This document shows positions 1-64,000 of a DNA stretch of 64,000 nt, in pieces. The notes below the pieces were generated by a model. The model ran no database searches, had not been told where the DNA came from, and worked only from the letters and a program-made list of their open reading frames with translations. Source of the stretch: Veillonella sp. T11011-6 (GTDB lineage Bacteria > Bacillota > Negativicutes > Veillonellales > Veillonellaceae); assembly GCF_002959755.1 (NCBI RefSeq), contig NZ_PPCW01000001.1, positions 186,001 to 250,000 on the forward strand, written 5' to 3'. The translations under genes and the position numbers were made by a program. The stretch's first letter is position 1. The number at the start of each line of letters is the position of its first letter.

Positions 1-260
1 TATTGATTACAAATGACTCTGGTCCTATGCATGTAGCCATCAGCCAAAAGGTGCCAATTGTGGCGCTTTACGGTCCATCAAATCCATTCTTTTATGGTCC
101 GTACCAAGTTCATGCTATCGTTCTTGAAACGATGGACTCCTATGAGGTTGGTAAAAGCATGAAAAAGATTATTAAAGAAGGAAATTACAAAGGTTTGTCC
201 GTAATTTCTGAAGGACAGGTTATTAAAGCGGCGGAAACGTTGCTTTCAGAATCGAAATAA
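1..260 (+). CDS. C-terminal fragment of glycosyltransferase family 9 (heptosyltransferase-like)
   Basis: This is the last 85 codons of a gene whose start lies left of the window; the frame is open from base 3. The visible motif TNDSGPMHVA, followed by PIVALYGPSNP, is typical of the C-terminal nucleotide-sugar binding half of GT9 enzymes (ADP-heptose:LPS heptosyltransferases). Such enzymes add heptose to the lipopolysaccharide core at the inner face of the cytoplasmic membrane, which would imply a diderm cell. The exact sugar cannot be told from this fragment. The next gene starts four bases after the stop, so the two are probably co-transcribed. Confidence 0.8.
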   Translation, partial: LITNDSGPMHVAISQKVPIVALYGPSNPFFYGPYQVHAIVLETMDSYEVGKSMKKIIKEGNYKGLSVISEGQVIKAAETLLSESK

Positions 261-264
261 ACAT

Positions 265-1248
265 ATGAACTATATTGTATTTGATTTAGAGTGGAATCAA
301 CCCTATAGCAATGACATTAGCTTTATGAAGCGCACAAAAATGCCACTAACTGGGGAAATCATTCAAATCGGAGCGGTAAAACTGAATGAAAAGATGGACA
401 TTGTAGATCATTTTACAATGTTCATCAAACCACAATACCTGCCACGGATGCATAAACATGTCCGTGAATTGACAGGTATTACATCACGAGAACTCGATCA
501 TGGTGTGCCCTTTAAGACGGCTATGCAGCACTTTCAAAACTGGTGTGGTTATGAGTATATGTTGTTATCTTGGGGGTCTGATGACATTCTCATATTGCGT
601 GAAAATCTAATGCTTCATAGGATGAAAGCTTTATCTTATGATCAATGGGTAGATGCACAGATGATTTATGCTTATCAGCGATATGGTACGAGTCAACAGT
701 ATTCTGTGGCTCATGCTATGGAGGACCTAAATATATCTACGGAGCATTTATCTGCTCATAATGCATTACATGATGCTGTATTTACGGCTCATATATGTCA
801 AAAGCTAGACATACAACAAGGTATTTTACATTATGATCTAATTCGAAAGGAAAGCAGTAATCCTTTCTTATATCCACCAATTTTAACTTTCTTTATGTAT
901 GAGAATTTCCCTGAAAAGAAGCGCATTGTTCATGATAGAAGGGTTCGATTATCATTCTGCCCGTATTGTCAGACCCGCTTGGAAATGACGCGGCCAGAAC
1001 GATTGCAAGGTGATAAGCATCTCGCTATAGGCGTTTGTCCTAAACATGGCGATTTTGCAGTGCAACTTAAAGTTGGAAAATATACGATTAAGTCCGGTAG
1101 TACTAAATTCTACGTTACAAAGGTATTAACGCATTGTACGGACGAAATTCGTTCTCTATATACTCAGAAGTCTGAAATTAATCGAGAGAAAGAGCGAAAA
1201 TATTTGGAATTTCGCCGGGCGGAACTTGAAAAGGACCGCCAAAAATAA
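265..1248 (+). CDS. DEDDh 3'-5' exonuclease (DnaQ/KapD-like) with a zinc-ribbon-like tail
   Basis: A 327-residue exonuclease-fold protein. The catalytic set is visible: D7 and E9 in FDLEWNQ, an aspartate in SWGSDD (about 106-107), and H165 plus D170 in HNALHDA, which is the DEDDh pattern of DNA polymerase epsilon-type and RNase T/KapD exonucleases. After the nuclease domain (about 1-180) comes a region with CPYC near 232 and CPKHG about 25 residues later, which looks like a zinc ribbon. The C-terminus is charged and probably helical. It probably trims RNA or single-stranded DNA 3' ends; the substrate is not evident. It begins four bases after the glycosyltransferase stop. Confidence 0.75.
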   Translation: MNYIVFDLEWNQPYSNDISFMKRTKMPLTGEIIQIGAVKLNEKMDIVDHFTMFIKPQYLPRMHKHVRELTGITSRELDHGVPFKTAMQHFQNWCGYEYMLLSWGSDDILILRENLMLHRMKALSYDQWVDAQMIYAYQRYGTSQQYSVAHAMEDLNISTEHLSAHNALHDAVFTAHICQKLDIQQGILHYDLIRKESSNPFLYPPILTFFMYENFPEKKRIVHDRRVRLSFCPYCQTRLEMTRPERLQGDKHLAIGVCPKHGDFAVQLKVGKYTIKSGSTKFYVTKVLTHCTDEIRSLYTQKSEINREKERKYLEFRRAELEKDRQK

Positions 1249-1318
1249 TTTTATTAATTCCTGTTCACATCTATAGTTTCTTAATTATTAGCTTGTGAGC
1301 ATTTAGAAAGGATAGATT

Positions 1319-2710
1319 ATGGAACGCAAATATGCATGGCATAATTACGACGATGCCACTATGGAAAAGGTATATGCCTTAAGTGATACATATCGTCAAT
1401 TTTTAGATAATGGTAAAACAGAACGGGAATGTGTTGTACAGGCTGTTGAATTTGCAGAAGCTAAAGGATATGTAAATTTAAAAGATATTATTAAATCCAA
1501 TACACCAATTAAAGCAGGGGACAAGATTTATTACACACATATGGATAAATCCATTGCTTTATTTAATATTGGTACTGATGATATTGAATTAGGTATGAAT
1601 ATCTTAGGTGCTCATATCGATTCTCCACGCATCGATGTGAAGCAAAATCCACAATATGAAGATAGCAATCTCGTATTTTGGGATACTCATTACTATGGAG
1701 GCATTAAAAAATACCATTGGGTTGCTATGCCTCTTGCTATCCATGGCGTTGTAGTTAAAACAGATGGTACTCGTATTAACATCAATATTGGGGATAACGA
1801 AAATGATCCTGTATTCTGCATTACAGACTTGTTACCACATTTGGGGCAAGAACAAATGCAAAAGAATGCCGCTAAGGTAATTGAAGGGGAAGCCCTTGAT
1901 TTACTCATAGGCAGTCGTCCTGTAAAAGATGAAGAAAAAGAAGGAGTTACTAAATTTATTAACAACCTTCTTGAAAAAGAATATGGTTTTGTAGAACGTG
2001 ATTTATTATCTGCAGAGCTCGAAATTGTACCAGCAGGTAAGGCACGTGATATGGGCTTTGATCGCTCCATGGTTATGGCCTATGGTCAAGACGATCGCGT
2101 ATGCGCGTACACATCTTTAGTAGCTATGCTTGAAGTAGACAATGTAAAGCGCACAACTTGTTGCTTGCTTGTGGATAAAGAAGAAATTGGTTCTGTAGGC
2201 GCCACTGGTATGCAATCTCGTTTCTTTGAAAATGCAGTAGCAGAAGTTTTAACTCTTATGGGAAAACCTAACTCTGTAAGTGTACGACGGACCTTGGAAA
2301 ATTCTCGTATGTTATCTTCCGATGTTAGCGCTGGCTATGATCCGCTATATGCATCTGCTTTCGAAAAGAAAAATGCATCTTACCTAGGTATGGGTGTTGT
2401 ATTCAATAAATTTACTGGCTCTCGTGGTAAATCTGGTTCCAATGATGCAAATGCTGAATATATGGGCTTTATTCGTCGTGTTATGGAATCTAACAATGTA
2501 ACATACCAAACAGCAGAGCTTGGCAAGGTTGATCTCGGCGGTGGTGGTACCATTGCGTATATCATGGCCTTATACGGTATGAATGTTATCGACTGTGGCG
2601 TGGCTGTGCTTAGTATGCATGCTCCATGGGAGGTTACATCCAAGGCGGATATTTACGAGGCTAAACAATGCTATGTTGCGTTCTTAAATGCAGCTGATGA
2701 ATCAATCTAA
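1319..2710 (+). CDS. apeA: M18 family aminopeptidase
   Basis: 463 residues, the usual length for M18 (aspartyl aminopeptidase-type) metallopeptidases. Visible zinc-ligand motifs are GAHIDSPR (H99), LVDKEEIGS in the middle and SMHAPWE near the C-terminus. The family forms large cytosolic dodecamers that remove N-terminal residues from peptides, often acidic ones. The start is the ATG after AAAGGATAGATT. The gene has its own 70-base upstream gap, so it may be transcribed separately from the exonuclease gene. The symbol is given by family resemblance; substrate preference is not shown by the sequence. Confidence 0.88.
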   Translation: MERKYAWHNYDDATMEKVYALSDTYRQFLDNGKTERECVVQAVEFAEAKGYVNLKDIIKSNTPIKAGDKIYYTHMDKSIALFNIGTDDIELGMNILGAHIDSPRIDVKQNPQYEDSNLVFWDTHYYGGIKKYHWVAMPLAIHGVVVKTDGTRININIGDNENDPVFCITDLLPHLGQEQMQKNAAKVIEGEALDLLIGSRPVKDEEKEGVTKFINNLLEKEYGFVERDLLSAELEIVPAGKARDMGFDRSMVMAYGQDDRVCAYTSLVAMLEVDNVKRTTCCLLVDKEEIGSVGATGMQSRFFENAVAEVLTLMGKPNSVSVRRTLENSRMLSSDVSAGYDPLYASAFEKKNASYLGMGVVFNKFTGSRGKSGSNDANAEYMGFIRRVMESNNVTYQTAELGKVDLGGGGTIAYIMALYGMNVIDCGVAVLSMHAPWEVTSKADIYEAKQCYVAFLNAADESI

Positions 2711-2716
2711 AATTAT

Positions 2717-2742
2717 GGGGCTTTCACCATTGGTGAAAGTCC
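2717..2742 (+). other. intergenic hairpin between apeA and the next gene
   Basis: An 11-base stem GGGCTTTCACC / GGTGAAAGTCC with one wobble pair and a three-base ATT loop lies directly after the aminopeptidase stop. It is not followed by a T-run, so it is more likely an mRNA-stabilising or processing hairpin than a complete intrinsic terminator. Confidence 0.5.
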
Positions 2743-2760
2743 ATTCTATGTGAGGTATAT

Positions 2761-3138
2761 ATGAATCAAACAGATTTAGGCGCAGCCATAGAGGCAGCGA
2801 AGGGAGAGGCAACAGAGGTTAAGACTGTAAAGGTCGATATTTTTGATATTCCTGAAACAAAGGCAGAAGAGTATATTGCTAATCGTGAAGAGGTAGCAGA
2901 AGCTGCAGCACAGGTCATGAAACCATACTGTGTAACGGTAAAGCGTGAAACTTTAGATCCTGATGAAGGGGAAGCTGTAGTTGGTTATTATGTAACGGGT
3001 GAAATTTTAATGTGTGTCATTCTCGATCCATTTGAAGTACCTGTTATGAAGGTAGCACTTGATAAAGGGACTCTTAAAGACTATATTTTAGCGGCCAATG
3101 AGCTAACAGACGACATGTTAGCATCACTCGAAAAATAA
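2761..3138 (+). CDS. small acidic protein of unknown function
   Basis: I do not recognise this 125-residue protein. It is acidic and soluble-looking, with no signal peptide or membrane segment. Residues 1-50 look helical and alanine/glutamate-rich, while 60-115 alternate strands (VGYYVTGEILMCVILDPFEVPVMKVAL). The ATG is preceded by GTGAGG. It sits 50 bases downstream of the aminopeptidase gene and upstream of the promoter of an ABC importer, so it is probably the last gene of the apeA transcript. Codon use matches its neighbours, which argues that it is a real gene. Confidence 0.7.
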   Translation: MNQTDLGAAIEAAKGEATEVKTVKVDIFDIPETKAEEYIANREEVAEAAAQVMKPYCVTVKRETLDPDEGEAVVGYYVTGEILMCVILDPFEVPVMKVALDKGTLKDYILAANELTDDMLASLEK

Positions 3139-3196
3139 GAGGATTTCACATTTTTATGTGTCCTATAAATGGACAAATGTAAAATACTTTAATCTG

Positions 3197-3230
3197 CTAC
3201 ATTGATGTAGTAAAGAAATTTGTTTATAAT
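3197..3230 (+). promoter_or_regulatory. promoter of the ABC importer operon with a palindrome over the -35 box
   Basis: TTGATG (3202-3207), a 17-base spacer and TATAAT (3225-3230) form a strong sigma-A-type promoter about 40 bases upstream of the first lipoprotein gene. A perfect palindrome CTACAT-TG-ATGTAG (3197-3210) covers the -35 box, a position typical of a repressor operator. The regulator is unknown. Confidence 0.75.
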
Positions 3231-3269
3231 AGATGTATTATAGTCATTGCAGATAGGAAGGAAATCCCC

Positions 3270-4247
3270 ATGAATTTTAAAAAAGGTATTGCCCTAGCGC
3301 TCACGGCGGCAGCATTGATGGCATTTACAGGCTGTGGATCAAATGGAACAACATCTAATGGTGAATACAAGGTTGGTGTAGTACAACTGGTAGAACATCC
3401 TGCACTTGATGCTGCAAACAAAGGTTTTGTTGATGCTTTAAAAGAAAAGGGCTTAGCTGATAAAATCACCTTTGACCAACAGAATGCACAAGCAGATCAA
3501 TCTAATTTGAACAGCATTGCACAGCGTTTTGTATCTGATCGTAAAAACTTAATTTTAGCGATTGCTACACCAGCAGCTCAATCTATGGCGAATGCAACTC
3601 ACGATATTCCAATCTTGGGTACTGCTATTACTGATTATGAAGCAGCTAAACTTGTTAAATCTAATGAACATCCTGGCGGCAATGTATCTGGTACATCTGA
3701 TATGAACCCTGTAGAACAACAAGTTGATTTAATTTTAAAAGTATTACCAAATGCTAAGACAATTGGTACTATTTATAGCTCTAGTGAAGTAAACTCTCAA
3801 ATTCAAGTCGAGAAAATGAAAGCTTACGCAGCTACAAAAGGTATTAAGGTTGAAGAGGTTACCGTTTCTAATGTAAACGATATTCAACAAGCAGCACAAA
3901 ATCTTGTATCTCAACATGTAGATGCAATTTATGTACCAACAGATAATGTTGTAGCTTCTGCGATGAGCAATCTTGTAGCGATTACCGATCCAGCAAAAAT
4001 TCCTGTATTTGGTGGCGAAGATAACCACGTAAAAGGTGGTGCTGTAATGTCCTTGTCCGTAGATTACTACAAACTTGGATACCAAACAGGTTTAATGGCA
4101 GCTAAAATTTTAACTGGTGAAGCTAAAATTGAAGATATGCCTATTGAAATGCAAAAAGAATTTAAATTAGTTGTAAGTAAAGATAAATTACAAAAATTGG
4201 GCATCACATTACCAGAAGAATTGATGAACAAAGCAACTATGATTTAA
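3270..4247 (+). CDS. ABC importer substrate-binding lipoprotein, copy 1
   Basis: 325 residues with a lipoprotein signal peptide ending in the lipobox AFTGC (C22). The mature part begins YKVGVVQLVEHPALDAANKGF, the hallmark of the TrpX-like periplasmic binding proteins that partner a single permease and ATPase. The protein would be lipid-anchored and capture a small ligand. Related systems in other Firmicutes are linked to tryptophan or other aromatic amino acids, but the ligand cannot be read from this sequence. It is the first gene of a four-gene operon, and a close paralogue follows 24 bases later. Confidence 0.85.
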   Translation: MNFKKGIALALTAAALMAFTGCGSNGTTSNGEYKVGVVQLVEHPALDAANKGFVDALKEKGLADKITFDQQNAQADQSNLNSIAQRFVSDRKNLILAIATPAAQSMANATHDIPILGTAITDYEAAKLVKSNEHPGGNVSGTSDMNPVEQQVDLILKVLPNAKTIGTIYSSSEVNSQIQVEKMKAYAATKGIKVEEVTVSNVNDIQQAAQNLVSQHVDAIYVPTDNVVASAMSNLVAITDPAKIPVFGGEDNHVKGGAVMSLSVDYYKLGYQTGLMAAKILTGEAKIEDMPIEMQKEFKLVVSKDKLQKLGITLPEELMNKATMI

Positions 4248-4271
4248 TACACAACTGGTAAGGAGTTACAT

Positions 4272-5252
4272 ATGAACTGGAAAAAAGGTATTGCAGTAGC
4301 ACTTAGTGCTATCTCTATTATGGCAATGGTAGCTGGTTGCGGTTCCAATACAGCAACTAATGATCAAAAGAAAATCGGTGTTATTCAATTGGTAGAACAT
4401 CCATCCCTTGATGCTGCTAACAAAGGGTTTGTTGATGGCCTTGCATCTAAAGGTTATAAAGATGGAGAGAACATTAAATTAGACCAACAAAATGCTCAAG
4501 CCGACCAATCTAATTTGAATAGTATTGCTCAACGCTTTGTATCTGATAAAAAGGATTTGGTATTAGCCATCGCAACGCCATCAGCACAAACTATGGCAAA
4601 CGCATCTCATGATATTCCTATCATGGGGACTGCTATTACAGATTACGTAACAGCAAAACTCGTTCAATCTAATGAACATCCAGGTGGTAATGTATCTGGT
4701 ACATCTGATATGACACCTGTAGAAAAAGAAGTTGACCTTATTATGGCATTGGTACCAAATGTAAAACGTATTGGTGCAATTTATACATCTTCTGAAATCA
4801 ACTCCCAACTTCAAGTTGAAAAAATGAAAGCTTATGCAGCTACTAAAGGTATCACTGTTGTAGAAGCAACTGTATCCAACGTAAACGATATTCAACAAGC
4901 GGCTACAAATCTTGTAAACCAAGATGTACAAGCTATTTATACACCAACTGATAATGTGTTGGCATCTGCTATGGCTAACTTAGCTCAAATTACTGATGCT
5001 GCTAAAATTCCAGTATTTGCTGCCGATGAAGGTATGACAATGACTGGTGGTGTGGCAACATATTCTGTTGACTACTATAAATTAGGTTATCAAACTGGTT
5101 TAATGGCTGCAAAAGTGCTTTCTGGTGAAGCTAAAATTTCTGATTTAGCCATTGAAACACAAAAAGATATTAAGTTAACTGTTAATGAAGAACGTGCTAA
5201 AAAATTAGGTATCACAATTCCTGAAGCACTTCGTAAAGATATGAAACAATAG
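4272..5252 (+). CDS. ABC importer substrate-binding lipoprotein, copy 2 (tandem paralogue)
   Basis: 326 residues with lipobox MVAGC (C23), strongly similar along its whole length to the preceding gene: both have VQLVEHP/IQLVEHP, QNAQADQSNLNSIAQRFVSD, HDIPI.GTAITDY and SNVNDIQQAA. This is a tandem duplication. Differences cluster in a loop around residue 250 (GGEDNHVKGGA versus AADEGMTMTGG), which in this fold lies near the ligand cleft, so the two may differ in ligand or affinity (inference). It is followed after eight bases by the permease gene. Confidence 0.85.
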   Translation: MNWKKGIAVALSAISIMAMVAGCGSNTATNDQKKIGVIQLVEHPSLDAANKGFVDGLASKGYKDGENIKLDQQNAQADQSNLNSIAQRFVSDKKDLVLAIATPSAQTMANASHDIPIMGTAITDYVTAKLVQSNEHPGGNVSGTSDMTPVEKEVDLIMALVPNVKRIGAIYTSSEINSQLQVEKMKAYAATKGITVVEATVSNVNDIQQAATNLVNQDVQAIYTPTDNVLASAMANLAQITDAAKIPVFAADEGMTMTGGVATYSVDYYKLGYQTGLMAAKVLSGEAKISDLAIETQKDIKLTVNEERAKKLGITIPEALRKDMKQ

Positions 5253-5260
5253 AGGAGATT

Positions 5261-6136
5261 TTGATGTTAGATTTAGTGGTAGGCACCATAACAACAGGTC
5301 TTTTATGGTCTTTGTTAGCGGTTGGTGTATTCATCACCTTCCGTGTATTAGATGTGGCTGACTTAACCGTAGAAGGTACGTTCCCAATGGGGGCGGCTAT
5401 TTCCGCAATTTTAATTACTAGTGGTATGAACCCAATTCTTTCTATTTTGATTGCCGGCATTGGTGGTATGGCTGCAGGTGCTGTGACAGGATGGATTCAT
5501 ACAAAATTAAAGATTCCTGCATTGCTAGCTGGTATCTTAACAATGATTGCTTTATACTCCATTAATCTTCATATTATGGGGAAAGCTAATGTATCTTTGC
5601 TTCGTATGGATACAATTTATACAATTATTGGTAGCGTACTCCACACACCAAATATGTGGTCTGCAGCTATCGTAGGTGTTATCGTAGCTGTTGTAGTATG
5701 CTTATTACTATTCTGGTTCTTCGGTACAGAAATTGGTACAGCATTACGTGCAACAGGTGTTAACCCTCAAATGATTCGTGCTCAAGGTGTAAATACTGAC
5801 AACATGATCGTTCTTGGTCTTTTGATTTCCAACGGTTTTGTTGGTATGTCTGGTGCATTGATTGGCCAATTCCAAGGCTTTGCCGACGTAGGTATGGGTA
5901 TTGGTACTATCGTAATCGGCTTGGCTTCCGTAATTATCGGTGAGGTAGTATTTGGTACAAAATCCTTCGTACGTAGCCTCATCGCTGTAGTCCTTGGTTC
6001 TATCGTATATCGTATCGTTATTGCAGCTGTACTCTATATGGGTATGCCACCAAACGATTTGAAATTGTTCACTGCTATTCTTGTTGCCATCGCGCTTTCC
6101 TTACCTACATTGAAAGCAAAATGGTTGGCTCGTTAA
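5261..6136 (+). CDS. ABC importer permease
   Basis: A 291-residue integral membrane protein with about eight to nine hydrophobic segments spread along its length. It matches the single-permease type found with TrpX-like binding proteins (related to the branched-chain amino-acid/ribose permeases). It has the conserved DVADLTVEGTFPMGAA segment near the N-terminus and the GLASVIIGEVVFG segment that probably contacts the ATPase. It lies between the binding-protein genes and the ATPase gene with 8- and 10-base gaps, so the four products form one importer. Confidence 0.85.
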   Translation: MMLDLVVGTITTGLLWSLLAVGVFITFRVLDVADLTVEGTFPMGAAISAILITSGMNPILSILIAGIGGMAAGAVTGWIHTKLKIPALLAGILTMIALYSINLHIMGKANVSLLRMDTIYTIIGSVLHTPNMWSAAIVGVIVAVVVCLLLFWFFGTEIGTALRATGVNPQMIRAQGVNTDNMIVLGLLISNGFVGMSGALIGQFQGFADVGMGIGTIVIGLASVIIGEVVFGTKSFVRSLIAVVLGSIVYRIVIAAVLYMGMPPNDLKLFTAILVAIALSLPTLKAKWLAR

Positions 6137-6146
6137 GGAGGACACT

Positions 6147-6944
6147 ATGTTAGAAGTAAAAAATATGGTAAAAACCTTCTTTAAGGGCACAATCAATGAA
6201 AAAACTGCTCTTCAAGGTATTGATCTTCGATTAGAAGAAGGCGATTTCTGTACTGTAATCGGTGGTAATGGTGCTGGTAAAAGTACGTTACTAAACTCCA
6301 TCGCTGGTGTATTCCCAGTAGATGAAGGATCCATTACTATTAATGATATTGATGTAACAAAAATGCCAGAATACAAACGTGCTAAATACATTGGTCGTGT
6401 ATTCCAAGATCCTATGGTTGGTACGGCAGGCAATATGCAAATTGAGGAAAACTTGATACTTGCTATGCGCCGTGGTAAAAACTTAGGTCTTAAATGGGCT
6501 TTCAAAGATAGTGAACAAGCATTCTTCAAAGAACGCCTTGCATTATTAGGTTTAGGCCTTGAAGATCGTTTATCTGCTCGTATGGGCTTGTTATCTGGTG
6601 GTCAACGTCAATCTATTACATTGTTGATGGCTACTATGCTTCGTCCAGACCTTTTATTACTGGACGAACATACAGCGGCTCTTGACCCTAAGACTGCAGA
6701 AAATGTTTTGCAATTAACAGATAAACTCGTGTCAGAACATAATTTGACAACTCTTATGATTACCCATAATATGCGTGATGCATTGCGCTTTGGTAATCGC
6801 CTCATCATGATGGATGCTGGTCGCATTATTTATGATGTAAAAGGGGAAGAAAAGAAAAAATTAACAGTTGCCGATTTATTACAAAAATTTGAAGTAGCTG
6901 GGGAAAATGCATTGAGCGACCGCATGGTGCTTGGCGCAAAATAA
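6147..6944 (+). CDS. ABC importer ATP-binding protein
   Basis: 265 residues with a full nucleotide-binding domain: Walker A GGNGAGKST, Q-loop FQDP, signature LSGGQRQS, Walker B LLLLDEH and the switch histidine in MITHNM. The aspartate-glutamate-histidine ending of Walker B followed by TAALDP is characteristic of the class that partners TrpX/TrpY-type importers. A strong AAGGAGG precedes its start. It is the last gene of the operon and a terminator follows within a few bases of its stop codon. Confidence 0.88.
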   Translation: MLEVKNMVKTFFKGTINEKTALQGIDLRLEEGDFCTVIGGNGAGKSTLLNSIAGVFPVDEGSITINDIDVTKMPEYKRAKYIGRVFQDPMVGTAGNMQIEENLILAMRRGKNLGLKWAFKDSEQAFFKERLALLGLGLEDRLSARMGLLSGGQRQSITLLMATMLRPDLLLLDEHTAALDPKTAENVLQLTDKLVSEHNLTTLMITHNMRDALRFGNRLIMMDAGRIIYDVKGEEKKKLTVADLLQKFEVAGENALSDRMVLGAK

Positions 6945-6947
6945 TAG

Positions 6948-6972
6948 AAGAGGGCTGTGGCCCTCTTTTGTT
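6948..6972 (+). terminator. intrinsic terminator of the ABC importer operon
   Basis: An eight-base perfect stem AAGAGGGC / GCCCTCTT with a TGTG loop is followed by TTG TTT, directly after the ATPase stop codon. Confidence 0.9.
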
Positions 6973-6990
6973 TATTTACTGTATTTATTC

Positions 6991-7019
6991 TTTACAAGAT
7001 AAGGTAGATACTGTATACT
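6991..7019 (+). promoter_or_regulatory. rpsO promoter
   Basis: TTTACA (6991-6996), a 17-base spacer and TATACT (7014-7019). Transcription would start near 7026 and give a leader of about 90 bases before rpsO. Confidence 0.75.
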
Positions 7020-7025
7020 AAATAA

Positions 7026-7115
7026 GGTCGTAAGACATATCGTAAGCGAAGTATTCGAATCTCCAACGGTTACTTAAGCTTATCGGGATTATTTATTTTT
7101 TAGGAGGTAACATTA
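7026..7115 (+). promoter_or_regulatory. rpsO 5' leader, possible S15 autoregulatory element
   Basis: A leader of about 90 bases lies between the predicted start of transcription and the rpsO ATG and contains several short complementary segments before AGGAGG. S15 binds its own mRNA leader in several bacterial groups, so autoregulation here is plausible, but I could not fit a specific known S15 leader fold by eye. Confidence 0.35.
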
Positions 7116-7382
7116 ATGTTAACTACAGAAGCTAAATTAGCAGTAATTAAAGAATACGCTACTCATGAAGGTGACACTGGTTCTCCAGAAGTACAAGTTG
7201 CGATTTTGACAAGCCGCATCCAATACTTAACAGATCACTTGAAAGAACACAAAAAAGACCATCATTCCCGTCGTGGTTTGTTGAAATTGGTTGGTCAACG
7301 CCGTAACATGCTTGACTACCTTCGTCGTAAAGATATCGAACGTTACCGTTCCCTTATCGAACGTCTTGGTCTTCGTAAATAA
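7116..7382 (+). CDS. rpsO: 30S ribosomal protein S15
   Basis: 88 residues, the standard length. The sequence [26 protein letters not shown], followed by [11 protein letters not shown], is the highly conserved S15 core that binds the central domain of 16S rRNA early in 30S assembly. A perfect AGGAGG lies upstream. The rpsO-pnp order is widely conserved, but here two hairpin terminators and a second promoter separate the two genes. Confidence 0.97.
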
Positions 7383-7389
7383 TAAAACT

Positions 7390-7416
7390 AGCCGTCCTAT
7401 AGGACGGCTTTTTTAT
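7390..7416 (+). terminator. rpsO terminator
   Basis: The perfect stem AGCCGTCC / GGACGGCT with loop TATA is followed by a run of seven T, starting seven bases after the rpsO stop. Confidence 0.92.
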
Positions 7417-7428
7417 TTTATTTCTCTA

Positions 7429-7522
7429 TGTTATAATAACGATAGGCAAAGGGAAACGAATGCCGATATTCAATTGTGGCAACACGAAAAAAAGGACAGA
7501 GCGGCAACTCTGTCCTTTTTAT
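7429..7522 (+). ncRNA. candidate small RNA between rpsO and pnp
   Basis: An extended -10 box TGTTATAAT (7429-7437) lies 13 bases after the rpsO terminator T-run. A second strong terminator hairpin (AAAGGACAGAG / CTCTGTCCTTT, loop CGGCAA, then T) follows at 7491-7520. The interval would give a free transcript of about 78 bases, from near 7444 to 7522, with no open reading frame. No -35 box is evident, which is tolerable for an extended -10 promoter. It could instead be a leader/attenuator for pnp. Confidence 0.45.
7490..7520 (+). terminator. second terminator upstream of pnp
   Basis: A stem of at least eleven perfect pairs with a six-base loop and T-run. The A-run on the 5' side makes it symmetrical, so it could stop transcription from either direction. 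Confidence 0.85.
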
Positions 7523-7566
7523 TGTGCTAATTGCTATAATAATTAGCTTATTTTTTCTTGATGATA

Positions 7567-7572
7567 TATAAT
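7567..7572 (+). promoter_or_regulatory. probable pnp promoter -10 box
   Basis: TATAAT at 7567-7572 lies 42 bases upstream of the pnp ATG, with only a weak -35 candidate upstream. A second TATAAT occurs at 7535-7540. Because two terminators separate pnp from rpsO, pnp needs a promoter here. Confidence 0.5.
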
Positions 7573-7613
7573 AAAAAAGTATACATATAAGAAGATTTTT
7601 AGGAGGAATAGGA

Positions 7614-9683
7614 ATGGAACAATTCCAAATGGACCTAGCTGGTCGTACGCTTACGATCGAGACTGGGGAACTTGCAAAACAAGCTGGCGGTGCTGTAATG
7701 GTTGGTTATGGCGATACTCGTGTACTCGTTACCGCTACAGGTTCTAAAGAGGCGAAGGATATCGATTTCTTCCCACTTACAGTAGACTATGAAGAAAAAA
7801 TGTACGCTGTTGGTCGTTTACCAGGTGGCTTTATTAAACGTGAAGCGCGTCCACCTGAATCTGCGATTTTGAATAGCCGTTTGATTGACCGTCCTATTCG
7901 TCCATTATTCGATAAAGGTGTACGTAATGAAGTACACGTAGTGGCAACTGTTATGTCTGTTGACCAAGATTGTGATCCTGCAATCTGTGGTATGATTGGC
8001 GCTTCCGCTGCATTGTCTATTTCTGATATTCCTTGGAATGGTCCTATCGCAGGCGTTCGCATGGGTCGTATCAATGGTGAATTTATTGTTAATCCAACAA
8101 AAGAACAATTGGAAGCAACAGATCTTAATATTGTTGTAGCTGGTACAAAAGATGCTATCCTCATGGTTGAAGGTGGTGCTCAAGAGGTTCCAGAAGAAAC
8201 TATTCTTGAAGTTATCATGGCAGCTCATGAAGAAATCAAAAAAATCGTAGCTTTCCAAGAAGACATGAAAGCTAAAGTAGGCAAGGAAAAACGCGTATTC
8301 GAAAGCAAAGATGTGCCTGCTGAAATTGCTGAAGCTGTTCGTGCCTATGGTCATGATAAACTTGACGCAGCAGTACGTTGTGCAGATAAACAACAACGTG
8401 ATGCACAAGAAAGCGAAGTACGTGCCGATGTATTAGCACACTTTGAAGAAATCTACCCAGATAACTTAGCGGATGTAAATAAAGCATTTGATGCAATGAC
8501 AAAAGAAATCGTGCGTCATATGATTACTGTTGAAAAAATTCGTCCAGACGGTCGTAAACTTGATGAAGTACGTCCTATCTCTTGTCGTACAGGTGTATTA
8601 CCTCGTACACATGGTTCTGGTTTATTTACGCGTGGTCAAACTCAAGTATTGAACGTTGCTACTGTAGCTCCATTGTCTGAAACTCAAACAATTGATGGCA
8701 TTGGTTTAGAAACAGAAAAACGTTATATTCACCACTATAATTTCCCATCCTTCTCCGTAGGTGAAACTCGTTCCTCCCGCGGTCCTGGCCGTCGTGAAAT
8801 TGGTCATGGTGCGTTGGCTGAACGTGCATTGGTACCTGTTATTCCTAGCGAAGAAGAATTCCCATATGCATTGCGTCTTGTATCCGAAGTATTGGAATCC
8901 AATGGTTCTAGTTCCATGGCATCTGTATGTGGTTGCACATTATCTTTGATGGATGCTGGTGTACCTATTAAAGCTCCTGTTGCTGGTATTGCAATGGGTC
9001 TTGTAACTCAAGGCGAACACTACACAATCTTAACAGATATCCAAGGTATGGAAGATGCTCTTGGCGATATGGACTTCAAGGTTGCTGGTACAGCAAAAGG
9101 CGTAACTGCTATTCAAATGGATATCAAGATTTCTGGCTTGTCCCGTGAAATCCTTCATGAAGCATTAGAACAAGCTCATAAAGGTCGTGTGCATATTATG
9201 GGCATCATGCTTGATACAATTGCTGAACCACGTCAACAAATGTCTCAATATGCTCCACGCATCATTACAATGAAAATCGATCCAGATAAGATTCGCGATG
9301 TAATCGGTTCTGGCGGTAAAGTAATTCGTGGTATTATCGATGAAACAGGCGCTAAAATCGATATCGAAGATGATGGTACAGTATTCATCGCTTCTGTAGA
9401 CCAAGAAGGTGCTGCTAAAGCTCAACAAATCATCGAAAACCTTACTAAAGAGGTTGAAGTAGGTGAAGTATACCTTGGTAAAGTAACTCGTTTGATGGCA
9501 TTTGGTGCTTTCGTAGAGGTATTACCAGGTAAAGAAGGTCTTGTACACATTTCCAAACTTGCAAAAGAACGCGTTGAAAATGTAGAAGATGTAGTAAATG
9601 TAGGGGATGAGATTATGGTAAAAGTTATCGAAATCGATAAACAAGGCCGTATCAACTTGTCTCGTAAGGATTGTTTAAAATAA
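7614..9683 (+). CDS. pnp: polyribonucleotide nucleotidyltransferase (PNPase)
   Basis: 689 residues with the standard order: RNase PH domain 1 (about 1-230), a helical linker, RNase PH domain 2 (about 310-540, with [23 protein letters not shown]), a KH domain with [10 protein letters not shown], and a C-terminal S1 domain starting near [21 protein letters not shown]. The enzyme degrades RNA 3' to 5' using phosphate and can also add tails. AGGAGG lies upstream of the ATG. The dut gene follows ten bases after the stop, so the two are co-transcribed. Confidence 0.97.
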
Positions 9684-9693
9684 GAGGTGTTAC

Positions 9694-10143
9694 ATGGATA
9701 TTCGTGGCTTTGAAGTAGTTTCTGCTTTTGAAGAACAAGATATCAATTTACCGACACGTAAAACAACAGAAAGTGCAGGCTATGATATTGAATGCGCTGA
9801 AGCTGTTACTTTAGAACCAGGTCAAGTAGTACTCGTTCCAACAGGTCTTAAAGCTTTCATGGCGTATGACGAATATCTTGCTATTCATATCCGTTCTAGC
9901 ATGGCCATTAAACGCCATCTTGCACTTGTGAATAGTACTGGTATCATCGATAGCGATTACTACAATAATGAGGAGAACGAAGGTCATATCATGATTGCCC
10001 TCCTAAACTTTGGCAAAGAAACAGTTACCCTTGAAAAAGGCGAACGCGTTGCCCAAGGTATATTCTCTAAATACCTACTCACAAACGATGACGATGCAAC
10101 AGGCGTACGTACAGGTGGTATCGGTAGCACTGGTACAATGTAA
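9694..10143 (+). CDS. dut: dUTP diphosphatase
   Basis: 149 residues with all five trimeric dUTPase motifs: SAGYDI (1), HIRSSMAIK (2), NSTGIIDSDYYNN (3, holding the catalytic aspartate), KGERVAQGIF (4) and the glycine-rich C-terminal RTGGIGSTG (5). It hydrolyses dUTP to dUMP and pyrophosphate, keeping uracil out of DNA and feeding thymidylate synthesis. It lies ten bases after pnp and ends in a strong terminator. Confidence 0.95.
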   Translation: MDIRGFEVVSAFEEQDINLPTRKTTESAGYDIECAEAVTLEPGQVVLVPTGLKAFMAYDEYLAIHIRSSMAIKRHLALVNSTGIIDSDYYNNEENEGHIMIALLNFGKETVTLEKGERVAQGIFSKYLLTNDDDATGVRTGGIGSTGTM

Positions 10144-10171
10144 ACTACATACAATTCTGAATAGAATGATG

Positions 10172-10204
10172 AAAGCCGCTCAACCTATGTTGGGCGGCTT
10201 TTTA
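10172..10204 (+). terminator. pnp-dut terminator
   Basis: The stem AAGCCGCTCAAC / GTTGGGCGGCTT with one wobble pair and a short loop is followed by a T-run, 28 bases after the dut stop. It marks the left limit of the AT-rich accessory island. Confidence 0.9.
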
Positions 10205-10337
10205 TGTATTAATATGTTATGTAAACTTTTTAACTCATAATAAAGTGTTCAATTATATGATTATATGATATGATAATTCATGAACTTTAGATGAAGTGTT
10301 GTTTGGGGTATAAATTTTGGGTGTAAGGGAGATAATT

Positions 10338-11825
10338 ATGAACACATCAAAAGATAAACTATCTAGATATATGGATGCAGGTTTCCCTATTTTAATGTAT
10401 AACACGTATGATGAGCCTAATGCTGTTAATATATTAACAAATCTAGGTGATAGTAGAACTGTAATTCAATGGTCAGAAATTGGTATGATAGTAAATGAAT
10501 CAGATGCTAATGATATAACATTAGATTCGATGTTACAATTCTTGGTATCTACCGGTGGCGAAGATTTAAATTACTCTCTTATTATTTTGAAAGATATTAG
10601 ACATCATATTGATAATCCAAAAGTTATTGGTCTTTTAAAATACATTGCTCAGTTAATTACTACAGGCAGAGTTGAAGAGTGTACATTAGTTTTATTGGGG
10701 GAAAATATTGAATTACCAATCGAATTGGAGCCATTCGTAACAATTATAGATGAAGATGCAGTTAAACCAAATGAGATAGCTTTATGTATTGAACAATTTT
10801 GTAACGAACAAGATATTCCAGTTGATAATATATTGAAAGGAAAGCTTGTTAATGCATTTAGAGGGCTATCAAAGTATGAGATTGAAAATATTTTAGCATT
10901 ATCTTATGCAGATGATGGTGAAATTACATCTAATGATCTTGAGTTAGTGCTAGAACAAAAAAAACAAATTGTTAAGAAGTCTGGCGTTCTTGAGATGATT
11001 GCATTAGATGAAACCATGAATGATATTGGTGGTTTAGAAGTTTTAAAAGAATGGATTCAAAATAAGGCAAAAATATATAAAGATATTGATGCAGCTAAAG
11101 CTTTTGGTGTAGATATGCCAAAAGGAGTTCTTATTGCGGGCATTCCGGGTTGTGGTAAATCGTTAAGTGCTAAAGCGACTGCTAAACTATTTAATACTCC
11201 ATTGTTAAGGTTAGATATGGGGCGAATTATGGGGAAGTATGTCGGTGAATCTGAACAAAATATGCGTAAAGCAATAAAGATAGCGGAAGATATATCTCCA
11301 TGTGTTTTGTGGATTGATGAGATTGAAAAAGCGTTCTCTGGTGTTAGTGGTGGTTCATCTACAGGTGATATTACTAATAGATTACTTGGATCTTTTTTAA
11401 CATGGCTACAAGAGAAGAAAAGCCAAGTTTTTGTTATTATGACTGCAAATGATGTGAATAAGTTACCTGCAGAATTGATACGTAAAGGTCGCCTTGATGA
11501 AGTATTTTTTGTTGAGTTTCCAAATAATAAAGAGCGAGAACAAATCTTTAAAATTCATCTAGAAAAAAGACGTCCAACAGATTTAGCTAATATAGATTTA
11601 GACAAAATTGTTAGTAAAACAGATGGATATAGTGGTGCAGATATTGAAGGTGTTGTAAAGGATGCTATAGAATTAGCTTTCACATCCGAACGTAACGTAG
11701 TTACTACTGAAGATATTATTAAATCTATTGATAATACACATTCATTAAAGGTTATCATGAGTAAATCTATAGATGATATGATTAAGATTTATAAAGAAAA
11801 GAAATTTAAAAATGCTTCAAAATAA
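10338..11825 (+). CDS. Ycf46-type AAA+ ATPase
   Basis: 495 residues from the ATG after AAGGGAGATAATT; an in-frame TTG seven codons upstream lacks a ribosome site. The N-terminal part (about 1-215) has the Ycf46-like pattern: FPILMYNTYDEP, then LIILKDIRHHI, then ELEPFVTIID. The AAA module has Walker A GIPGCGKS (268-275), LLRLDMGRIMGKYVGESE, Walker B CVLWIDEIEKAF (about 322-333), SFLTWLQEKKSQVFVIMTAN and arginine fingers in RKGRLDE. The arrangement 'GIPGCGKSLSAKATA ... CVLWIDEIEKAF ... FLTWLQEK' is diagnostic of the Ycf46 family rather than FtsH. The family's function is poorly known. No protease domain is present. The next ATG lies 11 bases after its stop. Confidence 0.82.
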   Translation: MNTSKDKLSRYMDAGFPILMYNTYDEPNAVNILTNLGDSRTVIQWSEIGMIVNESDANDITLDSMLQFLVSTGGEDLNYSLIILKDIRHHIDNPKVIGLLKYIAQLITTGRVEECTLVLLGENIELPIELEPFVTIIDEDAVKPNEIALCIEQFCNEQDIPVDNILKGKLVNAFRGLSKYEIENILALSYADDGEITSNDLELVLEQKKQIVKKSGVLEMIALDETMNDIGGLEVLKEWIQNKAKIYKDIDAAKAFGVDMPKGVLIAGIPGCGKSLSAKATAKLFNTPLLRLDMGRIMGKYVGESEQNMRKAIKIAEDISPCVLWIDEIEKAFSGVSGGSSTGDITNRLLGSFLTWLQEKKSQVFVIMTANDVNKLPAELIRKGRLDEVFFVEFPNNKEREQIFKIHLEKRRPTDLANIDLDKIVSKTDGYSGADIEGVVKDAIELAFTSERNVVTTEDIIKSIDNTHSLKVIMSKSIDDMIKIYKEKKFKNASK

Positions 11826-11835
11826 TGGAGGAATT

Positions 11836-13305
11836 ATGGCAAATACTTTTAATGTGAAAGCATTTGAAGGTCTACTAAAAAAAGCAACTACTACTTATGA
11901 TAATTCTGTAAATAAATCAGGTGTATCAAACCAAGTATGGTTAAAGGATTACTTTAAATCAGAAATGCCTGAAATAAATGAAAAAGAGGCTGATGAACTT
12001 GCAAAGTCTAGTATAGAATCGTTAGAACGTTATGAAAAAGCTCAAGATGATTATAAAAAGGCGAAATCGAATAATGTAAGTCGAAGTGCATGGCTTAATA
12101 ATGCAATTTTAAAAGGTGGAGAAGTTTTTACTGCTGAAAGATTTACGCAATATTTATCTGAGATTGACAGTACACTTGTAAGATGTAATGAGGATATGAT
12201 TAATGTAGTAACTACACAAGCAGGGACTATTAATCAAAATCCTAATTTAGATGGGTTTATAGCTGAACAAGAATTAGTAAATACATTTAATGCCAATGCA
12301 GCATTAGAGAATTCTAATTTTAGAGCACGTGTTTTGCAACCAGAAGCAGGACAAACATATGGTAAAAACTCTGTAGATATAGCTGTTGATGATAAGTTTT
12401 GGGGACAAAAGAATATACAGCGACACCAAGTAAAATTTGGTAAAGATGCAAATGCAACTGCCAATATGGTAAATGATAAAAATTATAATAATCAACGTAT
12501 ATTAGTCCCTAAAAGTCAAACTGACGTTGTTAAGTCAAAACTTAGTAAACAAAAAACAGTATCAGATCAAATTAAAACAGAAGATGGGGTTTCTTCTGAT
12601 GCACTAAGTAAAAGACAAGCTAAAAATTTGCAAAATAGGGTACAAGATGGAAAAGCTTTAAGAAGGAAAGAATGGAGTTATTACGAAAATAAGCAACTAA
12701 TCACTAATATTGGAAAACAAATGATGCTTGCTGGTATTACAGGCGCAGCTTTAGGTACCTCCATTAAAGTGATGGGCGATTTGCTGAGCGGTAGAGATGT
12801 TAAATCTGATGAAGTTATGAAAACTGCATTTATAACAGGTGCAGACTCGGGCGCTAAAGCTGCGACAACAGGTGCACTTGTAGTTGCAACACGAAAAGGT
12901 ATTCTACCAATAGCTAAGAATACTTCTGCAGCATCATTGGGATTGGCTGGAGCAGTAATTATCGAAAATGCAAAAGTATTATATAAATTAGGAAATGGTG
13001 ATATTACACCTATAGAAGCTGTTGATGGTATGGGAGAAGCTACCACTATTGGAGTAGCGAGCCATTTTGGTTTTTTATCTGGTGTAGAATTAGGTGCAAC
13101 ATTAGGATCTATAGCCCCTGGTATTGGTAATGTTATAGGTGGTATTGTTGGTGCTATTGCTGGGTCAGTCATTGGCAAGACAGTATATAATGGAGCAAAA
13201 CGAATTGTAAAAGGTGCGGTAAGTACTGTTAAATCAGTTGGCAGTGCGATTTGTAGTGGTGTTAAATCTGTAGCGAAGGCTTTAAATCCATTTAATTGGT
13301 TTTAA
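11836..13305 (+). CDS. unknown protein with possible PD-(D/E)xK-like core and glycine-zipper tail
   Basis: 489 residues from the ATG after AATGGAGGAATT; an in-frame ATG at 11812 lies inside the previous gene and is less likely. Residues 1-130 are charged and helical. Residues 142-215 carry E144/E146 (FIAEQELVNTF), NSVDIAVDD (D181) and RHQVKFG (Q198, K200), an order that resembles the E-D-(E/Q)xK core of restriction-endonuclease-fold proteins (inference). From about residue 310 the chain is hydrophobic and glycine-rich (GITGAALGTSIKVMG; GIGNVIGGIVGAIAGSVIG), as in membrane-inserting glycine zippers. It ends in a basic amphipathic stretch. No signal peptide. I do not recognise the whole protein. 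Confidence 0.7.
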   Translation: MANTFNVKAFEGLLKKATTTYDNSVNKSGVSNQVWLKDYFKSEMPEINEKEADELAKSSIESLERYEKAQDDYKKAKSNNVSRSAWLNNAILKGGEVFTAERFTQYLSEIDSTLVRCNEDMINVVTTQAGTINQNPNLDGFIAEQELVNTFNANAALENSNFRARVLQPEAGQTYGKNSVDIAVDDKFWGQKNIQRHQVKFGKDANATANMVNDKNYNNQRILVPKSQTDVVKSKLSKQKTVSDQIKTEDGVSSDALSKRQAKNLQNRVQDGKALRRKEWSYYENKQLITNIGKQMMLAGITGAALGTSIKVMGDLLSGRDVKSDEVMKTAFITGADSGAKAATTGALVVATRKGILPIAKNTSAASLGLAGAVIIENAKVLYKLGNGDITPIEAVDGMGEATTIGVASHFGFLSGVELGATLGSIAPGIGNVIGGIVGAIAGSVIGKTVYNGAKRIVKGAVSTVKSVGSAICSGVKSVAKALNPFNWF

Positions 13306-13318
13306 AAGGTAATTATAT

Positions 13319-14044
13319 ATGGCAAAAAAGATAAAATTTCCATTAGAGTTTTCTAATGGTATAAAAGTTAGAACTTTAGAAGAATTACAGCAATATGCGG
13401 ATGTTAAAAGTATATTAAGATATTATCATAATGAAAAATTAAAAATATGGTTAGAAGCACGTGATTATAATGATATAGTATCTCAGATTATCTCAATTGA
13501 TACTAATGATACATCTTATGTTAATAAATTATGCAATATTCTTGGTATAGAGTATGAAGATTTAGATGTAGAAGTATATGAGATTCAGAAAAATGAAGAA
13601 AAGTTAAATCGATTGCGTTGTTTAACATCTGATGAAAATATATTATCTAGGGTGGAGAATATAGTATTTAATCAACAAGAATTAGATGATTTAGTTACTC
13701 AAATGCCCGAACTAATTTATTTATGCGCTAATGAAAACCAAATATATACTATCAATAAAAAACTTAAAAACATTAGATATATTGGGCTTTTTGGTAAACC
13801 AAGTATTCAAGTTGAGGCCGAAAATATGAGAGAATTATTCGATCTTGGAATTAAGTTTAAAGATATTGTATTGCCAGCATATTTACAAAAAAGTTTGAGA
13901 CCTGATGTTGAATATAAAGGTGATAATTTCACATCTAATAAAGAAAATAGACAAAATAAAAGTAATAATGAGAAAAGAGGGTTATTTGAAACTTTGAATT
14001 CCCTAGGGTATAAAGTAAAATTTAAGGATTATGATTTGAAATAG
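13319..14044 (+). CDS. small accessory-island protein of unknown function
   Basis: 241 residues. The N-terminal 75 residues (FSNGIKVRTLEELQQYADV, then ILRYYHNEKLKIWLEARDY, then NKLCNILGIE) look like a compact domain that I have a sense of having seen at the N-terminus of various proteins in anaerobes, but I cannot name it. The middle (120-200) is leucine- and isoleucine-rich, and the tail is Asn/Lys-rich and probably disordered before a short final motif. The start ATG is 13 bases after the preceding stop, so the three island genes form one operon. The gene is conspicuously AT-rich compared with dut and the Nudix gene. Confidence 0.65.
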   Translation: MAKKIKFPLEFSNGIKVRTLEELQQYADVKSILRYYHNEKLKIWLEARDYNDIVSQIISIDTNDTSYVNKLCNILGIEYEDLDVEVYEIQKNEEKLNRLRCLTSDENILSRVENIVFNQQELDDLVTQMPELIYLCANENQIYTINKKLKNIRYIGLFGKPSIQVEAENMRELFDLGIKFKDIVLPAYLQKSLRPDVEYKGDNFTSNKENRQNKSNNEKRGLFETLNSLGYKVKFKDYDLK

Positions 14045-14109
14045 GGCCTTTAATTTATTAGATTTTATGTTATAAGTCATAAGAACCTTAAATTTGCTAG
14101 ACTATTTTG

Positions 14110-14118
14110 TGTTATAAT
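14110..14118 (+). promoter_or_regulatory. extended -10 promoter of the Nudix-deoB genes
   Basis: TGTTATAAT (14110-14118) is an extended -10 element about 50 bases upstream of the Nudix ATG. The -35 is poorly defined. The same TGTTATAAT string occurs upstream of polA and of the candidate small RNA at 7429. Confidence 0.6.
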
Positions 14119-14169
14119 AAAATATAAATTTTATAGTGTAAAACTATTTATATATATGAGGAACTATAT

Positions 14170-14703
14170 ATGGCAATTAGCAAAGAGATACAAAAATCTA
14201 GCGAAATGAAATTTGATGGTAAACTAATTAAAGTTACTTATGATATAGCTGATGTTAACGGTAATGAAGCGTGGCGTGAGGTTGTTCATCATCCTGGTGC
14301 TACAGCTATTGTGGTTGTTACAGAAGATAATAAGATTGTAATGGAACGCCAATTCCGTTATGCTTTGCAACAGCCTTTACTTGAAATTCCTGCAGGAAAA
14401 CTTGATTCTAATGAAGAGCCTCTAAACTGTGCTAAACGTGAGTTAGCAGAGGAAACAGGGTATAGTGCGAACCAATGGATTCCATTAGGCACTATTGCAA
14501 CAAGCCCAGGTTTCTGTAATGAAGTACTACATTTATATTTAGCAAAAGATCTTACTATGGGCGAAACTAATTGGGATCCAGATGAATACGTTGAACTTGA
14601 GTATTTTACTTTACCTGAATTATTAGAGGCTATCAAGGCGGAGCAAATTAAGGATAGCAAATCTTTGGCAGCGCTTATGCTTGCAATGCCGTACCTCAAA
14701 TAA
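14170..14703 (+). CDS. Nudix hydrolase, ADP-ribose pyrophosphatase type
   Basis: 177 residues with a complete Nudix box, GKLDSNEEPLNCAKRELAEETGY (fits GX5EX7REUXEEXGU), preceded by ERQFRYALQQPLLEIPAG, which is typical of the ADP-ribose pyrophosphatase (NudF/YqkG) subgroup. It probably cleaves ADP-ribose to AMP and ribose 5-phosphate. The next gene, deoB, interconverts ribose 1- and 5-phosphates, so the pair suggests a shared role in pentose-phosphate salvage. They are separated by 21 bases. Confidence 0.88.
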   Translation: MAISKEIQKSSEMKFDGKLIKVTYDIADVNGNEAWREVVHHPGATAIVVVTEDNKIVMERQFRYALQQPLLEIPAGKLDSNEEPLNCAKRELAEETGYSANQWIPLGTIATSPGFCNEVLHLYLAKDLTMGETNWDPDEYVELEYFTLPELLEAIKAEQIKDSKSLAALMLAMPYLK

Positions 14704-14724
14704 TAGTACGTAATAGGAGGATAT

Positions 14725-15897
14725 ATGTTTAAACGAATTATCCTATTAGTTATGGACTCTGTAGGTATTGGTCATGCCGCAGATGCTGCAAAATTTGGTG
14801 ATGAAGGATCTAATACATTAGGTCATATAGAATCAAAAGCAGGTAGAATTCATTGCCCAAATTTGAAATCCTTAGGACTCGGACTTATTGCCGATATTGC
14901 AGATACCGGTGAAAGCATTAACGGTGCTTTTGGTCGTATGGCGGAGCTCAGCACTGGTAAAGATACAACGAGTGGTCATTGGGAGATGATGGGGCATCCT
15001 GTTACCGTTCCATTCCCAACCTTTTACGAAGGTTTTCCAAAAGAATTAATGGATACTTTCACAAAGGAAACGGGCTATGGTTATTTAGGTAATGAAGTTG
15101 CATCTGGTACAGAAATTATTGAACGGCTAGGTGCGGAGCATATTAAAACGGGAAAACCTATTGTATATACCTCGGCAGATTCGGTATTTCAAATTGCAGC
15201 CCATGAGGATGTGATTCCTTTAGATGAGCTATATCGTATATGCCAAATTACCCGTGATAAGGTTTGCGTTGGAGACTACTATGTAGGCCGTATCATAGCA
15301 CGTCCATTTGTAGGTGAACTTGGTAGTTTTGTACGCACATCTAACCGTCATGACTATAGTCGCATGCCGGAGAAAAAAATGGTACAACAAGAGTTACAAG
15401 ATGCGGATGTTCCAACTGTAGCAGTCGGTAAAATTGGAGATATTTATGCCCATGTTGGTTGGGATGAAAGTTATCCTACAAAATCTAATGCTCATGGCAT
15501 GAATATGGTTCCATATCTATTAGGGGCTACATTTGATTACGGTCTTATGATGGTTAATCTTGTTGAGTTTGATAGCCTTTACGGTCATCGCAGAAATGTA
15601 GAAGGCTATAAACGAGCTATTGAAGATTTTGATTACCAACTTGGTGGTTTAATACCAATGCTCAATGATGACGATTTATTGCTTATTACTGCGGACCATG
15701 GTAATGATCCAACCTGGAAGGGAACAGATCATACCCGTGAATTAGTACCTATTCTTGGATATAGTCCACGAATGAATGGACCTATAAATCTTGGAGATAG
15801 AAAAAGTTTTGCAGACATAGGTGAAACAGTTTTAGAAAACTTTGGTTTAAAACAATGGGGCATTGGAACATCGTTTTTAGAGAAACTTAGTAAATAA
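14725..15897 (+). CDS. deoB: phosphopentomutase
   Basis: 390 residues of the alkaline-phosphatase superfamily. It starts with RIILLVMDSVGIGHAADA (metal-binding aspartate), has GKDTTSGHWEMMG with the phosphorylated threonine region, and ends with LITADHGNDPTWKGTDHTRE (metal ligands). It converts (deoxy)ribose 1-phosphate to the 5-phosphate in nucleoside catabolism. AGGAGG precedes the ATG. It is co-transcribed with the upstream Nudix gene. No obvious hairpin terminator follows. Confidence 0.96.
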   Translation: MFKRIILLVMDSVGIGHAADAAKFGDEGSNTLGHIESKAGRIHCPNLKSLGLGLIADIADTGESINGAFGRMAELSTGKDTTSGHWEMMGHPVTVPFPTFYEGFPKELMDTFTKETGYGYLGNEVASGTEIIERLGAEHIKTGKPIVYTSADSVFQIAAHEDVIPLDELYRICQITRDKVCVGDYYVGRIIARPFVGELGSFVRTSNRHDYSRMPEKKMVQQELQDADVPTVAVGKIGDIYAHVGWDESYPTKSNAHGMNMVPYLLGATFDYGLMMVNLVEFDSLYGHRRNVEGYKRAIEDFDYQLGGLIPMLNDDDLLLITADHGNDPTWKGTDHTRELVPILGYSPRMNGPINLGDRKSFADIGETVLENFGLKQWGIGTSFLEKLSK

Positions 15898-15966
15898 TTT
15901 TTAATGTAATATCTAAAAAGAAGCTTTATTATTAAGGAGTAAACTATATTTTCATATAATAAGTTC

Positions 15967-15995
15967 TTGCGTCACAATATCTAGTATGATATAAT
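15967..15995 (+). promoter_or_regulatory. rpsT promoter
   Basis: TTGCGT (15967-15972), a 17-base spacer and TATAAT (15990-15995). Transcription would start near 16002, giving a leader of about 34 bases. Confidence 0.8.
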
Positions 15996-16035
15996 CATTC
16001 AGGTATAAGAAACGATTTTTAAGGAGGTGACTCAA

Positions 16036-16296
16036 TTGCCAAACATTAAATCCAGTATTAGAAGCGTAAAAACGGATGCTGAACGTCGTGCGAAAAACGC
16101 CGCTGTGAAATCTCAAATCCGTACAGCAGCTCGTAAAACCGTTGAAGCTGTTCAAGCAGGCGCAGTAGAAGAAGCAAAACAAGCACTTGTTCATGCTACT
16201 AGCGTAATTGATAAAGCAGCCTCCAAAGGTGTACTTCATAAAAACACTGCAGCTCGCAAAAAATCCAATCTTGCAGCTAAAGTAAACGCTTTATAA
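16036..16296 (+). CDS. rpsT: 30S ribosomal protein S20 (TTG start)
   Basis: 86 residues beginning PNIKSSIRSVKTDAERRAKNAAVKSQIRT, which matches S20. The start is TTG at 16036, eight bases after AGGAGG (16022-16027). The GTG at 16027 overlaps the ribosome-binding site and is not used. A TTG start is common for S20 genes and is often tied to autoregulation. S20 binds the 5' domain of 16S rRNA. The gene is monocistronic with its own promoter and two terminators. Confidence 0.95.
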   Translation: MPNIKSSIRSVKTDAERRAKNAAVKSQIRTAARKTVEAVQAGAVEEAKQALVHATSVIDKAASKGVLHKNTAARKKSNLAAKVNAL

Positions 16297-16306
16297 TTTG
16301 AGCGTC

Positions 16307-16347
16307 AACAACCTCTTGTTGCCTAGCGATACGGGGTTGTTTTTTTA
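16307..16347 (+). terminator. rpsT terminator 1
   Basis: The stem AACAACCTC / GGGGTTGTT, with one wobble pair and a loop of about 17 bases, is followed by seven T. Confidence 0.8.
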
Positions 16348-16360
16348 TATCTACATCTTT

Positions 16361-16390
16361 AAAGGGACTCTCTATTGAGAGTCCCTTTTT
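16361..16390 (+). terminator. rpsT terminator 2
   Basis: The perfect 12-base stem AAAGGGACTCTC / GAGAGTCCCTTT with loop TATT runs into T. Its A-rich 5' side makes it bidirectional in form. It insulates polA from rpsT. Confidence 0.9.
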
Positions 16391-16412
16391 GCATATATAA
16401 TAAGTTACCTTA

Positions 16413-16421
16413 TGTTATAAT
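16413..16421 (+). promoter_or_regulatory. polA extended -10 promoter
   Basis: TGTTATAAT at 16413-16421, 27 bases upstream of the polA ATG. The only -35-like sequence, TTGCAT at 16389, is too far (21 bases), so the extended -10 probably suffices. Confidence 0.6.
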
Positions 16422-16448
16422 AAAGGATAGAATTAAGTGAGGTGTCTT

Positions 16449-19070
16449 ATGAAAAAATTAATGATTATAGATGGTAGTAGTTTGTTATTCCGTGCGTTCT
16501 TTGCATTACCACCGTTGAAGTCTGCTTTAGGTACTCCAACGAATGCGGTGTACGGTTTCTTAACAATGCTCATTAAATTGTACGAAGAAATCAATCCGGA
16601 TTATATTGCTGTAGCATTTGATAAAGGTCGTCAGACATTCCGTACAGAAATGTATAGCGAATATAAAGGTAATCGTCCAGATGCACCAGAGGATTTACGA
16701 CCTCAATTTAGCCTTATTCAAGATGTATTAAAAGCATTGGGCATTTGTGTTATCGAAGAAGAAGGTTTTGAAGGGGACGATATCCTCGGATCCTTAAGTA
16801 AGAAATTTGGTACACCAGAGATGGCCGTTAAAATTATTACTGGTGACCGCGATAACCTTCAACTCGTAACAGAACATAGTCATGTATTCCTAACTAAAAA
16901 AGGCATTTCTGACATGTTAGAGGTTACTTTAGATAACATGGAGGAACTTTATGGTTATGGTCCTGATAAGGTTATTGAAATGAAAGCTCTTATGGGGGAT
17001 TCTTCCGATAATATTCCAGGTGTACCAGGTGTAGGTGAAAAAACGGCTCTTAAATTGATTACAGAATACGGTAATCTTGAGTCTGTATATGACCACATTG
17101 AAGATATTTCTGGTAAGAAATTAAAAGAGCGACTAGTTGAAAACAAAGACTTAGCGTTCTTATCTCGTGAGTTAGCTACCATCAAAACGGATATGGACTT
17201 ATCTTACAAGGTAGAAGACTTTGTACAAAATTTCCATACCTCTGAGGTACAGCCTTTATTTGAAACTTTAGGTTTTACCAAATTAACCCCTCGTATCGTT
17301 CAAGTGATGGGCGGAGAGGAAGCAGCTTTTGGTGATCCCGGCTCTTTATTTGCTCCACAAGAGGAAATTTCTCTAGACGATTTAGCAGATGCAAAAGCAT
17401 TGACTTCTGATTTCTATACAGATAAAACGGTGGCAGTACATGTTGTGTTAGATGGTAAGACTCCATTTAGAACAGTAACGAATGCGTATTTATCTAATGG
17501 TGATACTATTGTAAAAACTGATGATACTAAAGCTGTATTAGCTGTTTTACAAGGTGCTAAAGCCATCGTTACAACTCAAACTAAAGAGATTATTGAAGCC
17601 TTTGGTGAAGATGCACCAGCTGAGATTTCTTTATTCAATGATGATAAAACAGCTCGTGTCCATGATATGTCTCTTCTAGCATACTTGTTAGATCCTACGC
17701 GTACTAACTACGGGTATCTATATTTAACGGAACGTTTCTCTGTGCCTAGTATTGCCAGCGGTAGCGTAGATGTAGAGTGTGTATCTATGGTGAAAGCATT
17801 ACTTGCTATGAACGATGTAGCTTGTGAATCTGCTCGACGTGAAGAGTTATGGTCTTTATATGAAACTATTGAGTTGCCATTGATTCATACATTAGTAGTA
17901 ATGGAGAAAAATGGTATATACATTGATACAAATAAACTGGCTGAAACGACAGCTCGCTTTAAAGAGGAATTAGCTCAAGTACAACAAGAGATTTATGATT
18001 TGGCAGGTGAAACTTTCAACATAAACTCTCCTAAACAACTAGGTGTTATCTTATTCGAAAAGATGAACTTACCAGTTATTAAGAAGACTAAGACTGGATA
18101 TTCTACGGATGCTGAAGTACTTGATATGCTACGTAATGAGAGTCCAATCGTGGAAAAAATCTTGGCATACCGTTCTGTAGCAAAATTAGTATCTACCTAT
18201 TGTGAAGGCTTGGCAGTTCTTATTAATGATAAGACTAAGCGTATTCATACAACGTTTAATCAAATGGTTACGGCTACAGGACGTCTCAGTTCCTCTGATC
18301 CTAACCTACAAAATATTCCTGTTCGTACTGAAAAAGGCCGTGAAATTCGTGCTTTATTCTATCCTGGTGCAGGGTATGACACATTAGTGAGTGCCGATTA
18401 TTCTCAAATTGAGTTACGTATTTTAGCGCATCTTTCTGGCGATGAAGCTTTGATCAAAGCCTTTGTTGATGGTAAGGATATTCACCGTTTTACTGCGGCA
18501 GAGGTACTAGGTAAAGCTCAAGAGGATGTAACAAGCGAAGAGCGTTCTCATGCAAAGGCCATTAACTTCGGTATTATTTATGGTATTTCTGATTTTGGCT
18601 TATCTCGCGACCTTGGTATCACACGAGGAGAAGCTAAAAACTATATTGATTTATACTTTAGCCGTTATCCTAAGGTTAAAGAGTACATGGATCGTATGGT
18701 TCAGGAGGCCCATGAATCTGGTAAGGTTAGAACCATGTTCGGCCGTCAACGCGAACTTCCTGATATTAACAGCCGCAACTTTAACCGTCGTTCCTTTGCT
18801 GAACGTACGGCGATGAATACACCAATTCAAGGTACTGCTGCAGATATTATCAAGTTAGCAATGAACCAAGTTGAGCAAAAACTAGAGGAAGGAAACTTCA
18901 AATCTCGACTTTTATTACAAGTACATGACGAACTTGTATTAGAAGTAGTAAATGAAGAATTAGAAGCAGTTGAAGAATTATTGCGTTCTACAATGCAATC
19001 TGTCGTAGAATTACATGTTCCTCTTATTGTAGATGTGCATCATGCTGAGAACTGGGCATTGGTAAAATAG
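16449..19070 (+). CDS. polA: DNA polymerase I lacking an active 3'-5' proofreading site
   Basis: 873 residues from the ATG at 16449 (GAGGTG upstream); an in-frame GTG four codons earlier overlaps that site. Residues 1-290 form the 5'-3' exonuclease/flap domain (MIIDGSSLLFRAFFALP, EGFEGDDILG, ITGDRDNLQLV). The middle domain (about 310-460) keeps the fold but reads AVHVVLDG where active enzymes have the DxE pair, so proofreading is absent, as in Bacillus and Thermus enzymes. The polymerase domain has SADYSQIELRILAHLSGD, the O-helix RSHAKAINFGIIYG and VHDEL. It acts in Okazaki fragment maturation and repair. Confidence 0.96.
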   Translation: MKKLMIIDGSSLLFRAFFALPPLKSALGTPTNAVYGFLTMLIKLYEEINPDYIAVAFDKGRQTFRTEMYSEYKGNRPDAPEDLRPQFSLIQDVLKALGICVIEEEGFEGDDILGSLSKKFGTPEMAVKIITGDRDNLQLVTEHSHVFLTKKGISDMLEVTLDNMEELYGYGPDKVIEMKALMGDSSDNIPGVPGVGEKTALKLITEYGNLESVYDHIEDISGKKLKERLVENKDLAFLSRELATIKTDMDLSYKVEDFVQNFHTSEVQPLFETLGFTKLTPRIVQVMGGEEAAFGDPGSLFAPQEEISLDDLADAKALTSDFYTDKTVAVHVVLDGKTPFRTVTNAYLSNGDTIVKTDDTKAVLAVLQGAKAIVTTQTKEIIEAFGEDAPAEISLFNDDKTARVHDMSLLAYLLDPTRTNYGYLYLTERFSVPSIASGSVDVECVSMVKALLAMNDVACESARREELWSLYETIELPLIHTLVVMEKNGIYIDTNKLAETTARFKEELAQVQQEIYDLAGETFNINSPKQLGVILFEKMNLPVIKKTKTGYSTDAEVLDMLRNESPIVEKILAYRSVAKLVSTYCEGLAVLINDKTKRIHTTFNQMVTATGRLSSSDPNLQNIPVRTEKGREIRALFYPGAGYDTLVSADYSQIELRILAHLSGDEALIKAFVDGKDIHRFTAAEVLGKAQEDVTSEERSHAKAINFGIIYGISDFGLSRDLGITRGEAKNYIDLYFSRYPKVKEYMDRMVQEAHESGKVRTMFGRQRELPDINSRNFNRRSFAERTAMNTPIQGTAADIIKLAMNQVEQKLEEGNFKSRLLLQVHDELVLEVVNEELEAVEELLRSTMQSVVELHVPLIVDVHHAENWALVK

Positions 19071-19104
19071 TTTAATTGATAGTATTACGTGTTAGAAGGT
19101 ATAT

Positions 19105-19719
19105 ATGTTTAAAATAGGCTTAACTGGTGGTATTGCATCAGGCAAGAGTACAGTCCTTACCTATTTTAAGGACAAAGGAATACCCTATATCGATGCTGAT
19201 ATTGTAGCTCGCGAAGTAGTAGAGCCAGGGACTGAGGGCTTAAATGCCATTGTAGATACCTTTGGTTCTAATGTTTTACAGGATGATGGCACACTCAATC
19301 GTGAAGCGCTTGGTGCTATAGTCTTTCACAATGAAGAAAAACGACAATTATTAAATAGCTGTCTAAAAACACATATACGCAATCGTATTATGGAATTGAC
19401 ATCTCAATATGAACAAGGTAATACGCCAATTTTAATCTATGATATTCCATTACTCATCGAAGGGGAATGGTATACCATGATGGATGAGGTGTGGCTTGTT
19501 TATGTAAACGAGCCTACTCAGATAGATCGCTTAATGAGTCGCAATGGATATACTAGAGAGTATGCTTTGGCTCGCATCAATAGTCAAATGCGACTCGACG
19601 ATAAACGTTCTTATGCAGATGTAATCATTGATAATAATGGTACGCCTCATGATTTGACAGTACAGTTGAATACTATTTGGAATGAGCGTATAGAGACAGT
19701 TTTACAAGAAACGAAATAA
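19105..19719 (+). CDS. coaE: dephospho-CoA kinase
   Basis: 204 residues with P-loop GLTGGIASGKST at the N-terminus, then IDADIVAREVVEPG and IYDIPLLIEG, all CoaE signatures. It phosphorylates the 3'-hydroxyl of the ribose in dephospho-CoA, the last step of coenzyme A synthesis. The start follows AGAAGG. It sits 34 bases after polA, and the polA-coaE order is common in Firmicutes (where mutM may lie between them). Confidence 0.95.
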   Translation: MFKIGLTGGIASGKSTVLTYFKDKGIPYIDADIVAREVVEPGTEGLNAIVDTFGSNVLQDDGTLNREALGAIVFHNEEKRQLLNSCLKTHIRNRIMELTSQYEQGNTPILIYDIPLLIEGEWYTMMDEVWLVYVNEPTQIDRLMSRNGYTREYALARINSQMRLDDKRSYADVIIDNNGTPHDLTVQLNTIWNERIETVLQETK

Positions 19720-19764
19720 TTGTCTATTGTGTACTAAAATTGGTATATAAAAATAACTATTAAA

Positions 19765-19773
19765 TGGTATAAT
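19765..19773 (+). promoter_or_regulatory. extended -10 promoter upstream of the lytic transglycosylase gene
   Basis: TGGTATAAT at 19765-19773. A second -10-like TATAAT follows at 19791-19796. Together they could start transcription of the two genes at 19876-21109. Confidence 0.5.
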
Positions 19774-19875
19774 AAGCCCATAAAATTTAGTATAATAGTA
19801 ACCTAATATTTGGTGGATTAGTATATTGTATCGATATTAAAATCGGATAAAGATTGTGTAAGGAAAGGGGGATAT

Positions 19876-20430
19876 ATGAAACGTGCAACGGCAACGGCGC
19901 TATCGTGCGTCGTACTTGGGTGGTTTTATTTTACTCATTTAGATGATCCTATAGCGCGTCAAGTGGCGTACCCCTTTAACTATAGAGATGTAGTGATGGC
20001 TGCAGCTGAAAAGGAACAAGTACCACCCTCCTTGGTAGCTAGTGTTATCTTAGCTGAAAGTAAATATAAAAATACTGCCGAATCAGAAACAGGCGCTCTT
20101 GGATTGATGCAACTTATGCCTGATACGGCACGCTGGGTAGCTCAACAAGTTGGACATGGAAATTATACAGATCGCCAGTTAAAAGAGCCTGAAACTAATA
20201 TTGAGTTAGGTACATGGTACCTAGGTCATTTGTTAAAGGAATTTAATGGTGATGAGGTGCAAGCGTTAGCTGCGTACAATGCGGGACGTGGTCATGTGGA
20301 ATCTTGGCTCAATGAGAATAAATGGAATGGCATGGTTGATACCATACCTTTTCCTGAAACGCGTAGCTATGTAAAAGCTGTCTTACAGTATCAAGAAAAG
20401 TACGAGGCATTATATGGAAACGATTATTGA
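19876..20430 (+). CDS. soluble lytic transglycosylase-type murein hydrolase (SLT domain)
   Basis: 184 residues: a short N-terminal hydrophobic segment (about 5-20, signal/anchor), then an SLT catalytic domain. The catalytic glutamate is in VILAESKYKNTAESETGALGLMQLMPDTA, with the family's GALGLMQLMP and ALAAYNAGRGHV motifs. It cleaves the glycan strand of peptidoglycan to 1,6-anhydro-muropeptides in the periplasm. The start is ATG after AAAGGGGGATAT. Its 3' end overlaps the next gene by 17 bases. Confidence 0.88.
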   Translation: MKRATATALSCVVLGWFYFTHLDDPIARQVAYPFNYRDVVMAAAEKEQVPPSLVASVILAESKYKNTAESETGALGLMQLMPDTARWVAQQVGHGNYTDRQLKEPETNIELGTWYLGHLLKEFNGDEVQALAAYNAGRGHVESWLNENKWNGMVDTIPFPETRSYVKAVLQYQEKYEALYGNDY

Positions 20431-21109
20431 AGCTTGTAAAGCATTAGATTATTCATGGTTGCCTCAGCAGATTGAGGGATTTACTTTAGTGGCGTCCAAT
20501 GAAGCTGATTATACGGCACTACTTGAGCGTCTCGGAGCCGGTGAAGAGGTATTAAAGGTACCTATTTTCCATTATCAAAATAATTGGGGGTGGCGATGGT
20601 CTGCCTTATATGATAAAGAGGTAGAGGACTATACAGTACATATTGAAATGCCACTATTTTCTTTTGTTGATATTTCTTTTGTACGTGCTGATTTAGAGTC
20701 TTTCTGGCAAGGATTACAAGATCGCTGTGTCAAAGGGTTAACGAATATGTTAATAGAGCCAGCGAATAACTTTACCTTTACCTATCGTCGTCGAGGCATT
20801 CCTAAATGGGATTTTTCCGAGGTTATGCCTAAAGAACTAGAAGGCTTTGTATGTGATGTTGATCCAGCTCATGCAATCCGGATGATTAATGGTTCTTTTA
20901 TTATCGGTGAGTATCGTAAGATGGACGAATGTACAGGATTATTGCTATATTATAACGAATTGCGTGATGAATACTTTGCAGAACTTCGTTATAAAAACTA
21001 TCCTGAAATAGACCATCACCTAGATGCTAAAAATTTAGATGATTTAACTGCAGTTCTACGTGAACATTTGGGTCCTATATTAAAAGGATTAAATGAACGC
21101 GCTGACTAA
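20414..21109 (+). CDS. unknown cytosolic protein overlapping the transglycosylase gene
   Basis: I do not recognise this 231-residue protein. It has no signal or membrane segment. It is rich in aromatic residues, with FHYQNNWGWRWSALYD in the first third and FTYRRRGIPKWDF and LLLYYNELRDEYFAEL later, which suggests a compact alpha/beta fold. Its start lies inside the last 17 bases of the SLT gene, so translation is probably coupled. Codon use is ordinary for this genome. Confidence 0.65.
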   Translation: METIIEACKALDYSWLPQQIEGFTLVASNEADYTALLERLGAGEEVLKVPIFHYQNNWGWRWSALYDKEVEDYTVHIEMPLFSFVDISFVRADLESFWQGLQDRCVKGLTNMLIEPANNFTFTYRRRGIPKWDFSEVMPKELEGFVCDVDPAHAIRMINGSFIIGEYRKMDECTGLLLYYNELRDEYFAELRYKNYPEIDHHLDAKNLDDLTAVLREHLGPILKGLNERAD

Positions 21110-21214
21110 GGATAATCATTATATATGACTATGCTATTTTTTGAGTTATTTTATATTCATATGAAATAATCTAAGTGGGAATGTTTGGTTAAAGCCCATA
21201 AGAAAGCGTAGAAT

Positions 21215-21243
21215 TTGTATATACACAGCAAATGTGATATACT
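21215..21243 (+). promoter_or_regulatory. promoter of the rimP-nusA-infB operon
   Basis: TTGTAT (21215-21220), a 17-base spacer and TATACT (21238-21243). Transcription would start about 21250, giving a 120-base leader before rimP. Confidence 0.8.
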
Positions 21244-21270
21244 ATATATGACTTTTATATAAATCTTTTA

Positions 21271-21296
21271 AAAGAGTGGGCTTATGTCCACTCTTT
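21271..21296 (+). promoter_or_regulatory. leader hairpin upstream of rimP
   Basis: The perfect nine-base stem AAAGAGTGG / CCACTCTTT begins about 20 bases after the predicted transcription start and is followed by a short T-containing stretch (TTTCATT). It may act as a weak attenuator or a stabilising 5' hairpin for the long translation operon. Confidence 0.45.
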
Positions 21297-21373
21297 CATT
21301 TATGATTAGCCTAATTAAGGTATTTGAAAAAAAGAGATATATACAAGATGTAGTAATGAAGGAGGCGATGGCT

Positions 21374-21832
21374 ATGAAGAGAGAAGCAGTAGAGGAATTT
21401 GTATCCTCTGTAGTTGAAGGTATTATAGCCGGCACCGAAATGGAACTAGTCGATGTAGATTACGTTCGTGAACGCGATTGGTATTTGCGTGTCTACCTTG
21501 ATAAACCAGGTGGTGTAGATTTGGATGATTGTCAGATGGTTAGCGAAAAACTAAGTGCTGTCCTCGACGAAAAGGATCCAATTACGGAAAACTATTTATT
21601 GGAAGTATCTTCTCCAGGCCTAGATCGAGTTCTTAAGAAGGATAAGGACTTGATTCGCTATAATGGTCGTGATGTTGATATTCAGCTATTTAAACCGATC
21701 AATGGCAGTAAACAATTTACTGGTGCATTAGAAGGTTTTACAGACACAACTATCGATTTTACTATCAATGGTGAAAGTATGACATTCGAACGGTCTGCCA
21801 TTGCACAAATTCGATTACATCTTGATTTTTAA
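21374..21832 (+). CDS. rimP: ribosome maturation factor RimP
   Basis: 152 residues from the ATG at 21374, eight bases after AAGGAGG (21359-21365). Longer in-frame starts (from 21284) would include the leader hairpin and are rejected. Motifs WYLRVYLDKPGGVDLDDC and YLLEVSSPGLDRVL are RimP signatures: an N-terminal alpha/beta domain and a C-terminal SH3-like domain. It assists late 30S assembly. It heads the classic operon, with nusA 17 bases downstream. Confidence 0.93.
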   Translation: MKREAVEEFVSSVVEGIIAGTEMELVDVDYVRERDWYLRVYLDKPGGVDLDDCQMVSEKLSAVLDEKDPITENYLLEVSSPGLDRVLKKDKDLIRYNGRDVDIQLFKPINGSKQFTGALEGFTDTTIDFTINGESMTFERSAIAQIRLHLDF

Positions 21833-21849
21833 TATATGGAGGCATACGA

Positions 21850-22926
21850 GTGAGTCAAGAATTAATTCAAGCGGTAATGGTGCTTACAAAGCAAAAAGGT
21901 TTTGCTCCTGAGGTTATTTTTGAATCCTTAGAGGCTGCATTGTTGCAAGCATATCGCAAAGAACCAACATCTAATCCAGATGCTTACGTTGTGATCGATC
22001 GTGAAACAGGCGTTTATAAAGTAATGGCTAAAAAACAAGTGGTAGAAACTGTAGAATTGCCAGAAACAGAAATTAGCTTGTTAGAAGCTCGCAAAATTGA
22101 CAAACGTTTTGAAATTGGTGACGTAGTAGAAGTTGATGTTACTCCAGCTAACTTTGGCCGTAGTGCTGCCCATACTGCAAAACAAATGCTTATTCAACGT
22201 TTGAAAGAGGCTGAACGTAGCGTAGTATATGAAGAATACTATAGTCGTGAAGGCGATATCATCACTGGCGTTATTACACGTGTAGAAGGTAAAAATGTGT
22301 TTATCGACTTAGGTAAAACAGAAGCTATTTTACCTCCTACAGAACAAATTGCTAGCGAAACATATCGCGAAGGGGATCGTATTAAATGCTACATCGTAGA
22401 GGTTAAGAAAACTACGAAGGGCCCTCAAATCATGATTTCCCGTACACATCCTGGTTTATTGAAACGCCTCTTTGAATTAGAGGTGCCAGAAATTTATGAA
22501 GGTGTAGTAGAGCTTAAATCCGTAGCTCGTGAGCCTGGTATGCGTTCCAAAATTGCTGTATACAGTCGCGATGAAAACGTTGATCCAGTAGGTGCTTGCG
22601 TAGGTCCTAAAGGTCAACGTGTACAACATATCGTTGATGAATTACACGATGAAAAAATTGATATCGTTAAATGGGATGAAGATCCAGCAATTTATATCGC
22701 TAACTCCTTGAGTCCAGCAAAGGTTGTATCTGTTGATGTAAGTGAAGAAGAAAAATCCTCTTACGTTGTAGTTCCTGATTACCAATTATCCTTGGCAATT
22801 GGTAAAGCTGGTCAAAATGCTCGATTGGCAGCCAAATTAACTAACTGGAAAATCGATATTAAGAGTGAAACTCAAGCAGCTGAAGAACCTTTTGCAGGTT
22901 TCGGAAATGCTGAGGACGGTGAATAG
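21850..22926 (+). CDS. nusA: transcription termination/antitermination factor NusA (GTG start)
   Basis: 358 residues, the short Gram-positive-type form: an N-terminal RNA polymerase-binding domain, an S1 domain (GDIITGVITRVEGKNVFIDLG), then two KH domains (DPVGACVGPKGQRVQHIVDEL; YQLSLAIGKAGQNARLAAKLTNW). The C-terminal acidic repeats of the E. coli protein are missing. It starts with GTG after ATGGAGG. It modulates pausing and termination and couples transcription to the translation genes downstream. Confidence 0.96.
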   Translation: MSQELIQAVMVLTKQKGFAPEVIFESLEAALLQAYRKEPTSNPDAYVVIDRETGVYKVMAKKQVVETVELPETEISLLEARKIDKRFEIGDVVEVDVTPANFGRSAAHTAKQMLIQRLKEAERSVVYEEYYSREGDIITGVITRVEGKNVFIDLGKTEAILPPTEQIASETYREGDRIKCYIVEVKKTTKGPQIMISRTHPGLLKRLFELEVPEIYEGVVELKSVAREPGMRSKIAVYSRDENVDPVGACVGPKGQRVQHIVDELHDEKIDIVKWDEDPAIYIANSLSPAKVVSVDVSEEEKSSYVVVPDYQLSLAIGKAGQNARLAAKLTNWKIDIKSETQAAEEPFAGFGNAEDGE

Positions 22927-22928
22927 TC

Positions 22929-23198
22929 ATGAAACCGAAATCCCAACCTATGCGCACATGCGTAGGATGTGGTGAGCCTAAGGCGAAACGTGAATTAATT
23001 CGCGTAGCCTTAAGTCCAGATGGCAATATCAGTATTGACCGTACTGGAAAAGCACCGGGGCGTGGAGCGTATTTATGTGAGTCCATGTCATGCTTTGAGC
23101 AAGCCTATAAGGCTAAGCGATTAGAACGGTCATTAAAGCATAGTGTATCGAAAGATATATACGAAGCATTACAACGTGATTTACAAGAGAATGAGTAA
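22929..23198 (+). CDS. ylxR: YlxR family RNA-binding protein (DUF448)
   Basis: 89 residues with the family signature RTCVGCGEPKAKRELIRV and GRGAYLC. This basic protein is nearly always found between nusA and infB. YlxR is thought to bind nucleic acid and in some bacteria to act in transcription or RNase P regulation. The start is two bases after the nusA stop, implying translational coupling. Confidence 0.92.
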   Translation: MKPKSQPMRTCVGCGEPKAKRELIRVALSPDGNISIDRTGKAPGRGAYLCESMSCFEQAYKAKRLERSLKHSVSKDIYEALQRDLQENE

Positions 23199-23210
23199 TC
23201 ACTGATATAC

Positions 23211-23516
23211 ATGAATGAAGATAAAATTTTAAATCTCTTAGGATTAGCACAACGAGCTGGCAAGGTTATTTCTGGTGACTTTATCGTAGAAAAAGCCATG
23301 AAGAGAAAGGAACCTAAACTAGTCCTTCTCGCTGGCGATTGTGCATCCAATAATGAAAAGAAATATAATCAATTAGCAGAAACACATCATATCCCACTTC
23401 GTAGCATTGGTACTAAAGAAACTTTAGGAACTGCTATTGGTAAAGAGGTTCGGGTAGTGGTCGCAGTACTAGATGATGGATTTGCAAAGGCGTTACTAAA
23501 AGAGATTGATCGATAA
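23211..23516 (+). CDS. ylxQ: L7Ae-family RNA-binding protein (YlxQ)
   Basis: 101 residues beginning LNLLGLAQRAGKVISGDF, with VLLAGDCASNNEKKYNQLAE in the middle. This is the L7Ae/L30e fold, which binds kink-turns in RNA. It is the standard second small gene between nusA and infB. Function in bacteria is thought to be ribosomal or rRNA-related. Confidence 0.88.
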   Translation: MNEDKILNLLGLAQRAGKVISGDFIVEKAMKRKEPKLVLLAGDCASNNEKKYNQLAETHHIPLRSIGTKETLGTAIGKEVRVVVAVLDDGFAKALLKEIDR

Positions 23517-23531
23517 TAAGGGGGTATGTAG

Positions 23532-25976
23532 ATGTCCAAAAAGCGCGTTCATGAAATCGCCAAAGAGTTTGGCGTAGAAAGTAAGCAGGTCATTTCTATC
23601 TTGCAACAACATAATATTAATGTTACAAAAGCAGTAAACTCTGTAGATGATTCAGGCTATGATATTGTTAAAAAACAATTAAGTAAGAAAGCTGAAGCAC
23701 CTAAAGCTACACAAAAGGTAGAACAAAAATCTGCTCCAACAGCAGCACATAAACAAGAGGCTGCACCACATAAACAACAAAATCCAAATCGTTCTAACGA
23801 ATACAAAAAGGATAATCATAAACAAGGTGGTCAAAAACAAGACGATCAATCTAAACAAAACGACCATAAAAAGGGCAATGTACGTCATGTACAAATCTCT
23901 GAGCCTACACGTAAATCCGAAGGTAACCAACAATCTGGTGACCGCGCTACTAACCGCCCTAACAATAACAGAAATAATGATAATCGTAATAACGGTCGCC
24001 CTAATGATGCTCGTAATAACGATAATCGCAATAACGACAATCGAAACAATGATAACCGCAATTCTAATAACAATGATCGTCGTAACAAGAAGAATAAAAA
24101 AGGTGGCAATAACCGCCCTCAATCCTTGTTATCTACATCTATGCAAAAGAAAAAGAATCGCGTAAAACATCGTAACGAACAATACTTACAACAAAAAGCT
24201 GAAGCTGAACGTAAGGCTGAAGCAGCGATTGCTACAGAAATCGAATTATCTGGTCCTTTAACTGTTAAGGAACTAGCTGAAAAGATGGGCCGTGAAGTAT
24301 CTGAAATCATCAAAAAATTGATGCTTTTAGGTGTTATGGCTAGTATTAACCAAGAGGTTGATGTTGATACAGCTACAATCGTAGCTGAAGAGTTTGGTGT
24401 AACTGTAACAGAAGTAGAACCTGAAGAAGATCCTACAGATGTTATTGAAATTGAAGATGCACCAGAAACATTGAAACCTCGTCCTCCAGTTGTTACTATC
24501 ATGGGTCACGTTGACCATGGTAAAACATCCTTATTGGACGTAATTCGTCAAACTAATGTAACAGCAGGCGAAGCAGGTGGTATCACTCAACATATCGGTG
24601 CATACCAAGTTCGTTATAACGACAATAAAATTACATTCCTTGATACTCCAGGTCATGAAGCGTTTACGGCTATGCGTCTTCGTGGTGCTAAATCTACAGA
24701 TATCGCAGTTCTTGTAGTAGCTGCCGATGATGGTGTAATGCCTCAAACTATTGAAGCCATTAACCATGCTAAATCTGCTGATGTACCAATTATTGTTGCT
24801 ATCAACAAAATGGATAAACCAGGTGCTAACCCAGACCATGTTAAACAACAATTGGCTGAACATGGACTTTTACCAGAAGAATGGGGCGGCGATGTAATCA
24901 TGGTTCCAGTATCTGCTAAACAAAAACAAGGTATCGACGATTTGCTCGAAAATATCTTGCTTGTAGCAGAAGTTATGGAATTGAAAGCTAATCCTAACCG
25001 TAAAGCATACGGCGTAGTTATCGAGGCTCAACTTGATAAAGGTCGTGGTGCTGTATGTACAGTACTAGTACAAAAAGGCTCCCTCCGTGTAGGTGATACT
25101 GTACTTGCTGGTACAGCATACGGTAAAGTACGTGCTATGACAAATGAACGTGGCGAAAAGGTAAAAGTAGCTCGTCCATCTATGCCAGTGGAAATCTTGG
25201 GTTTCTCCGAAGTTCCACAAGCTGGTGAAATCATCAATGGTATGGATGATAATGAAGCTCGTGCTATTGCAGAAAAACGTATTGCAAAACAACGCGTTCA
25301 AGAATTGCAAGCAACTCACAAGGTTACATTGGATGATATCTTCAACCAAATTCAACAAGGCGAGTTAAAAGACCTTAACATCATCATTAAAGCTGACGTT
25401 CAAGGTTCTGTAGAAGCATTACGTCAATCCTTGGAAGGCATTAAAAACCCAGAAGTACGTATCGTAATCGTTCATGCTGCAGTAGGTGCTATCAACGAGT
25501 CTGATATTATGTTGGCTTCTGCATCTAATGCAATTGTAATGGGCTTCAATGTACGTCCAGATGCTAATGTTCGTCGTGCTGCAGAAAATGAAAAAGTTGA
25601 CCTTCGTACATATCGCGTAATCTATGATGCTATCAATGATGTTGAGTCTGCGATGCGTGGTATGTTAGCTCCTCAATTCAAAGAGGTTGTCGTTGGTCGT
25701 GCAGAGGTGCGTCAAGTTATCTCTACACCTAAGGCTATAGTTGCCGGTTCTTATGTAACAGAAGGTCGTATTACTAACGATTCTGAAGTTCGTTTGATCC
25801 GTGATGGTATTGTCGTATTTGAAGGTAAGGTTGACTCTTTACGTCGATTCAAAGACGAAGTTAAAGAAGTTAAAACATCCTTCGAATGTGGTATTTCCTT
25901 AGAAGGTTACCGCGACATCAAGGAAGGCGACGTAATCGAAGCGTACTTGATGGAAGAAATTGCACCTCAAATTTAG
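23532..25976 (+). CDS. infB: translation initiation factor IF-2
   Basis: 814 residues. An IF2N domain occupies about 1-50 ([19 protein letters not shown]). A long low-complexity linker (about 55-205) follows, very rich in Asn, Gln, Lys and His, with repeated NNDNR units around 145-185. A second IF2N domain lies at about 235-275. The GTPase domain has [17 protein letters not shown] and NKMDKPG, and domains II-IV end near residue 810. It binds fMet-tRNA and promotes subunit joining. An in-frame GGGGG-containing ribosome site precedes the ATG. Confidence 0.97.
23940..24090 (+). repeat. Asn/Arg-rich tandem coding repeat in the IF-2 linker
   Basis: Short degenerate repeats of AAT/AAC-rich units encode NNDNRNN-like motifs, for example four successive NNDNR-type units. 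The repeat is inside infB and in frame, so it would change linker length without breaking the gene. Confidence 0.8.
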
Positions 25977-25985
25977 GAGGTTTAT

Positions 25986-26342
25986 ATGAGTGACGTTCGT
26001 GTCAGAAAATTACAAGAATTCATCAAACAAGAGGTAAGTCAAATGTTGATGCGCGGATTGAAAGATCCACGCATCGGCTTCACTACTATTACCGATGTTC
26101 ATGTAACAGGTGATTTGCGTGAAGCTACGATTTATGTTTCTTTGTTTGGTTCCGATAAGGAAAAAGAAGATACACTTATTGCTTTAAAGCATGCAGCAGG
26201 TCATATTCGTACTGAGCTCGGTAAGGTATTGAAATTGCGCCATATTCCTTCTATCACATTTGATAAGGATACGTCTTTAGACTATAGCATGCATATTGAA
26301 TCCCTTTTGAATGAAATCAAAAAGGACGAAGAAAAAAATTAA
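25986..26342 (+). CDS. rbfA: ribosome-binding factor A
   Basis: 118 residues with KH-type fold signatures VRKLQEFIKQEVSQMLMRGLKDPR and ATIYVSLFGSDKEKEDT. It binds the 30S subunit and promotes maturation of the 16S 5' region, notably in the cold. It starts nine bases after infB with AGGAGG, in the conserved operon order. Confidence 0.95.
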   Translation: MSDVRVRKLQEFIKQEVSQMLMRGLKDPRIGFTTITDVHVTGDLREATIYVSLFGSDKEKEDTLIALKHAAGHIRTELGKVLKLRHIPSITFDKDTSLDYSMHIESLLNEIKKDEEKN

Positions 26343-26359
26343 CACAAAGGATACAGAAC

Positions 26360-27304
26360 ATGAGTAAGATTACTATTAATCAATTACATATGGCTCTGTG
26401 TGAAGCTAATTCTATTATGCTAACCGTCCATGTTAGACCTGATGGCGATGCTATCGGGTCCATGGTGGCCTTTTACGAAGCCCTTGTAGGGCAAGGTAAA
26501 ACTGTATATATGGTAGTGGATGATGTAGTTCCTGAGAAGTACTCATTCTTACGATATACGGACCACATCCATGATGTAGCGTATTTTGAAACAAACCCTG
26601 TTGATATTGATATGCTAATGGTATTGGATGCTAGCACGTATGAGCGAATTGGCAAAGTAGGTGCACTATGGAGTGCACCTATTTTTAATATAGACCACCA
26701 TATTTCTAATACAGAATTTGCTGATCATCTATATTTGAAGCCTGACTTTGCTGCTACTGGTGAAATCGTTACCGATTTATGTACAAAATGGAATTGGCCT
26801 ATCACTGAGTCTATGGGCACTGCTTTATATATGGCTATTGCTACTGACTGTGGTTTCTTTAAGTTTAGCAATACAACTGCTAATACATTAGAAATGGCTG
26901 CTAAATGTGTAGCAGCCGGTGCTAGACCTAATGTTATTTCTGAAACGATTGAGGCTGTGTCCGCAAGTCGTCTTGAATTAACAAAACAAGTTATGCAAAC
27001 TATAGAGTTCTACAAGAATAATACAGTAGCTACCATCGAGTTGAATAGTGAGGCTATGAATATTCTCGGCGATGATACAGATGGCTTTGTAGACATTATT
27101 AGAAATGTAGATACTGTTGATATAGCTATTTTATTGAAAGCTGAATCCGATGACAGAACACGGGTAAGCTTACGATCTAAAGGTACCGACGTGAATGCTA
27201 TCGCTAGCAATTTTGGCGGTGGCGGTCATATTCGAGCTTCTGGATGTACGATTAATCTACCATTACAAGAAGCAAAACAGGCCCTCATTGAGGTGATTAA
27301 ATAA
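26360..27304 (+). CDS. nrnA: DHH-family nanoRNase/pAp phosphatase
   Basis: 314 residues with the DHH/DHHA1 domain order. Visible motifs are VRPDGDAIGS (metal site), LDAS, FNIDHHISN (DHH), ATDCGFFKF and a C-terminal GGGGHIRASG (DHHA1 substrate-binding loop). NrnA degrades RNA oligonucleotides of 2-5 residues and dephosphorylates pAp; it completes the RNA decay begun by PNPase. It lies between rbfA and truB as in other Firmicutes. An internal perfect hairpin is at 26659-26680. Confidence 0.92.
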   Translation: MSKITINQLHMALCEANSIMLTVHVRPDGDAIGSMVAFYEALVGQGKTVYMVVDDVVPEKYSFLRYTDHIHDVAYFETNPVDIDMLMVLDASTYERIGKVGALWSAPIFNIDHHISNTEFADHLYLKPDFAATGEIVTDLCTKWNWPITESMGTALYMAIATDCGFFKFSNTTANTLEMAAKCVAAGARPNVISETIEAVSASRLELTKQVMQTIEFYKNNTVATIELNSEAMNILGDDTDGFVDIIRNVDTVDIAILLKAESDDRTRVSLRSKGTDVNAIASNFGGGGHIRASGCTINLPLQEAKQALIEVIK

Positions 27305-28245
27305 TGGATGGCATTTTACCATTTTTAAAACCTCCTGGTATAACAAGCCATGATGCTGTTGCTATTTGTCGTCGCATTTTAAAAGAAAAGCGCATTGGTC
27401 ATAGTGGTACTTTAGATCCTATGGCCTATGGCGTGTTGCCCGTTTTTCTTGGTAAGGCTACGCGGCTCATTGAGTATACAGAGGGGTTTGATAAAACCTA
27501 TGTGGCAGAATGTAAATTTGGTACTTTTACCGATACTGAAGATAGCTCTGGCCAACCGGTATTACCTGATAAAGATATGGCATTGCGAGACGGTGTTCTA
27601 TTGAATGAATCCATTCAAAGTTCAGAACTTTCCGATGCTATGCTTAAACCTACTTTTGATGAATTAGTTAATACATTAAATACCTTTATTGGTGCACAAA
27701 ATCAGAGACCATCAAAATATTCTGCTATAAAGATAAATGGTATACGTGCTTATGAATATGCTCGTAAAGGGATTCCTGTAGAATTACCATTACGTCAAAT
27801 TCATATTAAACATATTGAGCTGATAGCGTATGGTTTTCCTTATTTTACAGTTCGTGTAACTTGTTCTGGAGGTACTTATATTCGTTCATTATTGCGTGAT
27901 ATCTGTGTTTCATTAGGCATACCAGGAACCATGACATCCTTGGCACGTACCCAAGTAGGACCATTTGATATTGATTCTGCTAAAATGGCTGAAGAGTTGA
28001 TGCTTCATGGTGAAAGCCTATTGTTACCAACGGATACAGCTGTTTCTCATCTTTCAAAAGTAACGGTAAATAGTGTACAATTAAAGATGATGGTGCAAGG
28101 TAAGGAATTGCCTATTGGTAGCGAATTTTCTTATACTGAACCAGAACATTATTATAGAGCCTATGGTCCTCATGGATTTATAGGGATTTTGAAACGAACT
28201 AACCACTCTTTGAAGGTGGATAAAAATATTTTTATTGAAGGATAA
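27304..28245 (+). CDS. truB: tRNA pseudouridine-55 synthase
   Basis: 313 residues. KPPGITSHDAV is followed by GHSGTLDPMAYGVLPVFLGKATRL, containing the catalytic aspartate. It isomerises U55 of the T-loop in tRNAs. The ATG overlaps the nrnA stop by one base (TAATG), so translation is coupled. The C-terminus is a PUA-like extension. Confidence 0.95.
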   Translation: MDGILPFLKPPGITSHDAVAICRRILKEKRIGHSGTLDPMAYGVLPVFLGKATRLIEYTEGFDKTYVAECKFGTFTDTEDSSGQPVLPDKDMALRDGVLLNESIQSSELSDAMLKPTFDELVNTLNTFIGAQNQRPSKYSAIKINGIRAYEYARKGIPVELPLRQIHIKHIELIAYGFPYFTVRVTCSGGTYIRSLLRDICVSLGIPGTMTSLARTQVGPFDIDSAKMAEELMLHGESLLLPTDTAVSHLSKVTVNSVQLKMMVQGKELPIGSEFSYTEPEHYYRAYGPHGFIGILKRTNHSLKVDKNIFIEG

Positions 28246-28247
28246 GT

Positions 28248-29180
28248 ATGAATCAAATACATTCGTTTGATGAGCTGCGTCAAATCAAAGATACAAAAGT
28301 ATATGCCCTAGGTACCTTTGATGGTATTCATCGAGGTCATCAACGAGTTATACGCAAGGCCGTTGATGAGGCCAAAGTCGTTAATGGTGTTAGTATAATC
28401 ATTACCTTTGAACATCATCCGCTAACTATACTACATCCTGATCGAGTGCCTAAACGGGTTATTCAAGAAGAGATTATGGATTCCGTTCTTGAAGATTTGA
28501 ATGTAGACTATATTTTACGGTTGCCTATGACTGAAGAGTTACTAAAGATGAGTGCTGATGATTTTTTAGGAGCTCTTTGTACAGATATGAATGTAGCTGC
28601 TATTGTAATTGGAGAAAACTTTACATTTGGTGCTAAAGGTCTTGGTAATCCAGAGTATATGAAACAAGTATTAGCGGATAAGCATATACAAGTTTTAGTG
28701 CAGCCCTTATTGCCTTGTGATGGACTTAGTACACCTATTTCAAGTACGGAGATTAGAAAGGCTATTCGAGAAGGGCGTTTAGAAGATGCTACTCATTGGC
28801 TTGGAAGACCATTCCAATTTAAAGGGACTGTTATTAAAGGTGATCAACGAGGACGTACATTAGGATTCCCAACATTGAACTTGTTGCTTCCTAATGAAAT
28901 GGCTACACCTCCAGATGGTGTATACGCTAATCGCGTGTGTATCGATGGTATTTGGTATGATGGGGTAGGTAATATTGGGGATAATCCTACATTTAAGAAT
29001 CAGTACCATAGATGCGAAGTACACGTATTTAACTTTGATCAAGATATATATGGAAAAGAAGTAATTGTACAATTTATTTCCTATCTTAGAGGGGAAGTTA
29101 AATTTAATAACTTACAAGATCTTATTGATCAAATGAAGGTAGATGAAGAACAGGCTCTAGCTGTTTTAGCTAAAGCATAA
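28248..29180 (+). CDS. ribF: bifunctional riboflavin kinase / FAD synthetase
   Basis: 310 residues. The N-terminal nucleotidyltransferase domain has LGTFDGIHRGHQ and SSTEIRKAI; the C-terminal riboflavin kinase domain (about 185-305) has GDQRGRTLGFPTLNL. It makes FMN from riboflavin and then FAD. The start is two bases after truB, the usual partner in this operon. Confidence 0.95.
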   Translation: MNQIHSFDELRQIKDTKVYALGTFDGIHRGHQRVIRKAVDEAKVVNGVSIIITFEHHPLTILHPDRVPKRVIQEEIMDSVLEDLNVDYILRLPMTEELLKMSADDFLGALCTDMNVAAIVIGENFTFGAKGLGNPEYMKQVLADKHIQVLVQPLLPCDGLSTPISSTEIRKAIREGRLEDATHWLGRPFQFKGTVIKGDQRGRTLGFPTLNLLLPNEMATPPDGVYANRVCIDGIWYDGVGNIGDNPTFKNQYHRCEVHVFNFDQDIYGKEVIVQFISYLRGEVKFNNLQDLIDQMKVDEEQALAVLAKA

Positions 29181-29193
29181 TAAGGGGGTTCTC

Positions 29194-29958
29194 ATGGATA
29201 TTAAAGAAGCTCGCAAACAAATAGATAGTATTGACTCCGTACTTGTTACAGAGTTTGAAAAACGTCTTACATTGATTAAAGAGATTGGTAAATATAAAGA
29301 TGAACATCATTTGCCACTCATTGATGAAGAACGTGATGAAAGTATTATTGCGTTGCATACTGAAAACTGCAAAGATAAAACATTAGCACCTTATATTGAA
29401 AATTATATAAAAACTGTTGTGTCTATGAGCAATGAGTTTTTAAAAGAGCATATGCATAAGCATATTTTCCTCATTGGCATGCCAGGCGCTGGTAAGACTA
29501 CAGTTGGTAAAATGCTAGCTAAAGAATTGGGCCGAGATTTTTACGATCTAGATCAAACGATTCAAGATAAAGTTGGTAAATCTGTTCAAAAAATCTTTAT
29601 TTATGATGGTAAAGATGCTTTTAGTGAATATGAATATAACACAATTAAGGAATTAATTCATAATAAACCATCTGTCATTGCTACCGGTGGTGGTACTGTT
29701 ACTTATGATAAAACAGTTAAGTTAATGCGCAATAATGGTCTTGTTGTATTTGTTAATCGCGATGTGAATCATATCTTAGATGATTTGGATCTTGAAATTC
29801 GTCCACTTGTAAAAGAAAGTATTGAATATATCTTCAATGTATATGAAGAACGATACCCTTTATACGAAGAAGTGGCACATATCAAAATTGGTAATGAAGG
29901 TAGCATTACCGATGCGGTACAAGAAATTATTGAAGCTTTGCCTAATACGGAGAAATAA
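29194..29958 (+). CDS. chorismate mutase-shikimate kinase fusion
   Basis: 254 residues. Residues 1-85 form an AroQ-type chorismate mutase (EARKQIDSIDSVL, then RLTLIKEIGKYKDEHHLPL; Arg7, Arg24 and Lys33/35 align with the usual active-site positions). From about 90 there is a shikimate kinase: P-loop GMPGAGKTTVGK (95-106), DLDQTI and ATGGGTV. The fusion joins an early common step (shikimate 3-phosphate) with the branch to prephenate. It lies 13 bases after ribF and overlaps the next gene by one base. It is also possible that one of the two domains is only regulatory. Confidence 0.85.
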   Translation: MDIKEARKQIDSIDSVLVTEFEKRLTLIKEIGKYKDEHHLPLIDEERDESIIALHTENCKDKTLAPYIENYIKTVVSMSNEFLKEHMHKHIFLIGMPGAGKTTVGKMLAKELGRDFYDLDQTIQDKVGKSVQKIFIYDGKDAFSEYEYNTIKELIHNKPSVIATGGGTVTYDKTVKLMRNNGLVVFVNRDVNHILDDLDLEIRPLVKESIEYIFNVYEERYPLYEEVAHIKIGNEGSITDAVQEIIEALPNTEK

Positions 29959-32111
29959 TGGACGCCATACGAGGATTTGTATACCGAACTATATATGAGA
30001 ATACACAACGTACGTATTGCGTGTTTGTCCTTAAGGATTATAATGAGGAATACATTACTTGTACTGGTAAGTTTGAATCTCCTAAAGAAGGAGAAGATAT
30101 CGAAGTTCGAGGCCGTTATGTAGAACATGAAAAATATGGTCGTCAATTTGATGCTACTAGTGTAGAAAAACTTAAACCTGATAACATGGGTGCTGCTAAG
30201 ACCTATTTATTGAATTTAGGTATTAAAGGTTTTGGTGAAAAGTCCGTAGAAAAGGTTCTTGAGTATTTTGGTATCCGTATTTTAGAAGTGTTACGGGAGG
30301 AACGTCCCGAAGAAATTAGGGATGTTCCTGGACTTCGTAAAAGTGTTAAGGACGAATTATTTAATACCTTACTTGGTGAAGGTATTTTATCCGATTTAAA
30401 TCACTTTTTTGAAAGCCATCATATTTCTTCTAAATGGAGTCGTACCGTATACACCTATTATGGTGTTCAGTCTGTTGCTGTTATAGAGGATAATCCGTAT
30501 ACCTTGTTACGTGTGGCGCCAGATATGCTTTTTGGCACCGCTGATACGCTAGCAGAACACTTGGGGATTATCGGTAGTGATACGCGTCGTTTAGAAGCGG
30601 GCTTAGAATGGATTCTGCGCAGTTTGGATAATCAAGGGCATACATGTTTGCCTGTAGATCAACTTATCGGTCGTTTAGACGATTTATTACAAACTGATGT
30701 AGATGATATTGCTAATTTTATTGAAAGTCTCTTGGAGCAAGGTGCTTTATATAGTACGTATTATGAAGATATCCTATATATTTACCCTCCAGAAATGTAT
30801 GTGTCTGAAGTAGAGAGCGTTCATTATACAAAAGATTTCTTATTAGAGGCTGATCCGATAGCTCTTGATATTCCTAGCTTTATAGAAAAGTTTGAAGCTG
30901 ATAATCATATTACATTTGGGGATGCCCAAAAAGAGGCTATACAGCTATCCTTCTTTGAAAAGTTTTCCCTTATAACTGGTGGTCCTGGTACTGGTAAAAC
31001 GACGATTATTAAGGCTTTAGTAAAAGGCTTCCAACTTGGTGGACTAGGGCGTATTATTCTTTGCGCTCCTACGGGACGTGCTGCTAAACGACTTACAGAG
31101 GCAACAGAATTTGAGGCTACTACAATTCATAGATTGCTAGTACCTGTTCAAGGCAGTGACTCCTACGACTTTACTAAGAATGAAGATGATCCATTAGATA
31201 TAGATGTTATTATCATTGATGAAGCATCTATGCTCAATGTACGGTTATTCTATTCATTAATGGCAGCTATTCCTAAAGAAGCCCATGTCATTATCGTTGG
31301 TGACGTTGATCAACTACCACCTATTGGTGCAGGTTTTGTATTAAAAGACTTACTTGATAGTGATTGTGTTCCTTATACACGACTCAACCAGATTTATCGT
31401 CAAAGTTCTGGTAATACTATTGTTGAAAGCGCCTATGCTATTAACCGTGGTGAAATGCCGAATCTAGACAGCGTAAGTGAAGAGTTTTCGTTTATACCTG
31501 TTAAGTCTTATGACATGATGATGAAAGCTATCATCGATGTATATAAACGAGAACAAGCGCATGTAGAGGATGAATTAGATATTCAAATTATTTCTCCTAT
31601 GCGCCGTGGTGAAGCCGGTAGTACATTAATTTCTCAATATGTACAACAAGCTGTTAATCCACCGGATAGCTTAAAAGGGGAAGCTCGTATAAATGGCATT
31701 ACTTACCGCGTTGGAGATAAGGTTATACAAATTCTTAACGACTATGAGCTAGAGGTCTTTAATGGTGAAATTGGTGTAATTTACGCTATTACACGGACAG
31801 ATATTTGTATCAGATTTATACATAAAGAGGTTCGTCTACCTATTGATGAAGCCCATATGATTATGCCTGCTTATGCTATTACGGTTCATAAGAGCCAAGG
31901 TAGTGAGTATGGTGTAGTTATCATTCCATTTGTACCACGTTATGGTGGTATGTTGCAGCGTAATTTGTTGTATACAGCTGTTACAAGAGCAAAACGGAAG
32001 GTTATCATTGTGGGTACTACAAGCGCTATAGAACGTGCTGTACGTACTGTAAATGCAGATGAACGATATACATTGTTTAAAGAAAGACTACAAGGGAGAT
32101 GTGATTCGTAA
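29958..32111 (+). CDS. recD2: RecD2-like SF1B DNA helicase
   Basis: 717 residues. An N-terminal OB-like domain (1-75) and a helix-hairpin-helix region (GIKGFGEKSVEKVLEYFG, about 90-110) precede the helicase core: Walker A GGPGTGKTT, motif II IIIDEASM, VGDVDQLPPIG, and the late motif YAITVHKSQGSEY. It is the RecBC-independent 5'-3' helicase of the RecD2 type. The ATG overlaps the previous stop (TAATG), and its own stop overlaps the comF start by one base, giving a tightly coupled set. Confidence 0.93.
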   Translation: MDAIRGFVYRTIYENTQRTYCVFVLKDYNEEYITCTGKFESPKEGEDIEVRGRYVEHEKYGRQFDATSVEKLKPDNMGAAKTYLLNLGIKGFGEKSVEKVLEYFGIRILEVLREERPEEIRDVPGLRKSVKDELFNTLLGEGILSDLNHFFESHHISSKWSRTVYTYYGVQSVAVIEDNPYTLLRVAPDMLFGTADTLAEHLGIIGSDTRRLEAGLEWILRSLDNQGHTCLPVDQLIGRLDDLLQTDVDDIANFIESLLEQGALYSTYYEDILYIYPPEMYVSEVESVHYTKDFLLEADPIALDIPSFIEKFEADNHITFGDAQKEAIQLSFFEKFSLITGGPGTGKTTIIKALVKGFQLGGLGRIILCAPTGRAAKRLTEATEFEATTIHRLLVPVQGSDSYDFTKNEDDPLDIDVIIIDEASMLNVRLFYSLMAAIPKEAHVIIVGDVDQLPPIGAGFVLKDLLDSDCVPYTRLNQIYRQSSGNTIVESAYAINRGEMPNLDSVSEEFSFIPVKSYDMMMKAIIDVYKREQAHVEDELDIQIISPMRRGEAGSTLISQYVQQAVNPPDSLKGEARINGITYRVGDKVIQILNDYELEVFNGEIGVIYAITRTDICIRFIHKEVRLPIDEAHMIMPAYAITVHKSQGSEYGVVIIPFVPRYGGMLQRNLLYTAVTRAKRKVIIVGTTSAIERAVRTVNADERYTLFKERLQGRCDS

Positions 32112-32806
32112 TGAGTCTTTGGGATTTCCTATTTCCACCTGTATGTCCTCACTGTGGTGCCTCTGTAGCAACACAAGGGGATTGGTGTGAAACTTGTTTT
32201 AACGATCTATTACATATTCGTCATGTGCCACATAAATTTTTACATTATGTAGATGATGTGTGTGTGCTAGCAGACTATTGTGGTGGTCTAAAGTCTATGA
32301 TTTACGATGTAAAATTTAATGAAAAAAAGGAGCAGTCCAAGGGGGCTGCTCCTTTTTTAGCATCGTACAACTTTTACATGAATTATGATGAGTCTAATAT
32401 TGTACAGGGGAATTGTAAGACTATCTATGATTATATAGTTCCTGTACCGTCTAGTGAGATGAAGAAGAAAAAGAGGGGGTATAATCAGGTCGATTTGTTC
32501 TTTAAAAAATGGGCATACTCGTTAGAGAAAATAGATAAGCCATATTTTGTATGGCTAGATTGTATATATAAGTTTGATACTTCTAATGATATGTGGTCCT
32601 TAACCCATAAAGAACGACATCAAAATATAGAGAATGCTTTTGTGATCAAAGCAGAGTATAAAGATATTGATTTCTCCACAAAGCGTATTTTAATTGTAGA
32701 TGACATTTATACTACAGGGGCAACAATCGAAGCCGTAGCAAAGGTTCTTAGGTCATATAATCCTAGTAGGCTCGATGCTTTAACACTAGCTAGCGGTAGC
32801 TTTTAA
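32111..32806 (+). CDS. comF: ComF family phosphoribosyltransferase-like protein
   Basis: 231 residues. An N-terminal four-cysteine zinc finger (CPHCGASVATQGDWCETC) is followed by a phosphoribosyltransferase fold with PVPSSEMKKKKRGYNQVD and the PRPP-binding loop RILIVDDIYTTGATIEA. ComF proteins support DNA uptake (transformation) in many bacteria, probably together with PriA-type factors. It follows recD2 with a one-base overlap. The coding sequence contains a perfect terminator-like hairpin at 32323-32358. Confidence 0.9.
   Translation: MSLWDFLFPPVCPHCGASVATQGDWCETCFNDLLHIRHVPHKFLHYVDDVCVLADYCGGLKSMIYDVKFNEKKEQSKGAAPFLASYNFYMNYDESNIVQGNCKTIYDYIVPVPSSEMKKKKRGYNQVDLFFKKWAYSLEKIDKPYFVWLDCIYKFDTSNDMWSLTHKERHQNIENAFVIKAEYKDIDFSTKRILIVDDIYTTGATIEAVAKVLRSYNPSRLDALTLASGSF
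32323..32358 (+). terminator. terminator-like hairpin inside comF
   Basis: A perfect 13-base inverted repeat, AAAAAAGGAGCAG / CTGCTCCTTTTTT, with a ten-base loop lies within codons about 72-83 of comF. It has the full form of a bidirectional intrinsic terminator (GC-rich stem, T-run). The reading frame continues through it, so its effect would be partial transcription termination. Confidence 0.7.
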
Positions 32807-32817
32807 TTATTACAAAA

Positions 32818-32843
32818 AAGCGTTCACCGAATGGTGAACGCTT
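32818..32843 (-). terminator. terminator between comF and the HD-GYP gene
   Basis: The perfect 11-base stem AAGCGTTCACC / GGTGAACGCTT has loop GAAT. On the - strand it is followed by TTTT, so it primarily ends the HD-GYP transcript. It can also act weakly on the comF transcript. Confidence 0.85.
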
Positions 32844-32853
32844 AATCATTATA

Positions 32854-33456
32854 TTAGCCTAGCACATCGATAAATGCTTTTACTACATCTGGATCAAAGA
32901 GAGAGCCGGATGCACTAAAGAGTTCTTCTTTTGCTTTAGCTTTTGTTTTTGCCCAAAATTCTGTAGAAGGATTAACTGTTGTATCATAATAATCTGCAAC
33001 AGCAATGATTCTAGCTCCTAATGGGATGTTAGCACCACGCAAATGTTTAGGGTAACCAGAGCCATCCCATTTTTCATGGTGGTAACGAATATAAGGCAAG
33101 ATTTGTTGGCAGCAAGGGTAGTTTTCGATCATATTCGCACCACTTGCAGCATGTTGCTTATACTTGGACATTTCTTGTTTATTAAGATATGGAGATTTTT
33201 GGATTAATGCATTAGGTACCATTAATAGTCCTACGTCATGAAGTAATGCTGCATGGCGAATTTGTTCAATTTCATTTAACGGTAAACCCATTTTAGCAGC
33301 AATACTAACTGCATAGTTTGAAACTTGGATAGAATGAGTGTACAGATGATAGCTTTTCATTTGTATCATCTGCAAGAGCTGAGCGCTAATGGCTTCTAAA
33401 CTGTCCTTCTCCAGTTCGTACAACCCAGATGGTTGCATTAATGATAACATAAACAT
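32854..33456 (-). CDS. HD-GYP domain phosphohydrolase
   Basis: 200 residues, all one HD-GYP domain: HHAALLHDVG-like HD pair at 73-74, YHHEKWDGSGYP with the GYP at 134-136, and GARIIAVADYYDTT. HD-GYP proteins with intact motifs hydrolyse cyclic di-GMP, though stand-alone ones may have other targets. The ATG follows TAAAGGGG at a proper spacing. This is one of only two - strand genes in the window. No sensor domain is attached. Confidence 0.88.
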   Translation of the reverse strand: MFMLSLMQPSGLYELEKDSLEAISAQLLQMIQMKSYHLYTHSIQVSNYAVSIAAKMGLPLNEIEQIRHAALLHDVGLLMVPNALIQKSPYLNKQEMSKYKQHAASGANMIENYPCCQQILPYIRYHHEKWDGSGYPKHLRGANIPLGARIIAVADYYDTTVNPSTEFWAKTKAKAKEELFSASGSLFDPDVVKAFIDVLG

Positions 33457-33640
33457 AATAAACCCCTTTAACTAACATGTAGAACATATGGTACAACCCC
33501 TCGTACTTATGTTCATATCGTACAACTTTAGGCCGTTCTTATTTAATAGTATACAAATTATACACCATAAATAATATTTTGTGTATGATACGTATGTTCT
33601 ATTATACATGTTGTATTCATATTTGGCATACTAAAAATAA

Positions 33641-33670
33641 TTGACATTTTAGGAATGTACTAAATATAGT
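33641..33670 (+). promoter_or_regulatory. orphan + strand promoter
   Basis: TTGACA (33641-33646), an 18-base spacer and TATAGT (33665-33670). No ORF follows within 600 bases; a transcript would run into the structured RNA at 33906. Confidence 0.45.
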
Positions 33671-33773
33671 ACCTAGAAAAACTAATTTTATAAATATTAA
33701 AATAATATGAAGAATATTTTAGGTTTTCTATGACAATTTTCTATACATACCAAAAAAGGGGTTGCAAAATTTA

Positions 33774-33791
33774 TTCTCATTTCAATGAGAA
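33774..33791. promoter_or_regulatory. perfect palindrome, candidate operator
   Basis: TTCTCATT-TC-AATGAGAA has eight-base arms around a two-base centre in a gene-less region. It resembles a regulator-binding site in form, but half-site order does not match the classical Fur box. The bound protein is unknown. Confidence 0.4.
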
Positions 33792-33870
33792 CTGAACGAT
33801 GCTATGTTCGGAAATATAATTTAATAGGTACGTCTTATTAATTTTAAGAATGTATATATAATTATAAATC

Positions 33871-33899
33871 TAGACATGTATACTGTTATTCTTTATAAT
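33871..33899 (+). promoter_or_regulatory. promoter of the raiA-motif RNA
   Basis: TAGACA (33871-33876), a 17-base spacer and TATAAT (33894-33899), placing the start of transcription near 33906 at the 5' edge of the GC-richer RNA gene. Confidence 0.8.
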
Positions 33900-33905
33900 A
33901 CGTCT

Positions 33906-34137
33906 ATACGGGTCTGTGGTTGAAAGTCGATGCCAGTCGCAGGCGAAACGATCCACATAAGCAACCCAAGAGGTTGTGAGCATGGTGCGGCTTAGGTGTA
34001 AGTCCTGCCGGTAAAACCGAGAGGGGTAGTAGTGGGGAGTCTCGGACTTATGAGCGAACCCTCCAGCAGGCGAGTGTGGGGGCAAAGACCAGGTCAGCCG
34101 TATGCGGGCACATGAGGCTTTTCTCATGTGCTTTTTT
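33906..34137 (+). ncRNA. structured RNA, assigned to the raiA-motif class
   Basis: A 230-base island, clearly richer in G than its AT-rich surroundings, lies between a consensus promoter and a strong terminator and has no supported reading frame. It contains many complementary segments (for example TGTGG near the start with CCACA about 35 bases later; GCGAAACGA; AACC / GGTT). I assign it to the raiA-motif family on position: this noncoding RNA typically lies between comFC and raiA in Bacillota and Actinomycetota, and here comF is upstream and hpf (raiA) downstream on the same strand. The family is abundant in stationary phase in Clostridium; its mechanism is unknown. The sequence match itself was not checked against a model. 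Confidence 0.8.
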
Positions 34138-34138
34138 C
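34108..34138 (+). terminator. terminator of the raiA-motif RNA
   Basis: The perfect nine-base stem GCACATGAG / CTCATGTGC with loop GCTTTT is followed by six T. Confidence 0.92.
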
Positions 34139-34292
34139 TTTTTATACATCTGTATATTTAAAAATGGTGAAAATACCGATTCTTATGGGAAAGTTTTTAT
34201 ACATTATTGTTATAAATATACAATCAGTGTATAAAAATAAAATATAAATATAGTGATTAATTGATATTTAGGATGATTCTATACAAAATTAT

Positions 34293-34319
34293 TGACATAA
34301 TTATACTAAGTGGTATACT
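34293..34319 (+). promoter_or_regulatory. promoter of the amino-acid ABC importer
   Basis: TTGACA (34293-34298) and an extended -10 TGGTATACT (34311-34319) with a short 15-base spacer. TATACTA is repeated 12 bases upstream at 34302. The start of transcription would be near 34326. Confidence 0.6.
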
Positions 34320-34361
34320 AGTGGAATAAAAATAGTTAGTTTAGTAAATGAGGATGATTCG

Positions 34362-35168
34362 ATGTTAAATAGCAAGTTAAAAAAATTAATCATTGGTGGT
34401 TGTATGTTAGTAATGGCCGGTACTGTAATTGGCGGTTGTGGATCTTCTACACAAACAACTTCTAATAAACTCATTGTTGGTACTAATGCCACATTTGTAC
34501 CATTTGAATTTAAAGATGAAAAAACTCAAGACTACACAGGCTTTGATATTGATTTAATTCGTGCCATTGGTAAACGTATCAATAAAGATGTAGAGCTTAA
34601 GAATGTTGCTTTTGATGCTTTGATTCCAGCTTTAAATACACATGATATTGATGTAGCTGCATCTGGTATGACGATTACCAAAGCTAGAAGTGAAAAGGTA
34701 TTATTCTCTTCTCCATATTATGAAAATGCCCTTGCTGTAGTATATAAAGATGGTGCAAATATCACATCTCTTGACGATCTTAAAGGCAAGAAAATTGCTG
34801 CTCAACTAGGTACTACTGGTGCAGATTTAGCCCATAAAATCGAAGGTACTACTGTAAAAGAGTTTGACCATAGTAATGAAGCTTTGTTAGAATTACAAAA
34901 TGGTGGTGCTGATGCAACTGTTATTGATTTGCCAGTGGCTCAATATTACAGTACTAAACATCCAGATCAACATATTAAATTTATGGCATATCCAAATACA
35001 AAAGAATATTTGGGCTTAGCAATTAATAAAGATAATAAAGATTTACAAGAACAAATCAATAAAGCAATTGCAGATATGAAGGCTGATGGTGAATTTAATA
35101 CATTATATAAAAAATGGTTTAATGTAGATGCACCTGCTGATATGCCAGTAGTGGTAGAATTTAAATAA
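34362..35168 (+). CDS. polar amino-acid ABC importer binding lipoprotein
   Basis: 268 residues. A lipoprotein signal ends at lipobox VIGGC (C26), followed by a family-3 solute-binding domain: LIVGTNATFVPFEFKDE, TGFDIDLIRAIGKRI, ASGMTITKARSEKVLFSSPYY and KKIAAQLGTTGADLA. These are the standard motifs of glutamine/arginine/cystine-type binding proteins. The exact amino acid cannot be told. The permease and ATPase genes follow immediately, making a complete importer. Confidence 0.9.
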   Translation: MLNSKLKKLIIGGCMLVMAGTVIGGCGSSTQTTSNKLIVGTNATFVPFEFKDEKTQDYTGFDIDLIRAIGKRINKDVELKNVAFDALIPALNTHDIDVAASGMTITKARSEKVLFSSPYYENALAVVYKDGANITSLDDLKGKKIAAQLGTTGADLAHKIEGTTVKEFDHSNEALLELQNGGADATVIDLPVAQYYSTKHPDQHIKFMAYPNTKEYLGLAINKDNKDLQEQINKAIADMKADGEFNTLYKKWFNVDAPADMPVVVEFK

Positions 35169-35179
35169 TAGGAGAGATC

Positions 35180-35836
35180 ATGAGTTTTAATTGGGGGTTA
35201 ATTGCGGATAATTTACCGCTCTTATTACAAGGTGCACTTGTAACCGTAGAAATTACAGCTATGTCTGTTGGCTGTGGTTTCTTTATCGGTTTATTAGTAG
35301 CCTTAGCAAATTTATCTAAATTTACTGTAGTTAGATTATTAGCAAAATGTTATGTAGATATCATTCGTGGTACACCGTTATTGGTACAAATCTTCTTGAT
35401 TTATTTTGCTTTGCCAATGATTACAGGACAACGTATTGATCCATTTATTGCAGCTGTTACCGCATGTAGTATTAACTCTGGTGCATATGTGTCTGAGATC
35501 TTCCGTGCTGGTATCCAGTCTATCGATAAAGGTCAAATGGAAGCAGGTCGATCTCTTGGTTTAACTTGGGGTCAAACTATGCGTTATATCATCATGCCTC
35601 AAGCTTTCAAAGCAATTATCCCACCATTGGGTAATGAATTTATTGCTATGTTGAAAGACTCCTCATTGGTTTCTGTAATTGGTTTCGAAGAATTGACACG
35701 TCGTGGTCAATTAATCATTGCTAAAACGTATGCATCCTTTGAAATCTGGGGTACAGTTGCTGTTATTTACCTTATTATGACAGTAACAATTTCACAATTA
35801 GTTGGTTACCTTGAAAGGAAATATAGCATTAAATGA
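35180..35836 (+). CDS. polar amino-acid ABC importer permease
   Basis: 218 residues with about five membrane segments and the HisM/GlnP-type signature: [20 protein letters not shown] near the N-terminal half and [34 protein letters not shown], the EAA-like loop that contacts the ATPase. A single permease gene suggests a homodimeric channel. It overlaps the ATPase gene by four bases (ATGA). Confidence 0.92.
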
Positions 35837-36552
35837 TTAAATTAGAAAATGTACATAAATCCTTTGGTAAAAATGAAGTATTAAAGGGCATTGATTTACA
35901 TATAGAAAAAGGTCAAGTTGTCGTTATAATTGGTCCATCTGGTTCTGGTAAAAGTACAGTATTGCGTACTATGAACTACTTAGAAGAGCCTACATCTGGT
36001 AAGGTAATTGTAGATGGTATGGATCTTTCTGATAAGTCTAAACTCAATGAAGTTCGTGCTGAAGTAGGGATGGTATTCCAAAACTTTAATCTTTTCCCAC
36101 ATATGACTGTAATGGAAAATTTAACATTAGCTCAAACTAAGGTTCGTAAAACTTCTAGTGATGAAGCTAAGAAAATCGGACAAGCTTTACTTGATCGCGT
36201 TGGGTTAGGAGATAAAGCTAATGCATATCCTGATTCCTTATCTGGTGGTCAAAAGCAACGTGTTGCTATTGCCCGTGCCCTAGCGATGAAACCAAAAGTT
36301 ATGCTATTTGATGAACCTACATCTGCACTCGATCCAGAAATGGTTCGTGAGGTTCTAGATGTAATGAAGTCTCTCGCAGAAGAAGGGATGACGATGGTTA
36401 TTGTTACTCATGAAATGGGCTTTGCTAAAGAAGTAGCTGACCGCGTATTATTCGTTGATGGTGGATTAATCTTAGAAGATGATACTCCTGAAAAGGTATT
36501 TGATGCTCCAACAAATGAGCGAACAAAATTGTTCTTGTCGAAAATTTTATAA
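35833..36552 (+). CDS. polar amino-acid ABC importer ATPase
   Basis: 239 residues with the GlnQ/ArtP pattern: Walker [26 protein letters not shown], signature LSGGQKQR, Walker [15 protein letters not shown] and switch [10 protein letters not shown]-like segment (VIVTHEMGF). It energises the preceding permease. The ATG overlaps the permease stop, and the operon ends in a strong terminator 19 bases later. Confidence 0.93.
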
Positions 36553-36570
36553 TAATATTTTCTAACATAA

Positions 36571-36614
36571 AAGGAAGTAAGTTCTGAAATTCAGAGTTTG
36601 CTTCCTTTTTTTTG
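36571..36614 (+). terminator. terminator of the amino-acid importer operon
   Basis: An 18-base stem starting AAGGAAG and ending CTTCCTT, with a few wobble pairs and an AT loop, is followed by eight T. Confidence 0.9.
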
Positions 36615-36990
36615 TATTTTTAAAGATAACCAAATTTGTAGATATTAAATTTCTTAATATATGAATCGATTTATATCTATTAATATATTTGATGACTTAT
36701 TTTATCCGTATCTGTTCAACCCTTGTAAATAAGCGCTTTTAGGCTTTTCTTAATCTATAAAATACGATTATTGCTATAAATATTTGTGATATATAAATAT
36801 TTAATACATATATATTTTGGAGTAATAATTTTTAATTCATATATTTTTATGATTATAAAATTATGTAATAATTTAATGTGCTGTTCGGAAATATTTATAA
36901 TATAGATAAATAAAGGTTTTAAAGTAGTTTTTAGGGGATGAATTATCAATAAGACATATTTGTATATTCATTAAAAGTGTTAATATTATT
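36615..36990. other. AT-rich gene-less stretch upstream of csp
   Basis: I see no supported gene or strong hairpin here. The sequence is very AT-rich. A 64-codon open frame on the - strand looks like chance in low-complexity sequence. Confidence 0.5.
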
Positions 36991-36992
36991 GT

Positions 36993-37021
36993 TTGATATT
37001 TTATACATGCTGTGTTATGAT
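36993..37021 (+). promoter_or_regulatory. cold-shock gene promoter
   Basis: TTGATA (36993-36998), a 17-base spacer and an extended -10 TGTTATGAT (37013-37021). Predicted start near 37028 gives a leader of about 49 bases. Confidence 0.8.
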
Positions 37022-37076
37022 ACAAGTGTAGTGCAAGACAGTAAGACAATATATATATTTTTAGGAGGATGTTACC

Positions 37077-37274
37077 ATGTTAGGTAAAGTAAAATGGTTT
37101 AGCGCAGAAAAAGGTTATGGTTTTATTGAACGTGAAGACGGTAGCGATGTATTCGTACATTACTCTGCGATCCAAGACGAAGGCTTCAAATCTTTGACAG
37201 AAGGTCAAAATGTAGAGTTTGATATCGTTGATGGTAACCGTGGCCCTCAAGCTGCTAACGTTGTAAAAGCGTAA
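37077..37274 (+). CDS. cold-shock domain protein
   Basis: 65 residues, a single cold-shock domain: [16 protein letters not shown] (RNP1) and DVFVHYSAI (RNP2). It binds single-stranded RNA/DNA and acts as an RNA chaperone; such genes may be cold-induced or constitutive. A perfect AGGAGG precedes the ATG. It is monocistronic with its own promoter and terminator. Confidence 0.95.
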
Positions 37275-37311
37275 TAACATACCAAAAAATACATAAAAGC
37301 AACATATAAAG

Positions 37312-37344
37312 AAACTCCGATATCGCATGATATTGGAGTTTTTC
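37312..37344 (+). terminator. cold-shock gene terminator
   Basis: A 13-base stem AAACTCCGATATC / GATATTGGAGTTT with one wobble pair and loop GCAT, then T. Confidence 0.88.
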
Positions 37345-37445
37345 GATTGTTACTGGAAATAATATTTATAATTCTGCAAAAAATATAAAAATTCTTTTGA
37401 AAAAAAGAGGAGTTTTATACCTTGATGTAGAAATACTAAATATAA

Positions 37446-37498
37446 CACGAGAGATAAGTAAAAAATTACTACACACTCGTATCTCGTGGATGATTTTT
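37446..37498 (+). promoter_or_regulatory. hpf leader hairpin
   Basis: CACGAGA (37446-37452) pairs with TCTCGTG (37492-37498) around a nested AGTAA / TTACT hairpin, ending 17 bases before the hpf ATG. I found no convincing standard promoter nearby, so hpf may use a stress-type or weak promoter. Confidence 0.4.
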
Positions 37499-37515
37499 AG
37501 AAAGGGTGTTGACTT

Positions 37516-38043
37516 ATGAAAGTAGCAATCAGAGGTAAAAACATTGAAGTGACAGATGCTCTAAGAGCATACATCGAAAAAAGATTGAGCAAATTAACTC
37601 GTTACTTCGATGATGAGTTAGATGCACAAGCGGTTTTATCCGTTGTTAAAGATAAATCTACTGTTGAACTTACATGCTTCGTTGATAAGATCGTTCTTCG
37701 CGGTGTAGAAACAAACGATGATATGTATGCAGCTATTGATTTAGTAATAGACAAGATCGTACGTCAAATCCATAAACATAAAACTCGTTTAGCAAAACGC
37801 TTCAAAAAACAAGAAGCTTTCCATCCTGAAGCTTTAGCAGCTCCTGTAGAAGAGGAAACTATCGAAGTTGTAAAACGGAAACACTTTGCAGTACGTCCTA
37901 TGGATGTAGAAGAAGCTATCTTACAAATGAATCTTATTGGCCATGACTTCTTTATGTTCTTCAATGCTGAAACAGAAGCAATGAACGTAGTATATCGTAG
38001 ACATGATGGATTCTATGGTTTGATTGAGCCAGAATTACAATAA
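37516..38043 (+). CDS. hpf: ribosome hibernation-promoting factor, long form
   Basis: 175 residues. The N-terminal domain (1-100; KVAIRGKNIEVTDALRAYIEKRLSKLTRYF) binds the 30S mRNA/tRNA channel; the C-terminal domain (about 120-172; VVKRKHFAVRPMDVEEAILQMNLIGHDFFMF) dimerises ribosomes into 100S particles. This is also called RaiA/YvyD. Its position downstream of comF and the structured RNA at 33906 supports the raiA-motif assignment, although an ABC importer and csp lie between. secA follows, as in many Firmicutes. Confidence 0.95.
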   Translation: MKVAIRGKNIEVTDALRAYIEKRLSKLTRYFDDELDAQAVLSVVKDKSTVELTCFVDKIVLRGVETNDDMYAAIDLVIDKIVRQIHKHKTRLAKRFKKQEAFHPEALAAPVEEETIEVVKRKHFAVRPMDVEEAILQMNLIGHDFFMFFNAETEAMNVVYRRHDGFYGLIEPELQ

Positions 38044-38045
38044 CC

Positions 38046-38105
38046 TATAATATCGGCTGACAATAATCCTAACTCCTTTCTACTTTTTAAATCAGCCGAT
38101 TATTA
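38046..38105 (+). other. hairpin with pyrimidine-rich loop in the hpf 3' region
   Basis: ATCGGCTGA (38052-38060) pairs perfectly with TCAGCCGAT (38092-38100), extended by A/T pairs. The 31-base loop contains ACTCCTTTC, complementary to Shine-Dalgarno sequences. It has no T-run of its own. Confidence 0.5.
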
Positions 38106-38109
38106 TATC

Positions 38110-38146
38110 AAGGTGGATGACCATTTTGAGTCATCCACCTTTTTTA
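38110..38146 (+). terminator. hpf terminator 1
   Basis: The perfect 11-base stem AAGGTGGATGA / TCATCCACCTT with a ten-base loop is followed by T. Confidence 0.92.
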
Positions 38147-38171
38147 TAAAATGCTATAAATAATCGTGAAA

Positions 38172-38204
38172 TGCCTTGAATTCTTTGACTATTCAAGGCA
38201 TTTT
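38172..38204 (+). terminator. hpf terminator 2, overlapping the secA promoter
   Basis: The perfect ten-base stem TGCCTTGAAT / ATTCAAGGCA with a nine-base loop is followed by TTTT. The loop contains the -35 box of the secA promoter. Confidence 0.8.
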
Positions 38205-38213
38205 CGTTATAAT
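38185..38213 (+). promoter_or_regulatory. secA promoter
   Basis: TTGACT (38185-38190), a 17-base spacer and TATAAT (38208-38213). The -35 lies in the loop of the preceding terminator hairpin. Confidence 0.82.
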
Positions 38214-38259
38214 AAATTAGATAAAATAATGTAAGATGTCCTATAGAGGAGTGATTTGT

Positions 38260-40695
38260 TTGTTAAGCTTTTTACAAAGGCTATTAGGCAATAATAACGC
38301 AAAAGAAATTAAAAAAATGCGTGCTATTGCTGATCATATTAATGAAATTGAACCGAATTATGTTAAATTAAGTGATGCTAACTTAGTAGCAAAAACCGAT
38401 GAGTTTAAACGTCGTTTGCAAAAAGGGGAAACGTTAGACGACATTTTGCCAGAAGCATTTGCTGTAGTTCGCGAAGCATCTAAACGCGTGTTAGGCATGC
38501 GTCATTTTGATGTACAGTTGATTGGTGGTATTTGCCTTCATAGAGGTAATATTGCAGAAATGCGTACTGGTGAAGGTAAAACATTAGTTGCTACATTACC
38601 AGTTTATCTAAATGCTTTGACAGGCAATGGGGTGCATGTTGTTACAGTAAATGATTATTTGGCGACTCGCGATAGCGAACAAATGGGGCGTTTATATAAC
38701 TTCTTAGGGCTTTCTACAGGTCTTATTGTAGCTAATCTCGATTTTAACCAACGTAAAGAAGCATATGCATGCGACATTACATATGGTACAAATAATGAGT
38801 TTGGTTTTGACTATTTGCGCGATAACATGGTATCTGATGTATCACAAATGGTACAACGTCCATTGAATTATGCAATTGTCGATGAAGTTGACTCCATCCT
38901 TATCGATGAAGCGAGAACTCCATTAATTATTTCTGGTCCTGGTCAACGTTCCACAGATAATTATTATAAGTTAGCTAAAATTGTTCCTCATCTTGTGAAA
39001 GATGAAGATTATACAATTGATGAAAAACAAAAAACTATTGCACCTACAGATTCTGGTATTGCTAAAGTAGAAAAAATGCTTGGTGTTGAAAACTTGTATG
39101 ATTCAGAAAATATTGAGTTAAATCATCTACTTGGTGCATCTCTTCGTGCATATGCTATGATGCATCGCGATACTGACTATGTAGTTAAAGATGGTGAAGT
39201 TGTTATCGTCGATGAATTCACAGGTCGTTTGATGTTTGGTCGTCGTTATTCCGATGGTTTACACCAAGCAATCGAAGCTAAAGAAGGCTTGAAGGTTGAA
39301 CGTGAAAGCCAAACATTAGCTTCTGTTACATTCCAAAACTATTTCCGTATGTATAAAAAGCTTGCTGGTATGACTGGTACAGCTAAGACAGAGGAAAAAG
39401 AGTTTATCGATATTTACGGTTTGGAAGTATTACCTATTCCTCCAAACAAACCATTGGCTCGTATAGATTTGCCTGATCAAATCTTTAAAACAAAGGCAGC
39501 TAAATATCGTGCCGTAGTACGTAATGCTGTAGAACGCCATCAAACTGGTCAACCAATTTTGATCGGTACTACATCTATTACTCAATCTGAAGAACTTTCA
39601 GATATGTTATTACGTTCAGGGGTACCACATAAAGTATTGAATGCTAAACATCATGAAAAAGAAGCGGAAATTGTTGCAGATGCTGGTCAAATGGGTATGG
39701 TGACAATCGCTACAAACATGGCTGGTCGTGGTACTGATATCACACTTGGTGAAGGTGTCCCTGAATTAGGCGGTTTGGCTATCTTAGGTACTGAACGTCA
39801 TGAAAGTCGCCGTATCGATAATCAGTTGCGTGGTCGTGCTGGTCGTCAAGGTGACCCAGGCTCCTCTCAATTCTTCTTATCCTTAGAAGATGATTTAATG
39901 CGTATCTTTGGCGCTGATAATATTACAGGTATCATGGATAAATTAGGCATGGAAGAGGATGAGCCTATTGAGCATTCTTTGATTACTAAATCTATTGAAC
40001 GTGCTCAAAAGAAAGTAGAAGATCATAACTATAATATTCGTAAATATGTCCTTGAGTATGATGATGTTATGAATCAACAACGTGAAGTATTATACGAACA
40101 ACGTCGTCGTATTTTACGTAACGAATCCTTACGTGACACAATCAATGAAATGATTGATAAACTTGTTACTGAATCTGTAGATGCTTATGCAGATGAAAAA
40201 TTATACCCAGAAGAATGGGATTATGAAGGTCTTTATAAGCATTTAAGTCAATATTTCTTAACAGAAGAGATTATGTCCTCTCAAGATATGGAAGAGTATA
40301 GCCGTCAAGAATTGTTAGAACGTTTACTTGAAATTGCTCATGCTGAGTATCAAGATCGCGTTGATATGCTTGGTGATGCTATGTTTGGCCAACTTGAAAA
40401 GGCTATTATGTTGCGCGTTGTTGATAACAAATGGATGGAACATTTGGATAATATGGATATGTTGCGTGAAGGTATTGGCCTTCGTGCTTATGGCCAAAAA
40501 AATCCATTGGTGGAATATAAATTTGAAGCCTTTGATATGTTCCAAAACATGATTGCTGCAATTCAAGATGAAACAATCATGGCGTTATACAAAATTCGTG
40601 CACAATTGATTCAAGAGATTGAAGAACCAGTTGACCACTTAGAAGGTGCACAACCCCATCATGAAGATGTGTTGGAGCCACAAAACATAGATTAA
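38260..40695 (+). CDS. secA: preprotein translocase ATPase SecA (TTG start)
   Basis: 811 residues. The start is TTG at 38260, eight bases after AGAGGAG, giving [19 protein letters not shown]; the ATG at 38236 lacks a ribosome site. DEAD motor motifs are MRTGEGKT (Walker A), [20 protein letters not shown] (Walker B) and [10 protein letters not shown]. SecA drives unfolded proteins through SecYEG. The C-terminus ends [10 protein letters not shown] and lacks the usual cysteine-containing zinc-binding tail, so binding to SecB or ribosomes by that element is not expected. Confidence 0.96.
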
Positions 40696-40703
40696 GATTT
40701 GTG

Positions 40704-40752
40704 AATGGCACGTTGCTCAATGGGATTTCCTTCTGGGCAACGGCCATTTTTC
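40704..40752 (+). terminator. secA terminator
   Basis: ATGGC-A-CGTTGCTC pairs with GGGCAACG-GCCAT (one bulged base) around a 16-base loop and ends in T. Confidence 0.8.
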
Positions 40753-40816
40753 TATTTTATTAAGGTGATAATTTATCGATGTAATAAGCTAATAAGTAAA
40801 AGGTGGTGAACATAAA

Positions 40817-41924
40817 TTGTTAGAAGATTTAAAACCGATTATTTCTAATCTTGAAGAACGTATTTATGGAATGAGGGATTCACTTTAACATCGCTCAGAA
40901 AGAGGATCGAATCTTTACACTAGATGTACAAATGAGCGACCCTACATTTTGGGACGATCCTGATAAGGCTCGTGAGATTTCTCAAGAGGCTACACAATTA
41001 AAGAATGCTGTAGAAAGCTATAAACAACTTGTTAGTGACATCGAAGATGCTAATGTAATGCTAGAGATGGCTATAGAGGAAGATGATCGTTCTCTAGAAG
41101 GAGAGATTAAGGATTATGTTCAACAAATAGAAGAAACTGTAGAAAAACAAGAGGTTCTTTTATTGCTTAGTGGTGAGTATGATGCTAATAATGCAATCTT
41201 AACATTTCATGCTGGTGCAGGTGGTACAGAAGCACAAGATTGGTGTTCTATGCTCATTCGCATGTACTTACGCTGGGCTGAAAAAGCAGGATTTTCTATT
41301 GAATTGATGGACGAACAGCCCGGTGATGAGGCGGGTACTAAATCTGCTACATTTTTAATTAAAGGTGAAAATGCTTTTGGATATTTGAAATCTGAAAAAG
41401 GCGTACACCGTCTTGTTCGTATCTCACCATTTGATGCTGCGGCACGTCGTCATACATCCTTTGCTGCTGTTGATGTAATGCCAGAAATTGATGATACAGT
41501 AGAAATTAATATAGACATGAAGGATGTACAGGTAGATACATATCGAGCTAGTGGTGCTGGTGGTCAGCATATTAATAAAACAGATTCGGCTGTACGTATG
41601 ACACATAGACCAACTGGTATTGTAGTTCAATGTCAATCACAGCGTTCCCAAATGCAAAATAGGGAACAAGCATTACGTTTATTACGAGCAAAATTATTTG
41701 AATTAGAATTAGAAAAACAAGCAGAACTTAAAGAGCAAATAGGTGGTACATACCAAGCTATTGAATGGGGCAGTCAAATTCGCTCCTACGTATTCCACCC
41801 ATATAATCTCGTTAAGGATCATCGTACAGGGGTTGAAACAGGGAATGTACAATCCGTTATGGATGGTAATTTAGATCAATTTATGGAAGGCTTCTTGAAA
41901 AAAGAAGCAAATTTAACAGTTTAG
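40817..41924 (+). CDS. prfB: peptide chain release factor 2 with programmed +1 frameshift at UAA
   Basis: About 368 residues after frameshifting. Translation starts at TTG 40817 (AGGTGG upstream) and reads 23 codons to CTT (40883-40885) and an in-frame TAA (40886-40888). A +1 slip continues as NIAQKEDRIFTLDVQMSDPTFWDDP in the frame of the main ORF. Upstream AGGGAT TCA CTT matches the position of the internal Shine-Dalgarno in the canonical AGGGGG NNN CTT TGA C signal. The GGQ motif (SGAGGQHINKTDSAVR) and SPF tripeptide (ISPFD) are intact, so it is RF2. Canonical signals use UGA, which RF2 itself reads; here it is UAA. Confidence 0.9.
40871..40889 (+). promoter_or_regulatory. prfB recoding site
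   Basis: ATG AGG GAT TCA CTT TAA C: an internal Shine-Dalgarno-like AGGG, then the slippery CTT T and an in-frame stop (TAA, 40886-40888). Frame arithmetic confirms that a +1 shift joins the upstream reading frame to the main ORF. Confidence 0.85.
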
Positions 41925-41932
41925 GAGTTCTT

Positions 41933-42628
41933 ATGAAAAAGTTTTTACTATTCCTACTAGTGCTGATTATTGCCTTGGCAGCAGCAACACAATTTTTATT
42001 ACCTTCTTATATTAGTTCTCGTATTGAAAAACAATTAAATGATTCCCTAAAACCATCTGCTCAAACTGTAAATGTTGAGTCTCAACCAGGATTCAAATTA
42101 CTTTATGGTGAAGCTGATCATGTGTACGGTTCTTTAGATGATGTAAAACTTGGTAAATTAAATTTTGCAAACTTCAAATATGATGCAACACAAATTCTAG
42201 TTAATCCAATTTCATTATTGGCTAGCCAAGAAATAGATGTTGTTAGAGTTGGAAACTCAAGTATTGACGGTATAGTTACTAATGAAGATTTAGCAACATT
42301 TTTAAGCACTCAAGCTGGCAGTGAAATTCAAGATGTACAAGTAAATATTAGTAAAGATAACATTAGTTTAACTGGCAAGATGAATGTAGGTATGGTATTT
42401 AAAGGCGCTGTTAAATTAGATGGTAATTTAGAATTAAAGGATAATACTTTATTATTTGCACCTAAGAAATTCACCATTAATGGTGCTACTATCCCAGGTT
42501 TAACATCTAATGTACTAGAAGCTACTGAAATCTATAACTTCAATAACTTCCCTATTCCTGTAAAAGCAGAAAGCTTAACTATCGATAATGGTGAAATTCA
42601 CATTAAAGTTAAACCAGTGCTCAACTAG
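41933..42628 (+). CDS. DUF2993 (LmeA-like) envelope protein
   Basis: 231 residues. An N-terminal membrane anchor/signal (KKFLLFLLVLIIALAAATQFLLP) is followed by the DUF2993 pattern: YISSRIEKQLNDSL, GKLNFANFKYDATQILVNPISLL and repeated short beta strands. DUF2993/LmeA proteins are periplasmic lipid-associated proteins in other bacteria; the role here is not known. The start is eight bases after prfB, and the next gene is 12 bases downstream. Confidence 0.78.
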   Translation: MKKFLLFLLVLIIALAAATQFLLPSYISSRIEKQLNDSLKPSAQTVNVESQPGFKLLYGEADHVYGSLDDVKLGKLNFANFKYDATQILVNPISLLASQEIDVVRVGNSSIDGIVTNEDLATFLSTQAGSEIQDVQVNISKDNISLTGKMNVGMVFKGAVKLDGNLELKDNTLLFAPKKFTINGATIPGLTSNVLEATEIYNFNNFPIPVKAESLTIDNGEIHIKVKPVLN

Positions 42629-42640
42629 AAAGGATTTGTC

Positions 42641-44683
42641 GTGAATCATCGGAACACCCAGAAAAGTAAGTACTCTTGGATTCTTATATTATGTATTATT
42701 GTAGGCCTTGTATCCTCTTTATACTTAGTATTTGAACGCCATCAGATAGAAAAATCTCAAAACCATATAGAAAATATCGTAGATTATGATGCTGTTTTAC
42801 GGGCTAATGCTTTTGAAAAACGTAGTCAACAAGAGGCCTTTGATGCGCTTCGCAATGCAGGTGTAACAGCATTTGCTATTTATGATCGCACCTTAGAAAA
42901 AGCGAAAGATGCGGGTCAAGTTAAGGTATTATCTTCCGAAGAAATGGATTCTGTCCGTGTTAATGGGGCATCCGTGAAACATGGTGCAACTTATGTAGCT
43001 TTGATTTCTGGTAAAGAAGGCTATTATAAAGAAATTCGGGAAGATTTATATCATCGTATTGGTAAAGATAAAGTTAAAGAGCTTAATACAAGTATTGGTC
43101 CGGTTCTTGAGTTATATGGTGCTACTGCAGATAGCTATCTAAAAATGAATCTTGGTATTTCCAAGCTTCAAGCTCAAGAAGTTGCTAATCGTGGATTTAA
43201 TGTTATTGTTCGACCTACAAATTACAGAAATGTAACGTCTGAAGATCTTCAATATCTATTTAAACGCCTTGAAGGAATTCCACATGTTACTGGTATGATT
43301 TTTGCTGGCAAAGAAGCTCTTGGTGCGCCTAACTTAACTGATGAAACCTTAGAATTATTACATAAAAATCACATTCCTTTAGTTGGTATCGAAGCTGTTA
43401 ACCAACTTCAATATGAGCCACAACAAGGTTTCTTAGAAATGGCTGCTAAAGAGAATTATAGCGTTGGTCGTGTATATACAATTGCTAAGGACGAATTAAA
43501 GAAAATTACTCCTGAAGAAGCAGCACAACGTTTCTATATTAGTGATATAGAACGAAATATTCGTTTCAATTTATTCCCTATGTATGAAACTGGTGTAAAT
43601 AATGAAACAGTATTACAAACTACCATTAACTATATTGGTATGACTACTGAAAAATTATCTACAAAAGGTTATGAATTTGGTCCTGCTGATATTTATCCAG
43701 CATATACACCTAATCCATTGTTAGTAGTTATTACTATGATAGGTGCTATTGCACTTTTCGTTTACGTTGGTCAAATGCTAATTCCAATGAGTAAACATAA
43801 ACAATTGGTAGCATTTTTCGGTATTTCATTACTATCTATTGTATTGTTTATCATTACAAGTGGCACACTGATTACTCAAATTTGGGCATTATCTAGTGCT
43901 ATTATGGCTCCTGTAGGTGCTATGATCCGTTTGATGGAAGAATGGCGTCGTTATGATGGGTCTCGTCCATTAGGTGCTATTAAATCAACAGTATTAGCAG
44001 TATTCTATCTCGTTATTGCCGCACTCTTTGCAGCTATTGGAGGAATGTATATTGCATCTTTACTAGGTAATACAAAATTCTTCATGGAATTTGCTATCTT
44101 TAGAGGTGTTAAATTAACATTTGTACTTCCAGTTGTATTGGTGATTATCGCTTATTTACAACGTTTCCCATTGTGGAAAGGTCGTATGATTAACTCTAAA
44201 GAAGAAGCAAAGAAATTTGTAGTTGAATTTTTAACAATGGATGTTAAGTTCTACGTATTCTTTGTAATGGCCGCTCTTGGTGGCGTGGCATGGGTATTTG
44301 TTGGCCGAAGTGGTCATACAGCAGGTGTTCCTGTACCAGGAGTTGAACTCATGCTTCGTCGTTTTCTTGAAAATACAATGTATGCAAGACCTAGAGAAAA
44401 AGAGTTCATTATTGGTCACCCTGCATTAATGTTGGCTACATTTGCATTCCTACGCAAATGGCCTACAGTGATCCATTTCTTATTAACTATTGCTGGTGTT
44501 ATTGGCATAGCGTCTATGGTTGAAACATTCTGTCATATTAGAACTCCTGTATTCATGTCTATTATGCGTGGATATGATGGTTTGTTAATTGGTGCGCTCT
44601 TAGGTTTGCTTCTTATCATTGCTGTACGATTCATGATGTATGTAACACAATGGTTCCAAGCTCGGGAGGTTGACCATGAGTAA
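42641..44683 (+). CDS. DUF5693 family multi-pass membrane protein (GTG start)
   Basis: 680 residues. One N-terminal membrane segment (about 12-28), a large extracytoplasmic domain (about 30-355), then about seven to eight membrane segments to the C-terminus (for example LVVITMIGAIALFVYVG, LTFVLPVVLVIIAYL, IGALLGLLLIIAVRFMMYV). It starts with GTG after AGAAAGGATTT. The family is found next to csaB in many Firmicutes, which suggests a shared role in cell-wall glycopolymer pyruvylation or export (inference). It overlaps csaB by eight bases. Confidence 0.82.
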   Translation: MNHRNTQKSKYSWILILCIIVGLVSSLYLVFERHQIEKSQNHIENIVDYDAVLRANAFEKRSQQEAFDALRNAGVTAFAIYDRTLEKAKDAGQVKVLSSEEMDSVRVNGASVKHGATYVALISGKEGYYKEIREDLYHRIGKDKVKELNTSIGPVLELYGATADSYLKMNLGISKLQAQEVANRGFNVIVRPTNYRNVTSEDLQYLFKRLEGIPHVTGMIFAGKEALGAPNLTDETLELLHKNHIPLVGIEAVNQLQYEPQQGFLEMAAKENYSVGRVYTIAKDELKKITPEEAAQRFYISDIERNIRFNLFPMYETGVNNETVLQTTINYIGMTTEKLSTKGYEFGPADIYPAYTPNPLLVVITMIGAIALFVYVGQMLIPMSKHKQLVAFFGISLLSIVLFIITSGTLITQIWALSSAIMAPVGAMIRLMEEWRRYDGSRPLGAIKSTVLAVFYLVIAALFAAIGGMYIASLLGNTKFFMEFAIFRGVKLTFVLPVVLVIIAYLQRFPLWKGRMINSKEEAKKFVVEFLTMDVKFYVFFVMAALGGVAWVFVGRSGHTAGVPVPGVELMLRRFLENTMYARPREKEFIIGHPALMLATFAFLRKWPTVIHFLLTIAGVIGIASMVETFCHIRTPVFMSIMRGYDGLLIGALLGLLLIIAVRFMMYVTQWFQAREVDHE

Positions 44684-45776
44684 TATTGTTATCTCTGGCT
44701 ACTATGGTTTTGGTAATGCTGGTGATGAAGCAATGCTTTGTGCTATTATCGATGCCATTCGTAAAGAGGAAGCAGATGCGCATATTACTGTTATTTCTGG
44801 TAATCCTACAGAGACGAGCAAAAAGCACAATATACATGCGGTGGGAACCTTTTCTGCATTCGGTATTCTAAAGGCTATTTCAAATTCTGATTTAGTTATC
44901 AGTGGCGGAGGTAGCCTGTTACAAGATGCTACTAGTATTCGCAATACATATTACTACTTAAGTATTATGGCTTTAGCAAAAATGATGGGTAAAAAGGTGA
45001 TGCTATACTCACAAGGTATTGGACCTTTAAATCGCCCTTCTACAAGAAAAGCTGTTAGCTTTATTTTACGATTTGTGGACACTATAACGGTTCGTGATTC
45101 TATTTCTAAATCTGAATTAGATTCCTTAGGAATTGAAGATGTTGAGGTTACGGCTGATGCTGTATTAGCCATGCAACCAGCAGATTTGTATATTGGAAAA
45201 CGCATTCTAGACGGCTATACATCAAAGCTACCTATATCCACAGAAGCTCCAAAACGAATCGGAGTAGCTGTTCGTAGTTGGAAAGATGATACAGAATACC
45301 GTGAATCACTAGCCAATGTGTTAAGTCGACTGCAAGAACAGGATAATGTAGAGATTATATTTATACCTATGTCTCATCCAGAGGATACAAAAGAAGCTAA
45401 AATTATTGCTAGTTATATGCCAAAAGGAGCTATTGTTCTTGAAGGACCATTCTCTACAGAGGAACAAGTATCCTTGTCTGGTAATGTAGACCTTATGATT
45501 GGCATACGTCTTCATGCATTAGTATTTAGTTCTTTAATGAAGAAACCTGTAATTGGCATTTCCTACGATCCTAAAATCACTAGTTTCTTACATATGATTG
45601 GTCAAGAACCAATTGGTACAATGACCCATCTTAGAGAAGAGGCCTTATATCAGAGATGTCATAAGCTCTTAAATTCAAGAGAAGAGTACCAAGCATCTTA
45701 TGATCGTATTGAAGCATTACGTGTTAACTCTCAACGCAATGCAGAAATCGCTATTTCATTACTTAAAAATTATTAA
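44676..45776 (+). CDS. csaB: polysaccharide pyruvyl transferase CsaB
   Basis: 366 residues from the ATG at 44676 (GGGAGG upstream, spacing six), eight bases inside the end of the previous gene. Motifs ISGYYGFGNAGDEAML, LVISGGGSLLQDATS, YSQGIGPL and GIRLHALVFSSLMKKPVIGISYDPK are typical of CsaB. It adds ketal pyruvate to secondary wall polysaccharides; pyruvylated polymers anchor SLH-domain proteins. In a diderm, SLH domains on outer-membrane proteins tether the outer membrane to the wall, so CsaB may serve that link (inference). Confidence 0.92.
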   Translation: MSNIVISGYYGFGNAGDEAMLCAIIDAIRKEEADAHITVISGNPTETSKKHNIHAVGTFSAFGILKAISNSDLVISGGGSLLQDATSIRNTYYYLSIMALAKMMGKKVMLYSQGIGPLNRPSTRKAVSFILRFVDTITVRDSISKSELDSLGIEDVEVTADAVLAMQPADLYIGKRILDGYTSKLPISTEAPKRIGVAVRSWKDDTEYRESLANVLSRLQEQDNVEIIFIPMSHPEDTKEAKIIASYMPKGAIVLEGPFSTEEQVSLSGNVDLMIGIRLHALVFSSLMKKPVIGISYDPKITSFLHMIGQEPIGTMTHLREEALYQRCHKLLNSREEYQASYDRIEALRVNSQRNAEIAISLLKNY

Positions 45777-45809
45777 TATATTGGATCTAATCCAGAAAGT
45801 GAGGTCTCT

Positions 45810-46646
45810 ATGGCTACATTAACACAAGATGTTAAACAACTAGTTCAAGAGAAGGCAAAAGCTATTCGCGTGAGTATTGTTCAGTCTGTAACGGCAGCGA
45901 AATCTGGTCACCCAGGTGGTTCTCTATCCATCGCCGATGTGATGGCCTTGTTGTACTATGTAGAAATGAATGTAGATCCAGCAAATCCAAAAGCTCCTAA
46001 TAGAGATCGCTTTGTCCTTTCTAAAGGTCATGCAGCGCCTGCATTATATGCTACATTGGCTGAAAAAGGTTACTTTTCTAAAGATGAACTTTTGAATTTA
46101 CGTAAAATTGACCATATGTTACAAGGTCACCCTGATATGAAACATATTCCAGGTGTTGATATGTCCACAGGTTCCTTGGGTCAAGGTATCTCTGCAGCAT
46201 GTGGCATGGCATTGGCTGGTAAAATCGACAATGCAGATTACCGTGTTTATTCCATTCTTGGTGATGGTGAACTTGAAGAAGGTCAAGTGTGGGAAGCTGC
46301 TATGTTTGCTGGCCATTACAAACTCAATAACTTAACTACTTTTGTCGACTTCAATGGTCTTCAAATTGATGGGGATATTACTAAAGTTCTTTCTCCATTG
46401 CCTATTCCTGAGAAATTTAAAGCTTTTAACTGGAATGTTATTGAAGTAAATGGTCATGATCTTGATGAACTTCATAATGCTATTGAAGCTGCTAAAGCTT
46501 TCACAGAAGGCCCTACATGTATCGTAATGCATACTGTAAAAGGTAAGGGCGTTGAAGAAATGGAAGGTCAAGCAGGTTGGCATGGTAAAGCACCTAGTGA
46601 AGAACAAGGTGTAGCCTTTGTTAATGAAATTATGGGGGTACAATAA
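45810..46646 (+). CDS. transketolase, N-terminal subunit
   Basis: 278 residues containing the thiamine diphosphate domain: SGHPGGSLSIADVMALLYY, LSKGHAAPALYA and GDGELEEGQVWEA. It is the first half of a split transketolase; the second half is the next gene, overlapping by one base (TAATG). The pair transfers two-carbon units in the non-oxidative pentose phosphate pathway. Split transketolases are common in anaerobic Firmicutes and archaea. Confidence 0.94.
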   Translation: MATLTQDVKQLVQEKAKAIRVSIVQSVTAAKSGHPGGSLSIADVMALLYYVEMNVDPANPKAPNRDRFVLSKGHAAPALYATLAEKGYFSKDELLNLRKIDHMLQGHPDMKHIPGVDMSTGSLGQGISAACGMALAGKIDNADYRVYSILGDGELEEGQVWEAAMFAGHYKLNNLTTFVDFNGLQIDGDITKVLSPLPIPEKFKAFNWNVIEVNGHDLDELHNAIEAAKAFTEGPTCIVMHTVKGKGVEEMEGQAGWHGKAPSEEQGVAFVNEIMGVQ

Positions 46647-47578
46647 TGGGTAAAGCAACACGTGAAGCATATGGTAATGCGTTAGCTCGCATTGGTAAAG
46701 AAAATACAAATATTATCGTATTAGATGCAGATTTATCAAAATCTACTAAAACTGATACATTTAAAAATGTTTGCCCTGAACGTTTCTTCAATGTAGGTAT
46801 TGCAGAACAAAATTTGATTTCTGTTGGTGCCGGCCTTGCAGCAGCTGGTAAAATTCCATTTGTTTCTTCCTTTGCAATGTTTGCAACAGGTCGTGCATTT
46901 GAACAAATTCGCAATGCTGTATGCTATCCAAAATTGAATGTAAAAGTTTGTGCTACACATGCTGGTATTACAGTAGGTGAAGATGGTGCTACACATCAAA
47001 GCTTGGAAGATATTTCTTGTATGCGTACACTACCTAATATGACTGTAGTAGTACCTGCGGATGAACGTGAAACAGAAGCTGTAGTTGAATGGGCTGCATC
47101 TTATGAAGGCCCTGTATATGTGCGTCTTGGTCGTGCAGGTGTAGATGATGTAACTGCAGAAGGTTATACATTTGCACCAGGTAAATCTACGACATTAGTA
47201 GAGGGTTCTGATATTACAATTATCGCTTGTGGTGCCTTGGTTGGACCTGCTGTAGAAGCAGCAAAATTGTTGAGTGAGTCTAATGTATCTGCTCGCGTTA
47301 TCAATATGGCATCTATTAAACCTATTGATGCAGATGCAATTATTAAAGCAGCTGCTGAAACAGGTGCTATCGTTACCGCAGAAGAACATAATATCATTGG
47401 TGGTCTTGGTTCTGCTGTGTCCGAAGTTGTTGTGGCTAATAAGCCAGTTCCTATGGAGTTCGTTGGTGTCCAAGATACATTTGGGGAGAGTGGTACACCA
47501 AAAGAATTAATGGCTAAATATGGCTTAACAGCAAAAGACATTGTAGAAGCAGTAAAACGTGTAATCACTCGTAAATAA
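46646..47578 (+). CDS. transketolase, C-terminal subunit
   Basis: 310 residues containing the pyrimidine-binding domain (LDADLSKSTKTDTF, FNVGIAEQNLISVGAGLAAAG) with the conserved glutamate, and the C-terminal transketolase domain (RVINMASIKPIDADAI; TAEEHNIIGGLGSAVSEV). It works with the preceding subunit. The one-base stop/start overlap suggests equal production of both halves. ftsE follows 14 bases later. Confidence 0.94.
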   Translation: MGKATREAYGNALARIGKENTNIIVLDADLSKSTKTDTFKNVCPERFFNVGIAEQNLISVGAGLAAAGKIPFVSSFAMFATGRAFEQIRNAVCYPKLNVKVCATHAGITVGEDGATHQSLEDISCMRTLPNMTVVVPADERETEAVVEWAASYEGPVYVRLGRAGVDDVTAEGYTFAPGKSTTLVEGSDITIIACGALVGPAVEAAKLLSESNVSARVINMASIKPIDADAIIKAAAETGAIVTAEEHNIIGGLGSAVSEVVVANKPVPMEFVGVQDTFGESGTPKELMAKYGLTAKDIVEAVKRVITRK

Positions 47579-47592
47579 TCAAAGGGGATCCC

Positions 47593-48279
47593 ATGATTGA
47601 ATTTAAGAATGTTAGTAAAGTCTATGATAATGGTTCTGTTGCATTAGACGATGTGTGTTTAACTATAAATGAGGGAGAATTTGTCCTCATTTGTGGTCAC
47701 AGCGGTGCAGGGAAATCAACTCTATTTAAGTTGTTAACACATGAAGTTGTGCCAGATACTGGTACAGTTATCGTTGATGACTTTGATGTTACGCGCATGA
47801 AGCGTAGCAAAATTCCTAAATTACGTAGAAAGCTAGGCGTAGTATTCCAAGACTTCCGTTTATTACCAAATAAAACGGTATCTGAAAATATCGCCTTTGC
47901 TCTAGAAGTAATTGAAGAAAAACCAAAAATAATTAAAGAAAAGGTAAGTCATGTACTTGAACTTGTTGGTTTAACCGATAAAGCAAATGATTTACCAGAA
48001 GATCTATCTGGTGGTGAACAACAACGCGTTGCTATTGCTCGTGCTATTGTAAATCGACCATCTGTACTTATTGCTGATGAACCAACTGGTAACTTAGACC
48101 CTGATACAAGTAAAGGTATTGTAGATTTGTTTAAGCATATCAATAATTTTGGCACAACTGTTATTATGGTTACCCATAATATGGATCTTGTTTCGTATTT
48201 AAATAAACGTGTTATTCGTCTTAAAGATGGTCGCGTTCAAAGTGATAATATGAGAGGTGCTGAAATTAATGAAGCCTAG
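47593..48279 (+). CDS. ftsE: cell division ATP-binding protein FtsE
   Basis: 228 residues with Walker [26 protein letters not shown], signature LSGGEQQR, Walker [16 protein letters not shown] and a histidine in [10 protein letters not shown]. With FtsX it forms an ABC-type machine that activates peptidoglycan hydrolases at the septum. The coding end overlaps the ftsX start by 11 bases. Confidence 0.95.
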
Positions 48280-49156
48280 AACATTGAAATACTTTTTTAA
48301 AGAAGCCCTCAAATCTATGAAGCGTAACGGTCTTATGACGTTAGCATCTATTTCTACAGTGGCTTTATCTCTATTTATGCTTGGTGTATTTCTTTGCGGA
48401 GTTATCAATTTGAATAACATGGCATCTAGCTTAGAAAACCAAGTTCAATTGAGCATTTACTTAAAAGATGGTTTAACAACTGACCAAATAATGGCGGTAG
48501 GTAAGCAAATTAAAGCTATACCAAATCTTAAGCATTTGGAGTTTGTTAATAAAGAGCAAGCTATGAAGGAATTTAAAGCTCGCCTAGGTGATCAACAACA
48601 ATTAGTAAATGCCCTAGGTGATGTAAATCCATTGCCAAATTCTTATGTATTAACCTTTGATAATCCTAGTGATGTTAAGGCTACAGCTAAATTAGCTACC
48701 ACATTCCAAGGTGTTGAAAGTACACATTATGGTCAAGATATTGTGGAAGAACTCTTCCGTATAACTCAAGTTATCAGGATTGGTGGTATCGTATTAATTG
48801 CATTCTTAGCAGCCGCTACATTATTCATCATTTCTAATACAATTCGTTTGACTGTGTTTGCTCGTCGTAAAGAAATTGCTATTATGAAATATGTAGGTGC
48901 AACAAATGGCTTTATTCGTTGGCCATTCTTGATAGAAGGCATGTTATTAGGTTTAGTTGGAGCTATTATTGCCGTACTTTGTGTAGGTGAATTCTACCAT
49001 TTCATTACTATGGAAGTGTCTGAGTCTTTAGCATTCTTCCCATTAGTACCAATGTTCCCATTCTTCTATGATGTGGCTATCTATATTTTAGTTGGCGGTA
49101 TTATAGTAGGTGCTATTGGTAGTACAATTTCTTTAAAACAATACATGAAGGTGTAA
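48269..49156 (+). CDS. ftsX: cell division protein FtsX
   Basis: 295 residues from the ATG at 48269 (GAGAGG upstream); a GTG four codons earlier overlaps that site. Four membrane segments: one near 25-45 followed by an extracytoplasmic domain (about 50-165), then three (GGIVLIAFLAAATLFIIS; EGMLLGLVGAIIAVLCV; IYILVGGIIVGAIG). FtsX transmits ATP hydrolysis by FtsE to a periplasmic hydrolase or activator; the next gene encodes a plausible one. Confidence 0.95.
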   Translation: MKPRTLKYFFKEALKSMKRNGLMTLASISTVALSLFMLGVFLCGVINLNNMASSLENQVQLSIYLKDGLTTDQIMAVGKQIKAIPNLKHLEFVNKEQAMKEFKARLGDQQQLVNALGDVNPLPNSYVLTFDNPSDVKATAKLATTFQGVESTHYGQDIVEELFRITQVIRIGGIVLIAFLAAATLFIISNTIRLTVFARRKEIAIMKYVGATNGFIRWPFLIEGMLLGLVGAIIAVLCVGEFYHFITMEVSESLAFFPLVPMFPFFYDVAIYILVGGIIVGAIGSTISLKQYMKV

Positions 49157-49161
49157 TGTTT

Positions 49162-50361
49162 ATGAAATACAACACAATCAAATCACGTCTTGTAGCAACA
49201 ATTTTGACAGGTATAGTAGTACTGGGAACACCACTATACATTGTTGCGGAAGATGAGGATTTAACGAATCAATTAGATTCAATTCAACAACAAGTTAATC
49301 AACAAAACTCTATTAAAGCTGATGCTGAAACTGTCATTGTAAGCGTATCTGAACAGTTGAGACAAATTGAAGAGCAATTGCGTCAAGCTCAACAACAGTT
49401 AGAGTCTATTCAACAGCAACGTGTAGCCGTTGAAAATGATATTACTGTTAATGAAAAGTTACTAGTAGAAGCACAAAAACGTTTAGAAGGACGTGAGTCC
49501 GTATTTTATAAGCGTGTACGTGACATTTATATCAATGGTCGTCTAAGTTATTTAGATGTTGTTATTGGTTCTAAAGACTTTAGTGATTTTGCAAATCGAC
49601 TAGAGATTTTAAAGCGCATTATAGATTCTGATATTAAATTAATCGATGAAATTAAAAAAGAACGTGCTGAAATTGCTGCACGCAAGCAAGCTCTTGAGCA
49701 ATCTCGAGCTAAATTAGTGGAGCTTGAAAAAGCTGCTGTAGCAAAACAAGCTGAAATTGAACAAAAGAAAAAAGAACGAGAAGTAGTTCTTCAGAAGGCA
49801 CAAAATGACCGTGCTACTGCAATGCAAGCAGTGGAAGAACTTAATGCTTCTTCCGCTCAAATTACTGCACTATTAAAAGCACGTCAAGCGGAACGTGCAG
49901 CGGCTCGCGCTGCTGCAGAAGCGGCGGCGGCAGCGGCAGCTCAACAGTCTGCACCAAGTTACTCTTGGGTGCAAGGATCTGGTCAACTAGGGTGGCCTGT
50001 AAGTGGTGAAATTACTTCACCTTATGGTTATCGGACACATCCAATTTGGGGAACAACAATTTACCATTCTGGTATAGATATTGGTGTTGATGAAGGTACA
50101 CCTGTTCATGCTGCTGATGGTGGTACTGTTGTTTGGTCTGGTTGGATGGGCGGCTATGGTTATGCCGTAGTTATCGACCATGGTAATGGTATGTCTACCC
50201 TTTATGGCCATAATTCTGAGCTTGCTGTCTCTGAAGGACAAGATGTATCTAAAGGTCAAGTTATAGCCTATGCTGGTAGCACTGGTAATAGTACTGGACC
50301 ACACGTTCATTTTGAAGTTCGTATAAGTGGGGATCCTGTGGATCCTATGGGATATTTATAA
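49162..50361 (+). CDS. EnvC-like coiled-coil M23 peptidase
   Basis: 399 residues from the second ATG (49162), which has better spacing from AAGGTG than the ATG at 49156 that overlaps the ftsX stop. A signal peptide (about 1-30) precedes a long coiled coil rich in Gln, Glu and Lys (about 35-250), an Ala-rich hinge, and a LytM/M23 domain with YHSGIDIGVDEGTPVHA and GPHVHFEVR. The zinc ligands appear present, so unlike E. coli EnvC it may be an active endopeptidase. It is the probable FtsEX-controlled partner. Confidence 0.88.
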   Translation: MKYNTIKSRLVATILTGIVVLGTPLYIVAEDEDLTNQLDSIQQQVNQQNSIKADAETVIVSVSEQLRQIEEQLRQAQQQLESIQQQRVAVENDITVNEKLLVEAQKRLEGRESVFYKRVRDIYINGRLSYLDVVIGSKDFSDFANRLEILKRIIDSDIKLIDEIKKERAEIAARKQALEQSRAKLVELEKAAVAKQAEIEQKKKEREVVLQKAQNDRATAMQAVEELNASSAQITALLKARQAERAAARAAAEAAAAAAAQQSAPSYSWVQGSGQLGWPVSGEITSPYGYRTHPIWGTTIYHSGIDIGVDEGTPVHAADGGTVVWSGWMGGYGYAVVIDHGNGMSTLYGHNSELAVSEGQDVSKGQVIAYAGSTGNSTGPHVHFEVRISGDPVDPMGYL

Positions 50362-50362
50362 T

Positions 50363-51502
50363 ATGAAATTTGATACACGTACGGTGTTGTGGAGCCTATT
50401 GAAATATATAGGCTCTGGCATCGTTATTATGTGGCTAACGTTTTGGTATCTATCTGGTTCATTCTGGGGCTTACCAAGACTATTTGTAGCCTACTATGCT
50501 GCGAGTCAAGTCTTTATGACACCTATGTCTAAAGCTACCCTTTATGATGGTATGTTAAAAGGCTTGATTGGCTCTTTGGGAGATCCTCATAGTGTTTATT
50601 TAGATGCTGATGAATTTAAGTCCATGAAAATGCAAACATCTGGTACTTATGCTGGTGTAGGCATGGTTCTTGGGCATGATGATAAAGGTTTATATGCAGT
50701 TAGTATTATGGAAGATCAACCAGCTTTCAAAGCGGGCATTAAACCTGGGGACCATATTATTGCTATCGATGGTCAATCCACAAGTGATATTACTGTAGAA
50801 GATGCATCCTCTCGAATTCGCGGTGAGGCAGGTACTGTTGTTGCCCTTGATGTTGATCGCAATGGTGAGAAGTTACATTTCGATATCACTCGCGAATCTA
50901 TTGTTCTTCCTACTGTTAAAAGTAAAATGCTAACTAGTACAGTTGGTTATATTCGCATTAGTCAATTTGCTGAGAATACAGCTGATGATTTCGGAACACA
51001 ATTTAAAGAATTACAATCTCAAGGTATGAAGGAACTAATTTTAGATCTTCGAGATAATCCTGGTGGTTTATTATCTACCACTGAGAAGATTTCTAACTAT
51101 ATTATGCCTCCAGGAACACTAGTTACAGTACAAAATCGAGCTGGTAAAAAAGATGTTTATAAGTCTGATGGTCCAGAAGTAGCTATGCCATTAGTAGTTC
51201 TTGTTAACAAAGGTTCTGCTAGTGCATCTGAAATTATAGCTGGTGCGATTCAAGATCGTAAATTAGGTACTATTTTAGGTACTAATACATATGGCAAGGG
51301 TACGGTTCAAACTATTTACCCTAGCCTTGATAATGAAGGTGTTAAGGTAACTATTGCCAAGTATCACACACCAAATGACCGTGTCATTGACGGCATTGGT
51401 ATTAAACCTGATGTAGAACTTGATCTACCAAAAGGTGTAAATCCATCTAGTACATTAGATGATATTCAAATTAAAAAGGCATTAGAAATATTACAACAAT
51501 AA
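50363..51502 (+). CDS. ctpA: C-terminal processing protease (S41 family) with PDZ domain
   Basis: 379 residues from the ATG at 50363, one base after the previous stop. An N-terminal anchor (about 15-40) is followed by a PDZ domain (VGMVLGHDDKGLYAV, then AGIKPGDHIIAIDG) and the S41 core with the Ser/Lys pair in NKGSASASEIIAGAIQDRKLG and GTNTYGKGTVQ. It trims or degrades periplasmic proteins; Ctp enzymes often control peptidoglycan hydrolases, which fits its place after the M23 gene. Confidence 0.92.
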   Translation: MKFDTRTVLWSLLKYIGSGIVIMWLTFWYLSGSFWGLPRLFVAYYAASQVFMTPMSKATLYDGMLKGLIGSLGDPHSVYLDADEFKSMKMQTSGTYAGVGMVLGHDDKGLYAVSIMEDQPAFKAGIKPGDHIIAIDGQSTSDITVEDASSRIRGEAGTVVALDVDRNGEKLHFDITRESIVLPTVKSKMLTSTVGYIRISQFAENTADDFGTQFKELQSQGMKELILDLRDNPGGLLSTTEKISNYIMPPGTLVTVQNRAGKKDVYKSDGPEVAMPLVVLVNKGSASASEIIAGAIQDRKLGTILGTNTYGKGTVQTIYPSLDNEGVKVTIAKYHTPNDRVIDGIGIKPDVELDLPKGVNPSSTLDDIQIKKALEILQQ

Positions 51503-51519
51503 TGCATAGGAGTTAAATT

Positions 51520-52791
51520 ATGTTTATAGATAGAGCGCGCGTCTTTGTTAAGGCTGGTGACGGTGGGGACGGCATGTCCAGCTTCCGCCGTGAGAAATAC
51601 GTGCCAAATGGCGGCCCTAGTGGTGGAGATGGTGGTAAAGGGGCAGACGTTATTTTTAAAGCGGACAAGAATATTAATACTCTTGTAGACTTTAGATATA
51701 AACGTCAATTCAAGGCACCTGCTGGTGGTAATGGTGAAAGCTCCAACAAGCATGGTCGTGGTTCTGAACCGCTTATCATTCCTGTTCCATTGGGGACAGT
51801 AATTAAAGAAGAAGAAACTGGCAAAGTTTTCTGCGACCTCGTTAATGATGGCGATACATTTGTCATTGCTAAAGGCGGTCGTGGCGGTCGTGGTAATGCT
51901 CGTTTCCAAACGAGCGCTAATCGTGCGCCAACCTTTGCAGAAAAAGGTGAACCAGGTGAAGAATTCTGGTTACAATTAGAGTTAAAAGTATTAGCTGACG
52001 TAGGTTTATTAGGCTATCCATCTGTTGGTAAATCTAGTATTTTGCGTAAAGTATCTAAAGCTCAACCAGAGGTAGCAGCGTACCACTTTACTACGTTGAC
52101 ACCAGTTCTAGGTGTTGTAACTATTTCTGGGGATCGCAGCTTTGTATTAGCTGATATTCCTGGCCTTATTGAAGGGGCTAGTGAGGGTGTTGGTTTAGGT
52201 CATAACTTTTTACGTCACGTAGAACGGACTAACATTTTAATTCACGTCCTTGATGTATCTGGTATGGAAGGTCGCGATCCAAAGGTTGATTTTGATGCTA
52301 TTAATGAAGAACTTCGTAAATATTCTGAAAAATTAGCTAATAAAAAACAGATTGTTGCGCTCAATAAGATTGATATGGTCTTTGATGATACAACAATTCC
52401 TGATACAAAAAAATATTTTGAAGATAAAGGCTACGAAGTATTCCTTATCAATGCATTAAGTGGCGAAGGTTTACCAGAACTTATGGAACGAGCTTACTAC
52501 TATGTAGAAAATTATGAGCCAGAACCGGAAGCAACTGATGATACAGTAGTATACGAAGCAAAACCGGATGTAGAATTCGTTATCACCCGTGGTGACGATG
52601 CTGCATTCTATATTACAGGTAAACGTATTGAACGCTTAGTAGCAATGACAAATTTAAGTGATGATCAATCTCTTCGTAGATTCCAACGCATTTGGCGCTT
52701 TATGGAGCTAGATGCTAAATTAAAAGAAAAAGGTTGTAAAGACGGTGATGAAGTTGTGATTGGCGATCAACGCTTTACATTCCAAGAGTAG
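51520..52791 (+). CDS. obgE: GTPase Obg
   Basis: 423 residues in three domains. The glycine-rich Obg fold (1-160; KAGDGGDGMSSFRREKYVPNGGP, GGRGGRGNARF) is followed by the G domain (LLGYPSVGKSS, DIPGLIEGA, LNKIDM) and a C-terminal OCT domain (about 345-420). It acts in 50S subunit assembly and stress control. It lies 17 bases after ctpA with yhbY downstream. Confidence 0.96.
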   Translation: MFIDRARVFVKAGDGGDGMSSFRREKYVPNGGPSGGDGGKGADVIFKADKNINTLVDFRYKRQFKAPAGGNGESSNKHGRGSEPLIIPVPLGTVIKEEETGKVFCDLVNDGDTFVIAKGGRGGRGNARFQTSANRAPTFAEKGEPGEEFWLQLELKVLADVGLLGYPSVGKSSILRKVSKAQPEVAAYHFTTLTPVLGVVTISGDRSFVLADIPGLIEGASEGVGLGHNFLRHVERTNILIHVLDVSGMEGRDPKVDFDAINEELRKYSEKLANKKQIVALNKIDMVFDDTTIPDTKKYFEDKGYEVFLINALSGEGLPELMERAYYYVENYEPEPEATDDTVVYEAKPDVEFVITRGDDAAFYITGKRIERLVAMTNLSDDQSLRRFQRIWRFMELDAKLKEKGCKDGDEVVIGDQRFTFQE

Positions 52792-52799
52792 GAGTAATA

Positions 52800-53084
52800 A
52801 TGACAGGAAAACAAAAACGGTATTTACGTTCTTTGGCAGCAACAATGCCACCAGTAGTTCAGATTGGTAAAAATGGTTTAGAAAATAGTGTTATTGATAG
52901 TGCTCGCGCAGCCTTAATGGCTCGTGAATTAATCAAGGTGAAATTACACAACAATAGCCCTGAAGATAAGACGATTTTCCAAGAGTTAGCTGATATGTTA
53001 GGTGCTGAATTAGTCCAAGTCATTGGTTTTAATGGTGTTTTATATAAAGCTAAAAAAGAACCTAAAATTATTCTACCTAAGTAA
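52800..53084 (+). CDS. yhbY: YhbY family RNA-binding protein (CRM domain)
   Basis: 94 residues, a single CRM domain: TGKQKRYLRSLAATMPPVVQIGKNGL and ELIKVKLHNNSPED. It associates with pre-50S ribosomal subunits. It follows obgE by eight bases; the two are commonly paired in Firmicutes. Confidence 0.93.
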   Translation: MTGKQKRYLRSLAATMPPVVQIGKNGLENSVIDSARAALMARELIKVKLHNNSPEDKTIFQELADMLGAELVQVIGFNGVLYKAKKEPKIILPK

Positions 53085-53150
53085 ATCGTTATATTACTAA
53101 ATTTTATTATAGTGGGAACTTCATAACCAATTGGCCTAGGAGGTTAATCT

Positions 53151-54272
53151 ATGCGCAGTTCTATCATCGACGCAAAAAGAATAGTAGTAAAAGTAGGCAG
53201 TAGTACGCTATGTTATGCTAATGGACATTTAAACTTAGAACGCATAGAAAGATTAGTACGCCAATTATCAGATTTAGCTAATCAAGGTAAAGAGGTTATC
53301 CTTGTTTCTTCTGGTGCAACGGGAGCTGGCCTTGCCCCTCTAGGATTTAAAGAAAAACCTAGAGACCTTGTTTTGAAACAAGCTGCTGCAGCAGTAGGAC
53401 AAGGTATCCTCATCCATATGTATGAGCGTATGTTTCGTGAATACGGTCGTACAGTAGGTCAAATTCTTTTAACAAAAGAAGATAGTACAGGCCGCCATAG
53501 TTATCTAAACTTGCGCAATACATTACATACGTTATTGCAACTCAATGTTATTCCTATTATCAATGAGAATGACGTAGTTGCTATTGAAGAGTTTAAAATA
53601 GGCGATAATGATACTTTATCTGCTACTGTAGCAGGTATTGTAGATGCTGATTTACTTATCATTTTGTCTGACATTGAAGGCTTATATACGGCTAATCCAG
53701 CAACTCATCCTGACGCTACTTTAATAGAAACAGTTTCTGAGATTACAGATGAAACGTATGCTATTGCAGGTGGTGCTGGTTCTAACATGGGCACTGGTGG
53801 TATGTATACTAAAATTAAAGCAGCTCACATGGCGACAAACTCTGGTGTACCTATGGTGATTACCTCTGGTGAAGTAGAGGACTCAGTTCGTCGCGTATGT
53901 AAGGGTGAACAAATTGGTACTCTCTTTGAAGCACATGATACTGGTCTATCAGGGAAACATCATTGGCTAGCCTTTGGTAAGCGGTTGAAGGGTTCCATTA
54001 CTATTGATGATGGTTGTGCTCGTGCTGTTTTAGATAAAGGGGCTAGTATATTGCCTGCGGGCATTATTGATGTAGAAGGTACCTTCGGACCTGGTGATAC
54101 GATTTCTATTTATCATAATGGGAAAGAAATCGGACGTGGTCTTATCAACTATAGCGTTGATGATATGAAGGCTATTAAAGGTCATAATACTAACGATATA
54201 GCTCAAATTTTAGGTATTAATACAACCTATGATGAAGCAGTACATCGTAATAATCTAGTTTTATTACATTGA
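53151..54272 (+). CDS. proB: glutamate 5-kinase
   Basis: 373 residues. An amino-acid-kinase domain (RIVVKVGSSTL; VSSGATGAGLAPLG; IINENDVVAI; FGDNDTLSA-like IGDNDTLSATVAG) is followed by a C-terminal PUA domain (about 280-370). It phosphorylates glutamate, the first step of proline synthesis, and is normally feedback-inhibited by proline. AGGAGG precedes the ATG. proA follows ten bases later. Confidence 0.96.
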   Translation: MRSSIIDAKRIVVKVGSSTLCYANGHLNLERIERLVRQLSDLANQGKEVILVSSGATGAGLAPLGFKEKPRDLVLKQAAAAVGQGILIHMYERMFREYGRTVGQILLTKEDSTGRHSYLNLRNTLHTLLQLNVIPIINENDVVAIEEFKIGDNDTLSATVAGIVDADLLIILSDIEGLYTANPATHPDATLIETVSEITDETYAIAGGAGSNMGTGGMYTKIKAAHMATNSGVPMVITSGEVEDSVRRVCKGEQIGTLFEAHDTGLSGKHHWLAFGKRLKGSITIDDGCARAVLDKGASILPAGIIDVEGTFGPGDTISIYHNGKEIGRGLINYSVDDMKAIKGHNTNDIAQILGINTTYDEAVHRNNLVLLH

Positions 54273-54281
54273 GGATATCCT

Positions 54282-55541
54282 ATGAACCAGTATGAAGAAA
54301 TTTGTAAAGATATGGGTCAAAGAGCTAAAGCGGCATCCTTTGAATTAGCTCAAATTGATCAAGGTACATTAGATTCTGCATTATTAGCGATTGCTGATGC
54401 TGTAGAAGCACAAGCCGATGAAATCATGGCTGCTAATAAGTTAGACTTAGATAAATCTGGGGACTATAATGTGCCTCAAACCATGATAGATCGATTAACA
54501 TTGACACCTAGCCGCATTTCTCAAATGGCTGAAGGTGTTCGTCAAGTAGCTGCTCTTGAAAGTCCAGTTGGTTCAGTTCTAGAAACAATTACACGTCCTA
54601 ACGGTTTGACTATTGAAAAAAGAGCGGTACCTTTTGGTGTCATTGGTATTATTTTTGAAGCTCGTCCAAATGTAACAATTGATGCTGGTGTGCTTTGTTT
54701 AAAAACATCGAATGCTACGATACTGCGTGGTGGTAAGGAGGCCTTCCATACCAACCAAATTATCGTAACTATTATGCGCAATACCTTAGAATCTTTAGGA
54801 ATTACGCCAGATGCAATTCAACTTGTTGAAGTTCTAGATCGGGATATGGTTGGTGTATTATTACACCAACGTGAATATATTGATGTCATCATTCCTCGTG
54901 GTGGAGCTGGACTTATTCGTCGTGTTGTAGAGGAAAGTAGTATTCCTGTTATTGAAACAGGTAGTGGTGTGTGTCATACATATATAGATGAATATGCGAA
55001 TCTCGATATGGCATTAGAAATTGCAATTAATGCAAAGGTACAACGTCCGTCTGTATGTAATTCTATGGAAACATTGCTAGTACACCAAGCGGTAGCCGGT
55101 GAATTTTTACCACGTCTTGATATGGCTCTACAAGAATATGGCGTTCGCATTCACGGTGATATAGATGTAGCTCAATATATGGAGAATACAATTCCTTTAA
55201 CAGAGGATTCCTTCCATACCGAATATAACGATATGGACTTAAATGTACGTATTGTTGAAAATCTTGAAGAAGCCATCAATCATATTAATTGTTATTCTAC
55301 ACATCACTCTGAGGCTATCGTAACAGATGAACCGATGCGTGCAAGAGTATTCATGAACTTAGTAGATTGTTCTACTGTGTATCATAATGCTTCAACGCGT
55401 TTTACTGATGGTTTTGAATTTGGTTTTGGTGCTGAAATCGGTATTAGTACTCAAAAGCTCCACGCTCGTGGACCAATGGGATTACAAGCACTAACATCAT
55501 ATAAATACTTTGTATTTGGAGAAGGCCAAGTTCGAAAGTGA
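54282..55541 (+). CDS. proA: glutamate-5-semialdehyde dehydrogenase
   Basis: 419 residues of the aldehyde dehydrogenase superfamily: VPFGVIGIIFEARPNVTIDAG, LRGGKEAFHTN, IPRGGAGLI and the catalytic cysteine in VIETGSGVCHTYID. It reduces glutamyl phosphate to the semialdehyde, which cyclises towards proline. It partners with proB. Its stop codon overlaps the start of a small membrane ORF. Confidence 0.96.
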   Translation: MNQYEEICKDMGQRAKAASFELAQIDQGTLDSALLAIADAVEAQADEIMAANKLDLDKSGDYNVPQTMIDRLTLTPSRISQMAEGVRQVAALESPVGSVLETITRPNGLTIEKRAVPFGVIGIIFEARPNVTIDAGVLCLKTSNATILRGGKEAFHTNQIIVTIMRNTLESLGITPDAIQLVEVLDRDMVGVLLHQREYIDVIIPRGGAGLIRRVVEESSIPVIETGSGVCHTYIDEYANLDMALEIAINAKVQRPSVCNSMETLLVHQAVAGEFLPRLDMALQEYGVRIHGDIDVAQYMENTIPLTEDSFHTEYNDMDLNVRIVENLEEAINHINCYSTHHSEAIVTDEPMRARVFMNLVDCSTVYHNASTRFTDGFEFGFGAEIGISTQKLHARGPMGLQALTSYKYFVFGEGQVRK

Positions 55542-55687
55542 AGACAGTATATTACTTAATAAGGGCATACTACAGATATATTCAGACCCCTAAAGGTCGA
55601 TATGAATGGATATCCTATGGAAAAGCACTGCTCTTATTTATCATTATTTGTGTCATTGTCATTAAGGGTGTGACATTATTATGGTAG
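55538..55687 (+). CDS. small single-span membrane protein (49 codons) between proA and nadD
   Basis: A GTG at 55538 overlaps the proA stop (GTGA), and the frame runs 49 codons to TAG at 55685, overlapping the nadD start by seven bases. The product begins MKTVYYLIRAYYRYIQTPK, then has a hydrophobic stretch (ALLLFIIICVIVIKGVTLL, about 30-48) that would span the membrane once, with a basic N-terminal part. No database match can be claimed. The exact fit between two genes with both ends overlapping argues for a real, translationally coupled gene. Confidence 0.6.
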   Translation: MKTVYYLIRAYYRYIQTPKGRYEWISYGKALLLFIIICVIVIKGVTLLW

Positions 55688-56295
55688 AGAAACGTCGTAT
55701 AGGTATCATAGGTGGAACATTTAATCCTATCCATTTAGGGCATCTAATGATTGCTGAGGTGGCTTGCGAAAGCTTTAACCTTGAGAAGGTTATTTTCGTG
55801 CCAGCACGGATACCACCTCATAAGCAACATGATGTAATAGATAGTCATCATCGATATGCTATGACTGCAGCAGCCGTGTCAGATAATCCAAATTTTGAAA
55901 TTTCTGATATAGAGATGCGTCGAGAAGGCCCTTCGTATACAGTTGATACGATTCAACATTTTAAGGTGATGTATGGACCAAATGTTGAATTTTACTTTAT
56001 AGCTGGAACGGATACAATTCGTGCGTTGCCAACGTGGAAATTTATTGAGGAATTATTAGATGAGGTCCACTTTATTGGCGCTACAAGACCTGATGGATCT
56101 AGTGCTATTGATGAAACATTAGATATTTTAGGACCAAAAGCACGAGAAAAAATACATCTTATGGAAGTTCCTGAGATGAAATTATCTGCTACGTATTTAC
56201 GAGAGCGGTTACGTTCTGGAAAAACTGTTCGGTACATGTTGCCTAAATGTGTAGTGGAGTATATAGAAGAAAACCATATTTATGGGAAGGAATAA
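55681..56295 (+). CDS. nadD: nicotinate-nucleotide adenylyltransferase
   Basis: 204 residues with the nucleotidyltransferase signature GIIGGTFNPIHLGHLMIAEVA and the C-terminal SATYLRERLRSGKTVRYMLP (ISxxIR-type) motif. It makes deamido-NAD from nicotinate mononucleotide and ATP. The ATG overlaps the small membrane ORF. yqeK follows after three bases, the usual order in Firmicutes. Confidence 0.94.
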   Translation: MVEKRRIGIIGGTFNPIHLGHLMIAEVACESFNLEKVIFVPARIPPHKQHDVIDSHHRYAMTAAAVSDNPNFEISDIEMRREGPSYTVDTIQHFKVMYGPNVEFYFIAGTDTIRALPTWKFIEELLDEVHFIGATRPDGSSAIDETLDILGPKAREKIHLMEVPEMKLSATYLRERLRSGKTVRYMLPKCVVEYIEENHIYGKE

Positions 56296-56298
56296 AGG

Positions 56299-56868
56299 AT
56301 GTTATCATTTGATGAAATACAAGTTAGCGTGAGTCAATGGTTGACCAAAAAACGTTTTAAGCATACTCTTGGCGTTGTTGAATCAGCCACTCATTTAGCT
56401 GAGCTTTATGGCGTTGATGTGGAAAAGGCAAGATTAGCCGCATTGTTGCATGATTGCGCAAAGGAGCTTCCTCTAGAGGAAATGCAAAATCTAGTTAGAG
56501 CTGAATCTTATGAGGCTGACGAAGAATTATTAAGTAATGGTAATCTTTTACATGGATTAGCTGGCATGATTCGTGCTAAACAAGAATTTTCCATATCTGA
56601 TGCTGATGTTTTAGAAGCCATTAGAGTTCATACGACTGGTAAGATACATATGTCTAAATTAGATAAAGTTATATTCTTAGCAGACTATATAGAACCTAAT
56701 CGAGATTTCCCAGGTGTTGATGAATTGCGTAAAGTGGCAGAACAAAATTTAGATAAAGCTGTATTGCTTGGTTTTGATAACACTATTATTCATCTTATTG
56801 AGCAAAAACAATCTATTTATCCTTTGACCATTCTTGGTCGTAATGATGTGTTACAATCTTGTAAATAA
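56299..56868 (+). CDS. yqeK: YqeK family HD phosphohydrolase
   Basis: 189 residues with an HD domain: FKHTLGVVESATHLAELYGVD, LAALLHDCAKEL and KVIFLADYIEPNRDFPGV. YqeK-type enzymes hydrolyse diadenosine tetraphosphate symmetrically, a stress-linked nucleotide. Its position between nadD and rsfS is conserved; here an LCP gene is inserted between it and rsfS. Confidence 0.9.
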   Translation: MLSFDEIQVSVSQWLTKKRFKHTLGVVESATHLAELYGVDVEKARLAALLHDCAKELPLEEMQNLVRAESYEADEELLSNGNLLHGLAGMIRAKQEFSISDADVLEAIRVHTTGKIHMSKLDKVIFLADYIEPNRDFPGVDELRKVAEQNLDKAVLLGFDNTIIHLIEQKQSIYPLTILGRNDVLQSCK

Positions 56869-56880
56869 TGGAGTTTATAT

Positions 56881-58008
56881 ATGGAAGAACGTGAACGAGC
56901 AAGAGCTCGCCGTCGAAGAAGAAGACGTCAACAAAAGTCATCTGTTAAATGGCCTAGAATTATATTAGCTATTATTGTTGTAGTAGCATTACTTGGCGGT
57001 ATAGGATACGGTCTATATACTGGCGTATCTTATGCATATAGAGCTATTGTAGGTACTACCGAATCAACTGATGCATCTGCAGATAATGGAAATAAACAAG
57101 ATGGTAATACTGTGTCTGTAGAGCAAAAAGGCTTAGATAAACCATTATATATTCTTGTTGTCGGTACTGATGACAATAATCCAAGTCAAAGTGATAGCTT
57201 ATTCTTGTTATCTATTAATTTAGATCAAAAGACAATGGATGTTATTGGCATCCCTAGTAATAGTAAAATTGATAACAGGGATCAGACTGACGCAACAATG
57301 CTCAATAGCATCTATGAAAAAGGTGGTATTGATTTAACAAAAGCTGTTATTGAAGATATGTTCCATATTTCAATACCATATTATGTTGTTGTTAACAAAA
57401 ATGCTTTCAAAAAAACGAATGATGTATTAGGAAATCAACAAATCTATGTAGAACAAACTATGGAACACGTAGATGCAGACGGAAATAAAGATATCGATTT
57501 GCAACGAGGCTATCAAACATTAGATAGTGATAAAGCATTGGCTTATTTACGATATTCTGATCCAAAACATGATACATTTACACGTGTACAACGACAAGAA
57601 CGCTTTTTAAAACTATGGGTAGAAGAAGAGCATAATGCATTCTTCTTAACAAATGCATGGCATATTTGGCGTATTTGGGATCATTATGATAGCAATATTT
57701 CTACATTAGATGCTATTAAGCTTGTGTATAATGCTAGCAAAATCAATAAGGAAGAAATCCATTTCTATATTCTTCCTGGAGAAAAAGAGCTAGTAGGAGA
57801 TATGACATATTGGAAGGTAAATCCTACGGAAGCACAACGATTAGTAGGCATTACGATGGGAAATTTACCAGCTAATGAAATGACACAATTTGTAACAGCT
57901 CCAACTAATAGTACAGCCAAAGTTAAAGTTGCACCGGAATCAGAACATAACGGTGGGACAATTACAAAGCCAACAGAACCTGGTGATGAGAGTAGTAAAA
58001 AACGGTAA
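56881..58008 (+). CDS. LytR-CpsA-Psr (LCP) family protein
   Basis: 375 residues. A very basic N-terminus (RERARARRRRRRRQQK) precedes one membrane span (about 27-50), a short linker and an LCP domain beginning YILVVGTDDNNPSQSDSLFLLSINLDQKTMDVIGIPSNSKI. LCP enzymes transfer glycopolymers from lipid carriers to peptidoglycan, or in some cases act as hydrolases. The usual arginine of IPRDT is replaced by asparagine in IPSNSKI, so substrate handling may differ. The C-terminal tail is Ser/Thr/Pro-rich. Confidence 0.85.
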   Translation: MEERERARARRRRRRRQQKSSVKWPRIILAIIVVVALLGGIGYGLYTGVSYAYRAIVGTTESTDASADNGNKQDGNTVSVEQKGLDKPLYILVVGTDDNNPSQSDSLFLLSINLDQKTMDVIGIPSNSKIDNRDQTDATMLNSIYEKGGIDLTKAVIEDMFHISIPYYVVVNKNAFKKTNDVLGNQQIYVEQTMEHVDADGNKDIDLQRGYQTLDSDKALAYLRYSDPKHDTFTRVQRQERFLKLWVEEEHNAFFLTNAWHIWRIWDHYDSNISTLDAIKLVYNASKINKEEIHFYILPGEKELVGDMTYWKVNPTEAQRLVGITMGNLPANEMTQFVTAPTNSTAKVKVAPESEHNGGTITKPTEPGDESSKKR

Positions 58009-58020
58009 AAGGGGAATAGT

Positions 58021-58383
58021 ATGAAAAATAAAGAAGAGATTAAACAAATCGTATTACAATTAGCACAGGCTGCGTTTGATAAAAAAGGTAGAGATATTGA
58101 AATTCTCGACTTAGAAGGTGTATCCATGTTAGGTGATTACTTCCTAATTGCTAGTGCAAACAATATCAAGCAATCTCAAAGTATTGCTGATGAAATGGAA
58201 GATAAAGCAGCAGAATTGGGCATGACAGTCAACCACAGAGAAGGTTACCGTGAAGGTGAATGGATTTTACTTGATTTTGGCGATGTTATTTGTCATGTCT
58301 TTGGTGGTGATGAATTGCGCGAATTCTACGGTTTAGAAGAGTTGTGGAATGATGCAGTTCGAGTTCCATTTGAAGGAGTATAA
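58021..58383 (+). CDS. rsfS: ribosome silencing factor RsfS
   Basis: 120 residues with the DUF143 pattern: DLEGVSMLGDYFLIASANNIKQSQSIADEME, then EGEWILLDFGDVICHVF and YGLEELWNDA. It binds ribosomal protein L14 and blocks subunit joining in starvation. It lies 12 bases after the LCP gene in the nadD-yqeK-rsfS group. Confidence 0.95.
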   Translation: MKNKEEIKQIVLQLAQAAFDKKGRDIEILDLEGVSMLGDYFLIASANNIKQSQSIADEMEDKAAELGMTVNHREGYREGEWILLDFGDVICHVFGGDELREFYGLEELWNDAVRVPFEGV

Positions 58384-58384
58384 T

Positions 58385-59293
58385 ATGGCTACTGAATTGT
58401 TGGAAAATACAATTGCCACATTAAAAGTATTGCGTACTAGTGACCAAGGGGCCTTTCTAGATGGTCAAACAGGCAATACAAATGATGATATTTTGCTTCA
58501 TAAGGATCAACAAACATCTCCGGTTGCCATTGGTGATGAGGTAGAGGTATTTTTATATCGCGATCCAAAAGGACGTTTAACTGCTTCTATGCGTTTACCT
58601 GCGATGAAGGTAGGTCAAATTGGCTATGTTGAGGTAATCAATACTACAAACTTTGGCTGCTTCGTTGAGGTTGGCACTGAGCGTGGTATCTTTATGCCAC
58701 ATGCTGAGATGCGTGGACGTCCTCAAGTTGGTGAAAAGGTTTGGGTTCGCCTATATACTGATAAATCTGGTCGATTTGCAGTATCTATGGATGTAGATGA
58801 TGAAATGCGTCGTGCTTCTAAGGCCGCTACAGAGGCTAAGGTAGGACAACTAGTTAAGGGTGCTATTTATAACTTAACTAGTGATGGGGCATTCTTTATT
58901 ACTCCAGAACGATGGATAGCCTTTTTACATCGCTCAGAAATGACGAGAAAACTAAAGGTTGGGGAGATGGTTGAAGGTCGCGTTACCTTTAAACGTGATG
59001 ATGGCCGAATCAATGTATCTATGCGCCCTACCAAGGAAAAGGCCCTCATATCTGATGGAGATATTATTATGGAATATCTTCTTAACCGTGGTGGTAAGAT
59101 GCCGTATAGTGATGAATCTTCTGCTATGTTGATTAAAGATAAGTTTAACATCAGCAAAGCCGCGTTTAAACGTGCTTTAGGGCATTTGATGAAAGAGAAA
59201 AAGATTGTTCAAGATGATGGTTGGACATTATTAACTGAAATAGGACGTCAATGGACACCTCCTGTTAGTAATGAATCACAAGAAGAGGAATAA
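58385..59293 (+). CDS. CvfB-like S1 RNA-binding protein
   Basis: 302 residues from the ATG at 58385, six bases after GAAGGAG; an upstream in-frame ATG at 58349 lies within rsfS. It contains S1-like domains (VGQIGYVEVINTTNFGCFVEVGTERGIFMPHAEM; VGEMVEGRVTFKRDDGRINVSMRP) and a winged-helix C-terminus (NRGGKMPYSDESSAMLIKDKF). Such proteins (YitL/CvfB) affect virulence and RNA metabolism in Staphylococcus; the target here is unknown. Confidence 0.85.
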   Translation: MATELLENTIATLKVLRTSDQGAFLDGQTGNTNDDILLHKDQQTSPVAIGDEVEVFLYRDPKGRLTASMRLPAMKVGQIGYVEVINTTNFGCFVEVGTERGIFMPHAEMRGRPQVGEKVWVRLYTDKSGRFAVSMDVDDEMRRASKAATEAKVGQLVKGAIYNLTSDGAFFITPERWIAFLHRSEMTRKLKVGEMVEGRVTFKRDDGRINVSMRPTKEKALISDGDIIMEYLLNRGGKMPYSDESSAMLIKDKFNISKAAFKRALGHLMKEKKIVQDDGWTLLTEIGRQWTPPVSNESQEEE

Positions 59294-59298
59294 AGACG

Positions 59299-60639
59299 AT
59301 GAAAATTGTCATTGTAGGTGCTGGTAAGGTTGGCTATTCCTTGGCACAACGCCTGATACAAGATGATCATGATGTGTACGTTATCGATCGGTCATCAGAA
59401 CGCATACAAAATCTTGAAAATACCTTAGATGTTAGCCTTGTTCAAGGTAACGGCAGTGATATACAATTGCTTAACGAAATCGGTATGGATGATGTAGGAA
59501 TGTTTATTGCTGTTACCGATTCTGATGAAGTAAATATGCTATCCTGTGCTGTAGCTAAAATGACAGGTGTTCCTACAACGATTGCTCGTGTTCGAGATAA
59601 TACGGTAGCAGAACATATGGATGATGAGATGCGTGCCAAATTAGGCGTAGATTTGTTCATTAATCCTGAAATGGTTACGGCTCAAGAGCTTTTACAAATT
59701 TTAGAAACGCCTTCAGCTATTGATGTTGAGGACTTTGGTCAAGGCGCTGTGCGCCTCATGGAATTTAAGATTACAGATGATATTCCATTAATCGGAAAAC
59801 CTTTAAAAGAAATCCAATTCCCTGAAGGTGTTTTACTAGTAGGTGTTTTACGCTATGGTGAAATGATTATTCCTCATGGTGAAAGTATTCTACAGCCTGA
59901 TGATAGTGTATTCTTTTTAGGCTTGAAAGAAGCCGTTGAAGAGGTAGAAAGTCTTTGGTTCCATAATCATAATACATTCTATAAAAGAGCTGTTATCATT
60001 GGAGCTGGCCTTTTAGGTAGAAATTTAACGGTCCTTTTGGAGCAAGCTGGATTTTCGGTTAAAGTTATTGAAAAGAATTTTGACCGTTGTGAACAGCTAG
60101 CAAACCTTGTGGATAAGACAATTGTTATTAATGGAGATGCTACGGATTTCGATCTCTTAGAAGCAGAAGAAATTGCTGATAGTGATGTTATTATTGCACT
60201 TACAGATGATGATAAACTCAATCTATTAGTTGCTCTTGTAGGTAAGCATATGGGGATCCCTAAGACTGTAGTACGTGTAGGGCGACCTGAATACATTATG
60301 CTTATGGAACAAGTAGGCATTGATGTCGTATTCTCTCCACGTTTATTTACAGCTAGTCAAATTTTACGTTTTGTTCGAAGCGGAGAAGGTGTTTTATCAA
60401 TCTCTACCTTTGAAGGTGGGAAAGCGGAATCTATTGAGGTTGCTATTACAAGTGAATCACCTGTAGCCGGTAAACAATTGAAAGATATACGTTTACCAGG
60501 GAAGGCTTTAGTAGGTGTTATTTTGCGTGGTGATGAAGCCATTGTGCCACGTGGTAATACTGAGATTTTAGATGGAGATCACATTGTTCTCTTTGCGTTA
60601 CCTGAATCGGTAAGTAAATTACTTAAATATCTAACCTAG
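59299..60639 (+). CDS. trkA: potassium uptake regulatory protein TrkA
   Basis: 446 residues made of two RCK units: an N-terminal NAD-binding fold (GAGKVGYSLAQRL) with a TrkA-C domain (about 140-225), then a second Rossmann fold (IIGAGLLGRNLTVLLEQAG) with a second TrkA-C domain. The cytosolic ring gates the TrkH channel in response to nucleotides. It is followed by trkH after 12 bases. Confidence 0.95.
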   Translation: MKIVIVGAGKVGYSLAQRLIQDDHDVYVIDRSSERIQNLENTLDVSLVQGNGSDIQLLNEIGMDDVGMFIAVTDSDEVNMLSCAVAKMTGVPTTIARVRDNTVAEHMDDEMRAKLGVDLFINPEMVTAQELLQILETPSAIDVEDFGQGAVRLMEFKITDDIPLIGKPLKEIQFPEGVLLVGVLRYGEMIIPHGESILQPDDSVFFLGLKEAVEEVESLWFHNHNTFYKRAVIIGAGLLGRNLTVLLEQAGFSVKVIEKNFDRCEQLANLVDKTIVINGDATDFDLLEAEEIADSDVIIALTDDDKLNLLVALVGKHMGIPKTVVRVGRPEYIMLMEQVGIDVVFSPRLFTASQILRFVRSGEGVLSISTFEGGKAESIEVAITSESPVAGKQLKDIRLPGKALVGVILRGDEAIVPRGNTEILDGDHIVLFALPESVSKLLKYLT

Positions 60640-60651
60640 TTTGGAGGGACT

Positions 60652-62139
60652 ATGCGCATTCAAATTGTCATGTCCTTAGTGGGGCGGCTATTATATATAT
60701 TTGGGATTTTTACATTGATACCCTTTATATATGGTGTCGTATTTGAAACTGCATATTGGTCATTTTTGATTACCACCGGTATTTCATTCGGCTTAGGTGG
60801 ACTTTTATCTTATTATGGCAAAGAAAGTCAAAGTTTTAGTCTTCGCGATGGGTTTTTAGTAGTATCAGCTACATGGATATTAACCGTTATCTTAGGCTCC
60901 TTACCATTTCTTGGTAGTGGTATTTTAGTCAATGTATTTGATGCGCTGTTTGAAGCTACATCTGGGATTACTGCAACTGGTGCTACTATTATTAATAGTG
61001 TAGATGATTTACCGAATACATTTGTATTATGGCGTGGACTTATGCACTGGATTGGTGGGATGGGGATTATCGTCCTTATTTTATCCTTCTTGAAAAATCT
61101 TGGTGCTGACGCAGCTCATATGTTTAATGCAGAAGCTTCGGTACCAAAACCAGGTGTAGTTATGCCTCGTATTCAATCAATGGCTACAAAACTTTGGCGG
61201 TTATATATTGTGTTCACTGGAGTTTGTTTCCTCATGCTATGGGCGGGTGGAATCGAACCATTTGATGCACTTAATTATGCATTTTCTATTATATCTACAG
61301 GTGGTTTTACACCTACATCAGCTGGTACGTTTGTTTATGAGCAGAATAACTATATTTGCTTTGTATTTATATTCTTTATGATATTAGCAGGCGGAAATTT
61401 TTCTGTGTACTATAATGCTCTTCATAAAGGGATTCGTATTTTAATTGATGATTTTGAAACACGCATGTATTGGCTTGTAATTCTAATAGGCATTATAATT
61501 ATTGGATTATCATTAGCCTTACAATCTACTATAAATGATCCAATACAAATTATTAGGGATGCGTCTTTCAATCTTGTATCGATTCAAACTGGTAGTGGAT
61601 TTGCTGTAAGTGATTATGATTTATGGCCTGCAGCTGCGCAGATGATGCTCTTTATTTCATCATTTTTTGGTGGTTGTAGTGGTTCTACCACAGGGGGCGT
61701 TAAAATTATACGTCTCATTATTTTAATTAAAAGTAGTATCATTTATCTGCGTAAATCGATTCATCCAGATATGGTTCAAGTTGTACGCATCAATGGTAAA
61801 CCAATGCCTACTAAGTGGATTCAAATGACACAACAATTTTTATTTTTATACTTAATGATTTATGTTGTTTCTGTCTTTTTGATGACTTGCACTGGTTTAT
61901 CCACATATGATTCTATGCAAGTGATAACAGCATTCTTAAGTAATGTTGGCCTTGGTTTTGGTGGATTCGGTCCCACTGATTCCTTTGGTGCTATGCCTGA
62001 CTCAGCAAAATGTATAGCTATTGTTGATATGATATTGGGGCGTTTAGAATTATTTACCATTCTTGTTATGCTTCATCCTCAATTCTGGGAAGGGTATTTT
62101 ATAAAAAAACAATCTTCCAAGCGGTATCGTATTCTATAG
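60652..62139 (+). CDS. trkH: potassium uptake channel protein TrkH
   Basis: 495 residues with about ten to twelve membrane segments. The four selectivity loops are visible: TSGITATGAT, ISTGGFTPTSAG, SIQTGSGFAVSD and SNVGLGFGGFGP. A glycine-rich segment (GCSGSTTGGVKIIR) marks the gating loop. It takes up potassium together with TrkA. Its start follows GGAGGGACT. Confidence 0.95.
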   Translation: MRIQIVMSLVGRLLYIFGIFTLIPFIYGVVFETAYWSFLITTGISFGLGGLLSYYGKESQSFSLRDGFLVVSATWILTVILGSLPFLGSGILVNVFDALFEATSGITATGATIINSVDDLPNTFVLWRGLMHWIGGMGIIVLILSFLKNLGADAAHMFNAEASVPKPGVVMPRIQSMATKLWRLYIVFTGVCFLMLWAGGIEPFDALNYAFSIISTGGFTPTSAGTFVYEQNNYICFVFIFFMILAGGNFSVYYNALHKGIRILIDDFETRMYWLVILIGIIIIGLSLALQSTINDPIQIIRDASFNLVSIQTGSGFAVSDYDLWPAAAQMMLFISSFFGGCSGSTTGGVKIIRLIILIKSSIIYLRKSIHPDMVQVVRINGKPMPTKWIQMTQQFLFLYLMIYVVSVFLMTCTGLSTYDSMQVITAFLSNVGLGFGGFGPTDSFGAMPDSAKCIAIVDMILGRLELFTILVMLHPQFWEGYFIKKQSSKRYRIL

Positions 62140-62151
62140 GGGGCGAATAAT

Positions 62152-62748
62152 ATGAATATTATAAAACGCCCTCTAGGGCTTTATAAAGCGAATTGCTACG
62201 TACTCGTTAAAGAGGGTAAATCTTTAATAATTGATCCTGGATTTCATAGTAAGCATATCATTGAAATGGTAGGGGATTCTGAACCAATAGCAGTTCTATT
62301 GACACATGGTCATTGTGACCATGTGTCAGCTCTAGATGAGGTATGTGAGCATTATAATATTCCTGCTTATTTACATCCTTTAGATCAAGAATTGTTACAA
62401 TTAATTCGTCGCAGACCAAGTGTTTACAAGAAGAAAATGTATACTAATTGTAACGATTTAGTAACAGGTAAACTACAATTAGGACCCTTTGAAGTTATTG
62501 TCTATCACACACCTGGTCATAGTGCTGGTTCTGTTTGTTTTGAAATAGAAGGACATCTATTTTCAGGGGATACTGTATTTAAACAAAATGTAGGGAATAC
62601 TGACAATTATAATAGTAATCCAGAAGATTTGATTACTAGTTTGAAGTATATATTAACCTTGTCTAAGGATTTAATAATCGACCCAGGACATAAAGAATCC
62701 ACAACATTAAAAGATGAAGAAGAATTCATCAAAAATATTGTAGGATAG
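62152..62748 (+). CDS. metallo-beta-lactamase-fold hydrolase (glyoxalase II-like)
   Basis: 198 residues with the metal-binding HxHxDH motif in LLTHGHCDHVSAL, the later HTPGHSAGSVCFEIEGHLFSGDTVF and a final histidine in IIDPGHKEST. Bacterial proteins of this size are often annotated as glyoxalase II-like, but the true substrate is unknown. It lies 12 bases after trkH and its transcript runs toward the tRNA operon. The motif codons lie in a perfect 13-base inverted repeat. Confidence 0.88.
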   Translation: MNIIKRPLGLYKANCYVLVKEGKSLIIDPGFHSKHIIEMVGDSEPIAVLLTHGHCDHVSALDEVCEHYNIPAYLHPLDQELLQLIRRRPSVYKKKMYTNCNDLVTGKLQLGPFEVIVYHTPGHSAGSVCFEIEGHLFSGDTVFKQNVGNTDNYNSNPEDLITSLKYILTLSKDLIIDPGHKESTTLKDEEEFIKNIVG

Positions 62749-62750
62749 TG

Positions 62751-62779
62751 TTGACAAAAGTCCTGATAACCGATATACT
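62751..62779 (+). promoter_or_regulatory. tRNA operon promoter
   Basis: Consensus TTGACA (62751-62756), a 17-base spacer and TATACT (62774-62779). It starts two bases after the metallo-hydrolase stop codon and gives transcription from about 62786. Confidence 0.9.
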
Positions 62780-62798
62780 AAGCAAGTACTTTGGATAC

Positions 62799-62874
62799 GG
62801 CCCCGTGGTGTAGCGGTTAACATGTCGCCCTGTCACGGCGAAGATCGTCAGTTCAAATCTGATCGGGGTCGCCA
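62799..62874 (+). tRNA. tRNA-Asp (GTC)
   Basis: Cloverleaf with acceptor GGCCCCG / CGGGGTC (one G-U), anticodon stem TCGCC / GGCGA, loop CTGTCAC with anticodon GTC (62832-62834), T-arm GTTCAAATC and an encoded CCA. Confidence 0.95.
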
Positions 62875-62879
62875 TTCAT

Positions 62880-62955
<76 letters not shown>

Positions 62956-62962
62956 TGTACAT

Positions 62963-63037
62963 GCGGGAATAGCTCAGCGGTAGAGCACCGCCTTGCCAAG
63001 GCGGGGGTCGCGAGTTCGAATCTCGTTTCCCGCTCCA
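62963..63037 (+). tRNA. tRNA-Gly (GCC)
   Basis: Cloverleaf with acceptor GCGGGAA / TTCCCGC, anticodon stem CCGCC / GGCGG, loop TTGCCAA with anticodon GCC, GTTCGAATC in the T-arm and an encoded CCA. Confidence 0.95.
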
Positions 63038-63046
63038 ACTTTATAT

Positions 63047-63121
<75 letters not shown>

Positions 63122-63135
63122 CAAACGTTACCCAT

Positions 63136-63224
63136 GCCGGGGTGGCGGAACAGGCAGACGCAACGGACTTAAAATCCGTCGGTTGGAAACAACCGTACCG
63201 GTTCGATTCCGGTCCTCGGCACCA
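63136..63224 (+). tRNA. tRNA-Leu (TAA)
   Basis: An 89-base class II tRNA with acceptor GCCGGGG / CCTCGGC, loop CTTAAAA with anticodon TAA, a long variable arm (CGGTTG GAAA CAACCG), GTTCGATTC and an encoded CCA. Confidence 0.95.
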
Positions 63225-63227
63225 ATT

Positions 63228-63254
63228 AAGACTAACTTCGGTTAGTCTTTTTTT
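63228..63254 (+). terminator. tRNA operon terminator
   Basis: The perfect nine-base stem AAGACTAAC / GTTAGTCTT with the stable TTCG loop is followed by seven T. Confidence 0.95.
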
Positions 63255-63297
63255 CTTATGTAAATTAAGTTTTTAATACTACATATTAAATAATACT

Positions 63298-63753
63298 ATG
63301 AATAAGAAACCTAAATTGCTAATTAGTGAATGTCTATGCGGCGTATCATGTCGTTATGATGGAAAAGATAATTATATAGCGAAATTACCATTGTTAAAAG
63401 AAATGTTTGATTTAGTACCTGTATGTCCAGAAGTATTAGGTGGACTTAGTACACCGCGTGATCCTGCAGAACGACAAGGAGAACGTATATGTACAGCTAA
63501 TGGGACTGATGTAACTAAAGAATTCCTTATAGGCGCTCAGAATACATTAGATATAGCTTTTCAAAATGAGTGTAATCGGGCTCTAATGAAAGCAAAAAGC
63601 CCTAGTTGCGGCTATAAGCGCATTTATGATGGTACCTTTAGTAAAACCCTACGGGATGGTCATGGATGCACTGTAGAGGCTCTATTAAAGAATAATATTG
63701 AAGTGTATACAGAAGATGATATTGATTTATTAATAGAACAAAAAAAGAGATGA
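63298..63753 (+). CDS. DUF523 family protein
   Basis: 151 residues matching DUF523: KLLISECLCGVSCRYDGKDN, VPVCPEVLGGLSTPRDPAE and KAKSPSCGYKRIYDG. Four or more conserved cysteines suggest metal or Fe-S binding; the function is not established. The spacing and lack of a strong ribosome site suggest weak or leaderless-like expression. Its stop codon lies inside the 5' arm of the terminator hairpin that ends its transcript. Confidence 0.85.
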   Translation: MNKKPKLLISECLCGVSCRYDGKDNYIAKLPLLKEMFDLVPVCPEVLGGLSTPRDPAERQGERICTANGTDVTKEFLIGAQNTLDIAFQNECNRALMKAKSPSCGYKRIYDGTFSKTLRDGHGCTVEALLKNNIEVYTEDDIDLLIEQKKR

Positions 63754-63776
63754 GTTTTAACTCATCTCTTTTTTGT
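63741..63776. terminator. bidirectional terminator after the DUF523 gene
   Basis: The perfect 14-base stem AAAAAAGAGATGAG / CTCATCTCTTTTTT with loop TTTTAA. The A- and T-tracts on both sides allow termination from both strands, fitting the convergent gene fragment on the - strand. Confidence 0.92.
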
Positions 63777-63875
63777 TTTTTCTTTACTATAACCTTAACT
63801 GGCTATCATTACATAATTATATGCTTTACTGATAACAGATTAATATGATTAACTCAGTTCAAGAAATAGTCTAGA

Positions 63876-64000
63876 TTATTTACCTGCATTTACAGGATCG
63901 TTAGTTAATGGTTGTTCCCCCAGTAAGGTAGTAAGGTTATGTAAATTAAATCGATACTTACCATTACTGAAGTCTCGTGTTGCATCATAGCGTTGGTTAG
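63876..64000 (-). CDS. C-terminal fragment of an unrecognised - strand protein
   Basis: On the - strand a frame is open from the window edge for 41 codons to TAA at 63876-63878. The readable end is YRFNLHNLTTLLGEQPLTN, then DPVNAGK. I do not recognise it. Codon use looks normal, and the convergent position after a bidirectional terminator supports a real gene whose body lies right of the window. Confidence 0.5.
   Translation of the reverse strand, partial: NQRYDATRDFSNGKYRFNLHNLTTLLGEQPLTNDPVNAGK

Follow-up and report, generated by a model that had tools for sequence, protein, structure and literature searches.

A three-gene cassette in a Veillonella gene-exchange hotspot, pairing a Ycf46-type AAA+ ATPase with a putative glycine-zipper nuclease, as a candidate anti-invader module

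Several described conflict systems share parts of their design with the locus analyzed here. The closest is an extension of the Type III-A CoCoNuT systems, in which a SpoVK/CDC48-like AAA protein, with only its C-terminal ATPase active, adjoins a protein that joins an REase fold to a glycine zipper; the REase fold of these proteins has been judged inactivated (Bell et al., PMC11090510). A related AAA ATPase also stands beside a toxic effector, a subtilisin-like protease, in IetAS and in sgiAT of SGI1, and the MoxR-vWA ternary conflict systems (PMC7159879, PMC12839542) combine an AAA+ ATPase with a variable effector and a sensor logic. On the effector side, SNIPE (PMC13190303) employs a membrane-associated nuclease against phages, and the glycine zippers of the T6SS toxin Tde1 (PMC10240207), where the zipper is joined to a DNase, and of the T7SS toxin EsxX (PMC12744356) permeabilize or depolarize membranes.

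The locus lies in a stretch of 64,000 nt from Veillonella sp. T11011-6 (the window, in which all positions are counted), between two genes that are both found in all 14 genomes of the genus:

9694..10143, + strand: dut, the left flank of the hotspot, outside the system (14/14 genus genomes)
10171..10202, + strand: dut terminator, bordering the hotspot on its left (sequence shared unchanged with the empty site as far as here)
10205..14169, + strand: the whole island, a three-gene cassette between dut and the Nudix gene (breakpoints from the empty-site alignment; GC content)
14170..14703, + strand: Nudix hydrolase gene, the right flank of the hotspot, outside the system (14/14 genus genomes)

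The initial annotation had described an AT-rich three-gene operon at this place, and this is indeed what the island is: the ORFs for the AAA ATPase, P2 and P3 lie on one strand, separated by gaps of 10 and 13 nt, and the GC content is 30.7%, compared with 37.3% for the rest of the window; among 601 island-sized windows stepped through the stretch, only one has GC as low. The limits given at that time, 10204-14100, were roughly right, but comparison with the empty site places the true span slightly wider, from about 10205 to the Nudix start codon, the ATG of which is at 14170. In the close relative G005, the dut-Nudix interval is empty, and its flanks align with those of the island at nucleotide identities of 100% (dut) and 93.4% (Nudix). 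P2 was found in one of the 14 species of the genus and in 1/28 of the family, so that the proposed presence/absence comparison of the interval reveals an accessory insertion with a clean empty site, as opposed to a core element of all relatives.

The components of the cassette are as follows:

10338..11825, + strand: AAA+ ATPase, Ycf46/SpoVK/CDC48-like, 495 aa (PF00004, 1.9e-29; AAA_lid_3, 7.7e-13)
11139..11162, + strand: Walker A motif of the AAA, GIPGCGKS, aa 268-275 (motif reading; conserved in aligned members)
11836..13305, + strand: P2, the effector candidate, 489 aa, with a helical N-terminus, a PD-(D/E)xK-type domain and a C-terminal glycine zipper (homologs; AlphaFold2)
12223..12615, + strand: putative nuclease domain of P2, aa ~130-260, with E144, D181, Q198-x-K200 and Q220 (conservation; weak structural matches)
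13069..13176, + strand: glycine zipper of P2, aa ~412-447 (hydropathy, GxxxG spacing, conserved glycines, weak Gly-zipper_Omp match)
13319..14044, + strand: P3, 241 aa, a presumed adaptor/sensor (conserved N-terminal domain in 54/79 P2 loci; pLDDT 85.5)
13319..13558, + strand: conserved N-terminal module of P3, aa 1-80 (alignment A8; fused to the AAA in L129)

We know of no settled bacterial role for the Ycf46/SpoVK branch of AAA ATPases. The assignment of the first protein to this branch, made initially from the letters alone, is borne out by the two domain matches and by a full set of motifs: in addition to Walker A, we identified the Walker B DE at 327-328, the pore loop KYVGESE, sensor-1 N371 and the arginine finger R385, with the catalytic and motor motifs kept across 73 aligned members. 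The active module occupies aa ~220-470, and the N-terminal part has no Walker motifs. Ycf46-type AAA genes occur in unrelated contexts as well.

The case for P2 as an effector rests primarily on conservation. E144, D181, Q198 and Q220 are invariant in all 79 members, and K200 is present in 78, so that the E-D-QxK core suspected at the outset is real and falls within a confidently modeled domain (mostly >90, within a model of mean pLDDT 77.7). In this AlphaFold2 model, helix 138-157, strands 162-166, 182-186 and 191-199, helix 205-213 and strand 221-223 match the alpha-beta-beta-beta-alpha-beta scaffold of the PD-(D/E)xK superfamily, along with its core acidic residues and lysine, which suggests that P2 is a nuclease. 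Structural matches of the segment are weak (Z 4.0-4.7, all below 5), with the restriction-type nucleases Can2 (Z 4.7, 127 aligned residues, 4.9 A), BspD6I (Z 4.3) and BstEII (Z 4.2) among them. PDB sequence searches returned no match for the nuclease domain and nothing useful for P2 or P3 as a whole, and neither protein belongs to a family in Pfam, NCBIfam, PADLOC or PHROGs, the exception being weak glycine-zipper matches. Foldseek searches with both models yielded no significant match, and a repeat look gave weak ones alone; we therefore do not claim a new fold. The nuclease domain is absent from the P2 of some relatives (L008, L009, L128) and thus is not indispensable. The glycine zipper of the C-terminus, which was anticipated to be membrane-active and probably is, finds support in weak Pfam glycine-zipper matches in 28/79 members and in the conserved spacing of G416...G447; the best membrane-type segment by hydropathy, aa 429-447, lies here, and P2 may insert into membranes via this zipper.

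With an alignment of P2 as the query, which was needed because the single sequence matched nothing in genome contigs, we detected 80 further loci spread over about 8 phyla; in viral contigs, three different queries, the single P2 sequence among them, gave no match, and the P3 alignment A8 was too variable to serve as one. An AAA gene is close to P2 in 74 of 79 loci, at a median gap of 12 nt, which answers affirmatively whether Ycf46 ATPases recur beside P2 homologs, and shows that the genes of the island are co-located in many phyla. The flanking sequence is short in three of the five loci without a nearby AAA. The divergence of the two proteins is correlated (Mantel r 0.58, p 0.001), and phyla are intermingled in the P2 tree. 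Some of the operons are carried by conjugative plasmids, and other copies are probably on integrative elements. In 27/66 loci (a raw count without a matched random control), a WYL regulator gene in the same orientation lies no more than 1.5 kb upstream, Card1-like and NE0113 CARF proteins are present in some operons, and that of E. coli ZF34 adjoins type I BREX; the CARF and BREX neighbors are a pointer towards immunity. Within the genus, a second species gave a P2-like match (L002, E 1e-4), but this spans only glycine-rich sequence in an unrelated protein of 807 aa and was rejected; the Butyrivibrio match L005 is a distant relative with no obvious AAA neighbor of the Ycf46/SpoVK type.

P3 displays a distinctive relationship with the AAA. 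Loci that lack P3 mostly have a long AAA tail instead (short tail with P3, 49; short without P3, 1; long with P3, 5; long without P3, 17; Fisher p=3e-11), an alternation that partly tracks phylogeny; one long tail matches HEAT/LRV repeats, and at one locus (L129) the N-terminal domain of P3 is fused to the AAA itself. This exchange is a concrete hint at how the motor gets triggered, and we presume that P3 is an adaptor or sensor. A weak match of P3 to a CARF model (E 0.0024, 36 residues) was dismissed as chance.

Compared with the described systems, the cassette is nearest to the CoCoNuT-linked pair, the description of which fits the relatives from Klebsiella, Enterobacter and E. coli ZF34 (L003, L149); the Klebsiella proteins are 36% (P2) and 43% (AAA, P0001 in the window, over 347 aa) identical to those of the window. 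However, the island consists of three genes only and, unlike Type III-A CoCoNuT, lacks CARF, PP2C and kinase genes, the McrBC-like GTPase/DUF2357 core, a helicase, the TerY-P triad and a flanking VWA. It also differs from the CoCoNuT-linked version in having P3 and an AAA without a repeat tail, and its P2 conserves the nuclease residues of a fold that has been called inactivated (PMC11090510). The IetA profile matches the window AAA domain (E 9.4e-27), but the score against the IetA model NF042959 is 88.5 bits, well below the cut-off of 510, no protease family, subtilisin-like serine proteases included, was recognized in P2 or P3 with Pfam or NCBIfam, and the effector candidate is a nuclease/glycine-zipper protein accompanied by the additional P3. 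SNIPE is a single protein of the GIY-YIG fold with an N-terminal membrane anchor and no AAA partner, and neither GIY-YIG nor DUF4041 is among the Pfam matches of P2. Tde1 and EsxX are exported by secretion systems and accompanied by adaptors or immunity proteins, and their abstracts describe an AAA partner for neither; the MoxR-vWA systems use another AAA clade and vWA-linked effectors. The view of the island as an undescribed system has to be qualified: the pair was already known as a CoCoNuT add-on, whereas it is new that the pair stands alone, that P3 accompanies it and alternates with the tail, and that a nuclease site held to be inactive is fully conserved. What was known as an add-on is mostly a stand-alone cassette. 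One Ycf46/SpoVK subgroup gains a conserved partner set across phyla, along with a probable effector that has a testable active site.

We favor, with a probability of roughly 0.6, the reading of the cassette as a horizontally moving, intracellular anti-invader module with a membrane nuclease under AAA control. The genomic context strongly suggests a role in defense, for which phages are the presumable target. Under this scenario, P2 would be the effector, an E-D-QxK nuclease attached to a glycine zipper that inserts into the membrane; the AAA+ protein would be a hexameric remodeling motor that gates P2, either keeping it harmless or loading and releasing it; and P3, or the HEAT/LRV tail of the AAA in other lineages, would be an exchangeable sensor or adaptor linking an infection cue to the motor. 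Once triggered, P2 might enter or permeabilize the inner membrane and cut nucleic acid there, such that the infected cell is killed or the entering DNA is destroyed. A narrower proposition is put forward only tentatively: as a stand-alone form of immunity, a motor of the Cdc48/Ycf46 type would place a PD-(D/E)xK nuclease in the inner membrane to degrade invading DNA or cause cell death, and sensing would be solved in two interchangeable ways, one branch using the diversified P3 and the other the motor's repeat tail; in the literature we searched, an AAA-gated membrane nuclease was not found described for bacterial immunity. The weakness of the fold matches, the published verdict on the relatives' fold, the nuclease-less relatives, the lack of a WYL or CARF neighbor at the window locus, the partly phylogenetic pattern of the P3/tail alternation and the raw nature of the neighbor counts all count against the anti-invader reading.

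Selection for retention of mobile elements as opposed to immunity, with P2 as the toxin and the AAA as the antitoxin, would accord with the tight pairing of the two, with the plasmid-borne and probable integrative copies, and with the precedent of sgiAT, in which an AAA of the same superfamily and a subtilisin-like protease have been proposed to form a toxin-antitoxin pair (PMC10954446). We consider such a stabilization role unlikely because, in the window, a chromosomal hotspot holds the module by itself, with no other mobile-element genes, the diversified P3 and the sensor-like repeat tails exceed the needs of a two-gene addiction system, and the CARF and BREX neighbors favor immunity. The same nuclease-zipper combination as in Tde1 (PMC10240207), the zipper of the LXG toxin EsxX and an AAA of the same family next to a baseplate gene in Treponema (L010) could instead indicate an exported antibacterial effector, that is, a polymorphic-toxin-like DNase that its zipper carries across the target membrane; the AAA would then load or unfold it, and P3 would be an adaptor. 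This appears quite unlikely, given that Pfam recognizes no trafficking domain in P2, that the neighborhoods of the 80 loci share no recurrent secretion genes (gene clusters judged by eye), that a conserved nuclease domain with a variable P3 is the reverse of the pattern in polymorphic toxins, and that the neighbors are WYL, CARF and BREX.

For the CoCoNuT-linked version, Bell et al. (PMC11090510) proposed an accessory role in RNA-targeting restriction, where an inactive REase fold would bind nucleic acid and the CDC48-like AAA would act on stalled ribosome/tmRNA complexes. The TerY-P and helicase genes typical of CoCoNuT operons do accompany P2 at some loci, but these are just 5 of the 80 in genomes, and an inactive fold would not require the near-complete invariance of E-D-QxK across 79 members, making this role improbable for the cassette in general. 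A plain housekeeping role for the operon in its host, which the unrelated contexts of other Ycf46-type genes might bring to mind, is hardly credible in view of the sporadic presence of P2 in the genus and family and the clean empty site.

Apart from the anti-invader reading of this one cassette, the dut-Nudix interval is a gene-exchange hotspot with conflict-type cargo and, as such, a new site to seek conflict genes in the genus: in other genomes, it holds dynamins, a NERD helicase, and MkoA-like and HerA proteins.

Between dut and the Nudix hydrolase gene of Veillonella sp. T11011-6 (2.05 Mb genome) lies a three-gene cassette that encodes a Ycf46/SpoVK/CDC48-like ATPase (AAA, 495 aa), a 489 aa protein with a nuclease-like domain and a glycine zipper (P2), and a third protein of 241 aa (P3):

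9694-10143: dut, left flank of the interval
10338-11825, + strand: AAA, first gene of the island
11836-13305, + strand: P2, second gene of the island
13319-14044, + strand: P3, third gene of the island
14170-14703: Nudix hydrolase gene, right flank of the interval

We assign a probability of about 85% to the interpretation of this cassette as a conflict module of some kind. The three genes all run on the + strand, separated by 10 and 13 nt, and the GC content of the island is 30.7% vs 37.3% elsewhere, reaching its minimum in P3 (25.6%). All further ORFs of ≥60 aa between the two flanking genes run on the opposite strand, overlap AAA, P2 or P3, and look like chance ORFs.

The three genes belong together. 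An AAA homologue was found near P2 in 74 of the 79 scored loci (median gap 12 nt), within 50 nt in 51 loci and within 3 kb in 72; among the five exceptions, L037, L046 and L082 have short flanks, and in L060 and L073, AAA is apparently absent. P2 distances track those of AAA (Mantel r 0.58, p 0.001, 73 pairs), with a contribution from shared descent. The profile of the N-terminal 80 residues of P3 identified a partner in 54/79 loci and, when P3 served as the anchor in another 398-genome sample, 3/4 matches (the window's included) adjoined, or were fused to, this type of AAA; in L129:7083-9575 (-), the P3 N-terminal domain and AAA form a single 830 aa protein. In L044, L052 and L064, in contrast to the tight order elsewhere, several short ORFs separate P2 from AAA.

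Across 73 AAA members, the Walker A, Walker B, sensor 1 and arginine finger motifs are invariant, and nearly all contain a K-Y/F-V/I/L-G pore loop, the N-terminal part being devoid of these motifs; judging by the motifs, AAA is a predicted protein-remodelling motor. P3 and a repeat tail of AAA replace each other. Among the loci with enough flank, short AAAs come with P3 in 49 cases and without it in 1, whereas AAAs with tails of more than 80 residues lack P3 in 17 cases and accompany it in 5 (tails of 89-166 residues; Fisher p = 3e-11, a count that overstates independence because the tail-bearing forms are mostly from Pseudomonadota). HEAT and LRV repeats were matched in one of the two long tails scanned. 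Past the first 80 residues, P3 is variable: most lengths fall between ~210 and 801 aa, and individual members contain an Lcl_C, CobW, NAD-ligase/HHH or DUF6273 domain or match beta-propellers weakly. Such a fixed docking region, joined to a distal one that changes and for which repeats substitute elsewhere, gives P3 the look of a sensor or adaptor, a role that we consider about an even bet. In L143:5246-7120, a protein with the P3 N-terminal domain adjoins a protein of 352 aa whose apparent QxK nuclease pattern is a different one, with no AAA of this type near it.

Invariant across the 79 P2 members are L138-D-G, I142-A-E144, D181, Q198 and Q220, with K200 kept in 78. In the structural model, a helix that carries E144 is followed by three strands, with D181 at the second of them and QxK where the third ends, and then by a helix, a strand and a further helix; this is a predicted PD-(D/E)xK arrangement with QxK as the last motif. 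Structural comparison of this segment recovered Can2, BstEII and BspD6I at low Z scores (4.0-4.7). The final quarter of P2 resembles a glycine zipper (conserved G416, G420, G431, G435, G439, G443 and G447), with one borderline membrane segment (429-447) and low model confidence. The glycine zippers of Tde1, where it is joined to a DNase (PMC10240207), and EsxX (PMC12744356) permeabilise or depolarise membranes. In L008:3475-4599, L009:3890-4915 and L128:3095-4177, P2 relatives of 341-374 aa without the nuclease domain keep their N-terminal helices, their glycine zipper and their place beside AAA and P3; hence the membrane part may be the effector common to all forms, with the nuclease as an addition. 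L017:985-2547 and L054:1275-2783 encode, in the same locus as P2, a second, diverged protein that by reading has an apparent E-D-QxK and a glycine-rich C-terminus.

A related arrangement has been described by Bell et al. (2024), who reported three optional 5' extensions for Type III-A CoCoNuT operons. One of them features a SpoVK/CDC48-like AAA that has a leucine-rich repeat at its C-terminus and a biotin-carrier-like barrel; this AAA adjoins a bacteriocin-like glycine-zipper protein with an REase fold considered inactivated by the authors, and such extensions were proposed as possible stand-alone cassettes (PMC11090510). The Klebsiella and E. coli versions fit this system, whereas the window version falls outside it because the CoCoNuT core is absent. 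Our analysis extends that description in three respects: the TerY-P/helicase context is missing in about 75/80 loci; in Bacillota and others, P3 stands in place of the AAA tail; and conservation of the putative catalytic residues of P2 speaks against inactivation.

The P2 query matches plasmids of Klebsiella, Enterobacter and others (36% identity across 94% of the query), and an alignment of four members recovered 80 loci in named genomes, a set biased to nuclease-bearing forms by search patterns derived from the nuclease motifs. These loci span Bacillota, Pseudomonadota, Campylobacterota, Spirochaetota, Synergistota, Bacteroidota, Myxococcota and Thermodesulfobacteriota. The family is rare: P2 with the nuclease region occurs in 2 of 398 genomes sampled from the phylum, the window's genome counted (the C-terminal part alone in two more), and the operon occurs in 3 of 5,426 E. 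coli genomes. In a quick tree that includes some metagenome bins, phyla are mixed with support of at least 99: Anoxybacillus with an Aeromonadales bin, an Azoarcus/Aromatoleum group with spirochaetes, and Geobacter with Pseudoalteromonas and Achromatium. Among the 16 plasmids bearing P2, 10 are conjugative, and several Bacillota loci adjoin genes resembling, by reading, RadC, DUF932 and recombination genes, suggesting integrative elements.

The insertion site itself is a variable hotspot. All 14 species of the genus in the comparison set have dut and Nudix, with differing content between them. In the closest relative judged by these genes (dut nucleotide-identical, Nudix 93.4%), the interval is only ~160 bp, and its alignment with the window breaks off where the dut terminator ends and resumes at the Nudix ATG, setting the island limits at 10205-14169. 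The interval is empty in two further species, holds ~1.8 kb with one main ORF in five, 2.2 kb in one, and 15-24 kb in four. The long cargo includes conflict-type genes, encoding three dynamin-family GTPases, a NERD-helicase, a PIN-domain protein, a PDC-M37B-like AAA, a HerA-like ATPase and a Mokosh-like helicase (PDLC03920, E 2e-108). The other 13 species yielded no P2 and no comparably similar AAA. The island contains no integrase, and therefore, exchange likely occurs through recombination in the flanks. In the intervals of other species of the genus (L110-L120), the long cargo often ends, immediately before Nudix, with a protein of 538 aa whose resemblance, judged by eye, is to TROVE/Ro60.

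Both WYL and CARF proteins are known to accompany defence systems (PMC4012209, PMC9122601). In 27/66 loci, a WYL-domain regulator (a Pfam match in most of those scanned) is encoded upstream in the same orientation, no more than 1.5 kb away, and in some Pseudomonadota operons, VWA, PP2C and kinase genes stand together with one for a CARF protein, either a Card1-like nuclease or NE0113. In E. coli ZF34 (L149:15001-33722), the CoCoNuT-type version is directly downstream of type I BREX; an IS2 element lies there between the first VWA gene and P2.

What the data show (the association of the genes, the conservation of motifs, mobility, the hotspot and the neighbours) is consistent with a proposed mechanism in which P3 would act as the sensor, AAA would restrain or deploy P2, and P2 would cut nucleic acid and insert into membranes, with phage as the putative opponent. 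That P2 is an active nuclease and that AAA acts on it each appear fairly likely; that the main target is phage or incoming DNA, somewhat less so, though still favoured.

The AAA family by itself is broader than the P2 loci and is also found in other contexts. A Streptococcus satellite phage and Fusobacterium (L011:3163-7773, L012:3588-8061) have in common a different conserved set of four genes, built around a related AAA (572-582 aa, 161-171 aa, AAA, 160-164 aa), and on a Treponema plasmid (L010:6097-9590), a related AAA has a baseplate protein V gene next to it, which hints at a contractile-injection setting for this family.
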